A stretch of DNA of 64,000 bases, taken from Alphaproteobacteria bacterium. Its GTDB lineage: Bacteria > Pseudomonadota > Alphaproteobacteria > Micropepsales > Micropepsaceae. Shown one piece after another: positions 1 to 64,000 of the stretch (positions within the stretch are counted from its first letter, which is position 1; each line of letters opens with the position of its first letter). Below the pieces are notes generated by a model, which had not been told where the DNA came from, did not search any database, and worked only from the letters and a program-made list of their open reading frames with translations. Position numbers and translations under genes: made by a program. The stretch lies in assembly GCA_025350465.1 (NCBI GenBank), contig JANXXU010000048.1, positions 62,001 to 126,000 of the forward strand, read 5' to 3'.

Positions 1-725
1 GCTTCGGCCTTATCGATGGACACACTCACGTCCACGGGGATCACAGTCACGTCGCCGGCCGCGCCCACCGCATCCCTCACGCTCGCGCGGCGAAGAGCGT
101 GCTCCTCGCTTCGGCTGACGGAGCCGACGCCGTGCTCGTGACAACGCGGCGCGTCAAGCTCACCGAAGGCCGGAATATCGCCGGCGAAGCGCGCGACGAC
201 CTCGCGCTCTCAGACACTGCCGGGGTAACCGTCCGCGACGTCCCTGGCGGCACGCTCAAGGCGATCGGCGCCGCACTGCGCTCTATTCAAATTGCTGGCG
301 TGCTCGAGCGCGTTATGCTTCAGACCACCGATTATGCCCGCATGCGCGTGCAATTCGGCAAACCGATTGCGGCTTTTCAGGCGATTCAGCAGCAATTGGC
401 GGTGTTGGCGGGGCAGGTGGCTGCCGCAGGCATGGCGGCCGATATGGCCATGGCCGACTTAGGATCGCCTTTACGCCTGGCACGCTCGGCTGCCTATGCC
501 AAGATTCGCTGCGGCGAAGCGGCGGGAATTTCCGCCTCGATCGCGCATCAAGTGCACGGCGCGATCGGCATCACTCACGAACATAGTTTGCATTTCGCGA
601 CGCGCCGCTTGTGGTCGTGGCGTGCCGAGTTTGGGCCGGAGAGCGATTGGGCCGAGCATATCGGGGACGCAGCCGCACGTGACGGCCAAGACGAATTTTG
701 GCCGGCTCTTACTCGTTCAACGTGA
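1..725 (+). CDS. Acyl-CoA dehydrogenase family protein, C-terminal part (cut by window edge)
   Basis: The reading frame is open from base 3 to the stop at 723-725, so the gene starts upstream of the window. About 240 residues are visible. They cover the end of the middle beta domain and the C-terminal four-helix domain of an FAD-dependent acyl-CoA dehydrogenase. The helical domain shows the family signature RVQFGKPIAAFQAIQQQLA and, near the end, the QVHGAIGITHEHSLHFATRRL stretch that binds FAD across the dimer. Members oxidise acyl-CoA to trans-2-enoyl-CoA. The exact substrate cannot be judged, and the catalytic base is not identified. The phasin gene lies convergently 28 bases downstream. 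Confidence 0.85.
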   Translation, partial: FGLIDGHTHVHGDHSHVAGRAHRIPHARAAKSVLLASADGADAVLVTTRRVKLTEGRNIAGEARDDLALSDTAGVTVRDVPGGTLKAIGAALRSIQIAGVLERVMLQTTDYARMRVQFGKPIAAFQAIQQQLAVLAGQVAAAGMAADMAMADLGSPLRLARSAAYAKIRCGEAAGISASIAHQVHGAIGITHEHSLHFATRRLWSWRAEFGPESDWAEHIGDAAARDGQDEFWPALTRST

Positions 726-753
726 TCGATCCACCGCGACCGAGGCGAGACGT

Positions 754-1104
754 CTAGTGGCGTTTCGTCGAGGCTTCGATCTGCGATGCACCGTTTTGCA
801 TCGCGTGCTGCGTTACTTCCGCGACCTTGGCAAAGTGCTGGGCGTATTCGCCGGAGACTTGCTTCGCCCACGACTGCTGCAGGGCGGCGACATCTTCCCA
901 GTTCTTGCAACGCAAGAATTCGCTGGCAGCCTCGGCATTTTTCTCAAGCCGACGGGTTGCGAATTGCAGATAGTATTGCTGCAGCTCGGTCATCGTCTTG
1001 AACATGGTGTGAACGGATCCGACCATCGCGTCGGAAAATGCAGTGGCGCTCTCGGGGATGATCGTATCGCTCGCGCGTGACTGTTCTCGTCTGGCTTGGG
1101 ACAT
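754..1104 (-). CDS. Phasin family protein
   Basis: This 116-residue protein has the phasin pattern of an amphipathic helical bundle with QQYYLQFATRRLEKNAEAASEFLRC-like core (residues about 42-66) followed by a WEDVAALQQSW stretch. Phasins coat polyhydroxyalkanoate granules, so the host probably stores PHA, although no phaC is visible here. The start ATG at 1104 is preceded by AAGGAA about eight bases upstream. The gene faces the acyl-CoA dehydrogenase tail to tail. Length and helix content agree with the phasin_2 group; a granule-unrelated helical protein is the less likely alternative. Confidence 0.8.
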   Translation of the reverse strand: MSQARREQSRASDTIIPESATAFSDAMVGSVHTMFKTMTELQQYYLQFATRRLEKNAEAASEFLRCKNWEDVAALQQSWAKQVSGEYAQHFAKVAEVTQHAMQNGASQIEASTKRH

Positions 1105-1456
1105 CGCGTCGATTCCTTTTCGCTCTGAGCCCCCGCTCTCGAATCAAAGTGTACCCGATCCCCGCCACGGGATTTTGGCCAATTGCAAGTGATCCCCATA
1201 AAACCCAGGAATTCCGGACGCCCGACGGCGCTTCCTCGCCCACCTGTGATTTGGCTCACAGGGCATTCATGCCGACCGGGGAACATCGACCGTCAGCGAT
1301 CGAGCCATCGAGCGCTCAAGCGGACACGCCGCTAATGGTCATTTGGAGTGCCCGGATTAACTCCAATTATGATCTCTGATCGAAGCAAAGGCGTCATTCT
1401 GGCCTTGAGGTCCCATTCATGCTGGGTTCAGTGTGCAACTCCTAGTTTCGGGCCCA
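1105..1456. other. Intergenic region between divergent phasin and PepSY-like genes
   Basis: About 350 bases without a convincing gene on either strand. It should hold the promoters of the phasin gene (leftward) and the PepSY-like gene (rightward). I see no strong inverted repeat, terminator or RNA signature. Confidence 0.5.
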
Positions 1457-1933
1457 ATGCATAGGATTTTGCTGACAATTATCTTGGCTTCATTCGCACT
1501 CGCCTTGGCTCCGACCGCCCAAGCCGACCGGGGCGACAACTGGCGCGGCTGGAAGGAAGACCACCGCAGCGATCGGCATGCCGATCACCCGGGGCCGAAC
1601 ATCCGCCCGCCGCCCACCCCGGAGGGGCCACAGGGCCGAGACGACAACGACGCTTGGCGGAACGGTCGCGGCGACGACCGACGGCCGTGGTTTGGCCGGC
1701 GCGAACATGATCGCGCTCGCGAAGGTGTCATGCACGGACGCATGATCCCGCTCGAAGAGTTGGAGGATCGAATCGCGCGTTCGACGCCGGGATTTCGCAT
1801 CGGCAATCCGGAGCTTTTGATGTTGGACGGCCGCTCGGTCTATCGTATCCGCTGGCGAACGCCCGACGGCCATATCCTCATCCTTTTCGCCGACGCGGAG
1901 ACGGGTCAAGTGCTAGACATTCGCGGCCGCTGA
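1457..1933 (+). CDS. Secreted PepSY-like small protein
   Basis: A 158-residue exported protein. Residues 1-23 form a signal peptide ending in a typical AQA cleavage site. The middle (about 24-85) is a low-complexity region rich in Asp, Arg, His and Pro. The C-terminal 65 residues resemble a PepSY unit: a helix (IPLEELEDRIARSTPGF), then two strands (YRIRWRTPDGHILILFADAETGQVLDIRGR). The ATG at 1457 is chosen over the GTG at 1433 because it starts the signal peptide directly. It lies 14 bases before a response regulator/histidine kinase pair, a common arrangement in which the periplasmic PepSY protein is a target or modulator of the sensor. The PepSY assignment is by pattern only. Confidence 0.7.
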   Translation: MHRILLTIILASFALALAPTAQADRGDNWRGWKEDHRSDRHADHPGPNIRPPPTPEGPQGRDDNDAWRNGRGDDRRPWFGRREHDRAREGVMHGRMIPLEELEDRIARSTPGFRIGNPELLMLDGRSVYRIRWRTPDGHILILFADAETGQVLDIRGR

Positions 1934-1947
1934 CGGATCAAAAATCG

Positions 1948-2637
1948 ATGCGCGTGCTTGTAGTTGAAGATGATCCAGACCTGCTGCGCTTGCTCGCCGG
2001 CGCCCTGAAGGACGCGGGCTACGTTGTCGACACGGCAAAGGACGGCGTTGAGGGGCACCACCTGGGCGATACCGAACCCTATGACGCGGTGATCCTCGAC
2101 CTCGGTCTGCCCGAGATGGACGGCATTACGGTGCTCGAGAAATGGCGCAAGGCCGGGCGGACTATGCCGGTTCTAATTCTAACGGCGCGAGACCGTTGGA
2201 GCGACAAGGTCTCCGGCCTCGACGCCGGCGCCGACGACTACGTGGCGAAGCCCTTCTATACGGAAGAGGTCCTCGCCCGCATTCGCACGCTGCTTCGCCG
2301 CAAGGCCGGATTGGCGTCGTCCGACATCGAATGCGGCCCCTTACGCATCGACACGCGCGCGGCGCGCGTGACGGTCGACGGCAATCCGGTCAGGCTGACG
2401 TCGCTCGAGTATCGATTGCTCGCCTATCTCGGTCACCATAAGGGCCGCGTCGTCTCGCGCACAGAACTTGTCGAACATCTTTACGATCAAGATTTCGACC
2501 GCGACTCCAACACAATCGAAGTGTTCGTTGGCCGGCTGCGCAAAAAGCTGGGCGTCAGCGTAATCCAAACGATGCGGGGGCTCGGCTACAAACTTGCCGA
2601 AGACGCCGGCGAAGCCGAGAGCGATGGCGCGCACTAA
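1948..2637 (+). CDS. OmpR/PhoB-family response regulator
   Basis: A 229-residue two-domain regulator. The receiver domain (1-115) has the acidic pocket E7-D8-D9, phospho-acceptor D51 in VILDLGLPEMDG, T79 and K101 in AKPF. The C-terminal winged helix (about 125-220) has the OmpR pattern with LTSLEYRLLAYLGHHKGRVV and the recognition-helix region DSNTIEVFVGRLRKKL. It would bind DNA when phosphorylated by the kinase encoded next, whose start overlaps its end by 14 bases, implying translational coupling. The resemblance is to the PhoP/QseB subgroup. The immediate targets may include the upstream PepSY gene. Confidence 0.93.
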   Translation: MRVLVVEDDPDLLRLLAGALKDAGYVVDTAKDGVEGHHLGDTEPYDAVILDLGLPEMDGITVLEKWRKAGRTMPVLILTARDRWSDKVSGLDAGADDYVAKPFYTEEVLARIRTLLRRKAGLASSDIECGPLRIDTRAARVTVDGNPVRLTSLEYRLLAYLGHHKGRVVSRTELVEHLYDQDFDRDSNTIEVFVGRLRKKLGVSVIQTMRGLGYKLAEDAGEAESDGAH

Positions 2638-4030
2638 CTCGCTTGCTTTTCGCCTCTTGGCGATCGCCGCAATTTGGAGCGTATTGGGCTTGGCGGGCGG
2701 CGGCGCGGCGCTGTCGTCGCTATTCACGCGCTCGGCGGAGGGCAATTTCGACACGCGGCTGAACGCCGATTTGGACAGCGTCATTGCGGCCGCCGATCGT
2801 GACGCCGAGGGCAAGCTCAACGTTGCGCAATCGTTCGTCGATCCGCGTTTCGCCAACGCGTTCTCCGGTTGGTATTGGCAGGTTTCGTCGCTCGACGCGC
2901 CGCCTAAGCCCGAGGGCGCAGAGACGTTCCTGCGCTCGACGTCTCTCTGGGACCAATCGTTGCATCTGGGGCCGCCAACCGCGCTTGGCGTTTCGCGAAA
3001 GGGTTACACCCTCGGCCCGCGAAAGAGACGCCTGCGCTATATCGAGAATGTCGTCAGCATTCCCGACGAGGCCGAGCACCAGGCGGTGCGGCCGGCCGCC
3101 GACCACCGCTATCGCTTCATCGTGGCGGGCGATGTCTCCGACGTCGAGGCGGAGATTTCGACGTTCAACATCACGCTCTGGTGGGCGACGATTATCTTGG
3201 GCGTCGGGTTGTTGAGCGCAATGTTCGTTCAGGTGCGGCTGGGCTTGGCGCCGCTCGCTCGGGTCAGCCGCGCGCTCGCCGCGATCCGCGAGGGCAGGGC
3301 GGATCATCTCGAAGGCGATTTTCCGGCCGAGATCAAACCGCTGGCGGACGAACTCAACGCTCTTGTCGCACACAACGCTCAGGTCGTCACACGTGCGCGC
3401 ACGCATGTCGGGAATCTAGCGCACTTCTTGAAGACGCCGCTTTCGGTTCTCGCCAACGAAGCGCAGGGTTCGCAAGGGCCGCTGGCCGAAGCGGTTAGCC
3501 GTCAGGTCTCGGTTATGCGTCGCCAGGTCGACCACTATCTGGCGCGCGCACGCACGGTCGGGTCGGTCGCAGTGATCGGCGCGCGCACGGAAGTGGCGCC
3601 CGTCGTCTCCGATTTGACGCGCGCTCTCAGCAAACTTTACGCGCCACGCGGGGTGACGGTCGATCGTCAGTGCCCGGACGGCTTGAGCTTTCGCGGCGAC
3701 CGCGCCGATCTAGAGGAGATGATCGGCAATCTCCTCGACAACGCGTGCAAATGGGCAATGGAACAGGTTGAGATCGTCGTTGCGCCATCGGGCGCAGGCC
3801 GACTGAAGATAACCGTGACAGATGACGGTTCGGGTTTGAACGACGATCAAATGTCGCGCGTACTCCAGCGCGGCGAGCGGCTCGACCAATCGAAGTCGGG
3901 TTCCGGCTTGGGCATTTCGATTGTGAAAGAAATTGCGGCTCTCTACGGCGGCGCACTGACATTGGGACGATCGTCGTCAGGCGGATTGGCCGCCGAGCTG
4001 GTATTGCCCGCAGCCGACACCAAAGTATGA
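2624..4030 (+). CDS. Membrane sensor histidine kinase (PhoQ/QseC-like)
   Basis: A 468-residue kinase with membrane segments at about 9-30 and 184-204 enclosing a periplasmic sensor of about 150 residues, then a HAMP linker (205-258). The phospho-acceptor is H267 in LAHFLKTPLSVL, the HFLKTPL form seen in PhoQ-like kinases instead of the usual HELRTPL. The ATPase domain shows the N box (NLLDNACKWA), G1 (DDGSGL) and G2 (GSGLGISIV). The ATG at 2624 is chosen because it begins right before the first membrane helix; an in-frame start at 2594 would add ten polar residues. It forms an operon with the response regulator. The periplasmic ligand is unknown. Confidence 0.92.
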   Translation: MARTNSLAFRLLAIAAIWSVLGLAGGGAALSSLFTRSAEGNFDTRLNADLDSVIAAADRDAEGKLNVAQSFVDPRFANAFSGWYWQVSSLDAPPKPEGAETFLRSTSLWDQSLHLGPPTALGVSRKGYTLGPRKRRLRYIENVVSIPDEAEHQAVRPAADHRYRFIVAGDVSDVEAEISTFNITLWWATIILGVGLLSAMFVQVRLGLAPLARVSRALAAIREGRADHLEGDFPAEIKPLADELNALVAHNAQVVTRARTHVGNLAHFLKTPLSVLANEAQGSQGPLAEAVSRQVSVMRRQVDHYLARARTVGSVAVIGARTEVAPVVSDLTRALSKLYAPRGVTVDRQCPDGLSFRGDRADLEEMIGNLLDNACKWAMEQVEIVVAPSGAGRLKITVTDDGSGLNDDQMSRVLQRGERLDQSKSGSGLGISIVKEIAALYGGALTLGRSSSGGLAAELVLPAADTKV

Positions 4031-4034
4031 GGCG

Positions 4035-4361
4035 CTACACGTCTTCGCGCTCTTTGCTCTTCTTCTTTTTCTTCTTGGCCTTTTTCTCAGGTTTGTCGGC
4101 ATCCTTGGCTGACTCGCGCTCGTCGTCGCGGTCCTTCTTGTCTTTTTTGTTGTCCTTGTCCGGCCCGTGATAGTCGCCGATGCCGCTTAGGATGGCGAAG
4201 CAAGCCAAGCGCACGGTGCGGGGAATTTTGACCGGATCGCCGTCCCGTTCGCCCTTCTCGTAGTACTGCACGACGCGGCGCTTGAGACCGAGAGCGTCCG
4301 CCGCCTCTTTCTGTGACAGCTCGAGGCCTTTACGCCATCGCCTGAAGTCGTGGCCTTTCAT
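4035..4361 (-). CDS. XRE-family helix-turn-helix protein with lysine-rich tail
   Basis: A 108-residue protein. Residues 1-50 are an XRE/Cro-type HTH: FRRWRKGLELSQKEAADALGLKRRVVQYYEKGER. Residues 65-108 are an extremely charged tail dominated by Lys, Asp and Glu, with no fold signature. The ATG at 4361 is chosen over the upstream start at 4541 because GGAGAAG lies at a good distance and the upstream extension is Arg-rich and unlike a fold. The stop is four bases from the histidine kinase stop on the other strand. It is divergent from a small ORF at 4723, with a striking inverted repeat between them that is a candidate operator. Confidence 0.75.
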   Translation of the reverse strand: MKGHDFRRWRKGLELSQKEAADALGLKRRVVQYYEKGERDGDPVKIPRTVRLACFAILSGIGDYHGPDKDNKKDKKDRDDERESAKDADKPEKKAKKKKKKSKEREDV

Positions 4362-4588
4362 GGCGCGCTTCTCCGAAATGCTTGATTTGTCTGAGTTTCC
4401 GTATGCGGACAGTAGCATGCGGCGCCCTAAATGTTCCATCGCCTTCACAACGCCGGCAACGCGCATTTGGCTTCGCGCGAACCGTCGTCGATGCGACCGC
4501 CTGAGCGAACGACGTCGGCGCGAGAGATTGCGAAATGTCACACTGAATCGTGAAAACAGCAGGAGTCAGCCAGCTTTTCGGAAAAGAA

Positions 4589-4663
4589 GCGCACGCCGTG
4601 CGTTCACATACTTGTCATATTGCGCACAATGTGCATATTAGGAATCAGACGCACGGCGTGCGC
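4589..4663. promoter_or_regulatory. Candidate operator: 15-bp perfect inverted repeat, 45-bp spacer
   Basis: GCGCACGCCGTGCGT at 4589-4603 is the exact reverse complement of ACGCACGGCGTGCGC at 4649-4663. Each arm is itself nearly palindromic around GCACG/CGTGC, so each could bind a dimer. The AT-richer 45-bp spacer contains another small dyad (GCAC-AAT-GTGC, 4624-4634). The structure sits between the divergent XRE gene (4361) and the small ORF at 4723. Binding by the XRE protein is an inference. Confidence 0.55.
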
Positions 4664-4722
4664 GCTCGCTCGGGCCACGTTCCCGTCAGGCTTAAGAAAG
4701 CCTTAAGTAGTGAATGAGGAGA

Positions 4723-4893
4723 ATGCCGGTGAGCCAGTTAGCTGCCCCGACCTATTCCATCCCGCGGCCCAATTTCATGTATCGCGTGACGTTCGGCGGT
4801 GTTGTCCGCATAACGACGGACCCCATTGAGGTCGCACGCATTCGCCGAGCCTATCCGAACGCTCAGGTCGAGATCATGCCGTATCGGGGCTAA
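4723..4893 (+). CDS. Small hypothetical protein (56 aa)
   Basis: An ORF below the usual length cut-off. ATG at 4723 (alternative GTG at 4729) follows GAGGAG, and the frame runs to TAA at 4891-4893. The product has no membrane segment. Its C-terminal 35 residues (YRVTFGGVVRITTDPIEVARIRR and onward) read as a small compact alpha/beta sequence with balanced composition, unlike a random shadow ORF. The position, divergent from an XRE regulator behind an inverted-repeat operator candidate, supports a real regulated gene. I do not recognise a family. A short AGGCTT/AAGCCT hairpin at about 4689-4704 lies just upstream. Confidence 0.5.
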   Translation: MPVSQLAAPTYSIPRPNFMYRVTFGGVVRITTDPIEVARIRRAYPNAQVEIMPYRG

Positions 4894-5036
4894 ACCGAGA
4901 TCACGACTGTGACGGCCGTCATGCTCAACCATGGGCCGGTTGCGGTAGGTCTCTGAGCACCTTAGATTCCGGATTGCTGGCGGGGATTCGGCGTGAACGG
5001 CCGGGTCCCCGTTTTGGTCCAAAGAGGGAGGGTCCC

Positions 5037-5753
5037 ATGCGGCTCAGCGCGGCGGTTTCGCTTCTTGCCTTTCTGCTCCCGGCAACGATCACGGTGGCGT
5101 CGGTCGCCTTTGCCGAAAACGTCGGCGAGGCGACCCGTATCCAGACGTTCGCCTATCAAACGCCACCGCAGTCGAACCGGACGCCCATCTACCGGCTCGA
5201 TCCGGTCGTGCGAAATGCAACCCTGCAAACAGTGCCGAACGGCTCGCTTGAAGTCACCTTCACGGACGGCAGCAGACTGACGCTCGGCTCGGGTTCGACG
5301 ATTGTCGTGGACAACTACGTCTACGCTCCCGGCGGTGCAGGCGCGCAGACATTGAAAATGACGCGCGGCGTCTTCAGGTTCGTCTCCGGCACGATCCCGA
5401 AGGATCAGGTTCAGCTGCAGACGCCGATGGTGACGATCGGCATTCGCGGCACGATCGTGAAAACGCAGATCGGCAAGACCGACAACTCGGAGATCATCTT
5501 CTTCGAGCACGGCCAAGGCACGGTCAAATCCAATACGACCGGCGAAACCGTCAACATGGGCGAGGGCGATATGCTCGACGTGGATGGCAACGGACATTTC
5601 GACAAGCCCGTTCACAAGCCTTGGCTTGCCGGGGATGATGCCGTCGACAACGGCATGGGCCCGTTCAACCATCATGACAGCGGCCCGGACGCGGGCAGTA
5701 CCGGCGGTGATGGCGCGGGGGCGGCAGGCGGCGCCGGCGGCCGGGGCAATTGA
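5037..5753 (+). CDS. Secreted FecR-domain protein with Gly-rich tail
   Basis: A 238-residue exported protein: signal peptide (1-26, ending VAFA), then a FecR-type beta domain (about 60-180) with the characteristic FTDGSRLTLGSGSTIVVDNYVY, TRGVFRFVSG and TPMVTIGIRGT segments. The tail (200-238) is Gly/Asp/Ala-rich and probably disordered. The ATG at 5037 is chosen because it begins the signal peptide and has GAGGGAGGG upstream. No sigma factor or TonB receptor is adjacent, so this is not a classical FecR regulator; free-standing FecR-domain proteins are usually periplasmic or surface proteins of unknown job. It ends at a strong terminator. Confidence 0.8.
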   Translation: MRLSAAVSLLAFLLPATITVASVAFAENVGEATRIQTFAYQTPPQSNRTPIYRLDPVVRNATLQTVPNGSLEVTFTDGSRLTLGSGSTIVVDNYVYAPGGAGAQTLKMTRGVFRFVSGTIPKDQVQLQTPMVTIGIRGTIVKTQIGKTDNSEIIFFEHGQGTVKSNTTGETVNMGEGDMLDVDGNGHFDKPVHKPWLAGDDAVDNGMGPFNHHDSGPDAGSTGGDGAGAAGGAGGRGN

Positions 5754-5775
5754 AGTCGAATCCGGTCGATCGTAG

Positions 5776-5801
5776 GGGCGGCATCGTTGCCGCCCTTTTT
5801 T
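5776..5801 (+). terminator. Rho-independent terminator after the FecR-domain gene
   Basis: GGGCGGC (5776-5782), loop ATCGTT, GCCGCCC (5789-5795) and six T residues (5796-5801). It lies 23 bases after the stop of the FecR-domain gene, a classic intrinsic terminator. Confidence 0.9.
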
Positions 5802-5867
5802 GTTTCGAGGGCTGAATGTTAACGAGAACTTGCTAAACTCGGCTGTTCTCAAGATCGCCATCGACGC

Positions 5868-7277
5868 ATGCAGCTGCCGGCCAAAGAAGACGAACTGAAG
5901 CTCTTCTTGGCGAGTTTGCCGCTCGACAAGGCTCTGACACTCGCGGCGGCCGTGGAACGCGAGCGTCTGAACGGCGCGACGGCGATGCCGGTGGACGTCA
6001 TCTTGGAAGCGCTGCGTCCGGCGTTGCGTCGTGCGCGCAAGCGAATCCCCACGCCGCGGCGCCTGTTTTGCGTGGCATTCGAAGATCTGCTGATCGACGG
6101 TCCGCGCGAGGAAAAGCAAACCGGCCGCATCTTGCGCGCGAGCGTCACCAAGTTGTGGCAATGGCTCGCGAGCGAGGGCTTGCGCGAAAAACTCGCCGAT
6201 CTCGAAGCGCGCATCGCGACGACGATCCTGGCGCGAGAGTCAAAGCCGGAACAGGAATTGGTTGCACAGCTGCAATCGGCCGCGGCGGACGCTGTGCGCC
6301 TGTCGTTCGGCCAAGTGGCGAAAGGCACGCCGGCGCGGCGGGCGCTCGCCCTCAAGTTCGACGGCGAGGACGGGCTCGCCGATATCGAAGAGATCGCGCT
6401 GGTGCTCGAAGCGGCAGACGAATTCGACGCCATCAGGGCGAAGGTTCCGCGCGCAATGGAGACCTTGACGCACGATCATCTTTCGCTGATCCGCGACATC
6501 TATGACGATCTCAGCGAAAGGCGCCCGGAACTGTGTCCGTACATCGCGCTGATCGTGTTGGGTCGCCTGAGCCGGCCGTGGGAGGTCTTGCGCTTGGCGA
6601 GCGTCGTCTCCCGCCGGCGCGACGACACCTTGTTCAGCGCCAGCGACATGGGTGTCGTCGGCGATCTCTTGCTGGCCGACATGCAGGTGCTGACGGACGA
6701 ACTCTCTGCCGTTCCGCCGCACAAAATGAATCCGGCGACGGTCCTGCCGAAACTTGAGCGCTTCGTCGCGATGTCGAACGGGTTGATCCGCGAAATCGGC
6801 ATGCGGCGCGAGGGCAAGTGGGGCCAACGTTTGATCAAGCTCCGCCATCTCGCCTCGGACGCCATGGATGCATTGATCGCGCGCGCACCGACCGAGATCG
6901 TCGCGGTCTTGCCTATGCAGCGGCTCGGCGCCTTCGCCGGTCATGCGCCGCGGCGCCCCGATCTCACGCGCGAACTCGACGACACGCGCGTTGCGCGTGC
7001 GCTCGGCTGGGCGAAGCTGCTTTCCGGCTCCGGCAAGTTCGCGACGGACGGCGCGTTCCACAGCGCCCATCGCGAAGCATTCGATCGCGTGGCCCTGCAT
7101 CTTCGCCAATATGCCGATGCAATGGTCGGCGAGCTGCGTACGATCGATGATCAGCACCGCAGGCGCGCCGAGGCTTTTGCCGAGGCGGCCGAAGCGCTCA
7201 GCGACGCAGTCCTGGGCCCCGAGGAAACCGACCTCTTCCGCCGCCGTGCCGCCGCCGCGACCGCGAGCCGCACCTAA
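5868..7277 (+). CDS. Conserved-looking hypothetical protein, mostly helical (469 aa)
   Basis: I do not recognise this family. The 469-residue product has no signal peptide or membrane segment and reads as almost entirely alpha-helical, with Leu/Ala/Arg-rich amphipathic stretches and frequent charged residues. It starts MQLPAKEDELKLFLASLPLD, and codon use matches its neighbours, which supports a real gene. A basic stretch (RPALRRARKRIPTPRR, about 50-65) could contact nucleic acid or membrane, but that is speculation. It stands alone: a terminator lies upstream and the CoA-transferase gene is convergent, overlapping it by four bases at the stop codons. Confidence 0.7.
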   Translation: MQLPAKEDELKLFLASLPLDKALTLAAAVERERLNGATAMPVDVILEALRPALRRARKRIPTPRRLFCVAFEDLLIDGPREEKQTGRILRASVTKLWQWLASEGLREKLADLEARIATTILARESKPEQELVAQLQSAAADAVRLSFGQVAKGTPARRALALKFDGEDGLADIEEIALVLEAADEFDAIRAKVPRAMETLTHDHLSLIRDIYDDLSERRPELCPYIALIVLGRLSRPWEVLRLASVVSRRRDDTLFSASDMGVVGDLLLADMQVLTDELSAVPPHKMNPATVLPKLERFVAMSNGLIREIGMRREGKWGQRLIKLRHLASDAMDALIARAPTEIVAVLPMQRLGAFAGHAPRRPDLTRELDDTRVARALGWAKLLSGSGKFATDGAFHSAHREAFDRVALHLRQYADAMVGELRTIDDQHRRRAEAFAEAAEALSDAVLGPEETDLFRRRAAAATASRT

Positions 7278-8473
7278 ACCGCGCCGGCCTCGCGCAGGGC
7301 GGCGATCTCGCCCGCCGGTAGGCCAAGTTCGAGCAAGATCTCATCAGTGTGCTCACCGAGCTTCGGCGGCGAGCGGCGGATCGTGCCGGGCGTTTCGGAG
7401 AGGGCAACCGGCGTCGTGAAGATGCGCGCGGGCTTTCCCAAGCCATCGAATTTAACGTCGGTGAAAAATCCGGCCGCCTTCACGTGCGGATCATCGATCA
7501 GCTGCTGCGGCGAATAGACAGGACCGGCCGGGACCTTCGCGCGCTCAAGCTCGGCCAAGGCCTGCACCACCGTCCGTTCGGCGCACCAGCGTGCCGTCCG
7601 CTCGCTCAGCAGTTCGCCGTTGTCGCCGCGCGCCTCGTCCGAAGCGAAGCGCGGATCGGCGAGCCAATGCTCTTCGCCCATCAGCTTCGCCCAGCGCCGG
7701 AACAGCGGATCGCCGTTGCACAGCACTGTGACCCACCCGTCGGTGCACTTGAAGATGTCGGCAGGGCCCGATGTCTGTCCGCGGTTGACCGTCGCCACGC
7801 GGTCGGGCGCAATCATCGCCTGCTCGATCAGCGCCTGTGCGGCGAAGGTCGTCGCGGTACGTAGGAGCGCGCCTTCGACCAGCTGCCCGCGCCCCGTCTT
7901 CATCCGTGCGAAAAGAGCGGCCATGGTGCCGAAAGCGGCGAGCGAGGCCGTACCGAAATCAACCCACGAGGCGGCTGAGCGCACGGGCTGCTCCCGTGTG
8001 CCGGCCAGGTAGACCGCACCGCACATCGCTTGCGCCACGCCGTCGAAGCCCAGACGCTCTGCATAAGGACCGCCGCTGCCAAAGGCCGACACCGTCGTCA
8101 GCACCGTGCGCGGATTGAGCGCGCTCACGCTCGGCCAATCGAGCGCCAGCGATTTCAGCGTCTGCGGCGGCAGGTTCACGACCACGACGTCCGCCGTCTT
8201 GATGAGCTTTTGTACGATCTCGCGCCCCTTTGGGTGCGCCGGGTCGAGCGTCAGCCCCTTCTTGTTTCGGTTCATCTGCAAGAACACGGCGCCTTCACCG
8301 GGCGAGCCGTCGGCATGATGCATGACGGGGACGAGCGTGCGGTCCTCCGACCCGTCGCGCTTTTCGATGCGGATCACCTCCGCGCCCATGTCGCCCAAAA
8401 GGGCCGCGCAATACGGCCCGGCGATATAGCGGCCAAAATCCAAGACCCGGATGCCGTCGAGAACCGTTGTCAT
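7274..8473 (-). CDS. CaiB/BaiF-family (class III) CoA-transferase
   Basis: A 399-residue protein opening with the family hallmark GIRVLDFGRYIAGPYCAALLGDMGAEVIRIEK, followed by NRNKKGLTLD and DVVVVNLPP. Class III transferases move CoA between carboxylic acids through an active-site Asp in the large domain; the G-x-G/ASWVDFGTA-like segment near residue 180 fits that region. The start at 8473 (MTTVLDGIRVLDF) is chosen because the 26 residues added by the ATG at 8551 are not family-like. Substrate is unknown. With the acyl-CoA dehydrogenase and FadJ-type enzyme nearby, it probably belongs to organic acid catabolism. Confidence 0.88.
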   Translation of the reverse strand: MTTVLDGIRVLDFGRYIAGPYCAALLGDMGAEVIRIEKRDGSEDRTLVPVMHHADGSPGEGAVFLQMNRNKKGLTLDPAHPKGREIVQKLIKTADVVVVNLPPQTLKSLALDWPSVSALNPRTVLTTVSAFGSGGPYAERLGFDGVAQAMCGAVYLAGTREQPVRSAASWVDFGTASLAAFGTMAALFARMKTGRGQLVEGALLRTATTFAAQALIEQAMIAPDRVATVNRGQTSGPADIFKCTDGWVTVLCNGDPLFRRWAKLMGEEHWLADPRFASDEARGDNGELLSERTARWCAERTVVQALAELERAKVPAGPVYSPQQLIDDPHVKAAGFFTDVKFDGLGKPARIFTTPVALSETPGTIRRSPPKLGEHTDEILLELGLPAGEIAALREAGAV

Positions 8474-8547
8474 GCTCGTCTCTTCCCCGTCGCTCGCGTA
8501 ACACACTATCGTGGGGGCTCTGGAAGGGAAGGGGCGCCACAATCGTC

Positions 8548-8836
8548 GCATTCCCTACGTTCCCTTTGTTACCTTTCCGTAAGCGGAGTAGCTGAATCGC
8601 AAGCTTCGGCTCTCCTGCCTCGGTTCCCGAACGGAGCAAAAAGGTAACAAAGGGAACGCAGGGAACGCGTTGCCCTGCCGAGCCAAGCGGCCGAAGCTAA
8701 GGCCTTGGCGTGGCTGGAGCTTACAGCCCACTCAACAAAGGCCGCCTTTGGAGCCTGCTCAAGAAAGAGCACGACGGCCGATCGCTCGGGCGGGGAATAC
8801 ATGGGGAAAGGTAACAAGGGAATGCAGGGAATACGG
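8548..8836. repeat. Three copies of a ~30-bp repeat (core GGTAACAAAGGGAA)
   Basis: Copies lie at 8548-8579 (minus orientation), 8636-8668 (plus) and 8803-8836 (plus). The shared core reads GGTAACAAAGGGAAYGYAGG then GAAYRC; copy 3 lacks one A. A 9-bp inverted repeat AGCTTCGGC/GCCGAAGCT (8602-8610, 8690-8698) encloses copy 2. The whole region between the CoA-transferase and ccmI starts (8474-8891) has no convincing gene and appears to be built around this repeat. Confidence 0.7.
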
Positions 8837-8891
8837 TTTCCCGAGAGCAGTCTTGACCGCGCCCGGCCGCACTGACACACGATCTTGCACC

Positions 8892-9737
8892 ATGCTGATT
8901 TGGATTCTGTTCGCGCTGATGACGGCGGCTTTGCTGGCCGCGGTTCTACGCCCGCTGCTGGCGGTGCCGGGCGCGTCCGGCCACGTCTTGTCGTCGGCCG
9001 ACGTCTATCGCGCGCAGCTTGCCGAGCTTGAGGTCGAAAAATCCGCGGGCCGTCTCGCCGAGCCCGAATTTCAGGCCGCGCGTGCCGAGATCGGCCGCCG
9101 CTTGTTGAAGGCATCGCAGACGCCGGAGGCACCGGCCGCCCAGGCGCCGCCCAAGCGCATGCCTCTCGTGGCGATCGTCATTACCGTCGCGGTTCCGGCG
9201 ATCGCGTTGCCGCTCTATCTCACGCTGGGTTCGCCGGATTATGCGGATCAGCCGCTGGCGTCGCGCGGCGGCGAGGTGCAAAGAGCCCGCGAGGTCAACA
9301 GCCTGACGAGCCAGCTCGAGGCGAAGCTTAAGGCGGGAAAGGGCGACGCCACGGGCTGGATCATGCTCGGCCGTATCAAGAGCGAATTCGGGGACTTCGC
9401 AGCGGCGGTCGACGCTTATTCGCATGCGGCGGCGCTGTTGACGGCGGCGAACCAGCCCATCCCCGCCGACCTTCATGTGGCGATCGGCGAGACAGAAGTG
9501 GGTCAGGCGCAAGGCCAAGTCACGCCGCGCGCGCAAGACGAGTTCCGCGCGGCGCTCGTCCTCGACCCCAAGCAGCCTTCGGCACGCTATTATTTGGCGC
9601 TGGCAAAGATGAACGCCGGTGACGCGACAGGTGCGCTTGCCGACTTCAAAGCGCTCCTCGCCGATGCGCCGCCGGACGCCCAATGGCGGGCGCTCGTCGA
9701 CACCCGCATCCACCAGCTGACCGACAAACCCCGCTGA
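8892..9737 (+). CDS. ccmI: c-type cytochrome biogenesis protein CcmI
   Basis: The 281-residue product begins with a membrane helix (about 1-22, MLIWILFALMTAALLAAVLRPLL), then the CcmI signature VYRAQLAELEVEKSAGRLAEPEFQAARAEIGRRLL, a second membrane segment (about 93-112), and a periplasmic TPR region (about 145-275). CcmI holds apocytochrome c for haem ligation by CcmF/CcmH. The ATG at 8892 is chosen because the upstream in-frame extension crosses the repeat region and does not resemble protein. The other ccm genes, which often neighbour ccmI, are not in this window, so it is a stand-alone copy here. Confidence 0.88.
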   Translation: MLIWILFALMTAALLAAVLRPLLAVPGASGHVLSSADVYRAQLAELEVEKSAGRLAEPEFQAARAEIGRRLLKASQTPEAPAAQAPPKRMPLVAIVITVAVPAIALPLYLTLGSPDYADQPLASRGGEVQRAREVNSLTSQLEAKLKAGKGDATGWIMLGRIKSEFGDFAAAVDAYSHAAALLTAANQPIPADLHVAIGETEVGQAQGQVTPRAQDEFRAALVLDPKQPSARYYLALAKMNAGDATGALADFKALLADAPPDAQWRALVDTRIHQLTDKPR

Positions 9738-9855
9738 TCCCCAGCAAAGGCGGGCGGTGCGATACCACCCTCCGACCGCGCTTGCGGTAACGCAGCCGGC
9801 TGCCGGACAATAGGCGCCGACTCGAAAGACACACCCTGAATAAGGATCGCCCGCC

Positions 9856-10413
9856 ATGCTTCGTTTCGTGACGCGACTCGTGCCTGCCCTGTACCTGCTC
9901 GCCCTAGCCGGTGTGCCAGGCGCGCGTGCCGCAGATTGTGCCGGCACGCACCAAATCGACCGCTGTCTCGTGGGCACATGGAAAATGACGACGAACGGAA
10001 TGGAGCGCTGGATGCGCGAGCACGTTCACAAGTTCAACGTGACGAGCGTGTCTCAAACCGGAAACACGATCACGCTCAATGCCGACGGCAGTTTCGCGAC
10101 CGGCGCATCGAACGTCACGGTACAGGGCGTCGGCAGCGGCGGCGCGACAGGCACCGGCCACATGGCCGCGCAGGCGAGCGGCCATTGGTCGGCGGCCGAT
10201 GGGCACTTCAACGTCTGCGCAGCTGCTACGAGCTCCATGAACGGCACGGCGACCGTCCAACAAAACGGTCACGCCGTCACGGTGCCCGTTCATCCCACGG
10301 TGCCGCCGGTGTCGTCGCAGGCGTACACCTGCGGCGGCAACACTCTCAAAGTGACGACACCGATGCGAACGGGCAGCGTCGAGTCGATCTACACGAAGAT
10401 TCCGGCACCCTAG
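9856..10413 (+). CDS. Secreted hypothetical protein (185 aa)
   Basis: Residues 1-25 form a signal peptide ending ARA-A. The mature part begins with Cys-containing DCAGTHQIDRCLVGTWKM and is rich in Gly, Thr, Val and Ser, typical of a periplasmic or outer-membrane-associated beta protein. Four cysteines, at about 27, 35, 119 and 157, could form two disulfides. The VGTWKM motif near the start recalls calycin/lipocalin-like proteins, but the rest does not let me assign it. The ATG at 9856 follows AAGGA at close distance. A GC-rich hairpin without a T-run follows at about 10433-10458. Confidence 0.7.
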   Translation: MLRFVTRLVPALYLLALAGVPGARAADCAGTHQIDRCLVGTWKMTTNGMERWMREHVHKFNVTSVSQTGNTITLNADGSFATGASNVTVQGVGSGGATGTGHMAAQASGHWSAADGHFNVCAAATSSMNGTATVQQNGHAVTVPVHPTVPPVSSQAYTCGGNTLKVTTPMRTGSVESIYTKIPAP

Positions 10414-10506
10414 ACTCAGAAGCCAGCGCTTATCTCCTCCACGGATTCGCGGGGGAGATTGCGTCTCTTCGGTGCGCGCAAACTCAAATGGATAAGAGGG
10501 AGGTCC

Positions 10507-10704
10507 CTAAATGTGCGCGGCGCGCAGCGTCAGGAGGCCGATGAAGCCAAAGACGCCGGCGGAGACCCAGCTCATCACGACCGGCACCTCATATGTACCG
10601 ACGGTCATGGCGGCGCCGGTGTATGCGACCCAAGCCTGCAAACCGGCGACGAGCAACAAAAGAATGGCACCGGTGAATGTCGAACGAGACGAACCATTGG
10701 GCAT
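10507..10704 (-). CDS. Small two-helix membrane protein (65 aa)
   Basis: The product has two hydrophobic segments, about residues 9-30 and 40-60, joined by a short Gly/Thr loop, and hardly any soluble part. GGAAGGAAA lies upstream of the ATG at 10704, and the frame is closed by neighbouring genes on both sides. No family is recognised. It is convergent with the secreted protein gene and shares no operon with the rhomboid gene, which is 276 bases away. Confidence 0.55.
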   Translation of the reverse strand: MPNGSSRSTFTGAILLLLVAGLQAWVAYTGAAMTVGTYEVPVVMSWVSAGVFGFIGLLTLRAAHI

Positions 10705-10980
10705 GCGATGTTTTCCTTCCCTAGTTTTTTGTTGATTGCGAGACGACGCGTTCGCGCTCAGGTGTGCCTGGGCGGCAGTGGACGCGCGCGATGCACGTGA
10801 GAATTGGCCAACGCGGGTTCAGCGAACTCGATGCACCAGGCGGCCGAAACACGCGGCCGTACGGATCGAATCCGGATACTTCAAGCGTTGAGTTGGCCCT
10901 GTCCTAAGAGTGGCCAAACCGTACGCTATTGAAGGTCAAATGTCAGGTTGGATTTGATTTGTGGCGCAATTGCGGGCGGC

Positions 10981-11619
10981 TTAACCACCTCGGCGCTCGA
11001 AAAGTCGCGCCGTCGCTGCGCCAAACACCGCACCGCCAATATGCGCGAGATAGGCGACGCCGCCGGCTTGGCTCTGGCCGCCCTCCATGTTGATCGAGAT
11101 CAATTGCAGCACGAACCACAAGCCGATGAGTATGAGCGCCGGCAAATAAACGATGCGCACGAAGAACCCGGCGATGATCAGCGTGCGGATTTGATCGTTT
11201 GGATAGGTGACGAGGAAGCCGCCCATCACTGCGGCGATCGCGCCCGACGCGCCCAGATTGGGCACGGTGGACGAAGGGTCGGCATAGATCTGCGCCAGGA
11301 ACGCGGCGATGCCGCCGACGAAGTAGAAGATGAGGAAGCGCGGCGCGCCCATAGCCTCTTCCATCTGCGGCCCGAAGGCCCAGAGGAACACCATGTTGCC
11401 GCCGATGTGGAGCCAACCGCCATGCATGAACATCGCGGTGACGATGGTCTCAAGGTGCTCGCGGTGCGCGACCTGGGCCGGCACGACCGCCCATCTGAGG
11501 ATGAAATTCTCACCGCCTTGAAGCTCGAAGAAGAACACCACCGCATTGACCGCGATGATAGCGACGGTGACGAACGGAATATTGCCCAATCGCCGCGACG
11601 CGTCGCCCAACGGAAACAT
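10981..11619 (-). CDS. Rhomboid-family intramembrane serine protease
   Basis: A 212-residue, six-helix membrane protein. The catalytic Ser is S125 in NLGASGAIAAVMGG, the rhomboid GxSG motif, and the catalytic His is H193 in AHIGGAVFG in the last helix. The L1-loop/helix 2 region with HGGWLHIGGNMVFLW (66-80) supplies the conserved HxxxN positions. Rhomboids cut substrates within or next to membrane helices; the substrate is unknown. The start MFPLGDASRR is typical. It is monocistronic, with an upstream gap of 245 bases before the FadJ-type gene on the other strand. Confidence 0.92.
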   Translation of the reverse strand: MFPLGDASRRLGNIPFVTVAIIAVNAVVFFFELQGGENFILRWAVVPAQVAHREHLETIVTAMFMHGGWLHIGGNMVFLWAFGPQMEEAMGAPRFLIFYFVGGIAAFLAQIYADPSSTVPNLGASGAIAAVMGGFLVTYPNDQIRTLIIAGFFVRIVYLPALILIGLWFVLQLISINMEGGQSQAGGVAYLAHIGGAVFGAATARLFERRGG

Positions 11620-11864
11620 GGTCTCTCCTGAAGCTACCTCGAAGTCTGATAACGCAGTTGCGGCGGAAATGGCAGCCCCGAGCGGGGCACTTTCCTGCGT
11701 CCCATGGGCCCCTTTGATAGTCGGCCAGAAAGGCGGCAGACTGGCCTCATCGAACCATTGATATAGGATTTTCCATGACCGTCAGTATCGGCGCCGCGCG
11801 CAAGGCCGCAACAGGGCAGCAAGTGAAATTTCTGGAACGATCGAAATCGGAGGGCTGAAGCACG

Positions 11865-13946
11865 ATGACCGCCATCAACGACGTTGCCGACCTTACGATC
11901 GACGCCGACATCGCCGTGCTCACGCTCAATTCGCCGCCCGTGAACGCGCTCTCGGCGCCCGTGCGCGACGGCTTGGCCTTCGGCGTCAAGCAGGCGATGG
12001 GCAACCCTGCGGTTAAGGCTGTCGTGCTGATCTGCGAGGGCAAGACGTTCATCGCGGGCGCAGATATCTCCGAGTTCGGCAAGCCGCCGAAAGGCACGAG
12101 CCTGTTCGATGCGCTGAACACGATCGAAGGCGCGTCCGTGCCCGTCGTCGCTGCGATTCATGGTACGGCGCTGGGCGGCGGGCTCGAGGTGGCGCTGACG
12201 TGCCACTACCGCGTTGCCGTGCCATCGGCGAAATGCGGATTGCCGGAGGTGAAGCTGGGCCTCTTGCCGGGCGCGGGCGGGACGCAGCGTTTGCCGCGCA
12301 TCGTCGGCGTCGAGAAGGCGCTCGAGATGGTGACGTCGGGCGAGCATGTGGCCGCCAAGCAGTGCGCGGAGATGGGGCTCATCGATGCGCTGGTCGATGA
12401 GGGAAAATTGCGCGACGGTGCAATCGCGTTCGCCAGGCGCATCGTCGCCGAGAAGCGGCCCTTGAAGAAAGTGCGCGATCTCAACGACAAGGTCGAGGCA
12501 GCGCGCGGGCATCCGGAAATCTTCGCCGCGTTCCGCAAGGCCAATGCGAAGAAGTTTCGCGGCTTCCAAGCGCCGGAGTCGAACATCCGCTGCATCGAAG
12601 CGGCGGTGAACCAGCCGTTCGACGAAGGTATCAAGACCGAACGCAAGCTGTTCATGGAGCTTGTCACCGGCACGCAATCGGCGGCGCAGCGCTATGTGTT
12701 CTTCGCCGAGCGCGCGGTGTGGAAGGTGCCGGACGTGCCTGAGGATACGCAGACGATTCCCGTCGCCAAGGTCGGCGTGATCGGCGCGGGCACGATGGGC
12801 GGCGGCATCGCGATGAACTTCCTCAACGTCGGCATCCCTGTGACGATCGTGGAGACCAAGCAAGACGCGCTCGATCGTGGGCTCGCCACGATCCGGCGCA
12901 ACTACGAGAACACGGCCAAGCGCGGGCGCCTGACGATGGCCGACGTCGAGAAGCGCATGGGGATGCTGAAGGGTTCGCTCGCCCTCGACGATCTCGCCGA
13001 CCGCGACCTGGTTGTCGAAGCCGTGTTCGAGAACATGGACATCAAGAAGGAAGTCTTCGGCAAGCTTGACAGAATTGTGAAGCAGGGCGCGATTCTGGCG
13101 ACCAACACGTCGTACCTCAACGTCGATGAAATCGCCTCGGCGACGAAGCGGCCGGAAGCGGTGATCGGCTGGCACTTCTTCTCGCCGGCGAACGTGATGC
13201 GCCTGCTCGAACTCGTGCGCGGCGACAAGACGTCGAAGCCGGTCATCGCGACCTCGATGCAGATGGCGCGCAAGATCGGGAAGATCGCTGCACTCGTCGG
13301 CGTCTGTCCGGGCTTCGTCGGCAACCGTATGCTGGCACAGCGCCAGCGCGAAGCGCAGAAGCTGATCCTGGAAGGCGCGATGCCGTGGGACGTCGATCGC
13401 GTGCTCTACGATTTCGGCTTTCCGATGGGGCCGTTCGCGATGTCGGATTTGGCCGGCCTCGACATCGGTTGGTCGAAAGAAACGTCGAAGAGTTCGACCA
13501 TGCGCGAGATCCTGTGCGAGATCGACCGGCGTGGGCAGAAGAACGGCGCAGGGTTCTACGACTACGACGCGGAGCGCAACGCGAAACCGTCGCCTTTGGT
13601 CGAAAAGCTGATCCTGGAATTCGCGGCGAAGAAGGGCGTCAACCGGCGCACGATCTTGGACGACGAGATTCTGGAGCGCTGCATCTATCCGATGATCAAC
13701 GAGGGCGCGAAGATTCTCGATGAAGGCAAGGCCATCCGCGCCTCCGACATCGATATCGTCTGGATCAACGGTTACGGCTGGCCGGTTTATCGCGGCGGGC
13801 CGATGTTCTACGGCGACACGATCGGGCTCGACAAAGTGTTGGCCAAGATGCGCCAGTTCGAAGGGCAGATGGGTCCGGAGTTCGCGCCGTCGAAGCTGCT
13901 TGAGAAGTTGGCCGGCGAAGGAAAACGGTTTCAGGATCTAAAGTAA
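11865..13946 (+). CDS. fadJ: Bifunctional enoyl-CoA hydratase / 3-hydroxyacyl-CoA dehydrogenase
   Basis: A 693-residue fused beta-oxidation enzyme. Residues 1-190 are a crotonase domain with the oxyanion-hole segments (FIAGADISEFG, HGTALGGGLEVALTCHYRVA). Residues about 300-480 are the NAD-binding 3-hydroxyacyl-CoA dehydrogenase domain with VIGAGTMGGGIA and the WHFFSPANVMRLLEL segment around the catalytic His. The last 200 residues form two C-terminal dehydrogenase repeats. It hydrates enoyl-CoA and oxidises the product to 3-ketoacyl-CoA. No thiolase is adjacent. The symbol denotes the FadJ/FadB-like architecture; orthology to the E. coli gene is not claimed. Confidence 0.9.
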   Translation: MTAINDVADLTIDADIAVLTLNSPPVNALSAPVRDGLAFGVKQAMGNPAVKAVVLICEGKTFIAGADISEFGKPPKGTSLFDALNTIEGASVPVVAAIHGTALGGGLEVALTCHYRVAVPSAKCGLPEVKLGLLPGAGGTQRLPRIVGVEKALEMVTSGEHVAAKQCAEMGLIDALVDEGKLRDGAIAFARRIVAEKRPLKKVRDLNDKVEAARGHPEIFAAFRKANAKKFRGFQAPESNIRCIEAAVNQPFDEGIKTERKLFMELVTGTQSAAQRYVFFAERAVWKVPDVPEDTQTIPVAKVGVIGAGTMGGGIAMNFLNVGIPVTIVETKQDALDRGLATIRRNYENTAKRGRLTMADVEKRMGMLKGSLALDDLADRDLVVEAVFENMDIKKEVFGKLDRIVKQGAILATNTSYLNVDEIASATKRPEAVIGWHFFSPANVMRLLELVRGDKTSKPVIATSMQMARKIGKIAALVGVCPGFVGNRMLAQRQREAQKLILEGAMPWDVDRVLYDFGFPMGPFAMSDLAGLDIGWSKETSKSSTMREILCEIDRRGQKNGAGFYDYDAERNAKPSPLVEKLILEFAAKKGVNRRTILDDEILERCIYPMINEGAKILDEGKAIRASDIDIVWINGYGWPVYRGGPMFYGDTIGLDKVLAKMRQFEGQMGPEFAPSKLLEKLAGEGKRFQDLK

Positions 13947-13970
13947 GCCCGTCGCCGTTGGCCGATTGGC

Positions 13971-16508
13971 CTAATTCGCCTTCGGTGCTGAAGGCGGCGC
14001 GTCGCTCGCGGCTGAGTCTTTCAGCATCGATTGTGTGACCCAGCCTTGCTTGGATTCGGTCTTGCCGTCCTTACCTTCGACGCGAACAAGCGTCCACTTG
14101 CCGCGTTGTTCAAGCACACTGACGCTCGCGCCACGCGGCACCGTCGCGACCGCTTTTGCGGACGACGATGGATCGGCGCGCAGCTTTGCGTCACGAACAA
14201 GCGTGGCGAGGCGTTGTTCGGGGACCGGCGCCAAACGGGCGACGACTTTAGGTTCTGCCGCAGTTTTGGCCGGCGGCGCAGGCGCATCGAAAACAAGCGC
14301 TTCGATGCTGGGATAGAACACGATCGCTGTCGCGAACATGCACGCCGCCGCGATGACGCTGCCGATGAACGCCGGTGAATATGGGGCTGGCGATTGCTCC
14401 GCCTGCGGTGCGGTCGGGTCCATCGCGGCGCCTCCCTCAGCGTCGGTTTCGGTCTCCGAAGTGCTTTCGCCCGACAGCCCGAGCTTCAAGCGCATGTCCG
14501 TCAATTCTGCTTCGCGCACGGCGAGAGCGGCGCGTGTGGCGTCGAGCTCTTGGTGGACGCGACCGTCGTCTTTGGTCCTGATGCGGATCTGCGCAAGCGC
14601 CCCTTCCGCGGCTTCATAGCGCGCCGTTGCTTCGGCGAGAGGCCCGGCGTGCTTCTTGCGCCACGCCGCCTCGGCGGCGGCAAGCCACGCGGCGTCGTCG
14701 GCCTTTTCGCCGCGTTCGGCCTTCACAAGGGCGTCCTGCGCGCCTTGTTCCAAGCGTTCGCGCGCGTCCGTGATTTCCTCCTGCGCCTCGGCCAGCTCGG
14801 CATCGCGGGCGGCGATCGTTGCCTCCAGCGTCGACAGCCTCTCACGTAAGCTCTGTGCCTCGGCGTCGCCGCCTTTGGTGATCAGGCCACTTGCAGTCGT
14901 TGAGGCCTTTGCCGACTTCGCTTGCCATTGCGCTTGCGCAATAGTCAGGCGCGCGGCCTCATCGGTCTTCCAAGTTTGCTCGGCCTTTGCGATCGCGTCT
15001 TGTGCCTCGCGCTGCGCGCGCTGGCGTGCCTGCTCGCTGTCCTTCCCTGCAAGAGCGAAAGCCGCGTCGCGTTCCGCAAGCGTTGCCTGCAGCGCTGTCA
15101 GTTGTCCGCGCAAATGGTGCAGGTCGCTCTCATGTTTGCGATCGTCGTTCGCGCCGGTTTGAGCGCGCGCCTCCGCCAAGGCTGTTGCCGCTTGCGCCTG
15201 CCACTGTGCCTCGGCAACAGCAAATCGCGCCGCCTCATCGGTCAACCACGCTTGCTCTGCTTTCGACAGAGCGTCTTGCAATTCGCGCTGCCAACGCGCC
15301 TGCGCTTGCTCGGAAGCTTCGGTCGCCCGGGCCAAGGCAATTTCGCGCGCAGCGAGCGTCGCCTCGAGCGACGCCAATTTTTCGCGCAATTCGCGCCGCT
15401 CGGTTTCGGCGTGCTGATCGTGTGCGGTACCGGCTGTGGCGCGTGCGTCCGACAACTCTCTTGCGGACGCCTCTCGCCACTGCGCTTGAGCGGCGGCAAG
15501 GCGCGTTGCCTCCGCAGTCTTCCAGATCTGTTCGGCTTTTAAGACAGCCTCCTGCGACGCGCGCCGGAGATCTTCGCGCAGCTGTGCGGCGGCCTCGTTT
15601 GCCCGCGCCAATGCGGCGTCACGCTCGACCAGCGCTTGTTCGAGCGTGGCTAATTTTTCGACCGATTGCGATTGAGCGGCGGCGAGCCGCGCGGCTTCGT
15701 CGGCCTTCCATTCGGCCTCCGCGCTTAGTAGAGCATCTTGGGTTTCGCGTTGCCCACGTTCGCGCATCTCGGCGGTTTGCTGTTGCGCGCGCGCTTCCAA
15801 TTCGGCCGAGCGTGCGTCTTGCTCGGTCCGCCATTCGTCGCGACAGAGCTGAAGATGCGCTTCTGCTTGCGCTGCCAATTCGGTTAGGCACTCCTCCAGC
15901 TCGACCTTCCACAGCGCGCGTGCGGCGATCAGTGCGGTTTCGGGATTTGGTGCTGGGTGCGCGACCGGGCGTTCCCCACTTTGCCGTGCCTCGGCGAGTT
16001 CTGTATCGCGTGCGGCGAGTGCGGCTTTCAGCTTCGCCAATTCGGCGCGCAGGTGCTCCGCCTGCGTATCGGCACGCGCATCGTCGCCGCGTGGAGGTGC
16101 GGCAACTTCGTCAACGCTTGCGGTCGTGTCGGCTGGCGACACGACGAAGTCGAGCACGGCCAGCGTGTTGCCGTGCGCAAGGCTGATGATCCTGATGCCA
16201 AGCGAGTGGTCGGCATCCAGGCCGGGAGGGAGCTGGTAGGTGAGATCTTCAAGCTCGTCGGTCGCGAGCGACCACGAGCCGTCGTTGTTTCTGCTTCCCC
16301 TGGACAAGCGTGACTTCTGTGGAAGGCGCTCGATCCGAAGCGACAGTCGGCCGTGTTTTTTGTGCGGCGCAAGCAGTGGCGCGATGTTGAGCGGAATGCA
16401 GCGCGGTGCGGCCAGCGACCCGGCGCCGTCGCGTTGCGCGTCGTGCGCTCTCGCAATGGTCGAGCTCATGTCGAGGTGAGCTGCACGCGCCATGGCGCAG
16501 GACTCCAT
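13971..16508 (-). CDS. Large coiled-coil protein: N-terminal Ig-like segment, ~90-aa coiled repeats, one membrane helix, C-terminal SH3 domain
   Basis: An 845-residue protein with unusual architecture. Residues about 40-125 resemble the Ig/cadherin-like repeat of large surface proteins (LSRGSRNNDGSWSLATDELE then a PPG turn and a final strand). Residues about 150-660 are Ala/Glu/Arg/Gln-rich coiled coil built from about five imperfect repeats near 90 residues, each opening like LREKLASLEATLAARE and containing QDALSKAEQAWLTDEAARFA-like text. A membrane helix lies at about 725-747. The C-terminal 75 residues are a bacterial SH3 domain (LRADPSSSAKAVATVPRGASV). Lacking a signal peptide, it should have the coiled coil inside and the SH3 domain in the periplasm. 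Alternative starts: 16493 (GGAG nine bases upstream) and 16469. Confidence 0.75.
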   Translation of the reverse strand: MESCAMARAAHLDMSSTIARAHDAQRDGAGSLAAPRCIPLNIAPLLAPHKKHGRLSLRIERLPQKSRLSRGSRNNDGSWSLATDELEDLTYQLPPGLDADHSLGIRIISLAHGNTLAVLDFVVSPADTTASVDEVAAPPRGDDARADTQAEHLRAELAKLKAALAARDTELAEARQSGERPVAHPAPNPETALIAARALWKVELEECLTELAAQAEAHLQLCRDEWRTEQDARSAELEARAQQQTAEMRERGQRETQDALLSAEAEWKADEAARLAAAQSQSVEKLATLEQALVERDAALARANEAAAQLREDLRRASQEAVLKAEQIWKTAEATRLAAAQAQWREASARELSDARATAGTAHDQHAETERRELREKLASLEATLAAREIALARATEASEQAQARWQRELQDALSKAEQAWLTDEAARFAVAEAQWQAQAATALAEARAQTGANDDRKHESDLHHLRGQLTALQATLAERDAAFALAGKDSEQARQRAQREAQDAIAKAEQTWKTDEAARLTIAQAQWQAKSAKASTTASGLITKGGDAEAQSLRERLSTLEATIAARDAELAEAQEEITDARERLEQGAQDALVKAERGEKADDAAWLAAAEAAWRKKHAGPLAEATARYEAAEGALAQIRIRTKDDGRVHQELDATRAALAVREAELTDMRLKLGLSGESTSETETDAEGGAAMDPTAPQAEQSPAPYSPAFIGSVIAAACMFATAIVFYPSIEALVFDAPAPPAKTAAEPKVVARLAPVPEQRLATLVRDAKLRADPSSSAKAVATVPRGASVSVLEQRGKWTLVRVEGKDGKTESKQGWVTQSMLKDSAASDAPPSAPKAN

Positions 16509-16696
16509 CGGCGACGCTTAAGAACGGCGCCTGAAGGTGAAACCAAACAAGGCATTTTGCGCCGGCCTCGGTTAAACAATCCTCCCTTTTGAAACGGTCG
16601 TCTGCGCCCGCGGGCGCGGCGAGCTTGGATGGGTAACGATTGATTAAATTTGTATGCTCGGTGTCGTTGTTGCCGTTGCCTTTGGCGAGACCGCAA

Positions 16697-17695
16697 TCAG
16701 CGCATTCGAAACTCAAACCGGCCGTCCTCACCGAGGTCGCGCGCAAACGCGCCGCCGGTGAGATAGATTTTCGCCTCGGGCTTGCCCACCAAATACGTGT
16801 CCCAGAATGCGAGCGACGCACGTTGCACGATCTCGTGCCAGCGATCGTCTTTCGGGTTCGCCGGCCCGCGAAATCTGTGTCCGCTGAACACCATATGGTC
16901 GCCGCCTGTGAGGACGAGCAGGAATTTGTCGGCGCCGTGGATCTCATGATAGGGCACGAGGCGGTCTTCAGGCTTCATGTCCGGCGTCGCGATCGGACTC
17001 CTGTCCTCGGTGCCGGTCATGTGAAAAGTGGGAATTCGCACGTCCGCGAATGCTGCTGTCGCGTCGCCGGTCCGGGGCTTGGACGGCGAATAGGCGATCG
17101 CGGCCTTGATGCGCGGATCGGCGAAACTCGTGCCCAAAGGAAAGCGCTGGCCGGCGAGCGCTTGCGTCGTCACCGCGCCATAGGAATGTCCCGACATCCC
17201 GACGTGCTCCATGTCGAGCCGGCCGCGCAGCGTTGCGTCGTGCGCGTCCATATCGGCGAGCATCGAGATCGCGAATGGTATGTCGCGAAAGCGATCGACG
17301 GCGACGCTCGGGCTCATCGCCTGCGTCATGTCGGTTTTGATCTTGCCGCGGTCGATTGAGCCGGGGGCAGTGGCCGCGCTGAGGTCTCCAAATACGGCCG
17401 GCGTGTCGCTGCCCGGGTGCTGGACCGCCACCGCGACATAACCGTTGGCGGCCAGATAGCTCAGCAGGAATTCCGACCCCTCGCGGTTTCCGCCAAGCCC
17501 GTGCGAGAAGATCACCACTGGCCGCGCCCCCGCCGTTTGCGACGCATAGTAGATCTTGTACGGGACGGTGCGATTGTTGCGCGCCGCGTCCTGCCACTCG
17601 CCGAGAATCGTCTGTACCGGGGCGAGATCCGCTGCCCAAGCGCCCGACGCACCAAGAATCAGCGCGAACGCCAAAAATATGCTGCTGAACCGCAT
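16697..17695 (-). CDS. Secreted alpha/beta hydrolase (dienelactone hydrolase / PAF-acetylhydrolase-like)
   Basis: The product is 332 residues with a signal peptide (1-21, GAWA-A). The fold signatures are VVIFSHGLGGNREGSEFL (oxyanion region), the nucleophile elbow GMSGHSYGAVTT, a candidate acid in TGTEDRSP and the catalytic His in GGDHMVFSG. It probably hydrolyses an ester or lactone in the periplasm; substrate is unknown. The ATG at 17695 is preceded by GGAG at nine bases; the ATG at 17704 has the same GGAG too close. It is divergent from the amidase gene, sharing a 92-base promoter region, and the two may be co-regulated. Confidence 0.82.
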   Translation of the reverse strand: MRFSSIFLAFALILGASGAWAADLAPVQTILGEWQDAARNNRTVPYKIYYASQTAGARPVVIFSHGLGGNREGSEFLLSYLAANGYVAVAVQHPGSDTPAVFGDLSAATAPGSIDRGKIKTDMTQAMSPSVAVDRFRDIPFAISMLADMDAHDATLRGRLDMEHVGMSGHSYGAVTTQALAGQRFPLGTSFADPRIKAAIAYSPSKPRTGDATAAFADVRIPTFHMTGTEDRSPIATPDMKPEDRLVPYHEIHGADKFLLVLTGGDHMVFSGHRFRGPANPKDDRWHEIVQRASLAFWDTYLVGKPEAKIYLTGGAFARDLGEDGRFEFRMR

Positions 17696-17787
17696 TGCCG
17701 TCATCTCCGAGATTGATCTGCTATCGTGCTCGAACGTATTGGTTGGCCGAACCCGTCGCAAAATGCCTGAACGCAGAAGGCACAGGA

Positions 17788-19338
17788 ATGTCGTCAATTC
17801 TAGACTTAACCGCGCGGCAAACCGCGCAAGCGATTGCCAAGGGCGACGTCGCGGCAGCCGATGCAGTCGAGGCTCGCATCGCTCGCATCGAGGCGATCAA
17901 TCCCAAGCTCAACGCGGTCATCTGGAAACGGTTCGACGAGGCGCGCGCCGAAGCCAAAGCGGTGGACACGAAACGCAAGTCGGGCGAGCCACTGGGGCCG
18001 CTCGCCGGTGTGCCTGTGACACTGAAGGATTCGATCGATCTGAAGGGCGCGCCCTCGACCTTCGGCTTGCCGTCGCGCGCGCAGATACTTGCGACCGCCG
18101 ATGAGGTACACGCGGATCGCTTGCGCCGCGCCGGCGCAATCGTGCTCGGCAAGACCAACATCGCGCAGATGTTGCTGTTTCTGGAAACGGACAATCCACT
18201 CTATGGCCGCACCAATAATCCGTGGGATTTGGCGCGCAGCCCCGGCGGCTCGAGCGGCGGCGAGGCGGCGACGATCGCGGCCCGCATGAGCCCGCTCGGC
18301 ATCGGCACAGACGTCGGCGGCAGTGTGCGCAATCCGGCCGCCGTCTGCGGCATCGCCAGCATCAAGCCGACCGCCGGGCGTTGTCCGGACACCGGCGCCT
18401 TCTCTTATCCGCTGGGCCAGAACGTGGTCGAAAGCCAAGTCGGCGTCCTCGCGCGCACGACGGACGATGTTGCGCTGGGCCTTGAGATCATCAACGGCGG
18501 GGCGAACCCGGCAAGCGAGCCGCCACGACCGCTTGGCGATTACGCGAAGGTCGATGTCTCGAAACTAAGGGTCGGCTACACCGAGACGGACAGTACGTTT
18601 GCCGCGTGTCCGGCTTCGCGGCGCGCCGTCCGCGAAGCGGCTGCTGCCTTGAGTGCGGCGGGTGCGACTGTCTTCGCCTGGGCACCGCCACGAGTCGACG
18701 AAGCGGTGGCGCTCTTCTACGGCATCATGACCGCGGGCGGGCGAGGTTACGCGAGGATTCTGGGGCCGAACAAAGCTGATCCGCGCGTCGCCGGGCTCAT
18801 TCGCTTCGGCGGCATGTCGCATGCCTCGTGCAAGCGCCTTGCGCTGTTGCTCGGTGCTCTTGGGCAAAAGAATCTCGCCGCCGCCGTCGCAACGTTCGGT
18901 CGTCGCTCGACAGAAGAGTACTGGGATTTGATCGAACAGCTGACCGCCTATCGTGCCTCGTTCACCGCGGCTATGAAGAGCGCGGGCGACATGGATTTGA
19001 TCCTATGGCCTGCGAGCGCGTTGCCGGCCCTGACGCACGGCGCGAGCAATGACCTCGGCACGATGGGCGGCTACACAAACCTCTACAACGCGCTCGGTCT
19101 GCCGGCGGGCGTCGCGCCTGTGACGCGCGTGCAGGCGAACGAGGAAAGCGACCGCCCGCGCTCGCGCGACCGCCTCGACGCCGCCGCGCGCAAGGTCGAG
19201 CAAGGAAGCGCCGGCTGTCCGATCGGCGTGCAAATCGCCGGCCGCCCGTGGCGCGAGCACCAAGTGCTCGCCGCCATGGCCGTGGTCGAGGCATCAGCGC
19301 GCAAGTCGCCGAGCTTTCCGCTGGCGCCGGAAATTTGA
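17788..19338 (+). CDS. Amidase signature family hydrolase
   Basis: A 516-residue amidase. The Ser-cisSer-Lys triad is visible: Lys in VPVTLKDSIDLKG, the cis-Ser in SPGGSSGGEAA, and the nucleophilic Ser in GIGTDVGGSVRNPAAVCG. Family members hydrolyse diverse amides; the absence of gatB/gatC and the insertion pattern argue against GatA. No signal peptide is seen, so it should be cytoplasmic. The ATG at 17788 follows ACAGGA and begins with the expected LTARQTAQAIAKGD helix. A GNAT acetyltransferase gene follows four bases after the stop and is probably co-transcribed. Confidence 0.9.
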   Translation: MSSILDLTARQTAQAIAKGDVAAADAVEARIARIEAINPKLNAVIWKRFDEARAEAKAVDTKRKSGEPLGPLAGVPVTLKDSIDLKGAPSTFGLPSRAQILATADEVHADRLRRAGAIVLGKTNIAQMLLFLETDNPLYGRTNNPWDLARSPGGSSGGEAATIAARMSPLGIGTDVGGSVRNPAAVCGIASIKPTAGRCPDTGAFSYPLGQNVVESQVGVLARTTDDVALGLEIINGGANPASEPPRPLGDYAKVDVSKLRVGYTETDSTFAACPASRRAVREAAAALSAAGATVFAWAPPRVDEAVALFYGIMTAGGRGYARILGPNKADPRVAGLIRFGGMSHASCKRLALLLGALGQKNLAAAVATFGRRSTEEYWDLIEQLTAYRASFTAAMKSAGDMDLILWPASALPALTHGASNDLGTMGGYTNLYNALGLPAGVAPVTRVQANEESDRPRSRDRLDAAARKVEQGSAGCPIGVQIAGRPWREHQVLAAMAVVEASARKSPSFPLAPEI

Positions 19339-19342
19339 TACT

Positions 19343-19816
19343 ATGCCCGACATAACAGTTGAACGCGTCGACCGAGCGACGCCCGAAGTGCACGCCCTCG
19401 TCGGTGAACTCGAAGCCGAATTAAGTGGACCCTACGCGCCGGAACAGCGCCACGGACTAAGCGTCGAGCGTATCTTTCAGCCGAACATTCTTTTCCTTAT
19501 CGCCCGTCTCGACGGCGAGGCCGTCGGCTGCGGTGGCATCGCCTTCGATGACGGCTTTGCCGAACTCAAGCGGATGTATGTGCGAAGCGCCGCGCGCGGC
19601 AAGGGCGTCGTCCAGGCGCTGCTTGTGAGGTTGGAGGCCGATGCTTTGGCGCGCGGCTATCGCCGTCTGACGCTGGAAACCGGCGACGTCCTGCATGCCG
19701 CTTTGCGCGTCTACGAACGCGCGGGCTTCACCCGCTGCGCCGCCTTTGGCGACTACCTCAAGCTCGCGCCGCACACGGTCGCGCGCAGCCTGTTCTTCGA
19801 GAAACACATCGGGTGA
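19343..19816 (+). CDS. GNAT-family N-acetyltransferase
   Basis: A 157-residue acetyltransferase with the GNAT core: strand LFLIARLDGEAVGCGGIAF, motif A RMYVRSAARGKGVVQALLVRLEADALARGY (acetyl-CoA pyrophosphate loop R-x-x-A-R-G-K-G), and motif B ALRVYERAGFTRCAAF. It follows the amidase by four bases, so the two probably share a transcript. The acceptor substrate cannot be deduced; small-molecule acetylation linked to the amidase product is only a guess. It is convergent with the PhyH gene, three bases away. Confidence 0.88.
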   Translation: MPDITVERVDRATPEVHALVGELEAELSGPYAPEQRHGLSVERIFQPNILFLIARLDGEAVGCGGIAFDDGFAELKRMYVRSAARGKGVVQALLVRLEADALARGYRRLTLETGDVLHAALRVYERAGFTRCAAFGDYLKLAPHTVARSLFFEKHIG

Positions 19817-19819
19817 CGT

Positions 19820-20629
19820 CTATTCCGGCGAGTCCAGCACGCGCTTGGGATGCATCGAATCGACCATGCCCATGAACGGCGGATAGATCGAATAGCCCAT
19901 CAGGCTCTGGATCGTCGGCCGCAATGAGCGCGTCATTTCGCGCGGTACTTCGAGAAAGAAATTCTCCTGTTGGCGCAACCACGGCGCGCAATATTGGTTG
20001 GTGAAGGCGAGCCGGTCGCGCGATGAACGGTTGGCGCCGCCGCCGTGCCACAGCGTGCCGAGAAAGAAGACGACCGAGCCTGCCGGCATCAGGCACGAAA
20101 TGGTCTGCTCGCGCGTGGGCGACCGATCCGAGCCCCAGAGATGGCTGCGCGGGATGATCTCGGTCGCACCGTTCTCGGCCGTGAAGTCGTCGATTGCCCA
20201 GATCGCGGCGGCGCCCAACGCCGGTCGCGGTCGCGGAATCTTGTAGAACCCGTCGTCGAAATGGAGCGCCTGGGCTTCCTCGCCGGGACGGATGTTGATG
20301 ATCTGCGCTTGGCTCAACAAATAGTTCGGCTCGAAGACCCGGTCGAGCAACGCCATAAGACGTGGGTGGTCGATCAAATCGTCGAATATGCGCGTCTTGG
20401 CGAGAATGCTGTAGACGCGCTGGGTACGAAAGCCTTCAAAGGCGTTGCGCCCCGATCCACCGATCAGACGCGCGCTCTCCGCGCGCATCGCAGCGCAGGC
20501 TGCCTCGTCGAGCAACCGCTCGAAAATCACATAGCCTTCGCGCATCAGCGTCTCGTGATCCGCCACGGTCTGGGGCGTTTCGCGCTTGTCGGCGATCTGG
20601 AAGCCGTAGCGCTGGGGATGAGGGATCAT
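19820..20629 (-). CDS. Phytanoyl-CoA dioxygenase (PhyH) family protein, copy 1
   Basis: A 269-residue Fe(II)/2-oxoglutarate-type oxygenase. The iron facial triad reads H-x-D in ALHFDDGFY and a distal His in TLWHGGGANRSSRDR, whose following Arg would bind 2-oxoglutarate. The IWAIDDFTAENGATEIIPRSHLWG strand is the usual PhyH core. The ATG at 20629 (MIPHPQRYGFQIADK) is chosen over 20746, which adds unlike sequence. It is divergent from the PLP enzyme. A paralogous gene with similar layout lies at 29611. Hydroxylation of an acyl or small-molecule substrate is expected. Confidence 0.85.
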   Translation of the reverse strand: MIPHPQRYGFQIADKRETPQTVADHETLMREGYVIFERLLDEAACAAMRAESARLIGGSGRNAFEGFRTQRVYSILAKTRIFDDLIDHPRLMALLDRVFEPNYLLSQAQIINIRPGEEAQALHFDDGFYKIPRPRPALGAAAIWAIDDFTAENGATEIIPRSHLWGSDRSPTREQTISCLMPAGSVVFFLGTLWHGGGANRSSRDRLAFTNQYCAPWLRQQENFFLEVPREMTRSLRPTIQSLMGYSIYPPFMGMVDSMHPKRVLDSPE

Positions 20630-20818
20630 GGCGGGGGCCTGCTGCCGTTTTGCGCATGTTGCACTTGTGCGCGCTGCTGTTCCAGGCGCCATCCGAAGAT
20701 TGCGGAAAAGCTTGTGAATTTGAAACGAGCAAGCAGGCGGGCGCATGGCCGAACGGTTAGACTTGCATCAAATCACGCCCGCGCCGGGACCAGGGCACGC
20801 CATCCAAGGAAAACACCC

Positions 20819-22093
20819 ATGAAGACCACCCGCTATCACAAGCGCACCATTGCCGGTCGCCCGCTCCATCCCGAAACGCAGATGTTGAGCTATGGCTATG
20901 ATCCCATGCTGTCGGAGGGCGCCATCAAGCCGCCGATCTTTCTGACCTCGACATTCGTCTTTCGGAACGCTGAGGAAGGCAAGATCCTCTTCGACGTCAT
21001 CGGCAACCGGCGGGCGGCGCCCGAAGGGCAGAGCGGCGGCCTCGTCTATTCGCGCTACAACAATCCGAATTTGGAGATGCTCGAGGATCGATTGGCGTTG
21101 ATTGACGACGCCGACGAGTCTCTTGCGTTTTCTTCCGGTATGGCCGCGATCACGACGACTTTGCTGGCCCATTTGCGCCCCGGCGATTGCGTGGCCTTTA
21201 CGAAGCCGCTCTATGGCGCAACAGCCTCCCTGATCGAACGCTTCCTGTCGGAGTTCAACGTCACTTCTGTGGCAATCGAAGACGCAACCACGATCGGCAA
21301 GATTCGCTCGGCGATCGAAAAGGTCGATCCCGCGCGCATCAAAGTGATCCTCGCCGAAACGCCGGCGAACCCGTCGAACATCCTCTGCGACGTTCAGGCG
21401 TTGGCCCAAGTGGCTAAGGAGATCGGCGCGAAGAGCGGCAAGCGCCCGATCCTTGCGGTCGACAACACGCTGCTCGGCCCGATCTTTCAAAATCCCCTGA
21501 AGCACGGCGCCGACATCAACATCTATTCGCTGACGAAATATGTCGCCGGCCACAGCGATCTGGTCGCCGGCGCGGTGACGGGCAGTGCGGCGGCGCTCGC
21601 GCCGATGCGTACGCTGCGCGGCTGGTCCGGCTGCCAGCTCGATCCGAATTCCTGCTGGATGGTGGTTCGCTCGCTCGAAACCGTGGCGTTGCGCATGAAC
21701 AAATCGGCCGAGAACGCGCGCATCGTCGCCGAATTTCTGAGGGCGCATCCGAAGGTGGAGCAAGTGAACTATCCGGGCTTCTTGCCGAGCGGCGAGCCGC
21801 AGCGCGCGATCTTCGAGCGCCAATGCACGGGCGCCGGCTCGACCTTCTCCTTCGTCGTCAAGGGCGGTAAGGACGGCGCCTTCCACGTCCTCGACAATCT
21901 CCAAATTGTGAAATTGGCGGTCAGCCTTGGCGGCACAGAGAGCCTCGCCTGCCATCCCGCGACGACGATGCACTCGAGCTTTAGCGTCGACGAGCGCAAG
22001 CGCCTCGGCATCCCCGACGGCTTGATCCGCATCTCCATCGGCGTCGAACATCCCGACGACCTCGTCGCCGACCTGCAGCAAGCGCTGGCCTAG
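20819..22093 (+). CDS. Cys/Met metabolism PLP-dependent enzyme (cystathionine gamma-synthase / methionine gamma-lyase type)
   Basis: A 424-residue fold-type I PLP enzyme. The Schiff-base Lys lies in NIYSLTKYVAGHSDLVAG; YSRYNNPN and SSGMAAITTTLLAHLRPGD are the cofactor-phosphate and substrate regions; TPANPSN is family-typical; SLGGTESLACHPATTMHS closes the active site. Such enzymes make or cleave cystathionine, methionine or O-acylhomoserine derivatives; the exact reaction cannot be read from the sequence. The ATG at 20819 follows AAGGAAAA. The insertion DVIGNRRAAPEGQSGG before YSRY is longer than in the classic MetB. An inactivated alpha/beta hydrolase follows directly. Confidence 0.87.
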   Translation: MKTTRYHKRTIAGRPLHPETQMLSYGYDPMLSEGAIKPPIFLTSTFVFRNAEEGKILFDVIGNRRAAPEGQSGGLVYSRYNNPNLEMLEDRLALIDDADESLAFSSGMAAITTTLLAHLRPGDCVAFTKPLYGATASLIERFLSEFNVTSVAIEDATTIGKIRSAIEKVDPARIKVILAETPANPSNILCDVQALAQVAKEIGAKSGKRPILAVDNTLLGPIFQNPLKHGADINIYSLTKYVAGHSDLVAGAVTGSAAALAPMRTLRGWSGCQLDPNSCWMVVRSLETVALRMNKSAENARIVAEFLRAHPKVEQVNYPGFLPSGEPQRAIFERQCTGAGSTFSFVVKGGKDGAFHVLDNLQIVKLAVSLGGTESLACHPATTMHSSFSVDERKRLGIPDGLIRISIGVEHPDDLVADLQQALA

Positions 22094-22094
22094 C

Positions 22095-22258
22095 ATGATC
22101 GAGTCCGGGCGTTGGATCGCGCGCGGCGAGGTGGAGTTGCGCGTTCGCCGGATCGGTCAAGCCGGAGTGCGCGACGTGGTGATGCTGCCGTCGCTGGGGC
22201 GCGGCAGCCACAGCCGGAGCAGATCGCGCGTGCTGTTGTCGATGCCCTGCAAGGATAG
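22095..22258 (+). pseudogene. Remnant of an alpha/beta hydrolase (internal deletion)
   Basis: Starting two bases after the PLP enzyme stop, one frame encodes an N-terminal hydrolase-like segment (GRWIARGEVELRVRRIG, then VVMLPSLGRG, the oxyanion-region form of many alpha/beta hydrolases). At about 22204 the similarity jumps to another frame encoding QPEQIARAVVDALQG and a stop at 22256-22258, which looks like the normal C-terminal end of such hydrolases. The roughly 200 residues between, including the nucleophile elbow, are missing. I read this as a deletion scar of a gene once co-transcribed with the PLP enzyme. Confidence 0.5.
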
Positions 22259-22358
22259 TTTCCAGCGCGTTTCCGTTACGGAAAGGCGGGCCCGTTAGGC
22301 TGAATGAGGTTCATCTATTCTTGTGGCTCGGCGGTCTCGAGATTAGCCTCCAGCGTTG

Positions 22359-23318
22359 ATGGCGCCTTCTTCGACCGCACACGGACCGCCGCGTTTTCTG
22401 CGGAGCGCGGAAACGTTGCCGGCGGCGGCGCGGCTGAAGCCGGCCTTGCTGTTGTCGCTGCAGGCGTTCGACGCGGTCGCGCGGCTCGGCAGCTTCAAGC
22501 ATGCGGCGCATGTGCTGCACATCACACCCTCCGCGATCAGTCACCGCATCTCCAATCTCGAACGCGCGCTTGGCGAGGGTTTGTTTACGCGGGCGCATCG
22601 CGCCGTACAGCTGACGACACAGGGCAAGGCGCTCGCCGCGGCGACGGGGCGCGCCTTTGCCGAACTTGTGCGCGCGACTGCGCCGACGGCCGGCGTGCAA
22701 GGGCATCGGCGGTTGCGAATGGCGGTGTCGCCGTTCTTTGCTTCGCACTGGCTCATTCCACGCGTGTCGAAATTCATGGCGGCCCATCCCGATATCGAGC
22801 TTGTCATCGAGAATTCGAGCCGGCCGCTCGATTTCGACAACGAGCCCTTCGACGCGGCGGTGCGCGTGGGCGACGGCAATTGGCCCGGCTTGAGTGCGAC
22901 GCACCTCATCGAAATTCGCACGACGCCGGTTGCCACGACCGAGATGGTGAAGCGGTTGAAATTGAAGAAGCCTGGCGATCTCGCCCGTGCGCCCTTGATC
23001 CACGTGACAACATTTCCGTTGGCGTGGCCATTGTGGCTTGAGCAAGCGGGCGTCGGCGAGATCAAATCCAAGCAGGCGATCTCAATGGATACGTTCGGCG
23101 CCGCTTTGCAAGCGGCGGAGCAAGGCGTGGGCGTCGCCCTCGGCCTTGAACCGTTGTTCACGGAGCGCGTGCGAGCCGGGGCCTTGTGCCAGCCCTTCGC
23201 GTTCAGCCACCCGACTGGAGGCTATTGGCTCGTCCATCGCCCGGCCGACGCCAAGAACCCCGCGTTGCGCGCGTTCTCGCGATGGGTGCTGGCGGAGCTC
23301 GCGAAGGACGCCGAGTAG
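22359..23318 (+). CDS. LysR-family transcriptional regulator (GcvA-like)
   Basis: A 319-residue regulator. The winged HTH (about 28-88) reads LLLSLQAFDAVARLGSFKHAAHVLHITPSAISHRISNLERALGEGLF, matching the GcvA subgroup, followed by a type 2 periplasmic-binding-like effector domain (about 115-310) beginning RRLRMAVSPFFASHWLIPRV. The ATG at 22359 is used; a TTG directly before it is also in frame. Upstream lies the decayed hydrolase, downstream a REP-like pair and the convergent Rieske oxygenase gene. The target genes are not obvious; the PLP enzyme or the Rieske gene are candidates. Confidence 0.88.
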   Translation: MAPSSTAHGPPRFLRSAETLPAAARLKPALLLSLQAFDAVARLGSFKHAAHVLHITPSAISHRISNLERALGEGLFTRAHRAVQLTTQGKALAAATGRAFAELVRATAPTAGVQGHRRLRMAVSPFFASHWLIPRVSKFMAAHPDIELVIENSSRPLDFDNEPFDAAVRVGDGNWPGLSATHLIEIRTTPVATTEMVKRLKLKKPGDLARAPLIHVTTFPLAWPLWLEQAGVGEIKSKQAISMDTFGAALQAAEQGVGVALGLEPLFTERVRAGALCQPFAFSHPTGGYWLVHRPADAKNPALRAFSRWVLAELAKDAE

Positions 23319-23332
23319 GGACGGCGTTATCA

Positions 23333-23515
23333 CCCCTCGCCCTTCCGTTTTCGGAAGGGCGAGGGGGCGGGGGTGAGGGATGGCCGAGGCGCCGTGCGCT
23401 AATGGAGTGTGGTTCGCAAACGAGTTTGCGCGAGGTTTTCTGCGGTACGCATCGCGCAATACCCATCCCTCACCCCCCATCCCCTCTCCCTTCCAGAAGG
23501 CGGAAGGGCGAGGGG
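23333..23515. repeat. REP/BIME-like pair of inverted hairpin elements
   Basis: The first head is a perfect 15-bp stem with a TTTT loop: CCCCTCGCCCTTCCG (23333-23347) and its complement at 23352-23366. The second head at 23481-23515 repeats it with one mismatch (CCCCTCTCCCTTCC, loop AGAAGGC). Each head continues inward as GGGGTGAGGGATGG (23370-23383) and its exact complement (23463-23476). The pair fills the gap between convergent LysR and Rieske genes and could also terminate both transcripts. Confidence 0.75.
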
Positions 23516-23517
23516 CG

Positions 23518-24645
23518 TTACGTGGCCAATGCGGCGCGCAGCGTCTTGTGGAAGTGGATGATCAAGCTCTCGTAGTGCCCGAAGGTGAAGGCGTCGTTGG
23601 CGCCGCTGGCGAGGCCGCGTTGGATCGCGGCGACGACGGCGCGGTCTTCTGCCGCGCCCGTGTTGCCGACGAATTCCGCATCGCGCTTTGCAGCGGCCAA
23701 CGCCTCTGCGCTCCCGCCGTGGCCCGCATTCGTCAACGTGTAGCTGACGAAGCGTGTCTTCTCGAGCGAGATAGGTTCGAGTACGACCAGATTGGTGTGG
23801 CTCGACAGGACGGTGACGAGCGCGTTCGGGAACAGATGATAGACATAGGTGACCAGGCCCATGACGCTGCGCTCGGCGGGCGGAACGTCGGCTAGTTTTT
23901 TGATGCGCTTGAACGGGAAGGTGATGCGGCCGTTGCGACCAAAGGTTTCCAGCAGGGTCAGATTGTCGAAGCCGTAGGGGAGGAACGTCTCCGGATGCGT
24001 CGAACGGATGTGATAGCCCTCTAAGAATCCTTCAAGGAAGATCTTCCAGTTGGCGTCGACCTCGCGTTCTGTGGTGGCGTAGAGGACCTGATCCTTCGCG
24101 ATCAATTCGGGCAGCGCGTCGAGCGGGTTGCCGGCGCCCTCCTGCGTGACGAAGACGAGGCCGTGGCGCTCCTCCGCCGCGACGGGCACGAGGCCGTGGC
24201 GGCTTTTGTCGAGGCCAGGGAATCCTTGTTCGTGCGGTACATGGCGCAGGGTTCCGTCGAGGCCATAGGTCCAGCCGTGGTAGCGGCACATGAAAGCGTT
24301 CGCGCAACCGCTGCCGTCTGCGAGCCGCATTCCGCGATGCCGGCAGGCGTTTCTGAAGGCGCGGACCTTTCCGTCCTGGCCGCGTACGGCAACGATGGGC
24401 GTGCCGGCCGCGTCGCGCGCGAGGAACGAGCCGTTCTCAGGCAGTGCGGCCGAGGGGCAGAAAGGGGTGGGGAAGCGGCGCAGCACGCTGATCTCGTGTT
24501 CGAGGCGAGGCTGCGAGCGATAATTTTCGACCGGCTCGCGCCACACCTCGGCGCCCATGTCGGTTGTGCCTAGCGCAATGTGTTTGAGCACACGTTCGGC
24601 CACTTGCTGGTCGCTCAACGGGTGCGCTGCGTGATGCACTGTCAT
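23518..24645 (-). CDS. Rieske [2Fe-2S] ring-hydroxylating oxygenase, alpha subunit type
   Basis: A 375-residue protein. The Rieske cluster ligands are in ACRHRGMRL and MCRYHGWTYGLDG (C-x-H ... C-x2-H). The catalytic domain carries the mononuclear iron ligands in NWKIFLEGFLEGYHIRSTHPETF. This is the large subunit layout of aromatic or quaternary-amine oxygenases. No reductase or beta subunit is adjacent, so electrons must come from elsewhere. The ATG at 24645 is chosen over a GTG at 24657, because AAGG is then at a usable distance. The stop lies next to the second REP-like head. Confidence 0.88.
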   Translation of the reverse strand: MTVHHAAHPLSDQQVAERVLKHIALGTTDMGAEVWREPVENYRSQPRLEHEISVLRRFPTPFCPSAALPENGSFLARDAAGTPIVAVRGQDGKVRAFRNACRHRGMRLADGSGCANAFMCRYHGWTYGLDGTLRHVPHEQGFPGLDKSRHGLVPVAAEERHGLVFVTQEGAGNPLDALPELIAKDQVLYATTEREVDANWKIFLEGFLEGYHIRSTHPETFLPYGFDNLTLLETFGRNGRITFPFKRIKKLADVPPAERSVMGLVTYVYHLFPNALVTVLSSHTNLVVLEPISLEKTRFVSYTLTNAGHGGSAEALAAAKRDAEFVGNTGAAEDRAVVAAIQRGLASGANDAFTFGHYESLIIHFHKTLRAALAT

Positions 24646-24843
24646 GTTGCGGGTCACCTTATTTCCTAGGACTTAGGAGTGTGCGTTCGTCGCGGGCGTA
24701 TGGCAAAGGAAAGACGGCAATTGTGAGGTGAACCCCATTCACGCATTCGCAGTGCCGCATGGTCTCGGTCGCGACAATGAATTAGGCCTTGATTCCCCTC
24801 GCCGCGCACATTCGACTGCCGCGAGAGGTTTACGGCGCCTTTG

Positions 24844-26475
24844 ATGATCGGCAATCGCCTGACTTGGATTTGGGAAGCGGTGATAAAAGGCGCTCGGCGC
24901 GAGCCGGGCCGTTTCGGCGCTTGGGGCCTCGTACTGGCCTTTGGCCTCTTCGTGCTCGTTCGCGGTAAGGACGTCGAGTGGGATTTCCGCAATTACCATT
25001 GGTACAACCCGTATGCTTTGCTCTACGGCCGGCGCGCCTTCGATGTCGCAGTCGCGCAACATGCGACCTATTACAATCCCCTAACCGACGTGCCGATCTA
25101 CGCCGCCGCGCAAGTCATGCCGGCCTGGCTCGTGGGACTCTTGTTTGGTCTCGTCCAAGGCCTCAATGCCGTTCTGCTCTATGAGTTGGCGAACGGCGCG
25201 CTTGACGGTGTGGAGCACACACGGCGCTCTTGGTTCGCATTGGCGATCGCGGCGGCCGGCATGCTCGGCGGCATGACACTCTTGCTCGCCGGCGTCACCA
25301 GCCACGATTTGACGGTGAGCCTATTTGTTCTTGCCGCGCTCGTCCTGCTGATACGCCTCGACGAGCGCGATGCGGGACGGCGAAACGACCTTGTGCGTGT
25401 GGCGCTCGCCGGGCTCGTGTGTGGCGCGGCGGTCGGGCTCAAGCTGACGATGGCACCCTATGCGCTGGGCTTGGCGGCAGGTGTCGCCGTGCTCGTCGCA
25501 CCGTGGCGTGCGCGCGCCCTCCGGCTCGTCGTGTTTGGCGCTGGCGGTCTTGGCGGCGTGCTCATCTGCGGCGGGTTCTGGGCACTTACGCTCTGGCATG
25601 AGACCGGCAATCCGATCTTCCCTTATTTCAACGACGTTATCGGTTCGCCGTTGTTGCTTTCCGCATCTTACCGCGACACGCGCTTTCTGCCGCAGGGGGC
25701 GCTCGACGCTTGGACGTTCCCCTTTCTCTTCACCTTCGATTGGCGGCGTGTCGTCGAGTTTCCGTTTCGCGACGTCAAGATCATGATCGCCTATGTCTTG
25801 GTCCCCATCGCCATGCTGCTGTGGGCGACACGGCGCGCCGCGCCCGAACGCGCCTTATCCTCGCACGCCGCGCGGCTTCTGTTTGCTTTCACTGCCGTCA
25901 GCTACGTCGCCTGGCTCAATCTCTTTGCCATCTACCGCTACGCTGTGACGCTCGAGATGTTGGCGCCGCTCGTCATCGTCATCGCGATCGATTTCATTCC
26001 GGTTGCCGCGCGCTACCGTACAGGCGCCGCCGCGATCGTTTTGATTGTCTCCATCGCCGCGATTCGCTGGGATGCGGCAGTTGGATGGCGGCCAGCCTGG
26101 GGCGCAAAATTGGTTGCGATCGACCTTCCACCGATCGAAGAGCCGAGCGACACGATGGTTCTGATGGCTGGAACGGAGCCGCTGAGCTACGTCGTGCCGT
26201 CCTTCCCGCCGCAGATCCCGTTCCTCCGCGTCGATAGTTGGCTCGACTCGCCGCAATCCAATACGCCGTTCGGCCAGGCTATGCGCACACGGATCGCAGC
26301 GCATCACGGGCCGCTGTTCGGCGCGTTTATTCCTTGGGAGGGCGAGCGCGCGAAGGCGGCGTTTGCAAGCTACGGCTTGGCGTTCGACCCATCGAAATGT
26401 CGCCAAATAACGTCCAATGTCGGCGAGCCGATTCGATGGTGCGCGCTTGAGCGACGGGGAGGGGCTCATGAATGA
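24844..26475 (+). CDS. Polytopic membrane protein, GT-C glycosyltransferase-like
   Basis: A 543-residue protein with about ten predicted membrane helices and a C-terminal periplasmic-looking domain (about 420-543). The first external loop holds DVEWDFRNYHWYNPYALLYGR, resembling the acidic DxxNYHYY loop of GT-C membrane glycosyltransferases, in which Asp residues near the first helix are catalytic. It overlaps the next gene by eight bases and is followed by a GT2 and a GtrA gene, so I infer it is the acceptor-specific sugar transferase of a three-component Gtr-like system. The family was not confirmed. Confidence 0.65.
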   Translation: MIGNRLTWIWEAVIKGARREPGRFGAWGLVLAFGLFVLVRGKDVEWDFRNYHWYNPYALLYGRRAFDVAVAQHATYYNPLTDVPIYAAAQVMPAWLVGLLFGLVQGLNAVLLYELANGALDGVEHTRRSWFALAIAAAGMLGGMTLLLAGVTSHDLTVSLFVLAALVLLIRLDERDAGRRNDLVRVALAGLVCGAAVGLKLTMAPYALGLAAGVAVLVAPWRARALRLVVFGAGGLGGVLICGGFWALTLWHETGNPIFPYFNDVIGSPLLLSASYRDTRFLPQGALDAWTFPFLFTFDWRRVVEFPFRDVKIMIAYVLVPIAMLLWATRRAAPERALSSHAARLLFAFTAVSYVAWLNLFAIYRYAVTLEMLAPLVIVIAIDFIPVAARYRTGAAAIVLIVSIAAIRWDAAVGWRPAWGAKLVAIDLPPIEEPSDTMVLMAGTEPLSYVVPSFPPQIPFLRVDSWLDSPQSNTPFGQAMRTRIAAHHGPLFGAFIPWEGERAKAAFASYGLAFDPSKCRQITSNVGEPIRWCALERRGGAHE

Positions 26476-27418
26476 CGAGCCGAAGGCGCGGGCCGCCTCA
26501 GTCGCGGTGCTCGTCCCCTGTTACAACGAGGCGGCGGCGATCGCGACAGTCGTCGGCGATTTTCGCCGCCTGCTGCCGCAGGCGCGCGTCTACGTCTACG
26601 ACAACAATTCGACCGACGACACGCCCGGCATTGCGGCACGCGCCGGCGCCATCGTGCGCAACGAACGCCAACAGGGCAAAGGCAACGTTGTGCGCCGTAT
26701 GTTCGCCGATATCGACGCCGACGTTTACGTGCTCATCGACGGCGACGACACCTATGAGGCCGCGGCGGCGCCACGCCTGATCGAACGGCTCATGGCCGAA
26801 CGCCTCGACATGGTGACTGGCGTGCGCCGCGAGGTTGCGAAAACCGCCTATCGCCGCGGCCATCGCTTCGGCAATTGGCTGCTGACGAGCTTGGTGCGCT
26901 GGACTTTCTCGGCACATGTCGTCGACATGCTTTCGGGCTATCGCGTGCTGTCGCGGCGCTTCGTGAAGAGCTTTCCAACGCAGGCAACCGGCTTCGGCAT
27001 CGAAACGGAGATGACCGTGCACGGTCTCGAAATGTTGATGCCGGTGGCCGAAATGGAAACCGCTTATAAGGAGCGCCCGCCCGGATCGGTCAGCAAACTG
27101 AACACGTTCCGCGACGGCTTTCGTATTCTGTTTTTGATTTTGACGTTGGCGAAAGAGGAGCGTCCGCTCTTCTTCTTCGGGCTTATTGCACTGTCCTTGG
27201 CGTTTGTGTCGATCGCCTTGTCGATTCCGATCTTCATCACCTATTTCGAGACCGGCCTGGTGCCGCGCTTTCCGACGGCGATTTTGGCGACGGGATTGAT
27301 GATTCTGGCGGTCTTGAGCTTCTTCAGTGGTCTCATTTTGGACACCGTCACGCGAGGGCGCTGGGAAACGAAACGACTGAGCTATTTGCAACTTCCGCCG
27401 CCGGGCTCGTCTTCGTGA
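26468..27418 (+). CDS. GT2 family polyprenyl-phosphate glycosyltransferase (GtrB-like)
   Basis: A 316-residue protein. The N-terminal GT-A domain has VLVPCYNEAAAI, the nucleotide-sugar acidic motif YVYDNNSTDDT, the metal site LIDGDDTYEA and the acceptor region DMLSGYRVLSRRF. Two C-terminal membrane helices (about 235-260 and 275-300) anchor it. This matches DPM1/GtrB-type enzymes that transfer a sugar to undecaprenyl or other polyprenyl phosphate. The ATG at 26468 overlaps the upstream gene by eight bases, and the stop overlaps the GtrA start by four, indicating tight translational coupling. Confidence 0.87.
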   Translation: MNDEPKARAASVAVLVPCYNEAAAIATVVGDFRRLLPQARVYVYDNNSTDDTPGIAARAGAIVRNERQQGKGNVVRRMFADIDADVYVLIDGDDTYEAAAAPRLIERLMAERLDMVTGVRREVAKTAYRRGHRFGNWLLTSLVRWTFSAHVVDMLSGYRVLSRRFVKSFPTQATGFGIETEMTVHGLEMLMPVAEMETAYKERPPGSVSKLNTFRDGFRILFLILTLAKEERPLFFFGLIALSLAFVSIALSIPIFITYFETGLVPRFPTAILATGLMILAVLSFFSGLILDTVTRGRWETKRLSYLQLPPPGSSS

Positions 27419-27840
27419 ATATTGTATCGCGATTGTGGAATTCGACCTTTCTGCGCTTCGCGGCCGTGGGGACGGGAGGCTTCGTCGTCGATACGGCGGT
27501 GCTCTACACGATGTTGGCGCTCGGGCTCGATCGCTATTCGGGCCGCGCGGTGTCCTATCTGTGCGCCGCGACGTTTACCTGGTTCGGCAATCGCAATTTC
27601 ACGTTTGCGCAAGGCCGCGCGAAAGGCGCGGCGGCAACGGCGGCCGAGTGGCTGCGCTTCCTCGTGACGAATTTGGGCGGTGGCGCGGTAAACTACACAG
27701 TCTACGCCTTGCTGGTGACTTACAGCGCCACGGTCCATGATTTTCCCGTGCTGGGCGTCGCGGCGGGCGCACTCTCGGGAATGACGGTAAACTTCTTCGC
27801 CAGCCGCTGGCTGGTCTTCAATTCGAGCGGCCCGCGCTAA
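27415..27840 (+). CDS. GtrA-family membrane protein (putative lipid-linked sugar flippase)
   Basis: A 141-residue protein with four membrane helices and the GtrA pattern FLRFAAVGTGGFVVDTAVLYTML, TFTWFGNRNFTF and VNFFASRWLVF. GtrA proteins are thought to flip polyprenyl-phosphate-linked sugars to the periplasm. It starts at GTG 27415, overlapping the stop of the GT2 gene (GTGA). With the GT2 and the upstream membrane protein it forms a complete Gtr-type set. The following small membrane protein gene is 56 bases on and may be co-transcribed. Confidence 0.88.
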   Translation: MNIVSRLWNSTFLRFAAVGTGGFVVDTAVLYTMLALGLDRYSGRAVSYLCAATFTWFGNRNFTFAQGRAKGAAATAAEWLRFLVTNLGGGAVNYTVYALLVTYSATVHDFPVLGVAAGALSGMTVNFFASRWLVFNSSGPR

Positions 27841-27896
27841 AGCTGTTGTCGGTTGCCGGAGAGCCGGGCAAACTCGAGTCAAAACGGGAGGGGAGT

Positions 27897-28301
27897 ATGG
27901 GCACAGTCGTTCGCACGATCGCGGGCGTGGTGATCGAATTGGTGACGTGGTTTGCGCTCGGCACCATCGGCTTCATCGGCTTGCGCCTGGAGTGGCCTGA
28001 CTATGCGGCGGCGGACAAGGTGTTCACGGCGACCCAGTCGGTGCTCTTCGATCAATCGATGCTGACCGCGAGGCTGTCGGTTGCGGCCGCCGCCTCGATC
28101 ATTGCCGCGTGGCTCGCCGCCTTTACGCTGCGCGACAATCGCATCGCACCGCTTGCCGGCGGCCTGGTACTCCTGGCGCTCTTCATCCCGAACCACATCA
28201 TGCTGTGGGACAAGTTTCCGCTCTGGTATCACTTGACGTTTCTGACGAGCCTTCCTGTGCTCGCTTTTCTCGGCGGCAAGCTCTCACGCACGCAGGTCTA
28301 G
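27897..28301 (+). CDS. Small membrane protein (134 aa), four helices
   Basis: The product has about four hydrophobic helices (residues about 8-30, 60-80, 85-105, 108-126) and no recognised motif. GGGAGGGG lies just upstream of the ATG at 27897. Its position 56 bases after gtrA, on the same strand, suggests membership of the glycosylation operon, but it could be independent. It is convergent with the MBL-fold gene, 10 bases away. Confidence 0.65.
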   Translation: MGTVVRTIAGVVIELVTWFALGTIGFIGLRLEWPDYAAADKVFTATQSVLFDQSMLTARLSVAAAASIIAAWLAAFTLRDNRIAPLAGGLVLLALFIPNHIMLWDKFPLWYHLTFLTSLPVLAFLGGKLSRTQV

Positions 28302-28311
28302 CACCCGGCCG

Positions 28312-29232
28312 TCATTTGAATTTGTCGATCAACAATCCATCCTTGAGAGAAGCGGCCAGCACGATCGCGTCGTGGCCTGGGATCATGTGGAGTTTCGGCT
28401 CGGCTTCGTGGATGCGGTGCAACTCGGCCAACTCCAGCATCACAGCATCGCGGTCTTCGCGAATGAAGAACTGCGTGATGAGCCGCGCGCGTTCGCGCAC
28501 GACATCGACGTTGCGCAGCGTCCACGCGACGTCGCCTAAGAAGAGATATTCGGTGCCGTCCGCACGCTGCACATAAACCATCTGGCTGCCCGGCGTGTGG
28601 CCCGGCGCTTTGATCAGAACGACGCCTGGCGCAATCGCAACATAGCGGTCGTAAACCAAGGGTTTGTAGCCATCGAGCGAACCCGCCGGAAGTTTTGCCG
28701 TGGTCATGTATTCCGGATTGTCGACCTGCTCCTTTGTCAGCCGTGTCACTTGCAGGATCTGCGCAAGATGCGGATGCGCCGACAGTCCACCGATATGGTC
28801 GAGGTGCTCGTGTGTGATGACGATGAGCGATGCCTTGTCCATGGCGGCATCCATGCGGTCGTAGGCTTGACCGTCGAACGAAACGATGCCCGCGGCCTTG
28901 CCGGTCGCTTCGCTCAGAGCGGTGTCGATGATCGCGGTGTGGTCGGGAAAGACGAGCTGATAGGACTGAACCGGCACATCCAGCGTGTTCCAACCGTCGC
29001 CCGCCACCGTCGCCGTGGCCGGGAATGAGAACGAGGCAACGTGCTCGACGTGAATCTCTTGCACCTTGTCGCCCGGCATCGAGCCGGCGAGGCGGCGCAC
29101 TTCGGTCATGTCGATCGCATAGCTGCCGCTCGACGGCATGTGACTTTCAACGATGAACCAATAATAGGCCGCTCCGCCGATGACGGCGAGAACGCCGATC
29201 GTCGTCAAAATCCGCCTTGTCCACTTGCCCAT
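28312..29232 (-). CDS. Membrane-anchored MBL-fold metallohydrolase
   Basis: A 306-residue protein with an N-terminal hydrophobic segment (about 6-28) as signal anchor, followed by a metallo-beta-lactamase fold. Metal ligands are in VITHEHLDHIGG (HxHxDH variant H-E-H-L-D-H), KAPGHTPGSQMVY, FLGDVAW and the final MIPGHD. It is therefore a periplasmic binuclear Zn hydrolase of unknown substrate; lactonase or similar activity is possible. The ATG at 29232 has GGAGGGG upstream and is preferred over 29253. The promoter region is shared with a small membrane protein gene on the other strand. Confidence 0.83.
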   Translation of the reverse strand: MGKWTRRILTTIGVLAVIGGAAYYWFIVESHMPSSGSYAIDMTEVRRLAGSMPGDKVQEIHVEHVASFSFPATATVAGDGWNTLDVPVQSYQLVFPDHTAIIDTALSEATGKAAGIVSFDGQAYDRMDAAMDKASLIVITHEHLDHIGGLSAHPHLAQILQVTRLTKEQVDNPEYMTTAKLPAGSLDGYKPLVYDRYVAIAPGVVLIKAPGHTPGSQMVYVQRADGTEYLFLGDVAWTLRNVDVVRERARLITQFFIREDRDAVMLELAELHRIHEAEPKLHMIPGHDAIVLAASLKDGLLIDKFK

Positions 29233-29345
29233 ATGCCCCTCCGGCTTTCGCAAATATGTTGTTCCGGCAAACCCTAGCGCATTCGGCAGAGGCGCGCGCG
29301 CCTCACTGCGCTAGAATAGTCGGCGTGGGACCAGGAACAGGCAGG

Positions 29346-29603
29346 ATGGCGCTCATGAAACCCCGAACGATCCGGCGATGGATTGGCATCGCGGCGCAGC
29401 TCTACGTGCTGTTTACGGTGATCTTTTTCTCGTTCAATGTCGCGACGATCGTCGTCATCCGCGGCTGGTCGCCGCTGCCCCCCGACGTGCTCTATTATCT
29501 CTTTGTCCGGGACGCGGTCATATCGATAGGCTTCGCCGCCATGGGTTGTATCTTCATGGCGTTCTTCCTGCGATCTTTGCGCCAACCACAGCGGCGATCT
29601 TGA
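29346..29603 (+). CDS. Small membrane protein (85 aa)
   Basis: Two hydrophobic helices, about residues 13-35 and 52-75, follow a basic N terminus (KPRTIRRW), which suggests both ends lie in the cytoplasm. ATG 29346 has AGGCAGG directly upstream; the ATG at 29355 is an alternative. It precedes the second PhyH gene by seven bases and is probably co-transcribed with it. No family is recognised. Confidence 0.55.
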   Translation: MALMKPRTIRRWIGIAAQLYVLFTVIFFSFNVATIVVIRGWSPLPPDVLYYLFVRDAVISIGFAAMGCIFMAFFLRSLRQPQRRS

Positions 29604-29610
29604 GGCAACG

Positions 29611-30423
29611 ATGATGCAACTGAGCGAGGCGGCGATCGCCGCCCATGTCGAACGCGTAAAGCGCGACGGTTTTTCGGTCGTCGAAAACGCGATCGAACCG
29701 GCGTTGATCGATGCATTGAACGTGACGCTCTCGCGTCTTGAGCGCGAGCTCGACGCGAAGCCGGCGATGAACGGCTTCGAAGGCCACAAGACGGTGCGCA
29801 TCTATAACCTGCTGAAGTTTGGCGAACCCTTCACGCGCGTGCCCGTCCACGCGAGCGTGCTGCCGGTCGTCGAGCGCGTATTGGATCCGGGCTGCTTGAT
29901 CTCCTCGCTCTCCTCTATCGCGATCGATGCGGGCGAAATCGCGCAACCCATTCACGCCGACGACATGGTCATACCGCTGGCGAAGCCTCACATCCCAATC
30001 GTCTGCAATTCGATGTGGGCCTTGACCGATTTCACTGACGCCAACGGCGCGACGCGCCTCGTGCCTGGCAGCCATCTGAAGCAGAATCCGGACTACGGCG
30101 GCGCTTATGAGACGATCCCGGCCGAGATGAAAAAGGGCAGCGTGCTGATCTGGGACGGTTCGCTATGGCACGGCGGCGGTGCGAACAAGACGAGCGTGCG
30201 CCGCACCGGCATCGCGATGAACTACTGCGCTGGCTTCATCCGCCAGCAGGAGAACCAGCAGTTGGGCCTCTCGCCGGCGCAGGTCAAATCATTCTCGCCG
30301 CGTCTACGCGAGCTCGTCGGCTACGGCGTTTATCAGGGCCTGATCGGCCACATCGACAAAAAGAGCCCGGCGCAAATCCTAGGCACCGAAGACGGCTTTG
30401 CCTCGATCTGGGAACAGACGTAA
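29611..30423 (+). CDS. Phytanoyl-CoA dioxygenase (PhyH) family protein, copy 2
   Basis: A 270-residue Fe(II)/2-oxoglutarate-type oxygenase. The iron ligands are in PIHADDMVIPL (H-x-D) and SLWHGGGANKTSVRRTG (distal His, with an Arg following as likely 2-oxoglutarate ligand). The core strand MWALTDFTDANGATRLVPGSHL matches copy 1 (19820-20629), as does the GFIRQQENQQL segment, so the two are paralogues of moderate similarity. It follows a small membrane protein gene by seven bases. Substrate is unknown; an acyl-CoA or secondary metabolite is possible. Confidence 0.86.
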   Translation: MMQLSEAAIAAHVERVKRDGFSVVENAIEPALIDALNVTLSRLERELDAKPAMNGFEGHKTVRIYNLLKFGEPFTRVPVHASVLPVVERVLDPGCLISSLSSIAIDAGEIAQPIHADDMVIPLAKPHIPIVCNSMWALTDFTDANGATRLVPGSHLKQNPDYGGAYETIPAEMKKGSVLIWDGSLWHGGGANKTSVRRTGIAMNYCAGFIRQQENQQLGLSPAQVKSFSPRLRELVGYGVYQGLIGHIDKKSPAQILGTEDGFASIWEQT

Positions 30424-30435
30424 CCGGTCACATCG

Positions 30436-32556
30436 CTACAAATTCAATCCGCCCACGTAGTCGGCGAGCTTCTTTTCTTCGCCCGCTTTCTGCTGGTCGA
30501 GCCGGTCGATGTTCTTTTTGTGCGTGTCGGCCTGATCTTCGAGGTCGCTCATCGAGCGCAGGTAGCGCTGTTGTAGCGCGCTGCCCGCCGGGACCGCCTG
30601 GATGTTCTGGCGGATGCGTCCTTGATCTTCGAAGACGCGGTCGCGCGCCTGGCCCTCGGTCTCGATCTGGCTGTCGATGGCATCGATCGTGCGCTTCATC
30701 TCGGCCATCTTGGTGAAGGCGGCGCGCTGGGCCTCCGTCAGTTTCGCGTTTGAGGCGTAGGCGAGCACCGTGTCGAGATCGATATCGACGAGCTGCTGCG
30801 TCTCCTCGCGCGGCCATTGCGCCGTGACGGTGAACTTCACCGTCTGGCCCGCCTTGACCTCGACCGGAATGCGCCAGCGGTCCGGCGTCATTTCGCTGGT
30901 CTTGGGATCGGGCGCGATCAAATTCCAGCCGGCCTCGCGCGGATGCTCGATCACGATCTTGCGGTCTTCCTTCGGCGCGCCTTTGATCGTGTAGACGGTG
31001 GTGCGCTCATCGACGACCGACGCCTTGAACACGCCGCCCGCAAGTGTCGCGTTGGCGATCGTTTGCTCAGCCTTGTTCTCGCGGTCGATCGTTATTTTTT
31101 GATCGAGGGCGAAGGCAAGCACGCGGGCCTCGCCGTCCGGCAAGGTCGAAAGCTGCGCGTCGCCGATATAGGAGGTGATCTGATTCTTCTTGTCGTCGGT
31201 CTGAACGTCGTAGAGCGTCAGCACGCCCGGCGGCAGTCCGGTGCCTGAATCGTTGGTGAGGCGGACGGCGGCGAGCGGGTGCGTCGGATGCGTCTCGGGC
31301 TGATAGAGCGCGACGAGTTCGCCCGGCACATTGCGACCGACGATCGGCACGGCGAGCGATTGCCCGTTCATCACCGACACTTTGTTCGGCAGGTGAAAGA
31401 TCACCTGCGTCGCGGCTTCCTTGGATTCCGCGGCCATCGGTTTGGCCGGCCGGGAGGCAAAGCCGCCGCTGGCCGGCGCATTGCCGTCGGCTCTTTCGCC
31501 GCGCAACCGCGCCGCCGATTGTGGAGCAGGTGCGGGTGGCGGCGGAGGTGGCGCCATCGCGGGGGATGCAAGGGAACCCATCGCCTTGTGCTCCTGTTCG
31601 CTCGCGACCTCGTCGACGGCAACGGCACCCTCGTCGGGGCGCGGCAGAATGCGCCCCAGCACTTCGACCGGAATCTCCGGCCGCGACACGTAGTAGGTTT
31701 GATAGAGCGCCTGGCGGAAGGTGACCGGGTTGCCGGTGACCACCGTCAAATCGATGTCGGTCCAATCGGTGCCGCTGACGTTTTCGAGAATCGCCCAGCC
31801 TTGCATGCGCGCTTTGCCCGGGCCGACGCCGGTGGCGATCCGGTAGGACGACTTCCACAACGGCGCTTCGACGACATAGGCGATCGTCACCGTGCGGCTG
31901 CCTTCGCCGTTGGTGCGAATCTTGAGCGTGCGGCCTTGGCCCTCGCGATGCTCGGCAACCGAGACCAACGCCTGATTGATCTGGCCCTGCAGCACAGGGT
32001 CGCTGAAGGAAATGTTTTCGGCGTCTTCCAACACGAATTGGCGCAGGCCGTCCGCCGTCATCACGCCGACGCGATGGCGGGTGATTTGCCCGTTGTTGTC
32101 GCCGGTCTTTTCCGTTTCCTCCACGACGCTGACGATGCGCCCTTCGAGCCGCGCCGGCCCGTTGACGGAAACTTCCGAGCCCTTGAGCGCCTGAACGAGC
32201 GCCGCATTGGAGTTGAGTGCGTCCGGGCCGAACGGCAGCCCGCGAAAGATGTCGGAGAGCGGCGCCCGCGACGGCAGCTGCACGAAGCCGGTGCCGCCTT
32301 TGTCGTCGAACACGACGATGCTCTTGAGCACGTCGTCGACCTGGTCCATCCGCACGGGGAGGGCGATCTGCGCGTCGCCGCTGACCTGCGTCTGGTATTC
32401 GAAATAGCCGACGCCGCCGGTCGACAGCATCACGCGCTTCAACTCGGGCAGCGTAGCGGGCCCTAAAGAACGCGGCCCCGTTGCGGTCAAACCGATGACG
32501 ACGACCGCGATCAGCGCCAGCGCCGCCGCGCCGAACCCGACGATACGAATGTCCAC
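30436..32556 (-). CDS. DUF4139-type protein, membrane-anchored
   Basis: A 706-residue protein with a single N-terminal hydrophobic segment (about 5-26), so the bulk is exported. The central part (about 215-560) resembles the DUF4139 beta domain: VTIAYVVEAPLWKSSYRI, WAILENVSGTDWTDIDLTVVTGNP and later VEVKAGQTVKFTVTAQWPREE. A Pro/Ala-rich linker interrupts it at about 325-370. The C-terminal 110 residues form a coiled coil. Function of the family is not established. A lipoprotein gene lies 12 bases upstream on the same strand, so the two probably act together at the envelope. Confidence 0.72.
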   Translation of the reverse strand: MDIRIVGFGAAALALIAVVVIGLTATGPRSLGPATLPELKRVMLSTGGVGYFEYQTQVSGDAQIALPVRMDQVDDVLKSIVVFDDKGGTGFVQLPSRAPLSDIFRGLPFGPDALNSNAALVQALKGSEVSVNGPARLEGRIVSVVEETEKTGDNNGQITRHRVGVMTADGLRQFVLEDAENISFSDPVLQGQINQALVSVAEHREGQGRTLKIRTNGEGSRTVTIAYVVEAPLWKSSYRIATGVGPGKARMQGWAILENVSGTDWTDIDLTVVTGNPVTFRQALYQTYYVSRPEIPVEVLGRILPRPDEGAVAVDEVASEQEHKAMGSLASPAMAPPPPPPAPAPQSAARLRGERADGNAPASGGFASRPAKPMAAESKEAATQVIFHLPNKVSVMNGQSLAVPIVGRNVPGELVALYQPETHPTHPLAAVRLTNDSGTGLPPGVLTLYDVQTDDKKNQITSYIGDAQLSTLPDGEARVLAFALDQKITIDRENKAEQTIANATLAGGVFKASVVDERTTVYTIKGAPKEDRKIVIEHPREAGWNLIAPDPKTSEMTPDRWRIPVEVKAGQTVKFTVTAQWPREETQQLVDIDLDTVLAYASNAKLTEAQRAAFTKMAEMKRTIDAIDSQIETEGQARDRVFEDQGRIRQNIQAVPAGSALQQRYLRSMSDLEDQADTHKKNIDRLDQQKAGEEKKLADYVGGLNL

Positions 32557-32568
32557 GCGCTTCTCTCC

Positions 32569-33147
32569 TTATTTCGGCTTCGATACGCGATGCGCCTTGG
32601 CCGGTTTGTCGCCGGGGAGCTTGTCGATGTCGGTCGTGGCAAATAAGGCCGCGAGTTCTTCCGGCGATGCGGTCAACGTGACCTTGCCGTAATCGCCGGA
32701 CTCGACGCGCCCCTTGATCTTGTGGGCTGCAATCAATTCCTTGACCTTCTTCGTATCGAGCAGACTGATCGAGAGATCGTCGCCTTTGATCTCATAAAAA
32801 CCCACGATGTAATTGTGCTCCGGCTTGTCGCCGCGCGGGGCCACGGTTTGTTTCACCGCAAACATTTGCCGCTTGCCCACTTGCAGGCTGGTCATCTCGT
32901 AGACCGTCCAACTGTGATCGTCGACCATCACGAAGGTCAGGGGCGTCTTCTCATCGGTCTTGATGAAATGGAGATACGTCCCCTCGGCCTTGCCCTGCTC
33001 GTCGAAGGCTTGCCACGTGCCGATGAGTTGCGGGTCGATGACGGGTCCCCCGGTGGCCGGCAGCTTTTGCGTGGTGACGTAACATCCGGCGAGCAACAAG
33101 GCGGCGAAGACGGCGATTGCGTTCAACACGATGCGGCGGGCGCGCAT
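32569..33147 (-). CDS. Putative lipoprotein (192 aa)
   Basis: The signal peptide ends in a lipobox, ALLLAGC, with Cys at about 22, so the product should be lipid-anchored. The mature part contains LIGTWQAFDEQGKAEGTYLHF, a beta-rich pattern like small lipocalin-type domains, and ends in a Lys-rich tail. The ATG at 33147 is chosen because it starts the lipoprotein signal directly. It is first in an operon with the DUF4139-type gene. Its promoter region (33148-33298) is shared with divergent guaA. No specific family is recognised. Confidence 0.7.
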   Translation of the reverse strand: MRARRIVLNAIAVFAALLLAGCYVTTQKLPATGGPVIDPQLIGTWQAFDEQGKAEGTYLHFIKTDEKTPLTFVMVDDHSWTVYEMTSLQVGKRQMFAVKQTVAPRGDKPEHNYIVGFYEIKGDDLSISLLDTKKVKELIAAHKIKGRVESGDYGKVTLTASPEELAALFATTDIDKLPGDKPAKAHRVSKPK

Positions 33148-33298
33148 GAAGGCCTCTCGAAGGTGGTCGGGTTCGCGACCATAGCGGGAGGCCACGAGAG
33201 CGGCCAACCATGGCCGATCTGAGGCGTCAAAAGGTCCGGGAAAAGGCCGATTCGGGGCCTTTACCGAGGCCAAGCCAGCCGGTAGCTTCGCGCGCCTC

Positions 33299-34846
33299 AT
33301 GACCCAGACCGTATTGATTATCGATTTCGGGTCGCAGGTGACGCAGCTCATCGCCCGCCGCCTGCGCGAACAGGGCGTCTATTGCGAGATCGTGCCGTTC
33401 CAATCGGCCGACGCATTCCTCGCCAAGAACAAACCGCAAGCGATCATCCTTTCCGGCAGCCCGGCGAGCGTGACCGAGATAGAGGGCCCGCGCGCGCCGC
33501 AGAAGGTGTTCGAGCTCGACCTGCCGGTGCTCGGCATTTGCTACGGCGAACAGCTGATGTGCGAACAACTCGGCGGAAAGGTCGAGGCGGGGCATCATCG
33601 TGAGTTCGGCCGCGCGACGCTTGAGGTGAAAGAAGACAACGCGCTCTTCGAAGGCTTCTGGGACAAGGGCGCGCGCGACGAAGTGTGGATGAGCCACGGC
33701 GACAAGGTCACCAAACTGCCGCCGGGCTTTCGCGTCATTGCCGTCAGCGACAACGCGCCCTTCGCGGCAATCGCCGACGACAAGCGGCGCTTCTACGGCG
33801 TTCAGTTTCATCCCGAAGTCGCGCACACGCCGCGCGGTGGAAATTTGCTCAAGAATTTCACGCAGAACATCGCGCGCATCCGGCCCGACTGGACGATGCA
33901 ATCCTTCCGCCACTCGATGATCCAGAAGATCCGCGCGCAGGTCGGCAAGGGCCACGTCGTGTGCGGCCTATCGGGCGGCGTCGATTCGTCGGTTGCGGCG
34001 GTTCTGATCCACGAAGCGATCGGCGATCAGCTGACCTGCATCTTCGTCGACACCGGCTTGATGCGCCAAGGCGAAGGCGAGGAGGTCGTGAAGCTGTTTC
34101 GCGACCACTACAACATTCCGCTGGTCCACGTGCAGGCGCAGGATTTGTTCCTCGACCGCCTGGCCGGCGTCAGCGATCCGGAGACCAAGCGCAAGCGCAT
34201 CGGCGCCGCCTTCATCGAAGTCTTCGAGGCCGAAGCCAAGAAAGTCGGCCACGTCGAATTCCTGGCGCAAGGCACGCTCTATCCCGACGTCATCGAGAGC
34301 GTGTCGTTCACCGGCGGCCCATCGGTGACGATCAAATCGCATCACAATGTCGGCGGCTTGCCCGAGCGCATGAACCTGAAGCTCGTCGAGCCGTTGCGCG
34401 AACTCTTCAAGGACGAAGTGCGCGCGCTCGGCCGCGAGCTCGGCCTGCCGCCGGCCTTCGTCGGGCGCCATCCGTTCCCGGGCCCGGGCCTTGCCATTCG
34501 CGTGCCCGGCGAAATCACCCGCGAGAAGCTCGACATCCTGCGCAAGGCCGATGTCGTCTATCTCGACGAAATCCGCAAGGCCGGTTTGTACGATCAGATC
34601 TGGCAGGCTTTCGCCGTGCTCTTGCCGGTGCGCACCGTCGGCGTGATGGGCGACGGGCGCTCTTACGATTTCGTCTGCGCCCTGCGCGCGGTGACGTCGA
34701 CCGACGGCATGACCGCCGACAGCTACCCCTTCGAGCACGCGTTCCTCGCGCGCGTCGCCACGCGCATCATCAACGAAGTCAAAGGCATCAACCGCGTCGT
34801 CTACGACGTGACGTCCAAGCCGCCCGGCACGATCGAGTGGGAGTAG
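33299..34846 (+). CDS. guaA: GMP synthase (glutamine-hydrolysing)
   Basis: The 515-residue product has the full two-domain layout. The class I glutamine amidotransferase domain (1-195) has the nucleophile C81 in LGICYGEQL and the His/Glu pair in [10 protein letters not shown]. The ATP pyrophosphatase domain (205-395) has the PP-loop [12 protein letters not shown]. The dimerisation domain ends in KPPGTIEWE, the standard GuaA C terminus. It converts XMP to GMP with glutamine and ATP. It is monocistronic and divergent from the lipoprotein gene. The 3' end of guaA is a known integration target for genomic islands, and unusual repeats follow here. Confidence 0.97.
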
Positions 34847-34911
34847 GGGTGCTGCGAGCGATGTTGCACCGCACGCCAGTTGCGAATTGCGAATAAGGGG
34901 CCCCCCTTTTG

Positions 34912-34991
34912 CCGTTGCATCCGTTACAACGTTGATTTCATTCAGCTCTTGCCGTTACACAGCCGTTACAACCCGTTGCAGACCCGTTACA
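34912..34991 (+). repeat. Six CCGTTRCA repeats in 80 bases
   Basis: CCGTTACA or CCGTTGCA begins at 34912, 34921, 34952, 34963, 34973 and 34984. The last four are spaced 11, 10 and 11 bases, about one helical turn, so bound proteins would line up on one face of the DNA. The array lies 66 bases behind guaA in a 456-base stretch (34847-35302) that holds no convincing gene. Function is unknown. Confidence 0.65.
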
Positions 34992-35034
34992 AATCGCGCG
35001 CAAGGCCGATATCGCCGCGAGCATCGGGCGGCGC

Positions 35035-35073
35035 TCGCTGTATTTCGCTGTAAATAACCGAAATTTACAGCGA
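35035..35073. promoter_or_regulatory. TCGCTGTA direct and inverted repeats (operator or hairpin candidate)
   Basis: TCGCTGTAAAT (35045-35055) and ATTTACAGCGA (35063-35073) form a perfect 11-bp inverted repeat around AACCGAA. A further direct copy, TCGCTGTATT, abuts it at 35035-35044. There is no T-run, so a protein-binding site is more likely than a terminator. The nearest downstream gene starts at 35303. Confidence 0.5.
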
Positions 35074-35302
35074 GATGCCGCGGCTGCCGGGCGGCCGTGA
35101 GCAGTGGTGCACGGGCGCAATTCGGGGCACACATCGCGCTTTGGGCCGCGACAGCCATAAGATCAGGACAACAATGTCAAAGGGCGCGTGAGTCGCGCGC
35201 GGGGTGCCGCGCAAAGCTCATCGAACAAACACCATACGATTCAGATGACTCGTTGCAACAGCTAAAGTCTTGGCCGTCACCCACATCCGAGGAGCCATTT
35301 TC

Positions 35303-35842
35303 ATGAATGCATTGACGCGTGCGACCGCCATCGTTGCGGCGGCTTTCGGCCTTCTGGCCATGTCGCTCCTGACAACCGACAGCAGAGCCGCCGACCCGGC
35401 GCCGGCAGCGAGTGCGGACGGCAAAGCCAGCGGGACGCTCACGGTGAACGGCAAGACCACCAAGGTCGCCTTCGCCTATGCGCGCAGCGTGCCGGGCTTC
35501 TTCGACAAGAACACGAAGGATGTCGAGGTGATCTTGAGCGACGTGGCCTTGGACGCCAAGGCGCTGGGCGATGAATTCGTTCGCATCGATATGGCGAAGA
35601 ACGGCAAGCTCCACGCCTTTGAGATCACCATCGATGCGTCGGGCGCGCCGATCTCGACCTCGTGGCGCCACGACGGCTTCAAAGGCCCGACGCCCAGCGG
35701 CCTCTCAAGCGCCGACGTGTTCACGAAGAAGGTTTTCGACGGCAAGATCGTGGACGGCAGCTACAAAAGCGCGGCGGGCGACGAGTTCTTCGGCAACACG
35801 TACGCCTTTGACGTGACGTTCCGGGCGGCCGTGGCGCATTAA
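35303..35842 (+). CDS. Secreted hypothetical protein (179 aa)
   Basis: A signal peptide (1-29, ending SRAAD) precedes a beta-rich domain of about 140 residues beginning GTLTVNGKTTKVAFAYARSVPGFFDKN. Strong SD-like CGAGGAG lies ahead of the ATG at 35303. It has no Cys pairs or metal motif that I can identify, and no recognised family; a periplasmic beta-sandwich protein is the best description. It sits between the repeat region behind guaA and a lower-GC secreted protein gene. Confidence 0.68.
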   Translation: MNALTRATAIVAAAFGLLAMSLLTTDSRAADPAPAASADGKASGTLTVNGKTTKVAFAYARSVPGFFDKNTKDVEVILSDVALDAKALGDEFVRIDMAKNGKLHAFEITIDASGAPISTSWRHDGFKGPTPSGLSSADVFTKKVFDGKIVDGSYKSAAGDEFFGNTYAFDVTFRAAVAH

Positions 35843-35903
35843 CCGATGACGGATGGCGCGTCCCACATTGGATTGCGTGGTAGGAGTGTTTGGGAGTAGG
35901 GCC

Positions 35904-36617
35904 ATGCTACGACCAACGCTTCCGTCGTTGCTTGTCGTCGTAACCCTATCCCTCTTCAGTCACTGCATCGTCGCGGCTTCACCAGCGCAATCCTTGCCGC
36001 AGAAAACTGTGAGCGGGAGTGACGCTGGTAGCGTCTATTTCTCGGACTATAAGCCGAGAGAGCCAAAACGCTTAAACGACCTACCCCCGCTGATAAGGCG
36101 TAAGCTTCATGCCCACTTGGTCGAGAGATTGGGAGCTGGGTTTGCGTCGCGGCTCACGCTCAAGGGCGGTCAGATCGTAGACGTCGCCGAGTTCTATAGG
36201 GTCGAGTCTGGGGCTCATGACTACAAGTGGAAAATTTTCTCATACAACTTATTCTTCGCGTTTTCGATGCACGAAAAAGGTATCTCTGAATACTTGTCAG
36301 GAATCTGGTTGGATCAAAATGGGGATGTCATACAGGAAATTTCTTTGCCGCCAATCCGGCGCTTCCCGCTCAAGCAGGAATTCATTTCGCTAAGACAGGC
36401 ATACGACACGGCAGCAAATTTGGGTTTCGACATCAGAAGGACAACTGCTGAACTGCGTTACGACGGAAATATTCAATCCATCGTATATCACCTGCAACAG
36501 CCGACCCGCTCGTTCACGGCGGGCAGCTTCACGTACGGCGTTAGGTACAGATTTATCGACATTGACGCGCACTCCGGACGGGTCCTAAGGATCAAGAGTG
36601 AAGATTGGTACGAGTAG
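35904..36617 (+). CDS. Secreted hypothetical protein (237 aa), lower GC than surroundings
   Basis: A signal peptide (1-24) precedes a soluble protein rich in aromatic residues (DYKWKIFSYNLFFAFSMH, YGVRYRFIDIDAHSGRVL). The C-terminal part may be a PepSY-like beta unit, but I would not assert it. Base composition and codon choice (frequent AAA, TAT, AGG, TTG) differ visibly from its GC-rich neighbours, which suggests recent transfer. The ATG at 35904 is chosen because it starts the signal peptide directly. No family is recognised. Confidence 0.6.
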   Translation: MLRPTLPSLLVVVTLSLFSHCIVAASPAQSLPQKTVSGSDAGSVYFSDYKPREPKRLNDLPPLIRRKLHAHLVERLGAGFASRLTLKGGQIVDVAEFYRVESGAHDYKWKIFSYNLFFAFSMHEKGISEYLSGIWLDQNGDVIQEISLPPIRRFPLKQEFISLRQAYDTAANLGFDIRRTTAELRYDGNIQSIVYHLQQPTRSFTAGSFTYGVRYRFIDIDAHSGRVLRIKSEDWYE

Positions 36618-37026
36618 AGTCGCGCCACACTTCTAGCGCTGCTTCGGCTGCAGGTATTGTGAATGGGTATGCTGTCCCTCATTCTGGCTCCCAATTTTGC
36701 TCTGACCCCAATTCCCAATGTGCTGACCGTTGAATTCACGGTCCTGGGCATAATTCCCTGTCACTTTTTGTAGGTGGGGAATGGGTATCCTGTCGCGGTA
36801 CTAAGTTAAATTTAGTGCGTGCACTCTGGGACTGTCGAGGAAGCGGTTGGTTCCTTCGGAACGGTCCGCGAGCCGGTTCGTTGTTCGAGACGCGCATCCT
36901 TCCGGAGCATGAAAGGCCCAGCCAGGAATGCAGGGACAGCACACCTATTGCAGCAGCTTTTGCTGCTTCAGGCTGCGGGCATCGTGAATAGGTATGCTGT
37001 CGCCTCGTTCTGCAATTTCTGCGTTG
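36618..37026. repeat. Cluster of decayed dispersed repeats (consensus GAATRGGTATGCTGTC)
   Basis: This gene-free stretch holds four copies: 36661-36680 (plus), 36779-36796 (plus), 36933-36950 (minus) and 36986-37004 (plus). The first and last copies share about 25 further bases on the left (GCTGCTTC, GGCTGC, GTGAAT). More copies occur at 37475-37494 (minus), 37515-37532 (plus, partial) and 39163-39185 (diverged). The pattern is that of an old, mobilised non-coding repeat family. Confidence 0.7.
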
Positions 37027-37437
37027 CTAAAGCCAGGAGCCGGAGACGGCCATGCCGGCGACGAACGCCGCGCGGTGGAAGAATGTCAAGTTGACCGCGG
37101 CCATCGCCACGGTGACGACGCGCAGGTCCGGCAAGCGCCACACCAAGACGATCGTCAACGCCCAATAAAGCGGAACGGCGAGGTCGAAGGGCAGCGAGAG
37201 CCACAACGGTATGTCGTGCGGCTTCCCCGAAAAGAACGCAGCGCCCAAGAGTTCCAGCGCGATCCATATCGCTGGTAGCAACAGCAACAACGCGTAGTGC
37301 CGCCACGGGGCGCGCGGCGCGCAGGCGGCGAGCACCGCAGGCAGCGCGAGCCACGCGATCTCGCTCGCATGCAAATGCTGCATCGACAGCCGCACAATGC
37401 CGATGAAATTCGAGAGGAGGGTCGGTGTGTCGGTCAT
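37027..37437 (-). CDS. Membrane protein (136 aa), four helices
   Basis: The product has about four hydrophobic helices (residues about 24-42, 47-67, 77-97, 105-130) with short loops and no recognisable motif. It starts at the ATG at 37437, which lies 38 bases from a copy of the dispersed repeat. Codon use matches the host more than the preceding lower-GC gene does. It may belong to a family of small integral membrane proteins without known function. Confidence 0.55.
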   Translation of the reverse strand: MTDTPTLLSNFIGIVRLSMQHLHASEIAWLALPAVLAACAPRAPWRHYALLLLLPAIWIALELLGAAFFSGKPHDIPLWLSLPFDLAVPLYWALTIVLVWRLPDLRVVTVAMAAVNLTFFHRAAFVAGMAVSGSWL

Positions 37438-37474
37438 GTCCGGTTCCGCGTGCGGCTACATTAAATGGGATAGG

Positions 37475-37532
37475 GTGGCAGCATACCTATTTCCGTTCGC
37501 CGCGCGCCCTGTAACACGTATGCTGTCACTCC
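37475..37532. repeat. Two further copies of the GAATRGGTATGCTGTC repeat, facing each other
   Basis: A minus-orientation copy (complement GGAAATAGGTATGCTGCCAC, 37475-37494) and a partial plus copy (CACGTATGCTGTCACTCC, 37515-37532) lie between the small membrane protein gene and the MmcQ/YjbR gene. They belong to the family at 36618-37026. Confidence 0.6.
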
Positions 37533-37554
37533 ATTCCGACCAAGCGCCGCTCAT

Positions 37555-37968
37555 TCAAGGCGAAGTCACGCCAAGCCCCAACGCGATCCGCTTCTTCTTC
37601 GACAGCCCCTGCGCGACGATGACGTGCGATCGGCGAATGTAGTCGCGCAGCGCCGCGTTGGACAATCCAGGGCGCGCGAAGTGCTGAATCCACTTCATGC
37701 CGCGTGACGCAAGATAGGGCGCGGGGCGCAAGCCTGGCTGCGCCTTGAGCATTTCGTATGAAATGTCGCTGACCTTGAACGTGAAGCTCGGCGCGTCATC
37801 TTGCCAGCCGCCGATCGCGAACACCTTGCCGCCGACTTTCCAAACATGCGATCCGCCCCACTGGACCACATAGGTGGTGGCGGGAAGCGCCCGGCAGAAC
37901 GCATTGAATTCGTCGTAGGTCACACGCTTGGTCCGACTAGCCAGCCAACGCCACACTGTGTACCTCAT
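37555..37968 (-). CDS. MmcQ/YjbR-family protein
   Basis: A 137-residue protein with the MmcQ/YjbR pattern: helix YDEFNAFCRALPATTY, strand segments VWKVGGKVFAIGGW and SFTFKVSDISYEML, and the tail helix LRDYIRRSHVIVAQGLSKKKRIALGL. The fold is a double-wing with a basic surface and is often annotated as DNA-binding, although function is unproven. The first 15 residues are unlike the family; a GTG at 37923 may be the true start, but it lacks a clear ribosome-binding site. Confidence 0.82.
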   Translation of the reverse strand: MRYTVWRWLASRTKRVTYDEFNAFCRALPATTYVVQWGGSHVWKVGGKVFAIGGWQDDAPSFTFKVSDISYEMLKAQPGLRPAPYLASRGMKWIQHFARPGLSNAALRDYIRRSHVIVAQGLSKKKRIALGLGVTSP

Positions 37969-37992
37969 CGGCGGCGACGACGACGAGATACA

Positions 37993-38418
37993 TCAGGCGA
38001 TTTGCTCGAAGCCTCGTTCTTGCATTGTGGCGGCGTTTTCGTGGCCCCAGCGATATAGTTTTGCGGTGGGCAAAAGGTCTCGCAGTCCGTGCGAGAGGTG
38101 ATCGAACTCCATGTCGGTCACAAAGTCATCGTCGATGAACGCGACCACCTTGAGATCGCCGTCGATGTCTTGCCTCAGCCAGCAGCGCTCGATCGTGAGA
38201 CCGAAGTCGAGATTTTCCACCCATTCCTTCCACCGGTGGATCAATGGAACCACCCGCTTGTTTAGCCAATGGCGGGCGTCGCTCTCATTGTGGAACTTGG
38301 CTGTCTCTCCGGAGCGCGTTTGCGGGTGCGTCGGGTGGGCGACGACAACGCGATATTCCGCGCGATACGCCCCGGCGGCATCGCAATATATGTGGGGGAA
38401 AAGCTGCTCGGTGGCCAT
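37993..38418 (-). CDS. Hypothetical protein (141 aa)
   Basis: A soluble protein without signal peptide. It begins MATEQLFPHIYCDAAGAY and contains an aromatic/acidic middle (KEWVENLDFGLTIERCWL, DDDFVTDMEFDHLSHGLRDLL). I recognise no family. The ATG at 38418 is preferred over 38445 because GGATG lies upstream. It is 25 bases behind the MmcQ/YjbR gene start on the same strand and could share a transcript. Confidence 0.5.
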   Translation of the reverse strand: MATEQLFPHIYCDAAGAYRAEYRVVVAHPTHPQTRSGETAKFHNESDARHWLNKRVVPLIHRWKEWVENLDFGLTIERCWLRQDIDGDLKVVAFIDDDFVTDMEFDHLSHGLRDLLPTAKLYRWGHENAATMQERGFEQIA

Positions 38419-38622
38419 TGGTGTACATCCGCTGTTGCAAATCACTGCGAATCATTGGAATCGCATGAGTCGCGCAAAGCTAGATTGATATTTAGAAATC
38501 TTTAGGGATTGCGAATGACTGATTCGCAACGAGGGATTCCAGAGCGCGGTGCGTACACGCGCCGCGCGCAACACTGATTATTGCCGGCGGCGCTTCAGCA
38601 CGGGCGTCAGGATCGATGCGGG

Positions 38623-39102
38623 TCATGCGTCGCCAAGCGGGCGGTCGAGCGCGACTTCGCGCATGGTCGTCGCGGCGAGGACGGCGAGCGCGTTGTCTTG
38701 GTGGAAACGGGTCAGCACGAAATGCGTGCGTCCGCGCTGGGTCTCGCGCCGGCTGTCGATGGTGAAGCGCGGACCGACGATCGGCAGGAAGTAGTCGACG
38801 TGCATGCTCGTCGTCGCCAACCAGCCAAGGTTTTTCTTCGCGGCGCGATCCGCGCGCGATCGCACGGTGAAGAGCGCGACGAGATCGACATAGGTCGGCG
38901 TGAAGCCGCCGAAGAGTTGTCCGCGCGGATTGCGCACCTGGGCCGGCAAATGCGCCGAGACGCGCAAGTGCCCGTCGCCTTCTTCAAGAACCTCCCACGA
39001 CCACGCTTCGAGAAAATCGCCGGCCGGATGGCCGCGTCCGATGAGACGGCCCGGCTCTGTTGTGACCCACGGGCGGGCGATGGGTTCGTCTTTATGAGGC
39101 AC
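38623..39102 (-). CDS. PaaI-type hotdog thioesterase
   Basis: A 159-residue hotdog-fold protein. The active region PRGQLFGGFTPTYVDLVALFTV fits the PaaI pattern, in which a helix starting after GG carries an acidic residue (D in TYVDLVA). TTSMHVDYFLPIVG and GRTHFVLTRFHQDNALAVLAATTM are the expected strands. Such enzymes hydrolyse acyl-CoA esters, often aromatic ones. The start MPHKDEPIARPWV is the only reasonable one. It lies on the opposite strand to the orphan antitoxin gene. Confidence 0.83.
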   Translation of the reverse strand: MPHKDEPIARPWVTTEPGRLIGRGHPAGDFLEAWSWEVLEEGDGHLRVSAHLPAQVRNPRGQLFGGFTPTYVDLVALFTVRSRADRAAKKNLGWLATTSMHVDYFLPIVGPRFTIDSRRETQRGRTHFVLTRFHQDNALAVLAATTMREVALDRPLGDA

Positions 39103-39162
39103 TGAGGGCTCCTGATTGCGATGGCATTTGAGAAACAGCGTACTGTTCCGGCTCGTTGATTG

Positions 39163-39185
39163 AGAATAGATATCCTATCCCGTGA
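39163..39185 (+). repeat. Diverged copy of the dispersed repeat, next to the higB scar
   Basis: GAATAGATATCCTATCCC resembles the GAATRGGTATGCTGTC family found at 36.6-37.5 kb. It lies directly upstream of the last codons of a HigB-like toxin gene. Confidence 0.45.
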
Positions 39186-39199
39186 CTTTGAGCTCAACC

Positions 39200-39214
39200 G
39201 TCGATTATCATTGA
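39200..39214 (+). pseudogene. C-terminal scar of a higB toxin gene
   Basis: The frame encodes VDYH and a stop at 39212-39214, 23 bases before the higA start. RelE/HigB-type toxins typically end in a (V/E)DYH sequence directly upstream of higA. Upstream in this frame a stop occurs within the repeat copy, so nothing else of the roughly 92-residue toxin remains. Confidence 0.5.
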
Positions 39215-39237
39215 ACCGGTGAAGGCAAGGAGCCTCC

Positions 39238-39552
39238 ATGCGCCAACTCCACAACCCGCATCCCGGTGAGATTCTGGTCACGGAATTCCTCGAGGAATTG
39301 GGCTTGAGCCAGAATGGTTTGGCGCATGCGCTCGGCGTGCCGCCGAACCGCATTCACGCCATCGTCAAGGGCACGCGCGACGTTACGGCCGACACCGATT
39401 TGCGGCTGTGCCGGTTCTTTGGCTTGAGCGAGGGATATTTCCTGCGGCTGCAGAACGCCTTCGATACGCTGGAGGCGAAGCGCAAAATCGCGCCGGTGCT
39501 GGCGAAAATCAGACCGCTTGCGAAGCCCGCGCGTCAGGTCGCGGCGGAATAG
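39238..39552 (+). CDS. higA: HigA-family antitoxin (orphan)
   Basis: A 104-residue HTH protein with the HigA addiction-module pattern: NPHPGEILVTEFLEELGLSQNGLAHALGVPPNRIHAIVKGTRDVTADTDLRLCRFFGLSEGYFLRLQ (residues about 6-72). AAGGAG stands at good distance before the ATG. HigA binds and neutralises the HigB mRNA-cutting toxin and represses its own operon. Here the toxin gene is reduced to a few codons, so the antitoxin is alone. It may persist as a regulator or protect against related toxins (inference). Confidence 0.9.
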   Translation: MRQLHNPHPGEILVTEFLEELGLSQNGLAHALGVPPNRIHAIVKGTRDVTADTDLRLCRFFGLSEGYFLRLQNAFDTLEAKRKIAPVLAKIRPLAKPARQVAAE

Positions 39553-39562
39553 ACTCACAAAA

Positions 39563-39579
39563 GCGGGCGGGACGCCCGC
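39563..39579. repeat. GCGGGCG-GGA-CGCCCGC hairpin, dispersed-repeat-like
   Basis: A 7-bp stem with a GGA loop within AAAAGCGGGCGGGACGCCCG and GCTCCCAGGG. This string resembles a widespread palindromic repeat in GC-rich genomes. It lies between convergent higA and DUF1801-type genes and may also act as a weak terminator. Confidence 0.5.
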
Positions 39580-39603
39580 GCTCCCAGGGCGACCTGCTGC
39601 AAT

Positions 39604-39999
39604 TTACTCTCGCAGCCGCGTCTTCACGTCCGCGTATGACTCCTGGATGAGCGCGCCAAGCGCTTTGAAATCGAGCGCCGCGCCGGCCCTGATTTTCACA
39701 TGGCGCATGCGCTTGCCGTTTCCTTCGAGCAGACGCGCGGGATCTTTCAGCTCCGCGCCGAGGAAGAAGCCGACGCTTGCGTGCGCCTTGAATACGTTGA
39801 CGTAAGCGAACGGAACGTCCTTCACGCAGACGACCGGACAACCGTCGTGCATCATCTCCAGCACGTCGAAGCCGCACGCCCGCAGCCGCGCAAACCACGC
39901 GCGCGCAATCGCGCCCAGCTCGCCTGACTGTTCGCTCAGCCAGGCTTCGACAGCGGGATCACGTCTTAGCCCCAAAGACAACCGGAACAACTTGTCCAT
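39604..39999 (-). CDS. DUF1801-type (YdhG-like) protein
   Basis: A 131-residue protein. The pattern CPVVCVKDVPFAYVNVFKAHASVGFFLGAEL and GKRMRHVKIRAG fits the DUF1801 fold, a small alpha/beta domain without proven function. The N-terminal helix region (AVEAWLSEQSGELGAIARAWFARL) is typical. Start at 39999 is the only good ATG. It is convergent with higA and followed by the GNAT gene in the same orientation, 51 bases upstream. Confidence 0.72.
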   Translation of the reverse strand: MDKLFRLSLGLRRDPAVEAWLSEQSGELGAIARAWFARLRACGFDVLEMMHDGCPVVCVKDVPFAYVNVFKAHASVGFFLGAELKDPARLLEGNGKRMRHVKIRAGAALDFKALGALIQESYADVKTRLRE

Positions 40000-40050
40000 G
40001 CCGTCAGATTACCGCGATGGCCGCCCTGCCTAAAAGGTGGTGTGGCCGGC

Positions 40051-40731
40051 TTATTCGTGGCGTAGCACCGTCACCACCACATGCCGCCGCAACTTGAAGC
40101 CTAACGCCTCATACACGCTGATCGCCGCTGCATTGCTGGCATACGCGTGGAGGAAGGACGTTTCGCCGCGCGCCAAAATGTCGGTCGCGACTTTGTGCGA
40201 GAGGAGCGCGGCTAGACCTCGGCCGCGCAAGTCGGGGTGGGTGCAGACGCCGCTCACCTCCGTGAAGCCGTCGAGCTTCATGCGCTCGCCGGCCATGGCG
40301 ACGAGCTTGCCCGCTTCCTTCACGCCACAGAACGTCCCGAGCAGATGGGTGCGGGCGAGGAAGGGGCCGGGCTTGGTCAGCGTCGCGAGCGCCAGCATCT
40401 CGGGTGCGTCGGCTTCGCTCAGGGGCTGGATCGGCGCGGACGCAGGCGGTCGCACGAGTTTGTCGAGCACCATTTGCACGCCCACCGCCGTCAGCTCGAC
40501 CGCGGTGCCTGGCGGGCGAGGACTTTCGTCCGCTTGCAGCAAGATCACGTAGCCGTCAGCGGGCACCAGCTTTGCCAGCGCCTGCATGCTCTCTGCACTG
40601 TCGTCGCGCGCGGCGGCAAAGGGGGCGACGTCTGGCGCGAAGCGCAGCGCGCGCTCATCGCCCACGGCAAATGCAGACTGACGCGTGCGCAAGGCACGCC
40701 AGATCGGGCGGTCAAGGAGATGGGCGCTCAT
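40051..40731 (-). CDS. GNAT-family acetyltransferase (FR47-like)
   Basis: A 226-residue protein with the catalytic half at the C terminus: strand GKLVAMAGERM, motif A VSGVCTHPDLRGRGLAALLSHKVATDIL (acetyl-CoA loop RGRGLA), and motif B LHAYASNAAAISVYEALGFKLRRHVVVTVL. The N-terminal half is a degenerate GNAT-like region, as in FR47-type proteins. Its start overlaps the MarR gene stop by four bases, so the two form an operon, and the MarR protein probably controls it. The substrate is unknown. Confidence 0.85.
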   Translation of the reverse strand: MSAHLLDRPIWRALRTRQSAFAVGDERALRFAPDVAPFAAARDDSAESMQALAKLVPADGYVILLQADESPRPPGTAVELTAVGVQMVLDKLVRPPASAPIQPLSEADAPEMLALATLTKPGPFLARTHLLGTFCGVKEAGKLVAMAGERMKLDGFTEVSGVCTHPDLRGRGLAALLSHKVATDILARGETSFLHAYASNAAAISVYEALGFKLRRHVVVTVLRHE

Positions 40732-41270
40732 CGTGCGGCTCCGGCGCGGCGGGCATGGGGCGTCGCCTTGCGCGGCGAAGGGCGGCGCGTGTTGTGGCTC
40801 GCGGCGCGTTGATCGAGCGGCTTCTCAGCCAATCCGTCTTCGATAGCCGCAAGCTGCGTGAGCAGCGGGCCGGAGAGGCCGGCGCACAGTTCGGTCACCG
40901 CGGCTTCGATATGCGGCCACACTTCGCGCTTCGAAAACGCTATCGCTTGCCGTCCGGCCGCCGTGAGCGCCACCGTTTTTTGCCGCTGGTCGCGGCCGAC
41001 GCGGGTGATGTCGACGAGGCCCATCTCGACCAAGCGGATCACATTGCGCGTGACACCGGGCTGACTGACGCCGAGCGCTTCGACCAATTCGCCGACCATC
41101 AGCGGGCCGTTCCGGTCGATGGCCGCGAGCAGGGGGTACTGCGCGGGCTGGATCGCCAGGCCCGATTTCTCGATGAAGCGCTGCACATCGGCCTGCAGGC
41201 GCTCACCCAGACGCTTGAGCCGGCTGCCCAAGCACAAATAGCCCATCTTCCGGATGATATCTTCGGGCAT
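40728..41270 (-). CDS. MarR-family transcriptional regulator
   Basis: A 180-residue winged-helix regulator. The HTH (about 45-110) reads QPAQYPLLAAIDRNGPLMVGELVEALGVSQPGVTRNVIRLVEMGLVDITRVGRDQRQKTVALT, a standard MarR core. A basic C-terminal tail (150-180) is atypical. The ATG at 41270 is chosen because GAGG stands at suitable distance, unlike 41330. It heads an operon with the GNAT gene. A perfect palindrome (41297-41308) lies 27 bases upstream and would suit autorepression. Confidence 0.88.
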   Translation of the reverse strand: MPEDIIRKMGYLCLGSRLKRLGERLQADVQRFIEKSGLAIQPAQYPLLAAIDRNGPLMVGELVEALGVSQPGVTRNVIRLVEMGLVDITRVGRDQRQKTVALTAAGRQAIAFSKREVWPHIEAAVTELCAGLSGPLLTQLAAIEDGLAEKPLDQRAASHNTRRPSPRKATPHARRAGAAR

Positions 41271-41296
41271 CGCAAACCTCGTCCTCGGAGAGACGC

Positions 41297-41308
41297 ATAA
41301 CATGTTAT
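41297..41308. promoter_or_regulatory. ATAACATGTTAT palindrome upstream of marR-type gene
   Basis: A perfect 12-bp palindrome 27 bases before the regulator's start, followed by a second dyad TGCAT...ATGCA at about 41314-41329. Both are AT-rich islands in GC-rich sequence, as expected for MarR operators. Confidence 0.6.
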
Positions 41309-41368
41309 ATAGCTGCATATGGACATGCAACGGCCGCTATCAAGGGAGCGGCCCGCCTGGTGATCCCA

Positions 41369-41486
41369 CTGTCATCCCCGCGACGGCGGGGATCCAGTCC
41401 CTTCGGAGAGACTCTTTCTTTTCGGAGCTTGTCGCCTCCGTCGGCGCAAATTTCGTACTGGGCCCCCGCCTACGCGGGGGTGACAG
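41369..41486. repeat. REP-like element with hairpins at both ends
   Basis: The ends form an inverted repeat: CTGTCATCCCCGC (41369-41381) against GCGGGGGTGACAG (41474-41486), 12 of 13 matching. Each end is itself a hairpin: CCCCGC-GACG-GCGGGG (41376-41391) and CCCCCGC-CTAC-GCGGGGG (41463-41480). This type of element, carrying a translated APAYAGVT string, is widely dispersed in alphaproteobacterial genomes. It sits between the MarR gene and the phosphodiesterase gene. Confidence 0.75.
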
Positions 41487-41569
41487 TTGCGCCGGCGATG
41501 CAACGGACTATCGAGCGGGAGCACGGGCGCGATAGGATAAGCCGAGAACATAAGAAGGCGGGGGAAGCT

Positions 41570-42853
41570 ATGCGTTATCTGCGGGCATTTTCGGTTGCGT
41601 GCCTGGTGCTGGTCTGCACGCAGCTTGCGGGCGCGGCGGACGCGGCCGAGCGAACGGTCGTCGTGGTCATGTTCGACGGCTTTGCGCCCGCCATGGCCGA
41701 CGCGACGAAGACGCCCAACTTCGATGCGATCAAACGCGAAGGCGCCTGGTCGCGCCACCTCGTTCCCGTTTTCCCGAGCGTCTCGCTGCCCAACCATACC
41801 TCGTTCATCACCGGCTGTTGGCCGGAGCATCACGGCGTCGTCGGGAATGTCTTCTTCGATCCGCAGCGGGGCAGGTACGCCGAAGACGGCGACGCCGATT
41901 GGCAAACCGGCTGCGAGGCGATGTGGCAAGCGGCCGAGCGCCAGGGCGTGCACGCCGCCGCTATCAACTTCGCCGGCCGCTGGTCGAAGGCCAAAGGCGC
42001 GCTCGCGTCCTATGCCAATCCGCCGGCGCCGTGGGACAAGCTGCCCTCGGACGACGCGGTCGTCGCCAAGGCCATCGCGCTCTTGAACGACAACACACCG
42101 TCGCATGCGCGATTGATCTCGCTCTACTTCCAGCAGCCCGACGAGACGGCACATTACTACGGCACGACGGCGCCGGAAACACTGGCGCAAGTGAGGAAGA
42201 ACGACGCGATCGTCGGACGTCTGATGGCGGCGCTCAAGGCGCTGCCGGCGGGGCGTGAAGGAACGCTGATCGTCGGTACCGATCACGGGATGATGGATAT
42301 CGGACCGCTCATCAATATCGGGCGGATCATGAATATGTACGAGATCAAAGGCCGCCAGGCGTCGGACGGCGCCGCGATCTATCTCTATCTCGACAAGGGC
42401 GAGAGCATCGATCGCGTCGAGAAAGCGCTCGGCGAATATTCTTACGCCTTCACGATCTATCGCACCGGTCATTATCCGGCGTATTCGCACCTCGGCAGCG
42501 GCCCGCGGCTCGGCGATCTGATGCTGCTCGCCAAGCCGCCTTATTGGACGGCGCCGCCCGAGCGGTTTCCCGACTATGCCTATTGGATGGGCGTCACGAC
42601 ATTTTGGCCGGCGATCTTTACCCCGCCGTTCGGCGGTATCGTCGCGACGCACGGTTACGATCCCAACATCGTGCAGATGCACGGCATCTTTTACGCGTGG
42701 GGCGCCGGTGTCGCGAGGGCCAAAGAAATTCCGCGCCTCGACATGATCGACATTCACCCGACGGTCATGGCGCTCCTAGGGCTAAAATCCGGCGAGCCGG
42801 TCGACGGGCATGTCGTGGAGGCGGTGCTCGCACCTCAGGTGGGCAGCAAATAG
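41570..42853 (+). CDS. Secreted NPP-type alkaline phosphatase superfamily phosphodiesterase
   Basis: The 427-residue product starts with a signal peptide (1-24, ADAAE). The metal and nucleophile motifs match nucleotide pyrophosphatase/phosphodiesterases: VVVMFDGF (first metal Asp), FPSVSLPNHTSFITGCWPEHHGVVGN (nucleophile region, Ser or Thr before LPNH), then QPDETAHYYG, VGTDHGMMDI and THGYDP supply the remaining metal ligands. It should hydrolyse phosphodiesters or pyrophosphates in the periplasm. The ATG at 41570 excludes in-frame translated repeat element upstream; GGGGGAAG precedes it. A DUF2277 gene follows after 92 bases. Confidence 0.87.
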   Translation: MRYLRAFSVACLVLVCTQLAGAADAAERTVVVVMFDGFAPAMADATKTPNFDAIKREGAWSRHLVPVFPSVSLPNHTSFITGCWPEHHGVVGNVFFDPQRGRYAEDGDADWQTGCEAMWQAAERQGVHAAAINFAGRWSKAKGALASYANPPAPWDKLPSDDAVVAKAIALLNDNTPSHARLISLYFQQPDETAHYYGTTAPETLAQVRKNDAIVGRLMAALKALPAGREGTLIVGTDHGMMDIGPLINIGRIMNMYEIKGRQASDGAAIYLYLDKGESIDRVEKALGEYSYAFTIYRTGHYPAYSHLGSGPRLGDLMLLAKPPYWTAPPERFPDYAYWMGVTTFWPAIFTPPFGGIVATHGYDPNIVQMHGIFYAWGAGVARAKEIPRLDMIDIHPTVMALLGLKSGEPVDGHVVEAVLAPQVGSK

Positions 42854-42945
42854 CGTGCTGGATTCTTCGAGAGCGGGCTTGCCAATCCGAAGGCGGCCGC
42901 CGAAAATTGGCCGGTCGCTGTAAGGCAAAGTGCAAGGTATGAGCC

Positions 42946-43230
42946 ATGTGCAGAAATATTCGGACACTCTTCAATTTCGATCCGCCGGCCAGCGACGAGG
43001 AGATCAAAGCGGCGTCGCTGCAATTCGTGCGCAAGCTCAGCGGCTTCAACGCGCCGTCGAAGGCCAACGAAGACGCATTCAACCGCGCCGTCGATGAGAC
43101 CTTTCAAGTCGCCCGCCGTCTCGTCGACTCTTTGGTGACGAACCAGCCGGCGCGCGATCGCATCATCGAGGCTGCCAAGGCGCGGGCCCGCACCGCGCAA
43201 CGCTTCGGCCGTCCGGCGAGAGCGGACTAA
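42946..43230 (+). CDS. DUF2277-type small protein
   Basis: A 94-residue protein beginning MCRNIRTLFNFDPPASDEEIKAASLQFVRKLSGF, the DUF2277 signature, in which MCRNI(R/K)xLxNFxPP is almost invariant. The rest is helical with an Arg/Ala-rich end. Function is unknown; the conserved Cys and acidic stretch have suggested metal or nucleic-acid links, without proof. It is followed by a decayed deacetylase gene. Confidence 0.88.
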   Translation: MCRNIRTLFNFDPPASDEEIKAASLQFVRKLSGFNAPSKANEDAFNRAVDETFQVARRLVDSLVTNQPARDRIIEAAKARARTAQRFGRPARAD

Positions 43231-43308
43231 GTCACGGGAAAAATGCTCCAGCTGTAAGGCCGACCGATGAGCTAGAGGCCACGCGTATCATCGATGCGTT
43301 CGCAGGCC

Positions 43309-43525
43309 CGTGACCGACAAACACCTCGAACCGTGGCAATGGCCGGAGGAGCATTGGCGCAGCGTCGTCAATCAGGTCCGTGCCGGGCGGCGCGCGGTGC
43401 GCCATTGCCCTGTCGTTCGACTCCGATCACGAGACGAACGAGTTGCGTGACGGAGGAAAATCGATCGGGCGTCTTTCATGGGGTCAGTACGGTCCGCGCG
43501 TCGGCGTCCCGCGCATCGCACTATG
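43309..43525 (+). pseudogene. Truncated, frameshifted polysaccharide deacetylase gene
   Basis: From GTG 43309 one frame encodes TDKHLEPWQWPEEHWRSVV and NQVRAGR, the N terminus of a common polysaccharide deacetylase type. From about 43397 the plus-one frame continues the protein: CAIALSFDSDHETNELRDGG, then KSIGRLSWGQYGPRVGVPRI, including the catalytic SFDSDHET region. About a dozen residues between the two parts are missing. After GVPRI the frame ends at 43523-43525, so about 200 C-terminal residues are gone. The 3' end abuts the stop of the outer-membrane protein gene on the other strand. Confidence 0.7.
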
Positions 43526-43530
43526 AGGGA

Positions 43531-44085
43531 TCAGTTCAGGACGAAGTCGAAGCGGAGCGTCAGGCTTTGCGCGTCGGCTTCATTGGGGAGCGGCTGAGCG
43601 CCCATCAGAGGGTCGATCGTCGCCGCGTAGCGGTACTCGAGCCCCAGCGCCATCGCAGGCGTGAAGCTGTATGTCAGACCAGCCATGCCCTCATAAGCGT
43701 AGTCGCGCTTCAGACCGGCCTTTGAATATTCGTCGATCCCGAGATTGAGTTGGCCGAAACCGCCGCCGACATAGGTGCCCAAATCCCAGTCCGTCATGTA
43801 AGCATAGTAACCGTTCGCCATGACGGAACCGGCGTTGCGACTTAACAGCGGAACCTGCAGCCCCGCGACCACCGGACCGACACCGCTATCGGCAATCAAG
43901 CCCGACTGCACGCCGACAAAGAAACCTTGCTTCTGTTGTCGAACCTCGTCGGCCTTGGCCGACGGGATGCCCCAGCCGAGTGCGACGTCGAGGAAGCTCC
44001 GCGATGCCACCTGGTCGGCGCAAGCAACCGCCGGCGCCAAGACGGCACCTGCTGTGGCTATGGCAATGACGACCGACAAACGCAT
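43531..44085 (-). CDS. Outer-membrane beta-barrel-like protein (184 aa)
   Basis: A signal peptide (1-23, ending ACA-D) precedes a sequence of alternating hydrophobic and polar residues typical of a small barrel: GFFVGVQSGLIADSG, GTYVGGGFGQLNLGID, YEGMAGLTYSFTPAMALGLEYRY, and a terminal SLTLRFDFVLN strand ending close to an aromatic residue. It is likely an eight-stranded OmpA/OmpW-size barrel, but no family was assigned. The ATG at 44085 follows TAAGG and is preferred over the GTG at 44109. It is divergent from panB. Confidence 0.7.
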   Translation of the reverse strand: MRLSVVIAIATAGAVLAPAVACADQVASRSFLDVALGWGIPSAKADEVRQQKQGFFVGVQSGLIADSGVGPVVAGLQVPLLSRNAGSVMANGYYAYMTDWDLGTYVGGGFGQLNLGIDEYSKAGLKRDYAYEGMAGLTYSFTPAMALGLEYRYAATIDPLMGAQPLPNEADAQSLTLRFDFVLN

Positions 44086-44310
44086 TCGTTTCAACCTTAC
44101 TCGGCGCACGGGAAAACAGCTGAAATCGTGCTGGTTCCCCTGATGAGCCTGTCCCTAGCGGTAACTATGGATGAGTCCCACCTTCGTGCAATTGTCGCCG
44201 CTAAATATTATCGAGACCTTGCGTTTCAGACACGCCCTGTGGCACCTGTTGCGCCCGCGACACATGATGGAATCGCAGAATTCCGCCGCGCAGCAAGCTC
44301 GGAGCTTCAA

Positions 44311-45138
44311 ATGTCGGCCGTGTCCCAAATACAGCGCCTGACTGTTTCAAAGCTGCGTGCACGCAAGGGTGGCGATCCAATCGTTTGCCTCACTGCTTAC
44401 ACGGCGCCGATCGCGCATTTACTCGATTCTCTGGTCGACGTGATTCTAGTCGGCGACTCCGCCGCGATGGTGGTGCATGGCCACGAAACGACACTGCCGA
44501 TTTCACTCGATCTGATGATTGCTCACGCGCAGGCCGTGGTGCGGGCCTCGAAGAAGGCGCTGGTGGTTCTCGACCTGCCGTTTGGCAGCTACGAGGCAGG
44601 CCCTGAATTTGCGTTTGCCGCCTCAGCGCGCGCGATCAAGGAAGCGGGCGTGGGTGCCATCAAGCTTGAAGGCGGTTGCAGAATGGCCGACACGATCGCG
44701 TTTTTGACCGCTCGCGGCGTACCCGTCATGGCCCATATCGGTCTGTTGCCGCAGGCCATTCAAACCGTTGGCGGCTACAAGACCTCCGGCCGCACGCGCG
44801 AGGAATGGGCGCCGTTGATGGATGACGCCAAGGCCGTGACCGACGCCGGCGCGTTTGCGGTCGTATTGGAAGGAATGGCCGAGCCGTTGGCTGCGGAGAT
44901 TACCAAACTCATCCGCATACCGACGATCGGGATTGGAGCGTCCCCGGCATGCGACGGCCAGATCTTGGTGACGGAAGACCTTTTGGGCCTAAGCGTCTCG
45001 GGTCGCGTCCCGAGCTTCGTCAAACGCTATACCGATCTCAATAAGATCATCGGCGAGGCTGTCGCCAGCTACGCGGCCGACGTGAGGGCCCGCCGCTTTC
45101 CGGCCGCCGAACATACCTACGCCTTGAAACAAACTTGA
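44311..45138 (+). CDS. panB: 3-methyl-2-oxobutanoate hydroxymethyltransferase
   Basis: A 275-residue TIM-barrel enzyme of pantothenate synthesis. Signature blocks are VCLTAYTAPIAHLLDSLVDVILVGDSAAMVVHGHETTLPISLDLMIAHAQAV (metal and ketoisovalerate site), DLPFGSYEAGP, IKLEGG, PVMAHIGLLPQ, VLEGMAEPLAAEIT and TIGIGASPACDGQILVTEDLLG. It transfers a hydroxymethyl group from methylene-tetrahydrofolate to 2-oxoisovalerate. GGAG precedes the ATG at 44311; a longer frame upstream is not family-like. panC is not adjacent. It begins the syntenic block with bamB and der. Confidence 0.96.
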   Translation: MSAVSQIQRLTVSKLRARKGGDPIVCLTAYTAPIAHLLDSLVDVILVGDSAAMVVHGHETTLPISLDLMIAHAQAVVRASKKALVVLDLPFGSYEAGPEFAFAASARAIKEAGVGAIKLEGGCRMADTIAFLTARGVPVMAHIGLLPQAIQTVGGYKTSGRTREEWAPLMDDAKAVTDAGAFAVVLEGMAEPLAAEITKLIRIPTIGIGASPACDGQILVTEDLLGLSVSGRVPSFVKRYTDLNKIIGEAVASYAADVRARRFPAAEHTYALKQT

Positions 45139-45234
45139 TTGCCGGTTGAGCGCATTGCGAGCCCACAGCAACATGGCTAATGTCCCCGCCTCTTTGGAGG
45201 CCGCACCCCAAGTCTGCGGCGGAAAACCTGCCCT

Positions 45235-46035
45235 GTGAGCGACATATTTCAAGAAGTCCAGGAAGAGTATCGCCGCGAGCGGATGGCGAAGCTTTGGACC
45301 AAGTACCGTGTGCCGGTCGTCGGCGCGGCGGCCGCGCTGATCGTCGCCGTCGCCGGCTATCAGGGCTGGGTCTATTGGCAAAACAAAGTGCTCGACGAAT
45401 CGTCGCGTCAGTTCGAAGCGGCCTTGGCGCTGATGGAAAAAGAACATGGGCAGGAGAAGGCAGCCGCGGCCGCCTTTGCCAAGCTCGCCCACGACGGCGC
45501 CGGCGGATACGCCTTCGCGGCGAGACTTCAAGAGGCGGCAGTGCGCGCTTCGGCCGGCGACAGCAAGGCGGCGGTCGCTCTCTACGATCAGATTTCGAAT
45601 GAAGGGGGCGACGTGTTGTTTGCGGACTATGCGCGCGTCCGCGCTGCGCTCTTGCTTGTCGATGCCGCGCCTCTGAGCGAAATCAAGAAGCGTCTCGACT
45701 CCGTCGCCGCCTCGCAGAGTTCCTGGCGCATCGAGGCTGAGGAACTGCTCGGTTATGCCCATTGGCGCGCGGGCGACAAGACCGAAGCGTTGCGCCTGCT
45801 CAACCTGATCAAGAACAACCTGGAAGCGCCGGACGGCGTCAAGCGTCGTGCAACCGAATTGGCCGCGTTGATCGCCGGCGGCATGACTTTAGCCGATTTG
45901 AAGGCCGCACCGACAGTCTCGCTGACCGCGCCGGGCGATCCGCTTGTGCCGAATCTTCCGACCTTTGATTTGCCCCCGGCAAGCCCCACTACGCCGACAA
46001 ATCCCACGACGCCGACGAACACCCCCACGCCCTAA
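45235..46035 (+). CDS. YfgM-like membrane-anchored TPR protein
   Basis: A 266-residue protein with a single membrane helix (about 27-48) after a charged N terminus (DIFQEVQEEYRRERMAKLWTKYR), which matches the tetratricopeptide-like protein placed before bamB in many proteobacteria (YfgM-type, SecYEG ancillary). The periplasmic part (50-215) has TPR-like helices; the C-terminal 45 residues are a Pro/Thr-rich repeat (PTTPTNPTTPTN). It starts at GTG 45235. It precedes bamB by 19 bases and probably shares its transcript and a role in envelope protein assembly. Confidence 0.82.
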   Translation: MSDIFQEVQEEYRRERMAKLWTKYRVPVVGAAAALIVAVAGYQGWVYWQNKVLDESSRQFEAALALMEKEHGQEKAAAAAFAKLAHDGAGGYAFAARLQEAAVRASAGDSKAAVALYDQISNEGGDVLFADYARVRAALLLVDAAPLSEIKKRLDSVAASQSSWRIEAEELLGYAHWRAGDKTEALRLLNLIKNNLEAPDGVKRRATELAALIAGGMTLADLKAAPTVSLTAPGDPLVPNLPTFDLPPASPTTPTNPTTPTNTPTP

Positions 46036-46054
46036 AGCGACGGAACAGGTCCCC

Positions 46055-47410
46055 ATGATCCGCCTTAGTTTCACCCGGCCGCGCTCAACGGTCGTCTTGA
46101 TGGTTCTCTTGTCGAGCGTTTCCCTCGCCGGTTGCGAGACGCTCGATCAATTCATCCAGCCAGGATCGAAGGACCACATCCGAGGCGAGCGCGTCGCCGT
46201 CTTGGCGTCCGATCAATCGATCGAACCCGATCCCAAGCTCAGGGACACACAGGTCGTACTGCCGAAGCCCTTCGTCAATCCGGATTGGCCACAACCCGGC
46301 GGCTATGCCGACAACGCGATGCATCATCTCTCGGCGCCCGGTGATTTGAAGGAGGTCTGGAGCAGCGACGCGGGCAGCGGTTCATCGACGAGCGCGCGCC
46401 TGACCGCGTCGCCCGTCATCGCCGACGGCAAGATATTTACACTCGATGCGGGTGCCAACGTAACGGCGTTCGACGAAAAAACCGGCGGCCAACTCTGGCG
46501 CGTCGATCTGACGCCGGAGGACGAAGACAGCGAGAAGGGCTTCGGCGGCGGCGTCGCCTACGACGCGGGCAAGCTTTACGTCTCGACGGGATTCGGCTTT
46601 GTCGCCTCGCTCGACGCGACGAACGGCAAGCAACTCTGGCGTCGCAACGCGACAGTGCCGTTTCGTGCGGCACCGGTCGTCAACGGCGGGCGCGTGTTCG
46701 TCGCGACGCAGGAAAACCAACTCTTGGCGCTGGCCGCCGATGACGGACGCGTCCTCTGGGATCACCGGGGCATCGCGGAATCGGCAGGCATGCTGGGCTC
46801 AAACAGCGTCGCTGTCGCGGGCGACGTCGTCATCGTTCCCTACACCTCCGGCGAACTCTTTGCGCTACGCGTGCAAAACGGCAAGGCGATCTGGAGCGAC
46901 ACGCTTTCACGGACCGGCAAGCTGACGCCGCTCGCGTCGCTTGCCGACATATCGGGCCGGCCCGTGATCGACCGCGGCCTGGTCTTCGCCAACAGCCATG
47001 CCGGTCGTTTGGTCGCCATCGACATCCGCACCGGCGAGCGCGCCTGGACGATCGACGTGGGCGGCACGCAACGGCCGTGGGTCGCCGGGGACTATGTTTT
47101 CGTGATCACGGACGACGCAAAGATCCTGTGCGTGGCACGCGCCGACGGGCGGGTCCGCTGGTCGACGCAATTGGACGCTTATAGCGATCCGGAGTCGCGC
47201 AGGGGTCCGATCGCGTGGGCGGGACCCGTTTTGGTGTCCGATCGTTTGATCGCCGTTTCGTCCGGGGGCTATGCCGTGTCCGTATCGCCATACACGGGCG
47301 AAGTGATCGGCAGGGTAGACACGCCCGACAAGGCGTTCATTGCGCCGATCGTCGCCGACAACACCGTTTATCTGCTGACGGACAACGCGCGGCTGACGGC
47401 GTTGAGGTAA
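46055..47410 (+). CDS. bamB: Outer membrane assembly lipoprotein BamB
   Basis: The product has 451 residues. The signal peptide ends in lipobox LAGC (Cys about 27). The rest is an eight-bladed PQQ-like beta-propeller with repeated GKIFTLDAGANVTAFDEKTGGQLWR-like blades (for example KLYVSTGFGFVASLDATNGKQLWRR and RVFVATQENQLLALAADDGRVLW). It is an accessory subunit of the BAM complex. The ATG at 46055 is chosen to place the signal peptide at the N terminus. It follows the TPR anchor gene and precedes der, the typical alphaproteobacterial order. Confidence 0.93.
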   Translation: MIRLSFTRPRSTVVLMVLLSSVSLAGCETLDQFIQPGSKDHIRGERVAVLASDQSIEPDPKLRDTQVVLPKPFVNPDWPQPGGYADNAMHHLSAPGDLKEVWSSDAGSGSSTSARLTASPVIADGKIFTLDAGANVTAFDEKTGGQLWRVDLTPEDEDSEKGFGGGVAYDAGKLYVSTGFGFVASLDATNGKQLWRRNATVPFRAAPVVNGGRVFVATQENQLLALAADDGRVLWDHRGIAESAGMLGSNSVAVAGDVVIVPYTSGELFALRVQNGKAIWSDTLSRTGKLTPLASLADISGRPVIDRGLVFANSHAGRLVAIDIRTGERAWTIDVGGTQRPWVAGDYVFVITDDAKILCVARADGRVRWSTQLDAYSDPESRRGPIAWAGPVLVSDRLIAVSSGGYAVSVSPYTGEVIGRVDTPDKAFIAPIVADNTVYLLTDNARLTALR

Positions 47411-47452
47411 GTCCGGCGGGCGGGCGTGCGTGCAGGAGAAAGCGTCGCGCCC

Positions 47453-48865
47453 ATGCCGTTCACCGTTGCGATCGTCGGCCGGCCCAATGTCGGCAAGTCA
47501 ACCCTGTTCAACCGCCTGACGCGCAAGCGCGCGGCGATCGTCGATGACACGCCGGGCGTCACGCGCGACTGGCGCGAGGGCAAAGCCCAGCTGATGAACC
47601 TGGCATTTCGCGTGCTGGACACCGCCGGCTTGGACGACGCCAAAGTGTCCTCGCTCGGCGAACGCATCCAGGCCCAGACGCGCTCGGCGATCGAGAACGC
47701 CGATGCTGTCGTGTTCTTGATCGACGCGCGCGAGGGGCTGACGCCGCATGACCGCGAAGCCGCGCGACTCTTGCGCAAGACCGAGAAGCCGGTGCTGCTC
47801 GCCGCCAACAAGTGCGACACCAGCGTAGGCATAGCCAGTCTCGACGAGGCGTTTGCCCTCGGTTTCGGCGAGCCGATCGCATTGTCGGCGACGCACGGGA
47901 CGGGGCTCGATGCGCTTTACGACGCGCTTCTGCCGTTCGCGCCGGATGATGCGATCTCTAAGAACGATGACGAAGCGCCGCGTGAAAAACGCCTGACGAT
48001 TGCGATCACCGGCCGGCCGAACGCGGGCAAGTCGACGCTGCTCAATCGCTTGTTGGGCAAAGATCGCTCGATCACCGGGCCGGAAGCAGGAATTACGCGC
48101 GACGCGGTCGCCGCCGATTGGGAGTGGCAGGGCAGAGCGATGCGTCTGGTGGACACTGCCGGTCTGCGGCGCAAGTCGCGCGTTTCCGAAGATTTGGAGA
48201 AGCTGTCGGTCGCCGATGCCCTCGCCGAAATCGGTATGGCTGAGGTTGTTATCCTCGTGATCGACGCGCTCGCGCCATTTGAGACTCAGGATTTGCAGAT
48301 CGCCGATCTCATCGAGCGTGAGGGCCGCGCAATGGTCATCGCGGTCAACAAATGGGATTTGGTCGAGAACAAGGTGAAGACCCTGCGCACGCTGAAGTCG
48401 CGCATCGACGAGTTGCTGCCGCAGTGGCGGGGCGTCGCGATGGTCGCGCTCTCGGCGTTGGCGGGTGACGGGATCGAACGGCTGATCCCGGCGGTGATTG
48501 CGCAATACGATATCTGGAACAAGCGCGTAGCGACGCACAGGCTCAATCAATGGCTTGAGGCCGCGCTCGAGCGCCACTCGCCGCCCGCGCCGAAGGGACG
48601 GCGGATCCGCATCAAATACATGACGCAGGCGCGCGCGCGGCCGCCGACGTTCGCTATTTTCGCGAACCAGGCTGGCGAATTGCCGGCCGACTACGCGCGC
48701 TATTTGATCAACGGCTTGCGCGACACCTTCGGCTTTCAGGGTGTGCCGATCCGGATGCGCATCAAGGCGCAGGTCAATCCTTACGTGAAGGCCGGCGCAA
48801 AGCGAGGCGACAGCCGCAAGCCGGACAAGCGCGTGAAGCGCCCGGCCGGAAAGCCGAAACGGTGA
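47453..48865 (+). CDS. der: Ribosome-associated GTPase Der (EngA)
   Basis: A 470-residue protein with two tandem GTPase domains. Domain 1 has GRPNVGKST (G1), DTAGL (G3) and NKCD (G4); domain 2 has GRPNAGKST, DTAGLRRKSRV and NKWD. A KH-like domain follows (about 355-440) with KYMTQARARPPTFAIFANQ, and the tail is Lys/Arg-rich. Der acts in 50S subunit maturation. The start at 47453 (MPFTVAIVGRP) is the family start. The gene follows bamB by 42 bases and is probably co-transcribed. Confidence 0.96.
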   Translation: MPFTVAIVGRPNVGKSTLFNRLTRKRAAIVDDTPGVTRDWREGKAQLMNLAFRVLDTAGLDDAKVSSLGERIQAQTRSAIENADAVVFLIDAREGLTPHDREAARLLRKTEKPVLLAANKCDTSVGIASLDEAFALGFGEPIALSATHGTGLDALYDALLPFAPDDAISKNDDEAPREKRLTIAITGRPNAGKSTLLNRLLGKDRSITGPEAGITRDAVAADWEWQGRAMRLVDTAGLRRKSRVSEDLEKLSVADALAEIGMAEVVILVIDALAPFETQDLQIADLIEREGRAMVIAVNKWDLVENKVKTLRTLKSRIDELLPQWRGVAMVALSALAGDGIERLIPAVIAQYDIWNKRVATHRLNQWLEAALERHSPPAPKGRRIRIKYMTQARARPPTFAIFANQAGELPADYARYLINGLRDTFGFQGVPIRMRIKAQVNPYVKAGAKRGDSRKPDKRVKRPAGKPKR

Positions 48866-48920
48866 TCATGCGGTGACGGCGAAAGCGAAAAAGGATGCAG
48901 CGCCGGCGAGCACTGGCTCT

Positions 48921-49655
48921 TCAGCCGATGTGCTCTTGCAGATTGATAATGTCGCCGTTGCGGGTCTCGGATGGCAGCACGAGATCGACAATCGCTGGCG
49001 CGAGGTCTTCGGGGGGTGGCAGAGTTGCGGGATTTTCGCCGGGGAAGGCGTCGCGGCGCATGTTGGTGCGAACGCGGCCCGGGCTTAGTAGATTTGCCCG
49101 CACGGAAGTCGTCGCACATTCGGCAGCGTATGTTTTGACCAGCGCATTGAGCGCCGCCTTCGTCGCTGAATAAATGCCCCAATAGGCTCTGAACCGTTCG
49201 GCCAGTCCCGAAGTCACAAACAACGCGCGGCCGGCGTCCGATTTCTTGAGCAACGGATCGAACGCGCGGATGAGCCGCCAATTCGCGGTGACATTGACGG
49301 CAAATACCTCGGTCCACGTTTTCTCATCGAGATGCGCGAGGGGCGTGAGCTTGCCCAAGACTCCCGCGTTGCCGATCAAGATGTCGAGCTTGCCCCAGCG
49401 CGCCGCGATCGCCTGCGCGAGGCGCGGCAACGCTTCGCCGTCCTTGAGATCGAGCGGCACGAGGGTCGCGCTCGCGCCCATGCGTTTGATTTCGTCGTCA
49501 AGCTCTTCGAGGGCGCCGACGGTGCGCGCCAACGCGATAACATGGGCGCCTCGGCGCGCAAGCTCCAACGCCACTGCGCGCCCGATGCCGCGCGAGGCGC
49601 CGGTGACAAGCGCAACGCGGCCGCTAAGGTCACCGCCGCCGGTGTCCGATGTCAT
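48921..49655 (-). CDS. Short-chain dehydrogenase/reductase
   Basis: A 244-residue classical SDR. The cofactor motif is TGASRGIGRAVALELARRG, NAG appears in ILIGNAGVLG, and the catalytic Tyr/Lys are in YWGIYSATKAALNALVKTYAAE, with the Ser in FVTSGLAE. NADP(H) is likely because a basic residue follows the first glycine motif. It follows purF by nine bases on the same strand, a conserved position in alphaproteobacteria, but the substrate is unknown. Confidence 0.9.
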   Translation of the reverse strand: MTSDTGGGDLSGRVALVTGASRGIGRAVALELARRGAHVIALARTVGALEELDDEIKRMGASATLVPLDLKDGEALPRLAQAIAARWGKLDILIGNAGVLGKLTPLAHLDEKTWTEVFAVNVTANWRLIRAFDPLLKKSDAGRALFVTSGLAERFRAYWGIYSATKAALNALVKTYAAECATTSVRANLLSPGRVRTNMRRDAFPGENPATLPPPEDLAPAIVDLVLPSETRNGDIINLQEHIG

Positions 49656-49664
49656 GATGTCGGC

Positions 49665-51122
49665 TCAGGCTTGAGCGAGCAGCGAAAGCTGGCCTTGCGA
49701 CTCGCCGTCGCGATCGGTCAGGGGCGTCGGATAGTCGCCGGTGAGGCAAGCATCGCAGTAACGCGTCGTCGCGGTTTCGCGCTTCTGCTGGCGCATGGCG
49801 CGATAAAGGCCATTGATCGACACGAAGTTCAGCGAGTCCGCGCCGATCAGGCGGCACATCTCGTCGACCGTATAGTTTGCCGCCAGGAGGTTTTTCTTCT
49901 CCGGCGTATCGACACCGTAGAAACAGGAATCCGTCATCGGCGGGCTGGCGATGCGCATGTGCACTTCGGCGGCGCCGGCGTCGCGGACCATCTTGATGAT
50001 CTTCTTTGACGTCGTGCCGCGGACGATGGAGTCGTCCACTAAAATAACGCGCTTGCCCTTGAGCTGGCCGCGATTGGCGTTGTGTTTCAGCTTCACGCCG
50101 AGGTGACGGATGTGGTCGGCGGGCTCGATGAATGTGCGCCCGACATAGTGATTGCGGATGATGCCGAGCTCGAAGGGCAGGCGTGCCGCCTCGGCATAGC
50201 CTATCGCGGCCGGGACGCCGGAGTCCGGAACGGGCACGACGACATCGGCACTCACAGCCGCTTCGCGCGCCAGTTCGGCGCCGATAGCCTTGCGCACGTC
50301 ATAGACGCTGAGGCCGTCGATCAGGCTGTCGGGTCTGGCGAAGTAGATGTACTCGAATACGCAGAAACGCGGGCGCTGCGGCGGAAACGGTTGGTAGGAC
50401 TGCAAGCCCTCATCTGAGATCACCACCATCTCTCCCGGCTTCACATCGCGCACATATTCCGCGTCGATGATGTCGAGCGCGCAGGTTTCCGACGCGAGTA
50501 CAAAGCAGCCGTCGAGCTTGCCGAGGACGAGCGGGCGAACGCCCAACGGATCGCGCACGCCGATCAGCTTCTTGCGCGTCAGCGCCACCAGCGAATAGGC
50601 GCCTTCGACCTGTTTCAGCGCATCGACCAGGCGATCGACGATGCGCCCCGCCGGGCTCGTCGCCACCAGATGAACGATGCACTCGGTATCCGATGTCGAA
50701 TAGAAGATCGAGCCGTTGCGCACCAGTCGTTGGCGCAAGGCGATCGCGTTCGTCAGATTGCCGTTGTGCGCGACGGCGATGCCGCCGTCGGCGACGTCTG
50801 CAAAGAACGGCTGAATGTTTCGGCGCAGCGACCCGCCGGTCGTCGAGTAACGCACGTGACCGATCGCGGCCGCGCCCACGAGATTTTCGACCGGACCGCC
50901 GACGCTGAAGATGTCGCCGACCAGACCCTCGCGCCGCTCTATGTGGAACTGCTCGCCGTCATAAGTGACGATGCCGGCGGCCTCTTGTCCGCGATGTTGC
51001 AAGGCGTGCAGCCCGAGCGCAGCGAAGGCCGACGCTTGCGGCTTTCCCCAAATGCCAAAGATTCCGCACTCCTCGCGGAGCTTGTCGTCCGCAAGGGGAT
51101 TGCTGGTCAAATCATCCGTCAT
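49665..51122 (-). CDS. purF: Amidophosphoribosyltransferase
   Basis: The 485-residue product has a short propeptide ending before the catalytic C19 in EECGIFGIWG, the class II glutaminase domain (19-255, with HALQHRGQEAAGIV and GHVRYSTTG), and a phosphoribosyltransferase domain with VILVDDSIVRGTTSKKIIKMVRDAGA. It catalyses the first step of purine synthesis, PRPP to phosphoribosylamine. It overlaps the cvpA-type gene by four bases, an operon arrangement that is common in this class. Confidence 0.96.
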   Translation of the reverse strand: MTDDLTSNPLADDKLREECGIFGIWGKPQASAFAALGLHALQHRGQEAAGIVTYDGEQFHIERREGLVGDIFSVGGPVENLVGAAAIGHVRYSTTGGSLRRNIQPFFADVADGGIAVAHNGNLTNAIALRQRLVRNGSIFYSTSDTECIVHLVATSPAGRIVDRLVDALKQVEGAYSLVALTRKKLIGVRDPLGVRPLVLGKLDGCFVLASETCALDIIDAEYVRDVKPGEMVVISDEGLQSYQPFPPQRPRFCVFEYIYFARPDSLIDGLSVYDVRKAIGAELAREAAVSADVVVPVPDSGVPAAIGYAEAARLPFELGIIRNHYVGRTFIEPADHIRHLGVKLKHNANRGQLKGKRVILVDDSIVRGTTSKKIIKMVRDAGAAEVHMRIASPPMTDSCFYGVDTPEKKNLLAANYTVDEMCRLIGADSLNFVSINGLYRAMRQQKRETATTRYCDACLTGDYPTPLTDRDGESQGQLSLLAQA

Positions 51123-51802
51123 TTCGGTTTATTAGCGGAGTGGACGAGCTGATCCAATGCGCGGCGATCACCATCGCCATAGGTCTTGCCCGCGTCCCCA
51201 CTACCTTCATGGCTGTCGTTGCTGACGGTGCTCAAATGGGCCGGTTTGCCGGGCGTTGTTGTTGGATGCTCGTCCGCGACCTGGGCGGTCGCGGTGTCGT
51301 GCGTGTCGTCTTTGTCTTTGTGTTTGCCGCCCAGCGTGCGCAACACGTCGGCGGTGCCTTTGATGACCGGCAAAAGGCGCGCGTTGCGCACCCAGTCGGG
51401 ATGATCCTTTGGCTGCGCCAGCATCGAGAAGACGAGATAAGCGGCGCCGACAAGCACCAACCCGCGCCCGACGCCGAAGACGAAGCCGAGCGAGCGGTCG
51501 AGCGGTCCGATCGGCGAACCCTGCACCGACTCCGAGATGCGGAAGCTCACGAACGAGAGCGGAATGAGCAGGACGAGAAAGAGGCCGACGAGGCTCAACC
51601 CGTAGGCGAGCCAATCCGGGCCGACCAGGGCATGGGCGAGGGGCTTGAGAATCGGCGCAAGAACGACGGCACCGACCGCCGCGACCGCGTAAGCCACGAT
51701 CGACAGCGTCTCGTTGAGAAATCCTCGATAGGTCGCGAAGAGCCCGGACACCAGCAGTATTCCGAGCACAGCAAAATCAACGACGGTCAGCGGAATCTCC
51801 AT
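51119..51802 (-). CDS. CvpA family membrane protein
   Basis: A 227-residue protein. The N-terminal 150 residues contain four membrane helices with the CvpA pattern VVDFAVLGILLVSGLFATYRGFLNETLSIVAYAVAAVGA, RISESVQGSPIGPLDRSLGFVFGVGRGLVLVGAAYLVF. The C-terminal 75 residues are polar, rich in Asp, His, Lys and Thr, and probably disordered. CvpA was named for colicin V production; it is an envelope protein required for stress survival in some bacteria. It is coupled to purF, as in E. coli. Confidence 0.87.
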   Translation of the reverse strand: MEIPLTVVDFAVLGILLVSGLFATYRGFLNETLSIVAYAVAAVGAVVLAPILKPLAHALVGPDWLAYGLSLVGLFLVLLIPLSFVSFRISESVQGSPIGPLDRSLGFVFGVGRGLVLVGAAYLVFSMLAQPKDHPDWVRNARLLPVIKGTADVLRTLGGKHKDKDDTHDTATAQVADEHPTTTPGKPAHLSTVSNDSHEGSGDAGKTYGDGDRRALDQLVHSANKPK

Positions 51803-51859
51803 GGCACGTGAAAGTGTAACACGGCTGTCAAGTGACTGGGTTAATGGCCGTAAACACTT

Positions 51860-53221
51860 TCAAGTTGCGCGCAACCTATCGACCAAGCCTGCAACAGTCG
51901 CCACTGGCGTCAGCGCGAGGCCCTGCGGCCCGTTGACACCTGGCGGTACAAGAGCGCGCTTGAAGCCCAGTTTCTGCGCTTCCTTCAAACGCGCTTCGGC
52001 TTGGCCGACGGGACGAACTGTTCCCGACAGGCTGATTTCGCCAAAGAGCACGCAGTCAGCGGGCACGACAACTCCAAGCAGTGACGAAACCAGGGCACCA
52101 GCCGCCGCCAAATCCGCCGCAGGTTCGCCGATTCGCAATCCGCCGGCGACGTTGAGATAGACGTCGTGACCTGAAATACCCAGGTCCGCCCGGGCGTCAA
52201 GCACGGCGAGCACCATGGCGAGCCTTGCCGAATCCCAGCCGACGACCGCACGGCGCGGTGCGCCGTAGCCAGCGGGCGCAACGAGCGCCTGAATCTCGAC
52301 GAGAAGGGGCCGAGTTCCCTCAATCCCGGCGAAAACCGCAGCGCCCGAAGCCCGTGCTTCTTTGGGCCCGAGAAAGAGGGCCGAAGGATTGGCGACTTCG
52401 CTCAAGCCTTCGCCGGTCATTTCGAAGACACCGATCTCGTCGGTCGGACCGAAGCGGTTCTTTACTGCGCGCAGAATGCGGAATTGGTGCCCTCTTTCGC
52501 CTTCGAAGTAGAGCACCGCGTCGACCATATGTTCGACAACGCGCGGCCCCGCGATTTGCCCGTCCTTGGTGACGTGACCGATGAGGATGAGCGCCGTGCC
52601 ACGCCGCTTGGCGAAGCGGATGAGATCCTGGGCGCAGGCGCGAACTTGGCTGACCGTTCCGGGCGCGGACTCGATATTGTCGGACCAGACGGTTTGGATC
52701 GAATCGACGACGAGGGCCGCGGGTGGCGTTGCCGCTTCGAGCGTCGTCAAAATATCGCGCAGCGACGTTTCGGCCGCGAGTTTGACTTGGCTTCCCTCAA
52801 GCCCGAGGCGCTTGGCGCGCAGGCGCGTTTGTTCGACACCTTCCTCGCCTGAGATGTAGACCGAGGTTTGGCCCTTCTTGGACAATGCCGTCATCGCCTG
52901 CAGCAGCAATGTCGACTTACCGATTCCAGGGTCGCCGCCGACAAGTAGTGCTGAACCCGGCACCAATCCGCCGCCGCAGACGCGATCGAACTCGGCGATA
53001 CCGGTCAGAAGGCGAGGGGGCGGCGCAGAGGCGCCGGTTACCGCTTCAAGCTGAATGACCCGACCGCCGCGCGCCGATACGCCACCGCCGCCAGGGACCG
53101 CCGTTGTCTCGGCTTCCTCGGCGAGCGAATTCCAAGCCCCGCACGCCTCGCACTTCCCGTTCCACTTCGGGTAAGCAGCGCCGCAAGACTGGCAGACGTA
53201 ACGAAGAGCGATTCTAGCCAT
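51860..53221 (-). CDS. radA: DNA repair protein RadA
   Basis: The 453-residue product has an N-terminal zinc finger (CQSCGAAYPKWNGKCEACGAW), a RecA-like ATPase with Walker A GGDPGIGKSTL and Walker B-like PAALVVDSIQT, the RadA signature KNRFG (in VKNRFGPTDEIGVFEM), and a Lon-like C-terminal domain. It is a helicase active in branch migration of recombination intermediates. The ATG at 53221 is preferred over 53257 because GATGAGG is close and the family starts with MARI. It overlaps the repeat element upstream by none, but its promoter region adjoins it. Confidence 0.95.
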   Translation of the reverse strand: MARIALRYVCQSCGAAYPKWNGKCEACGAWNSLAEEAETTAVPGGGGVSARGGRVIQLEAVTGASAPPPRLLTGIAEFDRVCGGGLVPGSALLVGGDPGIGKSTLLLQAMTALSKKGQTSVYISGEEGVEQTRLRAKRLGLEGSQVKLAAETSLRDILTTLEAATPPAALVVDSIQTVWSDNIESAPGTVSQVRACAQDLIRFAKRRGTALILIGHVTKDGQIAGPRVVEHMVDAVLYFEGERGHQFRILRAVKNRFGPTDEIGVFEMTGEGLSEVANPSALFLGPKEARASGAAVFAGIEGTRPLLVEIQALVAPAGYGAPRRAVVGWDSARLAMVLAVLDARADLGISGHDVYLNVAGGLRIGEPAADLAAAGALVSSLLGVVVPADCVLFGEISLSGTVRPVGQAEARLKEAQKLGFKRALVPPGVNGPQGLALTPVATVAGLVDRLRAT

Positions 53222-53247
53222 GGCCTCATCAATGACAAGAAAGGGAT

Positions 53248-53369
53248 TGAACCACAAAGGACACGAAGGTCACGAAGTTCTCCGTAGCGGGCAAGCGGCG
53301 GTTCAATAGCCAATTGGGCACTTCGCGCCCGACTTTCTCTTCGTGTTCTTCGTGTCTTTTGTGGTTCAA
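53248..53369. repeat. Palindromic CACGAAG-repeat element 1
   Basis: The left arm TTGAACCACAAAGGACACGA continues as AGGTCACGAAG (53248-53280). The right arm, 53339-53369, is the inverse form: CTTCGTGTTCTTCGTGTC then TTTTGTGGTTCAA. A GC hairpin GGGCACTTCGCGCCC lies inside. The same structure occurs at 53808-53939, on the other side of the GxxExxY gene. Confidence 0.8.
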
Positions 53370-53382
53370 GTACTTCTTCTTT

Positions 53383-53781
53383 CTACAGAATCACCCGACG
53401 CAAGCCCGATTTGTACAGCGGCACGTTGAAGTTCATCAGAAAGCCTAGACGGCAACCCGATAGGCGGAGGTAAGTCAGGAGTTGCGCGTGGTGGATCGGC
53501 AATATGGCTTCCAGCGCTTTGATTTCAACGATCACGCATTTCTCAACCAAAAGATCGATTCGATAGCCTGCGTCCAGTTGAGTCCCATTGTAAGAGATCG
53601 GCATCGGGACTTGCCGTTGGACCACTTTTCCCCGTTGGGTCAGTTCGTGCGCAAGACAGTGTTCGTATGCTGATTCCAGCAGGCCTGGCCCGAGCGCTTC
53701 GTGGACACGGAGACCGGCGTCGACGATTTGCGCAGCCACATCTTCAGTCGCCTGAGGAATGTGCGAAGTCCCGCTCGTCAT
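53383..53781 (-). CDS. GxxExxY protein
   Basis: A 132-residue protein with the eponymous motif GLLESAY (in VHEALGPGLLESAYEHCLAHEL), followed by QVPMPISYNGTQLDAGYRIDLLVEKCVIVEIKALEAILPIHHAQLLTYLRLSG. The DLLVEKCVIVEIKA segment has the D-(x)n-ExK pattern of PD-(D/E)XK nucleases. The ATG at 53781 (MTSGTSHIPQATEDV) has GAGGCCAGG upstream. The longer ORF to 53841 runs into the flanking repeat. The gene lies alone between two palindromic elements and splits the radA-mlaF neighbourhood. Confidence 0.85.
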   Translation of the reverse strand: MTSGTSHIPQATEDVAAQIVDAGLRVHEALGPGLLESAYEHCLAHELTQRGKVVQRQVPMPISYNGTQLDAGYRIDLLVEKCVIVEIKALEAILPIHHAQLLTYLRLSGCRLGFLMNFNVPLYKSGLRRVIL

Positions 53782-53807
53782 CCTGGCCTCGAAAGGAAGG
53801 AAGAATT

Positions 53808-53939
53808 TGAACCACGAAGGACACGAAGGACACGAAGACAAGAAATTCTAGGGCGCTTCGCGCCCGTAGACTCTTTAACTCGCTCAAACGGCTGTGGGCT
53901 GCGGAGGACTTCGTGTTCTTCGTGTTCTTCGTGGTTCAA
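53808..53939. repeat. Palindromic CACGAAG-repeat element 2
   Basis: The left arm (53808-53840) is TTGAACCACGAAGGACACGA followed by AGGACACGAAGAC. The right arm (53909-53939) is CTTCGTGTTCTTCGTGTTCT followed by TCGTGGTTCAA. The inside holds GGGCGCTTCGCGCCCG, nearly the same as in element 1. Confidence 0.8.
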
Positions 53940-53953
53940 TCTACTTCTTTGCG

Positions 53954-54724
53954 TTACCGCGCGATTTCCATTTTGATCGGGCCTTCGGCGCGGCCGTGGA
54001 TGAATTGGTCGACGAATTCGTTGCCGCTCTTGTCGATGTCTTCCTTGCGGCCCGCCCAGATGATCTTGCCTTTGTAGAGCATGGCGATTTTGTCGGCGAT
54101 CTTGCGCGCCGAGACCATGTCGTGGGTGATCGAGAGCGTCGTCACGCCCATATCCTTGACGGTCTTGACGATGAGCTCGTTGATCACGTCGGCCATGATC
54201 GGGTCGAGGCCGGTCGTCGGTTCGTCGAAGAAAATGATTTCGGGGTCGGCCGCGATCGCGCGCGCTAGGCCGACGCGTTTTTGCATGCCGCCCGAAAGCT
54301 CCGACGGCGACAGCTCGCCGACATCTTTCGTGAGGCCTACCTTGGCGAGCTTCTGCAATGCAATTTTCTTGGCTTGGTCGCGACCAACACCATGACCCTG
54401 GATGAGGGCGAAGGCGACGTTCTCCCACACCGGCAGCGAGTCGAAGAGCGCCGAACCCTGAAACAGCATGCCGAATTTGCGGTTGACCTTTTCGCGCGCG
54501 CTTGCCGAGAGGCGCGTCACCTCTTGCCCGTCGACCTTGATCGAGCCGCGCTCGGGATGGATGAGCCCCAAGATGCATTTAAGAGTAACCGATTTGCCGG
54601 TGCCAGAGCCGCCGATGATGACGAGCGACTCCCCCGGCTGAACACCGAGATCGATGCCGTCGAGCACGACCTTCGGCCCGAACCGTTTCGTTACGCCTTT
54701 GAGCTCGATCTTGGGCGTCGCCAT
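53954..54724 (-). CDS. mlaF: ABC transporter ATP-binding protein, MlaF type
   Basis: A 256-residue ATPase: Walker A GGSGTGKSVTLKCI, the Mla-typical GMLFQGSALFDSLPVWENVAF, signature LSGGMQKRVGLARAIA, Walker B IIFFDEPTTGLDP and the switch His in SITHDMVSA. It powers the MlaE permease in phospholipid trafficking between inner and outer membrane. The ATG at 54724 is chosen because the upstream frame runs into mlaE. It follows mlaE by five bases. No MCE protein (MlaD) is visible in this window. Confidence 0.9.
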   Translation of the reverse strand: MATPKIELKGVTKRFGPKVVLDGIDLGVQPGESLVIIGGSGTGKSVTLKCILGLIHPERGSIKVDGQEVTRLSASAREKVNRKFGMLFQGSALFDSLPVWENVAFALIQGHGVGRDQAKKIALQKLAKVGLTKDVGELSPSELSGGMQKRVGLARAIAADPEIIFFDEPTTGLDPIMADVINELIVKTVKDMGVTTLSITHDMVSARKIADKIAMLYKGKIIWAGRKEDIDKSGNEFVDQFIHGRAEGPIKMEIAR

Positions 54725-54729
54725 TTCAC

Positions 54730-55503
54730 TCACCGCGAGAACAACAGCGAGGTCATGACGTAGTTCGTCGCCAGGATCAGGATGGCCGCCGAGACGACGG
54801 CGTTGGTCGTTGCGCCACCTACGCCCTGCGCGCCGCCGCGCGAATGATAGCCGTGATAACAGCCCATCAGAGCGATAATGAAGCCGAAGGCCGCCGCCTT
54901 CCAAAGGCCCGAGATAACGTCCGAGTTGGTCACAAAGTCGGCCGTGTTCTTCAGGTAGACGGAGGAATTGAAACCGAGCGACTGCGTGCCCACGACCCAA
55001 CCGCCGAAGACGCCGATGACGTCGGCGACCGCGACGAGCAGCGGCATCGAGATCACCGCCGCGACGATCCGCGGTGCGACTAGGTATTTGAACGGGTTCG
55101 TCGACAGCGTGACGAGGGCGTCGATCTGCTCGGTGACGCGCATCGTGCCGAGCTCGGCCGCGATGGCGGCGGAAACGCGTCCCGCAACCATGAGCCCCGC
55201 CATCACCGGCCCAAGCTCGCGCGTGATGCCGAGTACGACGATCTGGGGCACGAAGGACTCCGCGCCGTAGCGGTCGCCGCCGATAAAGATTTGCAGCGCC
55301 AGTGCGCCGCCTGTGAAGAATGCCGTAAGGCCGACGACCGGCAGCGAATAAAAGCCGATCCGCATCAGCTGCTCGCCTGTGAGGCGTAGATAGATCGGCG
55401 GGGTAATGATCGAGGGCAAAGCGTCGGCCGCAAACTCGGCCAGACGCCCGATCTCGCTCAAGAACAAGATCGTGAAGCGGCCGATCAGTGCGAATGGATT
55501 CAT
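54730..55503 (-). CDS. mlaE: Lipid ABC transporter permease, MlaE type
   Basis: A 257-residue membrane protein with five or six helices and the MlaE signature LGITRELGPVMAGLMVAGRVSAAIAAELGTMRVTEQIDAL, followed by PFKYLVAPRIVAAVISMPLL. It forms the membrane channel of the Mla lipid transport system with MlaF. Its start overlaps the alr stop by four bases, and mlaF follows immediately, so alr-mlaE-mlaF is one transcription unit. Confidence 0.92.
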   Translation of the reverse strand: MNPFALIGRFTILFLSEIGRLAEFAADALPSIITPPIYLRLTGEQLMRIGFYSLPVVGLTAFFTGGALALQIFIGGDRYGAESFVPQIVVLGITRELGPVMAGLMVAGRVSAAIAAELGTMRVTEQIDALVTLSTNPFKYLVAPRIVAAVISMPLLVAVADVIGVFGGWVVGTQSLGFNSSVYLKNTADFVTNSDVISGLWKAAAFGFIIALMGCYHGYHSRGGAQGVGGATTNAVVSAAILILATNYVMTSLLFSR

Positions 55504-56624
55504 GAGCGCGCCTCGATGCCGACGTAGCGCCGTTCGACGCGCGACCCGAGCCGGGTCAAGACTTCATAGGCGAGCGTACCTGCCGCGCGCGCGAGTTCAT
55601 CGACGGATTGGTGCGGGCCGATGAATTCGACGGGTGCTCCGGACACGAGCGCCGCCGGCGGCACCGCCGAAACATCAAGCGTCGTCAGGTCCATCGAGAC
55701 GCGCCCGACGATTGGGCATCTGACCCCAGAGATCACGCCATGCCCTCTGTTTCCCAGCGCCCGGATTAAGCCGTCGGCATAGCCGAGAGCCGCAACGCCC
55801 AGACGCCTGGGCCCGCTTGCAGTGTACGTGGCTCCGTAACCGACGCTTTCCCCCGAGTCAATTGTACGCACTTGCAGCAACGGTGCGGTCAAGTTGACGA
55901 CGGGATTCATAGGGTTTGGCCCGTCCTTCAGCGGGTTTCCGCCATAGAGCGCAATCCCGGGACGAACCCAATCGAACATGAACTCCGACCCGAGGAAGCA
56001 GCCGCCGGAGGAGCAGAGGCTACCCGGTACCCTGGCGAATCGATGATGGATTGCCTCGAACCGGTCGAGCTGGTCGTGGTTCTTGGGATGGGCGAGGTCG
56101 TCGGCGCAGGCGAGATGGCTCATCACAAGCCTTACATTGAGCCGGCGCAGCCGCTGGTTGTCGCTAAGGAGTATGTCCGCATCACGCGCGCTCAGACCGA
56201 GGCGCGACATGCCGGTGTCGAAATGAAGCACCGAAGGCTGGCCGCGCCCTGAGTCAAGCCACGCTTCGACCTGCTCGAGGCTGCTCAGCACCGGAATCAA
56301 CTTGGCGTCGGCGAACGCCGTTGCCGCATGCCTGAAAAAGCCATGCAAAATCAGGATATGCGAGGAGGGAAGCGCGCGGCGCAGCGCCAGGCCCTCCTCC
56401 ACATGCGCCGCGAAAAACGTTTCGCAACCCGCCCGCGCAAGGGCGCGCGCGATCGGAATGGCGCCGAGCCCATAGCCGTCGGCTTTGACGACGGCGGCGA
56501 CTTTCGCCGGCCGCACCCGCTCGACCAGGAGGCGGTAGTTGGCAACGACCGCGTCGATATCGACGGTTAGAACCGGCCCAGCTGCGGCAGTCGTCTGAAA
56601 CAGAGCCGGGGCGGGAGACATCAC
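55500..56624 (-). CDS. alr: Alanine racemase
   Basis: A 374-residue PLP enzyme. The Schiff-base Lys is K47 in AAVVKADGYGLGAIP. The second catalytic residue is the Tyr in SVGYGATYTASGPRRLGV. VMSHLACADDLAHP, HFDTGMSRLGLS and RVSMDLTTLDVSAVP are further family blocks. It makes D-alanine for peptidoglycan. It starts at 56624, 13 bases behind the dnaB stop, and overlaps mlaE, so replication, wall and lipid transport genes are linked as is common in alphaproteobacteria. Confidence 0.95.
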   Translation of the reverse strand: MMSPAPALFQTTAAAGPVLTVDIDAVVANYRLLVERVRPAKVAAVVKADGYGLGAIPIARALARAGCETFFAAHVEEGLALRRALPSSHILILHGFFRHAATAFADAKLIPVLSSLEQVEAWLDSGRGQPSVLHFDTGMSRLGLSARDADILLSDNQRLRRLNVRLVMSHLACADDLAHPKNHDQLDRFEAIHHRFARVPGSLCSSGGCFLGSEFMFDWVRPGIALYGGNPLKDGPNPMNPVVNLTAPLLQVRTIDSGESVGYGATYTASGPRRLGVAALGYADGLIRALGNRGHGVISGVRCPIVGRVSMDLTTLDVSAVPPAALVSGAPVEFIGPHQSVDELARAAGTLAYEVLTRLGSRVERRYVGIEARS

Positions 56625-56637
56625 TTATTTCTGAAAC

Positions 56638-58101
56638 TCAGCGCGTTCGGTCGGGAAGCGCATCCTCTTTAGCAAGATTGTAAAAGCGCGTGAACTGCTT
56701 CTCGAACCGCAGCGTGATCTTGGCGGTGGGTCCATGGCGGTGCTTTTCGACCAGGACGTCGGCCAGATCGTAGAGCCGGTCCATCTTTTCCTTCCATTTG
56801 ACCCATTCCGGGTCGTCCTCGGTCGGTGCCTTGGTCTCCAGATAATAGGCCTCGCGATAGATGAACATGACGACGTCGGCATCCTGCTCGATCGAGCCGG
56901 ACTCCCGCAGGTCCGCCAGAACGGGGCGCTTATCGTCACGGTTGTCGACGCCGCGCGACAGCTGCGAGAGGGCAAGCACAGGGACGTTGAGCTCCTTTGC
57001 CAGGTTCTTCAGGCCCTTGGTGATCTCGGTCACCTCCTGCACCCGGTTTTCGTTGCGCCTATTCGCGGTGCCCTGGAGCAGCTGCAGGTAATCGACCACG
57101 ACGAGACCGATATCGCCCGAGCGTTTCAAGCGTCGCGCGCGCGCCGCGACCTGGGCGATGGATAGGCCGCCCGTGTCGTCGATGAAGAGTGGAATACGCT
57201 CGAGCTCGGTGCCGACGCGGATAAGGGAATGGAAGTCGCGTTCTTCGATGCGGCCGCGACGAATCTTCGACGACGAAATCTCCGCTTGCTCGGAGAGAAT
57301 ACGGGTCGCCAATTGCTCGGCCGCCATTTCGAGCGAAAAGAACGCAACGCGCGCGCCGGCTTTACCCTCGGTGCGCATGAATTCGCGCGCCGCGTGAAAC
57401 GCCATGTTCGTCGCGAGCGCCGTTTTGCCCATGCCCGGACGGGCGGCGAGAATGATGAGATCGGATTTCTGCAAGCCGCCGAGCAGGCTATCGATGTCGG
57501 CAAATCCGCTGGAGATGCCGGAGACGTGCGACGGCGCTTTATAGGCGCGCTCCGCCATTTCGATCGCCGCCGTGATCGCCTGACGAAACGCCTTGAAGCC
57601 GCCGCCGAAGCGGCCCTTCTCCGCAATCGAATAAAGCGCGCGCTCGGCCTCTTCGACCTGCTCATTCGGCGACATGTCGATCGGCGGATCATAGGCGGTG
57701 GCGACGATATCCTCGCCGGTGCGGATCAATTCGCGCCTCATGGCCAGGTCGAAAATCATCCGTCCAAAATCTTGGGCGTTGATCACGGTCGGCGTGAACT
57801 TCGCGAGCTCGGCGAGGTAGTCGGGGCCGCCGATTTCCTTCATCGCCCCGTCGAGCTGGAAATGGGGGCGCAGCGTGACGGGAGACGCGAGCTGGTTCTT
57901 GCGGATCAACCGCGCGCAGGCTTCGAAGATTCGCTGATGCAGCGCCTCGTGAAAGTGCTGCGGCTCGAGAAACGACGACACGCGCTCATATGCGTCGTTG
58001 TTGACGAGTATAGCGCCGAGCAGCGCCTGCTCGGCCTCGATATCGAATGGCGCCTGGCGGTATTCGGGCGCCGCCTGTTTGGCGAGATTGGAAGCAACCA
58101 T
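56638..58101 (-). CDS. dnaB: Replicative DNA helicase
   Basis: The product is 487 residues from the ATG at 58101 (starts at 58179 or 58155 are possible and would add 26 or 18 residues). The N-terminal domain begins PFDIEAEQALLGAILVNNDAYE. The ATPase has Walker A AARPGMGKTALATNMAF and Walker B LVVVDYLQLL, with LSQLSRGVDNRDDKRP as sensor region. DnaB unwinds the replication fork. The gene lies between the rplI terminator and alr. Length with the 58101 start is usual for the family. Confidence 0.95.
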   Translation of the reverse strand: MVASNLAKQAAPEYRQAPFDIEAEQALLGAILVNNDAYERVSSFLEPQHFHEALHQRIFEACARLIRKNQLASPVTLRPHFQLDGAMKEIGGPDYLAELAKFTPTVINAQDFGRMIFDLAMRRELIRTGEDIVATAYDPPIDMSPNEQVEEAERALYSIAEKGRFGGGFKAFRQAITAAIEMAERAYKAPSHVSGISSGFADIDSLLGGLQKSDLIILAARPGMGKTALATNMAFHAAREFMRTEGKAGARVAFFSLEMAAEQLATRILSEQAEISSSKIRRGRIEERDFHSLIRVGTELERIPLFIDDTGGLSIAQVAARARRLKRSGDIGLVVVDYLQLLQGTANRRNENRVQEVTEITKGLKNLAKELNVPVLALSQLSRGVDNRDDKRPVLADLRESGSIEQDADVVMFIYREAYYLETKAPTEDDPEWVKWKEKMDRLYDLADVLVEKHRHGPTAKITLRFEKQFTRFYNLAKEDALPDRTR

Positions 58102-58376
58102 CAACGAACTAAGAGCGTTTCGCCGCGTCTCGCGCAACCGATCCACGCGCCTCATCCACAGGGACGAATCGCGACGCATTTTCGAGCGTTTGCGTCATGT
58201 AATTCCGTGTCAACGGCAAAGTGTCCACGCGTTTGGAAAGTTGAAGTTGAAATACAACTTGACCTTGGCGAAATGCCAAGTCGGCCTCGATCGAGGAAAT
58301 TCTTAAATCCGACGGAAGCGCTCGTCGCAGCGGCGTTTGCTCTTTCCCAATTCGCGCACATCAATCCCGAGCCCGC

Positions 58377-58410
58377 AAAAAAGAAAAAGCCGCCGGAACG
58401 CCCGGCGGCT
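58377..58410 (-). terminator. Intrinsic terminator of the rpsF-rpsR-rplI operon
   Basis: On the minus strand: AGCCGCCGG (58410-58402), loop GCGTT, CCGGCGGCT (58396-58388), then a run of T residues to about 58377. It follows the rplI stop by 28 bases and is the strongest minus-strand terminator in the window. Confidence 0.9.
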
Positions 58411-58438
58411 CTGTTACTTGGCGCCAGAATGGGCCGCG

Positions 58439-59128
58439 CTATTCCTTCTTCTTGGCCTTCTTGGGCTTTTCCGCCGGTGCTTCGGCGGCCGCCTCTTTCT
58501 TCTCTTTGCCTTTGGCCTTTACCGGCTTGGCCTCAGCCTCGGCAGCGTCGGCCTCTGGTTCCGCTGCCTCCTCTTCGGTTTTTTCGAAGACGGCCTCGGC
58601 ATTGGCCAACGCCTCGGCGCGCGCTTCGGCTTCCGCCGACGAGACGAGGATGTTCTCGCCGCGCGCCTGGCGCTCGGCTTCCTCAACCGTGCGGGCGATG
58701 TTCAACGTCACGGCGACGCGCACTTCCGGATGAAGCACGACCTTTATTGCGTGCATGCCCAGCATCTTGATGGCCTTGTCGAGCGCCACTTGACTGCGCG
58801 CGACACTGACGCCGTTTGCGGTGATCGCGTCGGAAATATCGCGAGTCGAAACCGATCCATAGAGAATGCCGGTTTCACCCGCTTGCCGAACGATCACGAA
58901 CGCCTTCTTGTCCAATTTCGCCGCGACGGCATCGGCTTCCTTTTTCAGATGAAGATTGCGCGCCTCAAGTTGCGCTTTTTCACCTTCGAAGCGCTCCTTG
59001 TTGGCTTTGGTCGCGCGCAACGCCTTCTTGCGGGGCAAGAGGTAATTGCGGGCGAACCCTTCTTTCACCTTCACGACGTCGCCCATTTGACCGAGCTTTT
59101 CGACGCGTTCGAGCAGGATGACTTGCAT
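58439..59128 (-). CDS. rplI: 50S ribosomal protein L9 with long C-terminal tail
   Basis: A 229-residue L9. The first 50 residues ([37 protein letters not shown]) are the rRNA-binding domain; a connecting helix and the C-terminal domain (about 65-150: [38 protein letters not shown]) follow. Residues about 155-229 are an extra Ala/Glu then Lys-rich low-complexity tail. L9 is usually about 150 residues, in alphaproteobacteria often longer. Last gene of the rpsF operon, 16 bases after rpsR. Confidence 0.96.
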
Positions 59129-59144
59129 GGCTCTTTTCTCCCGC

Positions 59145-59537
59145 TCAGCTCACGACATAGGGCAGCAGCGCAAGAAAACGCGCGCGCTTGATCGCCGTGG
59201 CGAGTTCGCGCTGCTTCTTGGCCGAGACTGCCGTAATGCGTGAAGGGACGATCTTGCCGCGCTCGGAAATGTAGCGCTGTAGAAGCTTCGTATCCTTGTA
59301 GTCGATCTTGGGCGCGTTATCGCCGGAGAACGGGCAGGTCTTGCGCCGGCGGAAGAAGGGCCGGCGCGCCGCGCCGCCTTGTCCACCACCGCCGCCGAAG
59401 CCGCCGCGATCACCACCGCGATCGCCGCCACCGCCATATCCGCCGCCGCCGCCACCACCGTAGCCGCCGCCACCACCGCCACCACCGCCACCGCCGTAGC
59501 CGCCGCGCGATCCGCCGCCGCTGCGTTCACCGCTCAT
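59145..59537 (-). CDS. rpsR: 30S ribosomal protein S18 with glycine-rich N-terminal extension
   Basis: The conserved S18 body (about residues 58-130: [70 protein letters not shown]) is preceded by about 57 residues composed almost only of Gly with Tyr, Arg and Asp, in GGYGGGG and DRGGDRGG units. S18 is usually about 75-85 residues. The extension is in frame with the rpsF overlap (four bases) and cannot be avoided by a downstream ATG, as none exists before the body. It recalls RGG/YG low-complexity RNA-binding domains. Confidence 0.94.
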
Positions 59538-59950
59538 GGCGCCGCTCCTTCTTCACGTGGTTCATATCCACCGCCGCCTTCGCCATCTTCGCGTCGGCCC
59601 CATTTGGCATCACGCCGCTCGCGCGCTTGCTTGGCCAGCATGCCGGACGAGGGGCCTTCTTCAAGCTCCTCCACGCGGATCGTCAAGTGCCGAATGATGT
59701 CCTCGTTCAACATGAGCTGGCGCTCGAATTCGGCGACGGCCGGCCACGGGGCATCGATGTTCAAGAGCACGTAATGGCCCTTGCGGTTCTTTTTGATTTT
59801 GAAGTTCAGCGAACGCAGGCCCCAATATTCTTGCTTGGGGACCGTGCCGCCGCCGGCGACGATGACACCCTTCAGGTGCTCGATGAGTTGTTCGACCTGC
59901 GCTTCGGCCGCATCTTGGCGCGCAATAAAAACATGCTCGTACAACGCCAT
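59534..59950 (-). CDS. rpsF: 30S ribosomal protein S6
   Basis: A 138-residue S6. The core [34 protein letters not shown], then [60 protein letters not shown], is family-typical. S6 binds S18 and the central domain of 16S rRNA. The C-terminal 35 residues are a polar tail. AAGGAG precedes the ATG at 59950. An unusually long leader (about 59951-60110) lies upstream. Confidence 0.96.
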
Positions 59951-60333
59951 GGAGGCTCCTTATCGGTTGCGGCACCCGCGCATGGCCCCCATGGCAATGC
60001 TCCGGATGATGGTCAGCATCAACGGTGGGATTTGTGTCCCGAGGGGTCGAAACCCCCATCCGCCGCACGGCCGCAACCACGGTTTTGGAAGGCGCGGACT
60101 ATAAGGATTTACCTCACACCCGCAAGCGAAATGCAGGGCCCAGGTCAAAGTAACCGATCGTAGGGCGCGAAACCTCGGTCCGTGCGAAAGCGCTGCGCGA
60201 ATAATGAGTTAGGGCGTGTTTTGGCCAGAAGGTGGCGGTTGTGTCCGCCGCCGGGCTGCCGGTCGGTATTGCGCCGTCGCAATTGCGACCGCTAACCTTT
60301 CAAACACCGGCACTGCAATTCGCGGAGACTTCC

Positions 60334-62166
60334 ATGAGTGTGGCCATCGACAAATCGTCTGAAAACAAGAGCCTTCCGAAACTCGATTTCGATCCGGACG
60401 CTCTGCGCGAGAAGTATCGTCAAGAGCGCGACCGCCGTCTGCGCTCAGACGCCAATGCGCAATACGTCGAAACCGCGGGCGACTTCAGTCGCTACATCGA
60501 CGATCCTTATGTCGAGCCGGGCTTCACCCGCGCAGCCCTGACCGACGAGGTCGACGCGCTGATCATCGGCGGCGGCTTCGGCGGTCAGATCGCGGCCGCG
60601 CGTCTGCGCGAGGCCGGCGTCAAAGACATCCGCATCGTCGAGAAGGGCGGCGACTTCGGCGGCACGTGGTATTGGAACCGGTATCCCGGCGCGCAATGCG
60701 ACATCGAATCGTACATCTATCTGCCGCTGCTCGAAGAGACGGGCTATCTGCCGAAAGAAAAATACAGTTTCGCCGCCGAGATTCGCGACCACGCGCGCCG
60801 CATCGGCGAGAAATTCGACCTCTACAGCAAGGCTTGTTTCCAAACAGAAATCCGAGAGATACGTTGGCTCGATGGCGACAAGCGCTGGCTCGTCACCACC
60901 AACCGCAACGATCGCATGAAGGCGAAATACGTCGTCATGTCGAACGGCCCGCTGAACCGGCCCAAGCTGCCGGGCATTCCGGGCATCGAGCGCTTCAAGG
61001 GGCACAGCTTCCACACCAGCCGCTGGGACTATGCCTACACCGGCGGCAATTCGGAGGGCGGCCTCGACAAACTCGCCGACAAGCGCGTGGCGATCATCGG
61101 CACCGGCGCGACCGCGATCCAATGCGTGCCGCATCTCGGCCGGCATGCGAAGCACCTCTATGTTTTCCAGCGCACACCGTCGTCGGTGGACCTACGCGGC
61201 AACCGGCCGACCGATCCGGCGTGGGCCAAGACGCTGACGCCCGGTTGGCAGAAGCGGCGGATGGAGAATTTCAACGTCCTGGTCAGCGGCGGTTCGCAAG
61301 ACGAAGACATGGTGAGCGACGGCTGGACAGACATCATCCGTAACCTGGCGACGGGCGCGGCGGCTCGCCGGCCCGACGTCGTGCTGTCGCTTGAAGACTT
61401 CGCCCGCGAAATGGAGTTGGCCGACTTCCGCAAGATGAATCAGATCCGCGCGCGCGTGGACGCAACCGTCAAGGATCCCAAGACGGCCGAAGCGCTGAAG
61501 CCGTGGTACCGGCAATTCTGCAAGCGTCCCACTTTCAATGACGACTATCTGCCGACCTTCAATCGGCCGAACGTGACGCTGGTGGACACGCAAGGGCGCG
61601 GCGTCGACCGGGTGACCGAGACAGGATTGGTTTTCGACGGCGTCGAGTACGACGTCGATTGCATCATCTTCGCCACCGGTTTCGAGGTGGGCACGGCCTA
61701 TACGCGACGCGCCGGGTTCGAGGTCTATGGACGCAACGGGCAGAAGCTCACCGACTATTGGTCGGGCGGGATGAAGACGCTGCACGGGCTATACAGTCAC
61801 GGATTCCCGAACTGCTTCCATTTGGGCATCACGCAAAACACTCTGACGGCAAACTTCCCCCACATGCTGGACGAACAAGCGCTCTACGTCGCCGACGTCG
61901 TGCGGCGCGCGAGCCTGCATCAGGCGCAAAAGGTCGAACCGACAGCGGAGGCGGAGGCCGAATGGATCGACACCATTCGCCGCAATGCGCTGCCGACCCT
62001 GCAATTCCAGAAAGATTGCACGCCCGGCTATTACAACGGCGAAGGCCGGGCCGGCGAGGGCAACGGCCTGCTCGACGGCATCTATGGCCCCGGCTCCGTC
62101 GCCTTTTTCGAGCTGGCCCGCGCCTGGCGTAACGAAGGCAATATGGCGGGGCTGGAGTTCGGTTAG
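60334..62166 (+). CDS. Flavin-containing monooxygenase (Baeyer-Villiger type)
   Basis: A 610-residue flavoprotein. An N-terminal extension of about 75 residues is followed by the FAD-binding Rossmann motif ALIIGGGFGGQIAAARLREAG. Then comes GGTWYWNRYPGAQCDIESYIY and the Baeyer-Villiger fingerprint FKGHSFHTSRWDY (F-x-G-x3-H-x3-W). The NADPH Rossmann motif is AIIGTGATAIQCVPHLG. It should insert oxygen into ketones or oxidise related substrates. The ATG at 60334 is chosen with GCGGAG upstream; the start at 60232 lies in a region without protein character. Monocistronic. Confidence 0.9.
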   Translation: MSVAIDKSSENKSLPKLDFDPDALREKYRQERDRRLRSDANAQYVETAGDFSRYIDDPYVEPGFTRAALTDEVDALIIGGGFGGQIAAARLREAGVKDIRIVEKGGDFGGTWYWNRYPGAQCDIESYIYLPLLEETGYLPKEKYSFAAEIRDHARRIGEKFDLYSKACFQTEIREIRWLDGDKRWLVTTNRNDRMKAKYVVMSNGPLNRPKLPGIPGIERFKGHSFHTSRWDYAYTGGNSEGGLDKLADKRVAIIGTGATAIQCVPHLGRHAKHLYVFQRTPSSVDLRGNRPTDPAWAKTLTPGWQKRRMENFNVLVSGGSQDEDMVSDGWTDIIRNLATGAAARRPDVVLSLEDFAREMELADFRKMNQIRARVDATVKDPKTAEALKPWYRQFCKRPTFNDDYLPTFNRPNVTLVDTQGRGVDRVTETGLVFDGVEYDVDCIIFATGFEVGTAYTRRAGFEVYGRNGQKLTDYWSGGMKTLHGLYSHGFPNCFHLGITQNTLTANFPHMLDEQALYVADVVRRASLHQAQKVEPTAEAEAEWIDTIRRNALPTLQFQKDCTPGYYNGEGRAGEGNGLLDGIYGPGSVAFFELARAWRNEGNMAGLEFG

Positions 62167-62169
62167 GTC

Positions 62170-63933
62170 CTAGTACCCCATCGCCGCGCCGTCTTTGCGC
62201 ATTTCGGAGGCGCCCCAATAGGCGCCGGTTTGCGGGTCGCGCATGATCGCTTGATAGCCGCCGAAGCTGCCGTCGCCGGGCTCGAGCTTATGGCCGCGGC
62301 GCGCGAGTTCGGCACGCACTTGCGGTGAGATGCCGCTTTCCAGCTGCAGCGTACCGACGCCTTCACCTTTTTCGCCGGTCGGCTCAGGGCCGTTGTAGTG
62401 GCGGAAGCGCGCGGCGTCGCCCGCTTCCTGAATGTTGAGGCCGAAATCGATCATGTTGACGAGCACCTGCACGTGGCCTTGCGGCTGCATGTCGCCGCCC
62501 ATGACGCCGTAGCTCATGAACGGTTTGCCGTCCTTCATGACGAACGCCGGAATGATCGTGTGGAACGGGCGCTTGCCCGGCGCATAGACGTTGGGATGCG
62601 CCGGATCGAGATTGTAGAGCTCACCGCGATCCTGGAACATGAAGCCGAGCCCGTCCGGCACGAGCCCCGATCCCATGCCGCGATAGTTCGACTGGATCAG
62701 CGAGATCATCATCCCGTCTTTATCGGCGGCGGTGAGATAGGTCGTGTCGCCCTGCACGAGCTTCACTTCGCCGGGGCCTATGTTGTCGTTGGCGCGATCC
62801 ATGTGGATGAGCGCGCGCCGCTGCGCCGCGTAAGAATCGGAGATCAGCGTCTTGACGGGCGCGTTGTAGAAGGCTGGATCGGCGTAGTACTTCGCCAAAT
62901 CCTCGAACGCCAAACGCTTGGCTTCGACCATCACGTGCAACGCGTCGGCCGAGCCGCGGCCCATCGTCTTCAGGTCGAAGCCTTCCAATATTTTCAACAT
63001 CTCAAGCGCCGCGACGCCTTGCGTGTTCGGCGGCAGCTCGAACAAATCATAGCCGCGGTAACTGACGCCGACCGGATCGACCCAGGTGCTCGTGTGCTTG
63101 GCGAAATCTTCGTAACGCAGATCGCCGCCGATGCGCCGGAAGTAGGTGTCGATCGTTTTGGCGATCGGTCCTTTGTAAAAGGCGTCGCGTCCGCCGCGTG
63201 CGATCGTCTCGTAGGTGTGCGCCAAATCCGGGTTGCGGAAGATCGCGCCTTCTTTCGGCGTACGCCCGTCGATCAAATAGGTGTGCCGCGCGTTCTCAAG
63301 CTCTTCGATTTGATCCTTGTTCTTGGCGAAGGCTTTGAAGTTGAGCTCCAAATAATTCGCCACGAGCTGGGAGACCGGAAAGCCTTCGCGCGCATATTGG
63401 ATCGCGGGTGCCAGCACTTGATCCATAGGCAACTTGCCGAAGCGGTTGTGCAACTCGAACCAGCCGTCGACGGCCCCGGGCACGGTGACCGGGAGCGAGC
63501 CGAGGCTCGGGATCGTGGTCTTGTCGCCGAGCTTCGCCTTGAGTTGCGCGAGCGTACGGCCCATCGGCGAACGGCCAGAGCCGTTCAGGCCGTAGAGCTT
63601 GTGCGTCTTGGGGTCCCAAACAATCGCGAAGAGATCGCCACCGACACCACAACTCACCGGCTCCATCAAGCCCAGCGCGGCGTTCGCTGCGATCGCCGCA
63701 TCGACGGCGCTGCCGCCCTTTTTCAAGATATCGATGGCTATCATCGTGGCGAGCGGTTGTGCAGTCGCCGCCATGCCGTGCATCGCCACCACCGGCGCCC
63801 GCGTAGCGAACGGTTCACCGGTGTAGCGGTCGCCGCCGCCCGGCGCCGCGGTCGCATGAAATTCCTTGTCCGCCGCCATCGCAGGTTTTGCCATCAAAAG
63901 AAGTCCTATTGCTGCCGCCGCAATGCCGCGCAT
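62170..63933 (-). CDS. ggt: Gamma-glutamyltransferase
   Basis: The 587-residue product begins with a signal peptide (1-20, PAMAA). GGT signatures include PVVAMHGMAATAQPLATMIAIDILKKGGSAVDAAIAANAALGLMEPVSCGVGGDLF, the autoprocessing nucleophile Thr in VQGDTTYLTAADKDGMMISLIQSN, and PFMSYGVMGGDMQPQGHVQVLVNM. It is made as one chain that cuts itself into two subunits. It hydrolyses or transfers the gamma-glutamyl group of glutathione in the periplasm. It is convergent with the monooxygenase gene. About 67 upstream bases remain to the window end, without a clear feature. Confidence 0.94.
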   Translation of the reverse strand: MRGIAAAAIGLLLMAKPAMAADKEFHATAAPGGGDRYTGEPFATRAPVVAMHGMAATAQPLATMIAIDILKKGGSAVDAAIAANAALGLMEPVSCGVGGDLFAIVWDPKTHKLYGLNGSGRSPMGRTLAQLKAKLGDKTTIPSLGSLPVTVPGAVDGWFELHNRFGKLPMDQVLAPAIQYAREGFPVSQLVANYLELNFKAFAKNKDQIEELENARHTYLIDGRTPKEGAIFRNPDLAHTYETIARGGRDAFYKGPIAKTIDTYFRRIGGDLRYEDFAKHTSTWVDPVGVSYRGYDLFELPPNTQGVAALEMLKILEGFDLKTMGRGSADALHVMVEAKRLAFEDLAKYYADPAFYNAPVKTLISDSYAAQRRALIHMDRANDNIGPGEVKLVQGDTTYLTAADKDGMMISLIQSNYRGMGSGLVPDGLGFMFQDRGELYNLDPAHPNVYAPGKRPFHTIIPAFVMKDGKPFMSYGVMGGDMQPQGHVQVLVNMIDFGLNIQEAGDAARFRHYNGPEPTGEKGEGVGTLQLESGISPQVRAELARRGHKLEPGDGSFGGYQAIMRDPQTGAYWGASEMRKDGAAMGY

Positions 63934-64000
63934 CTCATGTCACCAAATTATTCGACGTCAATGTTGCCGCGGTGGGCAGGGAAAATCGGTCTCGAGCGTG

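Follow-up and report, generated by a model that had tools for sequence, protein, structure and literature searches.

A candidate wall-anchored scaffold family of Alphaproteobacteria with an Ig-like head, a hendecad-type rod, one membrane helix, and an SH3 domain

In the available text of the reports that describe them, PodJ, HubP, and Csd5 share a plan in which a periplasmic wall-binding domain is joined through one membrane helix to a cytoplasmic recruiting part (PMC8980812, PMC8789113, PMC9507126). PodJ, a polar scaffold of Caulobacter, has long coiled coils and a disordered region in the cytoplasm, a single membrane helix, and a wall-binding periplasmic part with TPR and peptidoglycan-binding domains (PMC8980812). 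HubP of Vibrio combines a periplasmic wall-binding LysM domain, a coiled coil, and one membrane helix with a large cytosolic repeat region made of acidic repeats and TPR (PMC8789113). Csd5 of Helicobacter pylori is a membrane protein whose C-terminal periplasmic SH3 domain binds peptidoglycan and whose cytoplasmic part binds a bactofilin (PMC9507126). FilP and Scy form long alanine-rich hendecad rods and have a DivIVA-type N-terminus, with no membrane helix or SH3 domain named in the available text (PMC9858780).

We analyzed a 64,000-nucleotide stretch of DNA, hereafter the window, which encodes a protein that begins with an Ig-like head and continues with approximately 530 helical residues, followed by one membrane helix and a C-terminal SH3_3 domain. 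The author of an earlier note on this DNA knew of no described system with this exact layout. That no described system has a layout of this kind is not supported, since PodJ, HubP, and Csd5 likewise join a cytoplasmic part through a single membrane helix to a wall-binding domain in the periplasm. The general plan is therefore known, and what appears to be new is the combination of an Ig-like head, a hendecad rod, and an SH3 domain, for which we found no description in the literature searched, most of it outside subscription journals.

Like PodJ, the family is predicted to have a cytoplasmic coiled-coil part and one membrane helix leading to the periplasm; it differs in carrying an SH3 domain and an Ig-like head, and Pfam scans of its tail match SH3 models only, with no TPR/Sel1 or peptidoglycan-binding domain. 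Like Csd5, it is predicted to be a membrane protein whose SH3 domain, at the C-terminus, lies in the periplasm, whereas the family's long rod and Ig-like head are features that the available text on Csd5 does not describe (PMC9507126). In place of the LysM domain of HubP/FimV, of which there is no trace among the Pfam matches of 14 members, the family has an SH3 domain, and in place of the acidic repeats and TPR it has the rod and the head. Its rod, with an alanine content of 26%, resembles those of FilP and Scy, but no DivIVA model appears among the Pfam matches of the 14 members at E up to 1.

Table 1. Features of the family gene and its product (window coordinates).
Feature	Position	Strand	Remarks
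Family gene, preferred-start ORF	13971..16493	-	840 residues + stop
GGAG, probable ribosome-binding site	16503..16506	-	9 nt upstream of ATG 16493
Ig-like head	16137..16397	-	residues ~33-119; profile match (contig 78137-78397), fold prediction, alignment
Alanine-rich helical rod	14481..16079	-	residues ~139-671, period ~3.68
Three clear 92-residue units	14850..15677	-	residues 273-548; diverged units either side, ~257 and ~595
Membrane helix	14292..14375	-	residues ~707-734, hydrophobic core 708-726
SH3_3 domain (PF08239)	14022..14189	-	residues 769-824; 37.8 bits vs curated cut-off 27

The reading frame called in the earlier note (13971-16508, minus strand) is open across its full extent in the window. 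The gene is real, and only its start had to be moved, to a likely ATG at residue 6 of the reported frame, behind a GGAG. A GGAG lies at about the equivalent position in 10 of 16 homologues whose starts were picked by alignment. Downstream, a convergent gene encodes an enoyl-CoA hydratase/3-hydroxyacyl-CoA dehydrogenase (11865-13946), and an alpha/beta hydrolase gene (16697-17797) lies on the same strand about 200 bases upstream. A scan of 16400-16800 revealed no promoter-like site upstream of the gene and two terminator-like sites, compared with 0.8 expected. Elsewhere in the window, an open reading frame of 442 aa (20768-22096, minus strand) gives no Pfam match at E up to 0.1.

A first single-protein scan of genome contigs gave 19 stretches, of which none was a relative; a whole-protein search matched 20 of 61 genomes, the window's own counted. 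We read 33 homologous frames that carry the head, 31 from the window's order and two from elsewhere. An SH3 tail is present in 30 of these, and the other three (L025, L026, and L035) run into contig ends, which bears out the order of parts proposed earlier. One frame, L054, is the same as L052 in length and scores. Of 96 genomes in the window's order, 37 match the head profile, with strong scores in 36 and a weak one, 6.6e-4, in G020; among high-quality genomes of the order the count is 25 of 60, G020 included. A profile of the membrane helix and SH3 domain together matches strongly (E up to 2e-14) in 33 of the 78 genomes of the order that are at least 85% complete, and its next matches, at 1e-10 and weaker, are short SH3 frames. 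The head is also matched in 31 of these 33 strong-tail genomes, indicating that head and tail go together. One of the other two, G006, holds a fragment at a contig start. The single exception is G011, whose protein (L034 on contig C17, 904 aa) has the rod, membrane helix, and SH3 domain and shows no trace of a head even when filters are removed; thus, the head is not always needed. Given that fewer than half of the genomes in the window's order carry the family, we regard it as accessory, and so patchy a spread argues against a core function.

Across the class, at least 43 of 387 genomes match the head profile, the window's order counted. Among the matches listed, only G275 (2.8e-27) and G153 (1.1e-19) lie outside the window's order with E below 1e-15, and each shows the complete layout. 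In the order to which G275 belongs, four of 24 genomes match at 1e-15: G275 itself; G491, with the full layout; G483, in which the contig ends immediately after the membrane helix; and G489. The last contributes a 264-residue frame (L162 on contig C25) with the head and a short helical stretch, without a membrane helix or SH3 domain, which from its sequence is a truncated or short form. Across the phylum, nine of 398 genomes match at 1e-15, the window's counted. Frames were read for G509, where the matches form a tandem array within a frame of 4350 residues, and for L163, L164, and L165, which start at contig ends and contain heads with neither an SH3 domain nor a hydrophobic stretch above threshold; four more matching genomes were counted by profile match alone.

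Since a single helix connects the wall-binding domain with a cytoplasmic recruiting part in PodJ, HubP, and Csd5, we take a wall-anchored scaffold to be the most likely role of the family, and we hold with middling confidence that the protein is an accessory, single-pass scaffold of the inner membrane. For this scaffold we infer wall binding, self-association, docking, a place, and a cargo, as follows. The periplasmic SH3 domain would hold peptidoglycan, and the membrane helix would connect this domain with a long hendecad-type rod in the cytoplasm that probably self-associates. Carried by the rod, the Ig-like head would offer a docking surface, having been derived from an adhesin-type repeat and reshaped for this use. 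The scaffold would keep its cargo where the wall dictates, be it the pole, the septum, or a curved side, and would have an accessory part alongside the PodJ-like protein that this genome also encodes. What we can read from sequence comprises the parts, their order and conservation, the kinship of the head, the period of the rod, and the likely topology. The scaffold is suggested by the layout kept in 30 of 33 frames, a charge-based topology common to 26 of 30 proteins, a head that is the best conserved part and has invariant R and E residues, an alanine-rich rod with a period of 3.66-3.75, and the co-occurrence of head and tail. Counted against it are the absence of a conserved neighbour at 35 loci, the patchy spread (37 of 96 genomes), the headless protein of G011, a poor full-length structure model (pLDDT 69.8, pTM 0.24), a membrane helix in the window protein that no K or R flanks, and five of 33 rods that peak below 3.6.

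There are two main rivals to the scaffold. The first is an envelope sensor, in which the SH3 domain would read the condition of the wall, the rod would relay this to the head, and the head would bind or free a signalling partner. A sensor would have the same topology and the same conserved head, and it would accord with a membrane region conserved enough to be found with the SH3 domain as a single profile. However, the Pfam matches of 14 members include no signalling domain, and no conserved partner gene came to light when we compared neighbours at 35 loci (frames of at least 90 aa, picked mechanically, longest first). These loci have no conserved neighbourhood, and the most widespread neighbour cluster is found in four of them. 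In addition, the rod varies in length and is interrupted at joints predicted to be flexible, which would make it a poor relay. We therefore consider a sensor rather unlikely.

The hydrophobic pattern of the rod in the window protein peaks at a period of 3.68 residues, with hardly any signal at 3.50. Averaged over 33 rods, with the window's counted and L026 excluded, the spectrum has maxima at 3.66 and 3.75, whereas shuffled sequences give flat spectra; the five that peak below 3.6 are L028, L029, L036, L116, and L117. Periods of 11/3 and 15/4 correspond to hendecads and pentadecads, which form little supercoil or a right-handed one, and alanine is favoured in hendecad cores, according to the available text of a report on such rods (PMC9858780). 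The coiled coil claimed earlier thus stands as a long helical rod, and its type in most members is hendecad or pentadecad rather than heptad (3.5).

The rod of the window protein also repeats with a period of 92 residues (z = 9.6 compared with 100 shuffles), with further offsets at 184, 180, and 88. The earlier note had counted five repeats. Three of them, centred at residues 319, 411, and 503, are clear and have 36-45 of 92 residues in common, whereas the two centred at 257 and 595 have diverged and share merely 14-28 of 92 residues with the other units. At the DNA level there are five 44-nt copies, four of which are 61-77% identical to the reference copy, at spacings of 264, 276, 276, and 186. 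That 92 equals 25 x 3.68 is no independent evidence, because the Fourier peak of a tandem array is bound to lie at a fraction of its repeat length. The strongest offsets vary among relatives (for example 92, 79, 99, 106, 34, and 30, with multiples of 15 residues in L112), suggesting that the duplications arose separately. The proposal that the rod grew by internal duplication is supported by the 92-residue period in the window and by the other repeat lengths in relatives. The poor full-length model breaks the helix at 349-361, 446-457, and 534-546, or about every 90 residues.

A rod that is alanine-rich, of low complexity, and variable in length, in a family with one headless homologue, could also belong to a passive spacer or elastic tether. 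In this second main rival, the rod and its ends would do no more than hold wall, membrane, and cytoplasm (or nucleoid) apart, without a specific cargo. Such a role does not sit well with the conservation of the head, which is the best conserved part (mean column identity of 55% over 33 heads, compared with 35% over 14 full-length proteins) and has invariant charged residues, and we judge it improbable. A lone charged helix serving as a spacer is not favoured, because the rod has a hydrophobic stripe.

The hydrophobic core at 708-726 is the sole membrane helix of the window protein and precedes an SH3_3 domain that scores above its curated cut-off, confirming the single membrane crossing proposed earlier. 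SH3 models match all 14 aligned family members (Pfam scan, E up to 1), and no Pfam model other than SH3 was found in the tails of the window protein and the 14 members. A sequence profile search of the PDB likewise gave four matches to the tail, all of them bacterial SH3 chains of solved structure (best E 2.4e-5). Membership in TIGR04211 (SH3_and_anchor) was rejected: its cut-off is 65 bits, and the window protein scores 19.7, with a maximum of 29.8 among five proteins scanned.

SH3_3 domains are commonly found outside the cytoplasm. To orient the protein, we counted K and R in the 18 residues that flank the membrane core on each side, in the window protein and 29 homologues. The N-terminal side has the excess in 26 of the 30 proteins, the two sides are equal in two, and the N-terminal side has fewer in two (totals 123 and 29). 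These counts suggest that the head and rod are likely cytoplasmic and the SH3 domain periplasmic. The topology claimed earlier is in this way supported by the family, while the window protein's own flanks, which have no K or R, are uninformative. The earlier note had also named a signal peptide at the true start as a finding that would overturn this topology. No hydrophobic stretch lies close to the assigned start of the window protein; marginal hydrophobic stretches occur at the head edge of L026, L116, and L117. An inverted topology, with head and rod outside the inner membrane and the SH3 domain inside, would suit a head that is kin to repeats of extracellular type, yet it runs against both the charge counts and the start of the window protein, and we hold it to be highly improbable. 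Many homologues have an R-D pair immediately before the membrane helix, which is absent from the window protein and L021.

The Ig-like character claimed for the N-terminal segment was upheld by a predicted fold that is mainly beta (pLDDT 91.7) and by profile matches to tandem repeats of very long reading frames. A Foldseek search of the PDB returned no solved structure at E up to 0.001 (best 0.027), and VIA-align gave a best Z of 6.3, in the range of a common arrangement. Matches of the heads to three fused RecA chains in a PDB profile search (E 3.6e-6 to 9e-4 over 27 residues) were judged to be chance, with no stretch passing alone.

The kinship between the head and a domain of giant proteins, also claimed earlier, holds. 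The head profile matches tandem repeats with E down to 2.4e-18 in the 4350-residue frame of G509, adhesin-type repeats match it at E 2.7e-13 and less, and a joint alignment of 33 heads (the window's and 32 others) with 83 repeats confirms a shared domain core. Elsewhere, the weaker matches come mostly from tandem repeats, in frames as long as several thousand residues, with the motif ED...DxDGSE...GVPxGAxLSAGTDNGDGTWTLxxxQLxGLxITPP. The nearest Pfam model for two repeats scanned is PF17892 (Cadherin_5), below its cut-off. These cadherin-like repeats share a domain core and motif with the head; they are tandem, acidic, and set in very long frames, whereas the head is a single copy, is less acidic, and has lost the acidic motifs, and the family proteins lack the tandem array and the length of an exported adhesin. 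At five columns where 82, 80, 92, 87, and 93% of repeats have D or E, only 12, 3, 0, 3, and 6% of heads do. The heads have instead gained columns that are 94, 97, 100, and 100% K or R and an invariant E, the invariant R and E columns being absent from the repeats. Net charge ranges from -5 to +3 in heads and from -28 to -3 in repeats, which are somewhat longer segments, except for one repeat at +3 (L113). The acidic motifs of these repeats probably bind calcium.

L113 (G153, contig C105, minus strand, 922 aa) is a second G153 protein with one adhesin-type Ig domain, at 711-813. By eye, this domain sits between a membrane helix and a Sel1-like stretch that comes after it, whereas Pfam gives no match; it is possibly a separate reuse of the domain in an envelope protein. 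Because it too has lost the acidic motifs, their loss alone is no proof of a cytoplasmic place. In another genome (L038, G037, contig C2), an adhesin-type frame of at least 6213 aa has four head-profile matches.

A helper of giant adhesins, whose head would pair with like repeats in the same cell before or during export, is the least probable reading and largely refuted despite this clear kinship, since extra head-profile matches occur, among 96 genomes, only in G027 (two, weak) and as the lone weak match of G020, so that most carriers seem to have no such adhesin. For the scaffold, the kinship allows a more specific version, which we put forward tentatively as possible: an undescribed family of uncultured Alphaproteobacteria in which an extracellular-adhesin domain was moved to the cytoplasm and stripped of its acidic, calcium-type motifs, and in which a new conserved charged surface became the cargo dock of a self-assembling, wall-pinned hendecad rod beside PodJ. 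If so, a surface-adhesin module has been reused inside the cell, and a wall-anchored scaffold has been built on a nearly straight or right-handed coil. The relatives, whose rods changed in length by duplication, would be a natural series of rods of different length. The layout appears to resemble those of proteins that organize cell poles and cell shape, and if the protein marks a place in the cell, it would offer a handle on cell organization in Alphaproteobacteria known mostly from metagenomes.

The window's genome also encodes a separate PodJ-like protein of 1029 residues (L147:1557-4643, contig C5), so named from its layout: Sel1 repeats by Pfam, and a coiled-coil look and membrane helix by eye. 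No peptidoglycan-binding Pfam match was found in it, and it has no sequence kinship with the family protein (best E 0.31), a comparison made with this genome's own protein rather than with PodJ of Caulobacter. In the window's order, 77 of 78 genomes match the PodJ-like protein, many through the Sel1 part alone, whether or not they carry the family, so that a role for the family as a PodJ replacement is not supported. A motility link was likewise rejected: flagellin exceeds its cut-off in 24 of 32 family genomes and in 34 of 46 without the family, among which G011 was counted (Fisher p = 1). The window's genome has two bactofilins, and a bactofilin is present in 76 of 78 genomes of the order; being nearly universal, its presence says nothing about a pairing with the family. 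In one genome (G091, contig C333, L130), two bactofilin matches (7714-7998 and 8223-8507) follow the family gene (3272-5866) downstream on the same strand, at a distance of about 1.8-2.6 kb, a proximity that may be chance.
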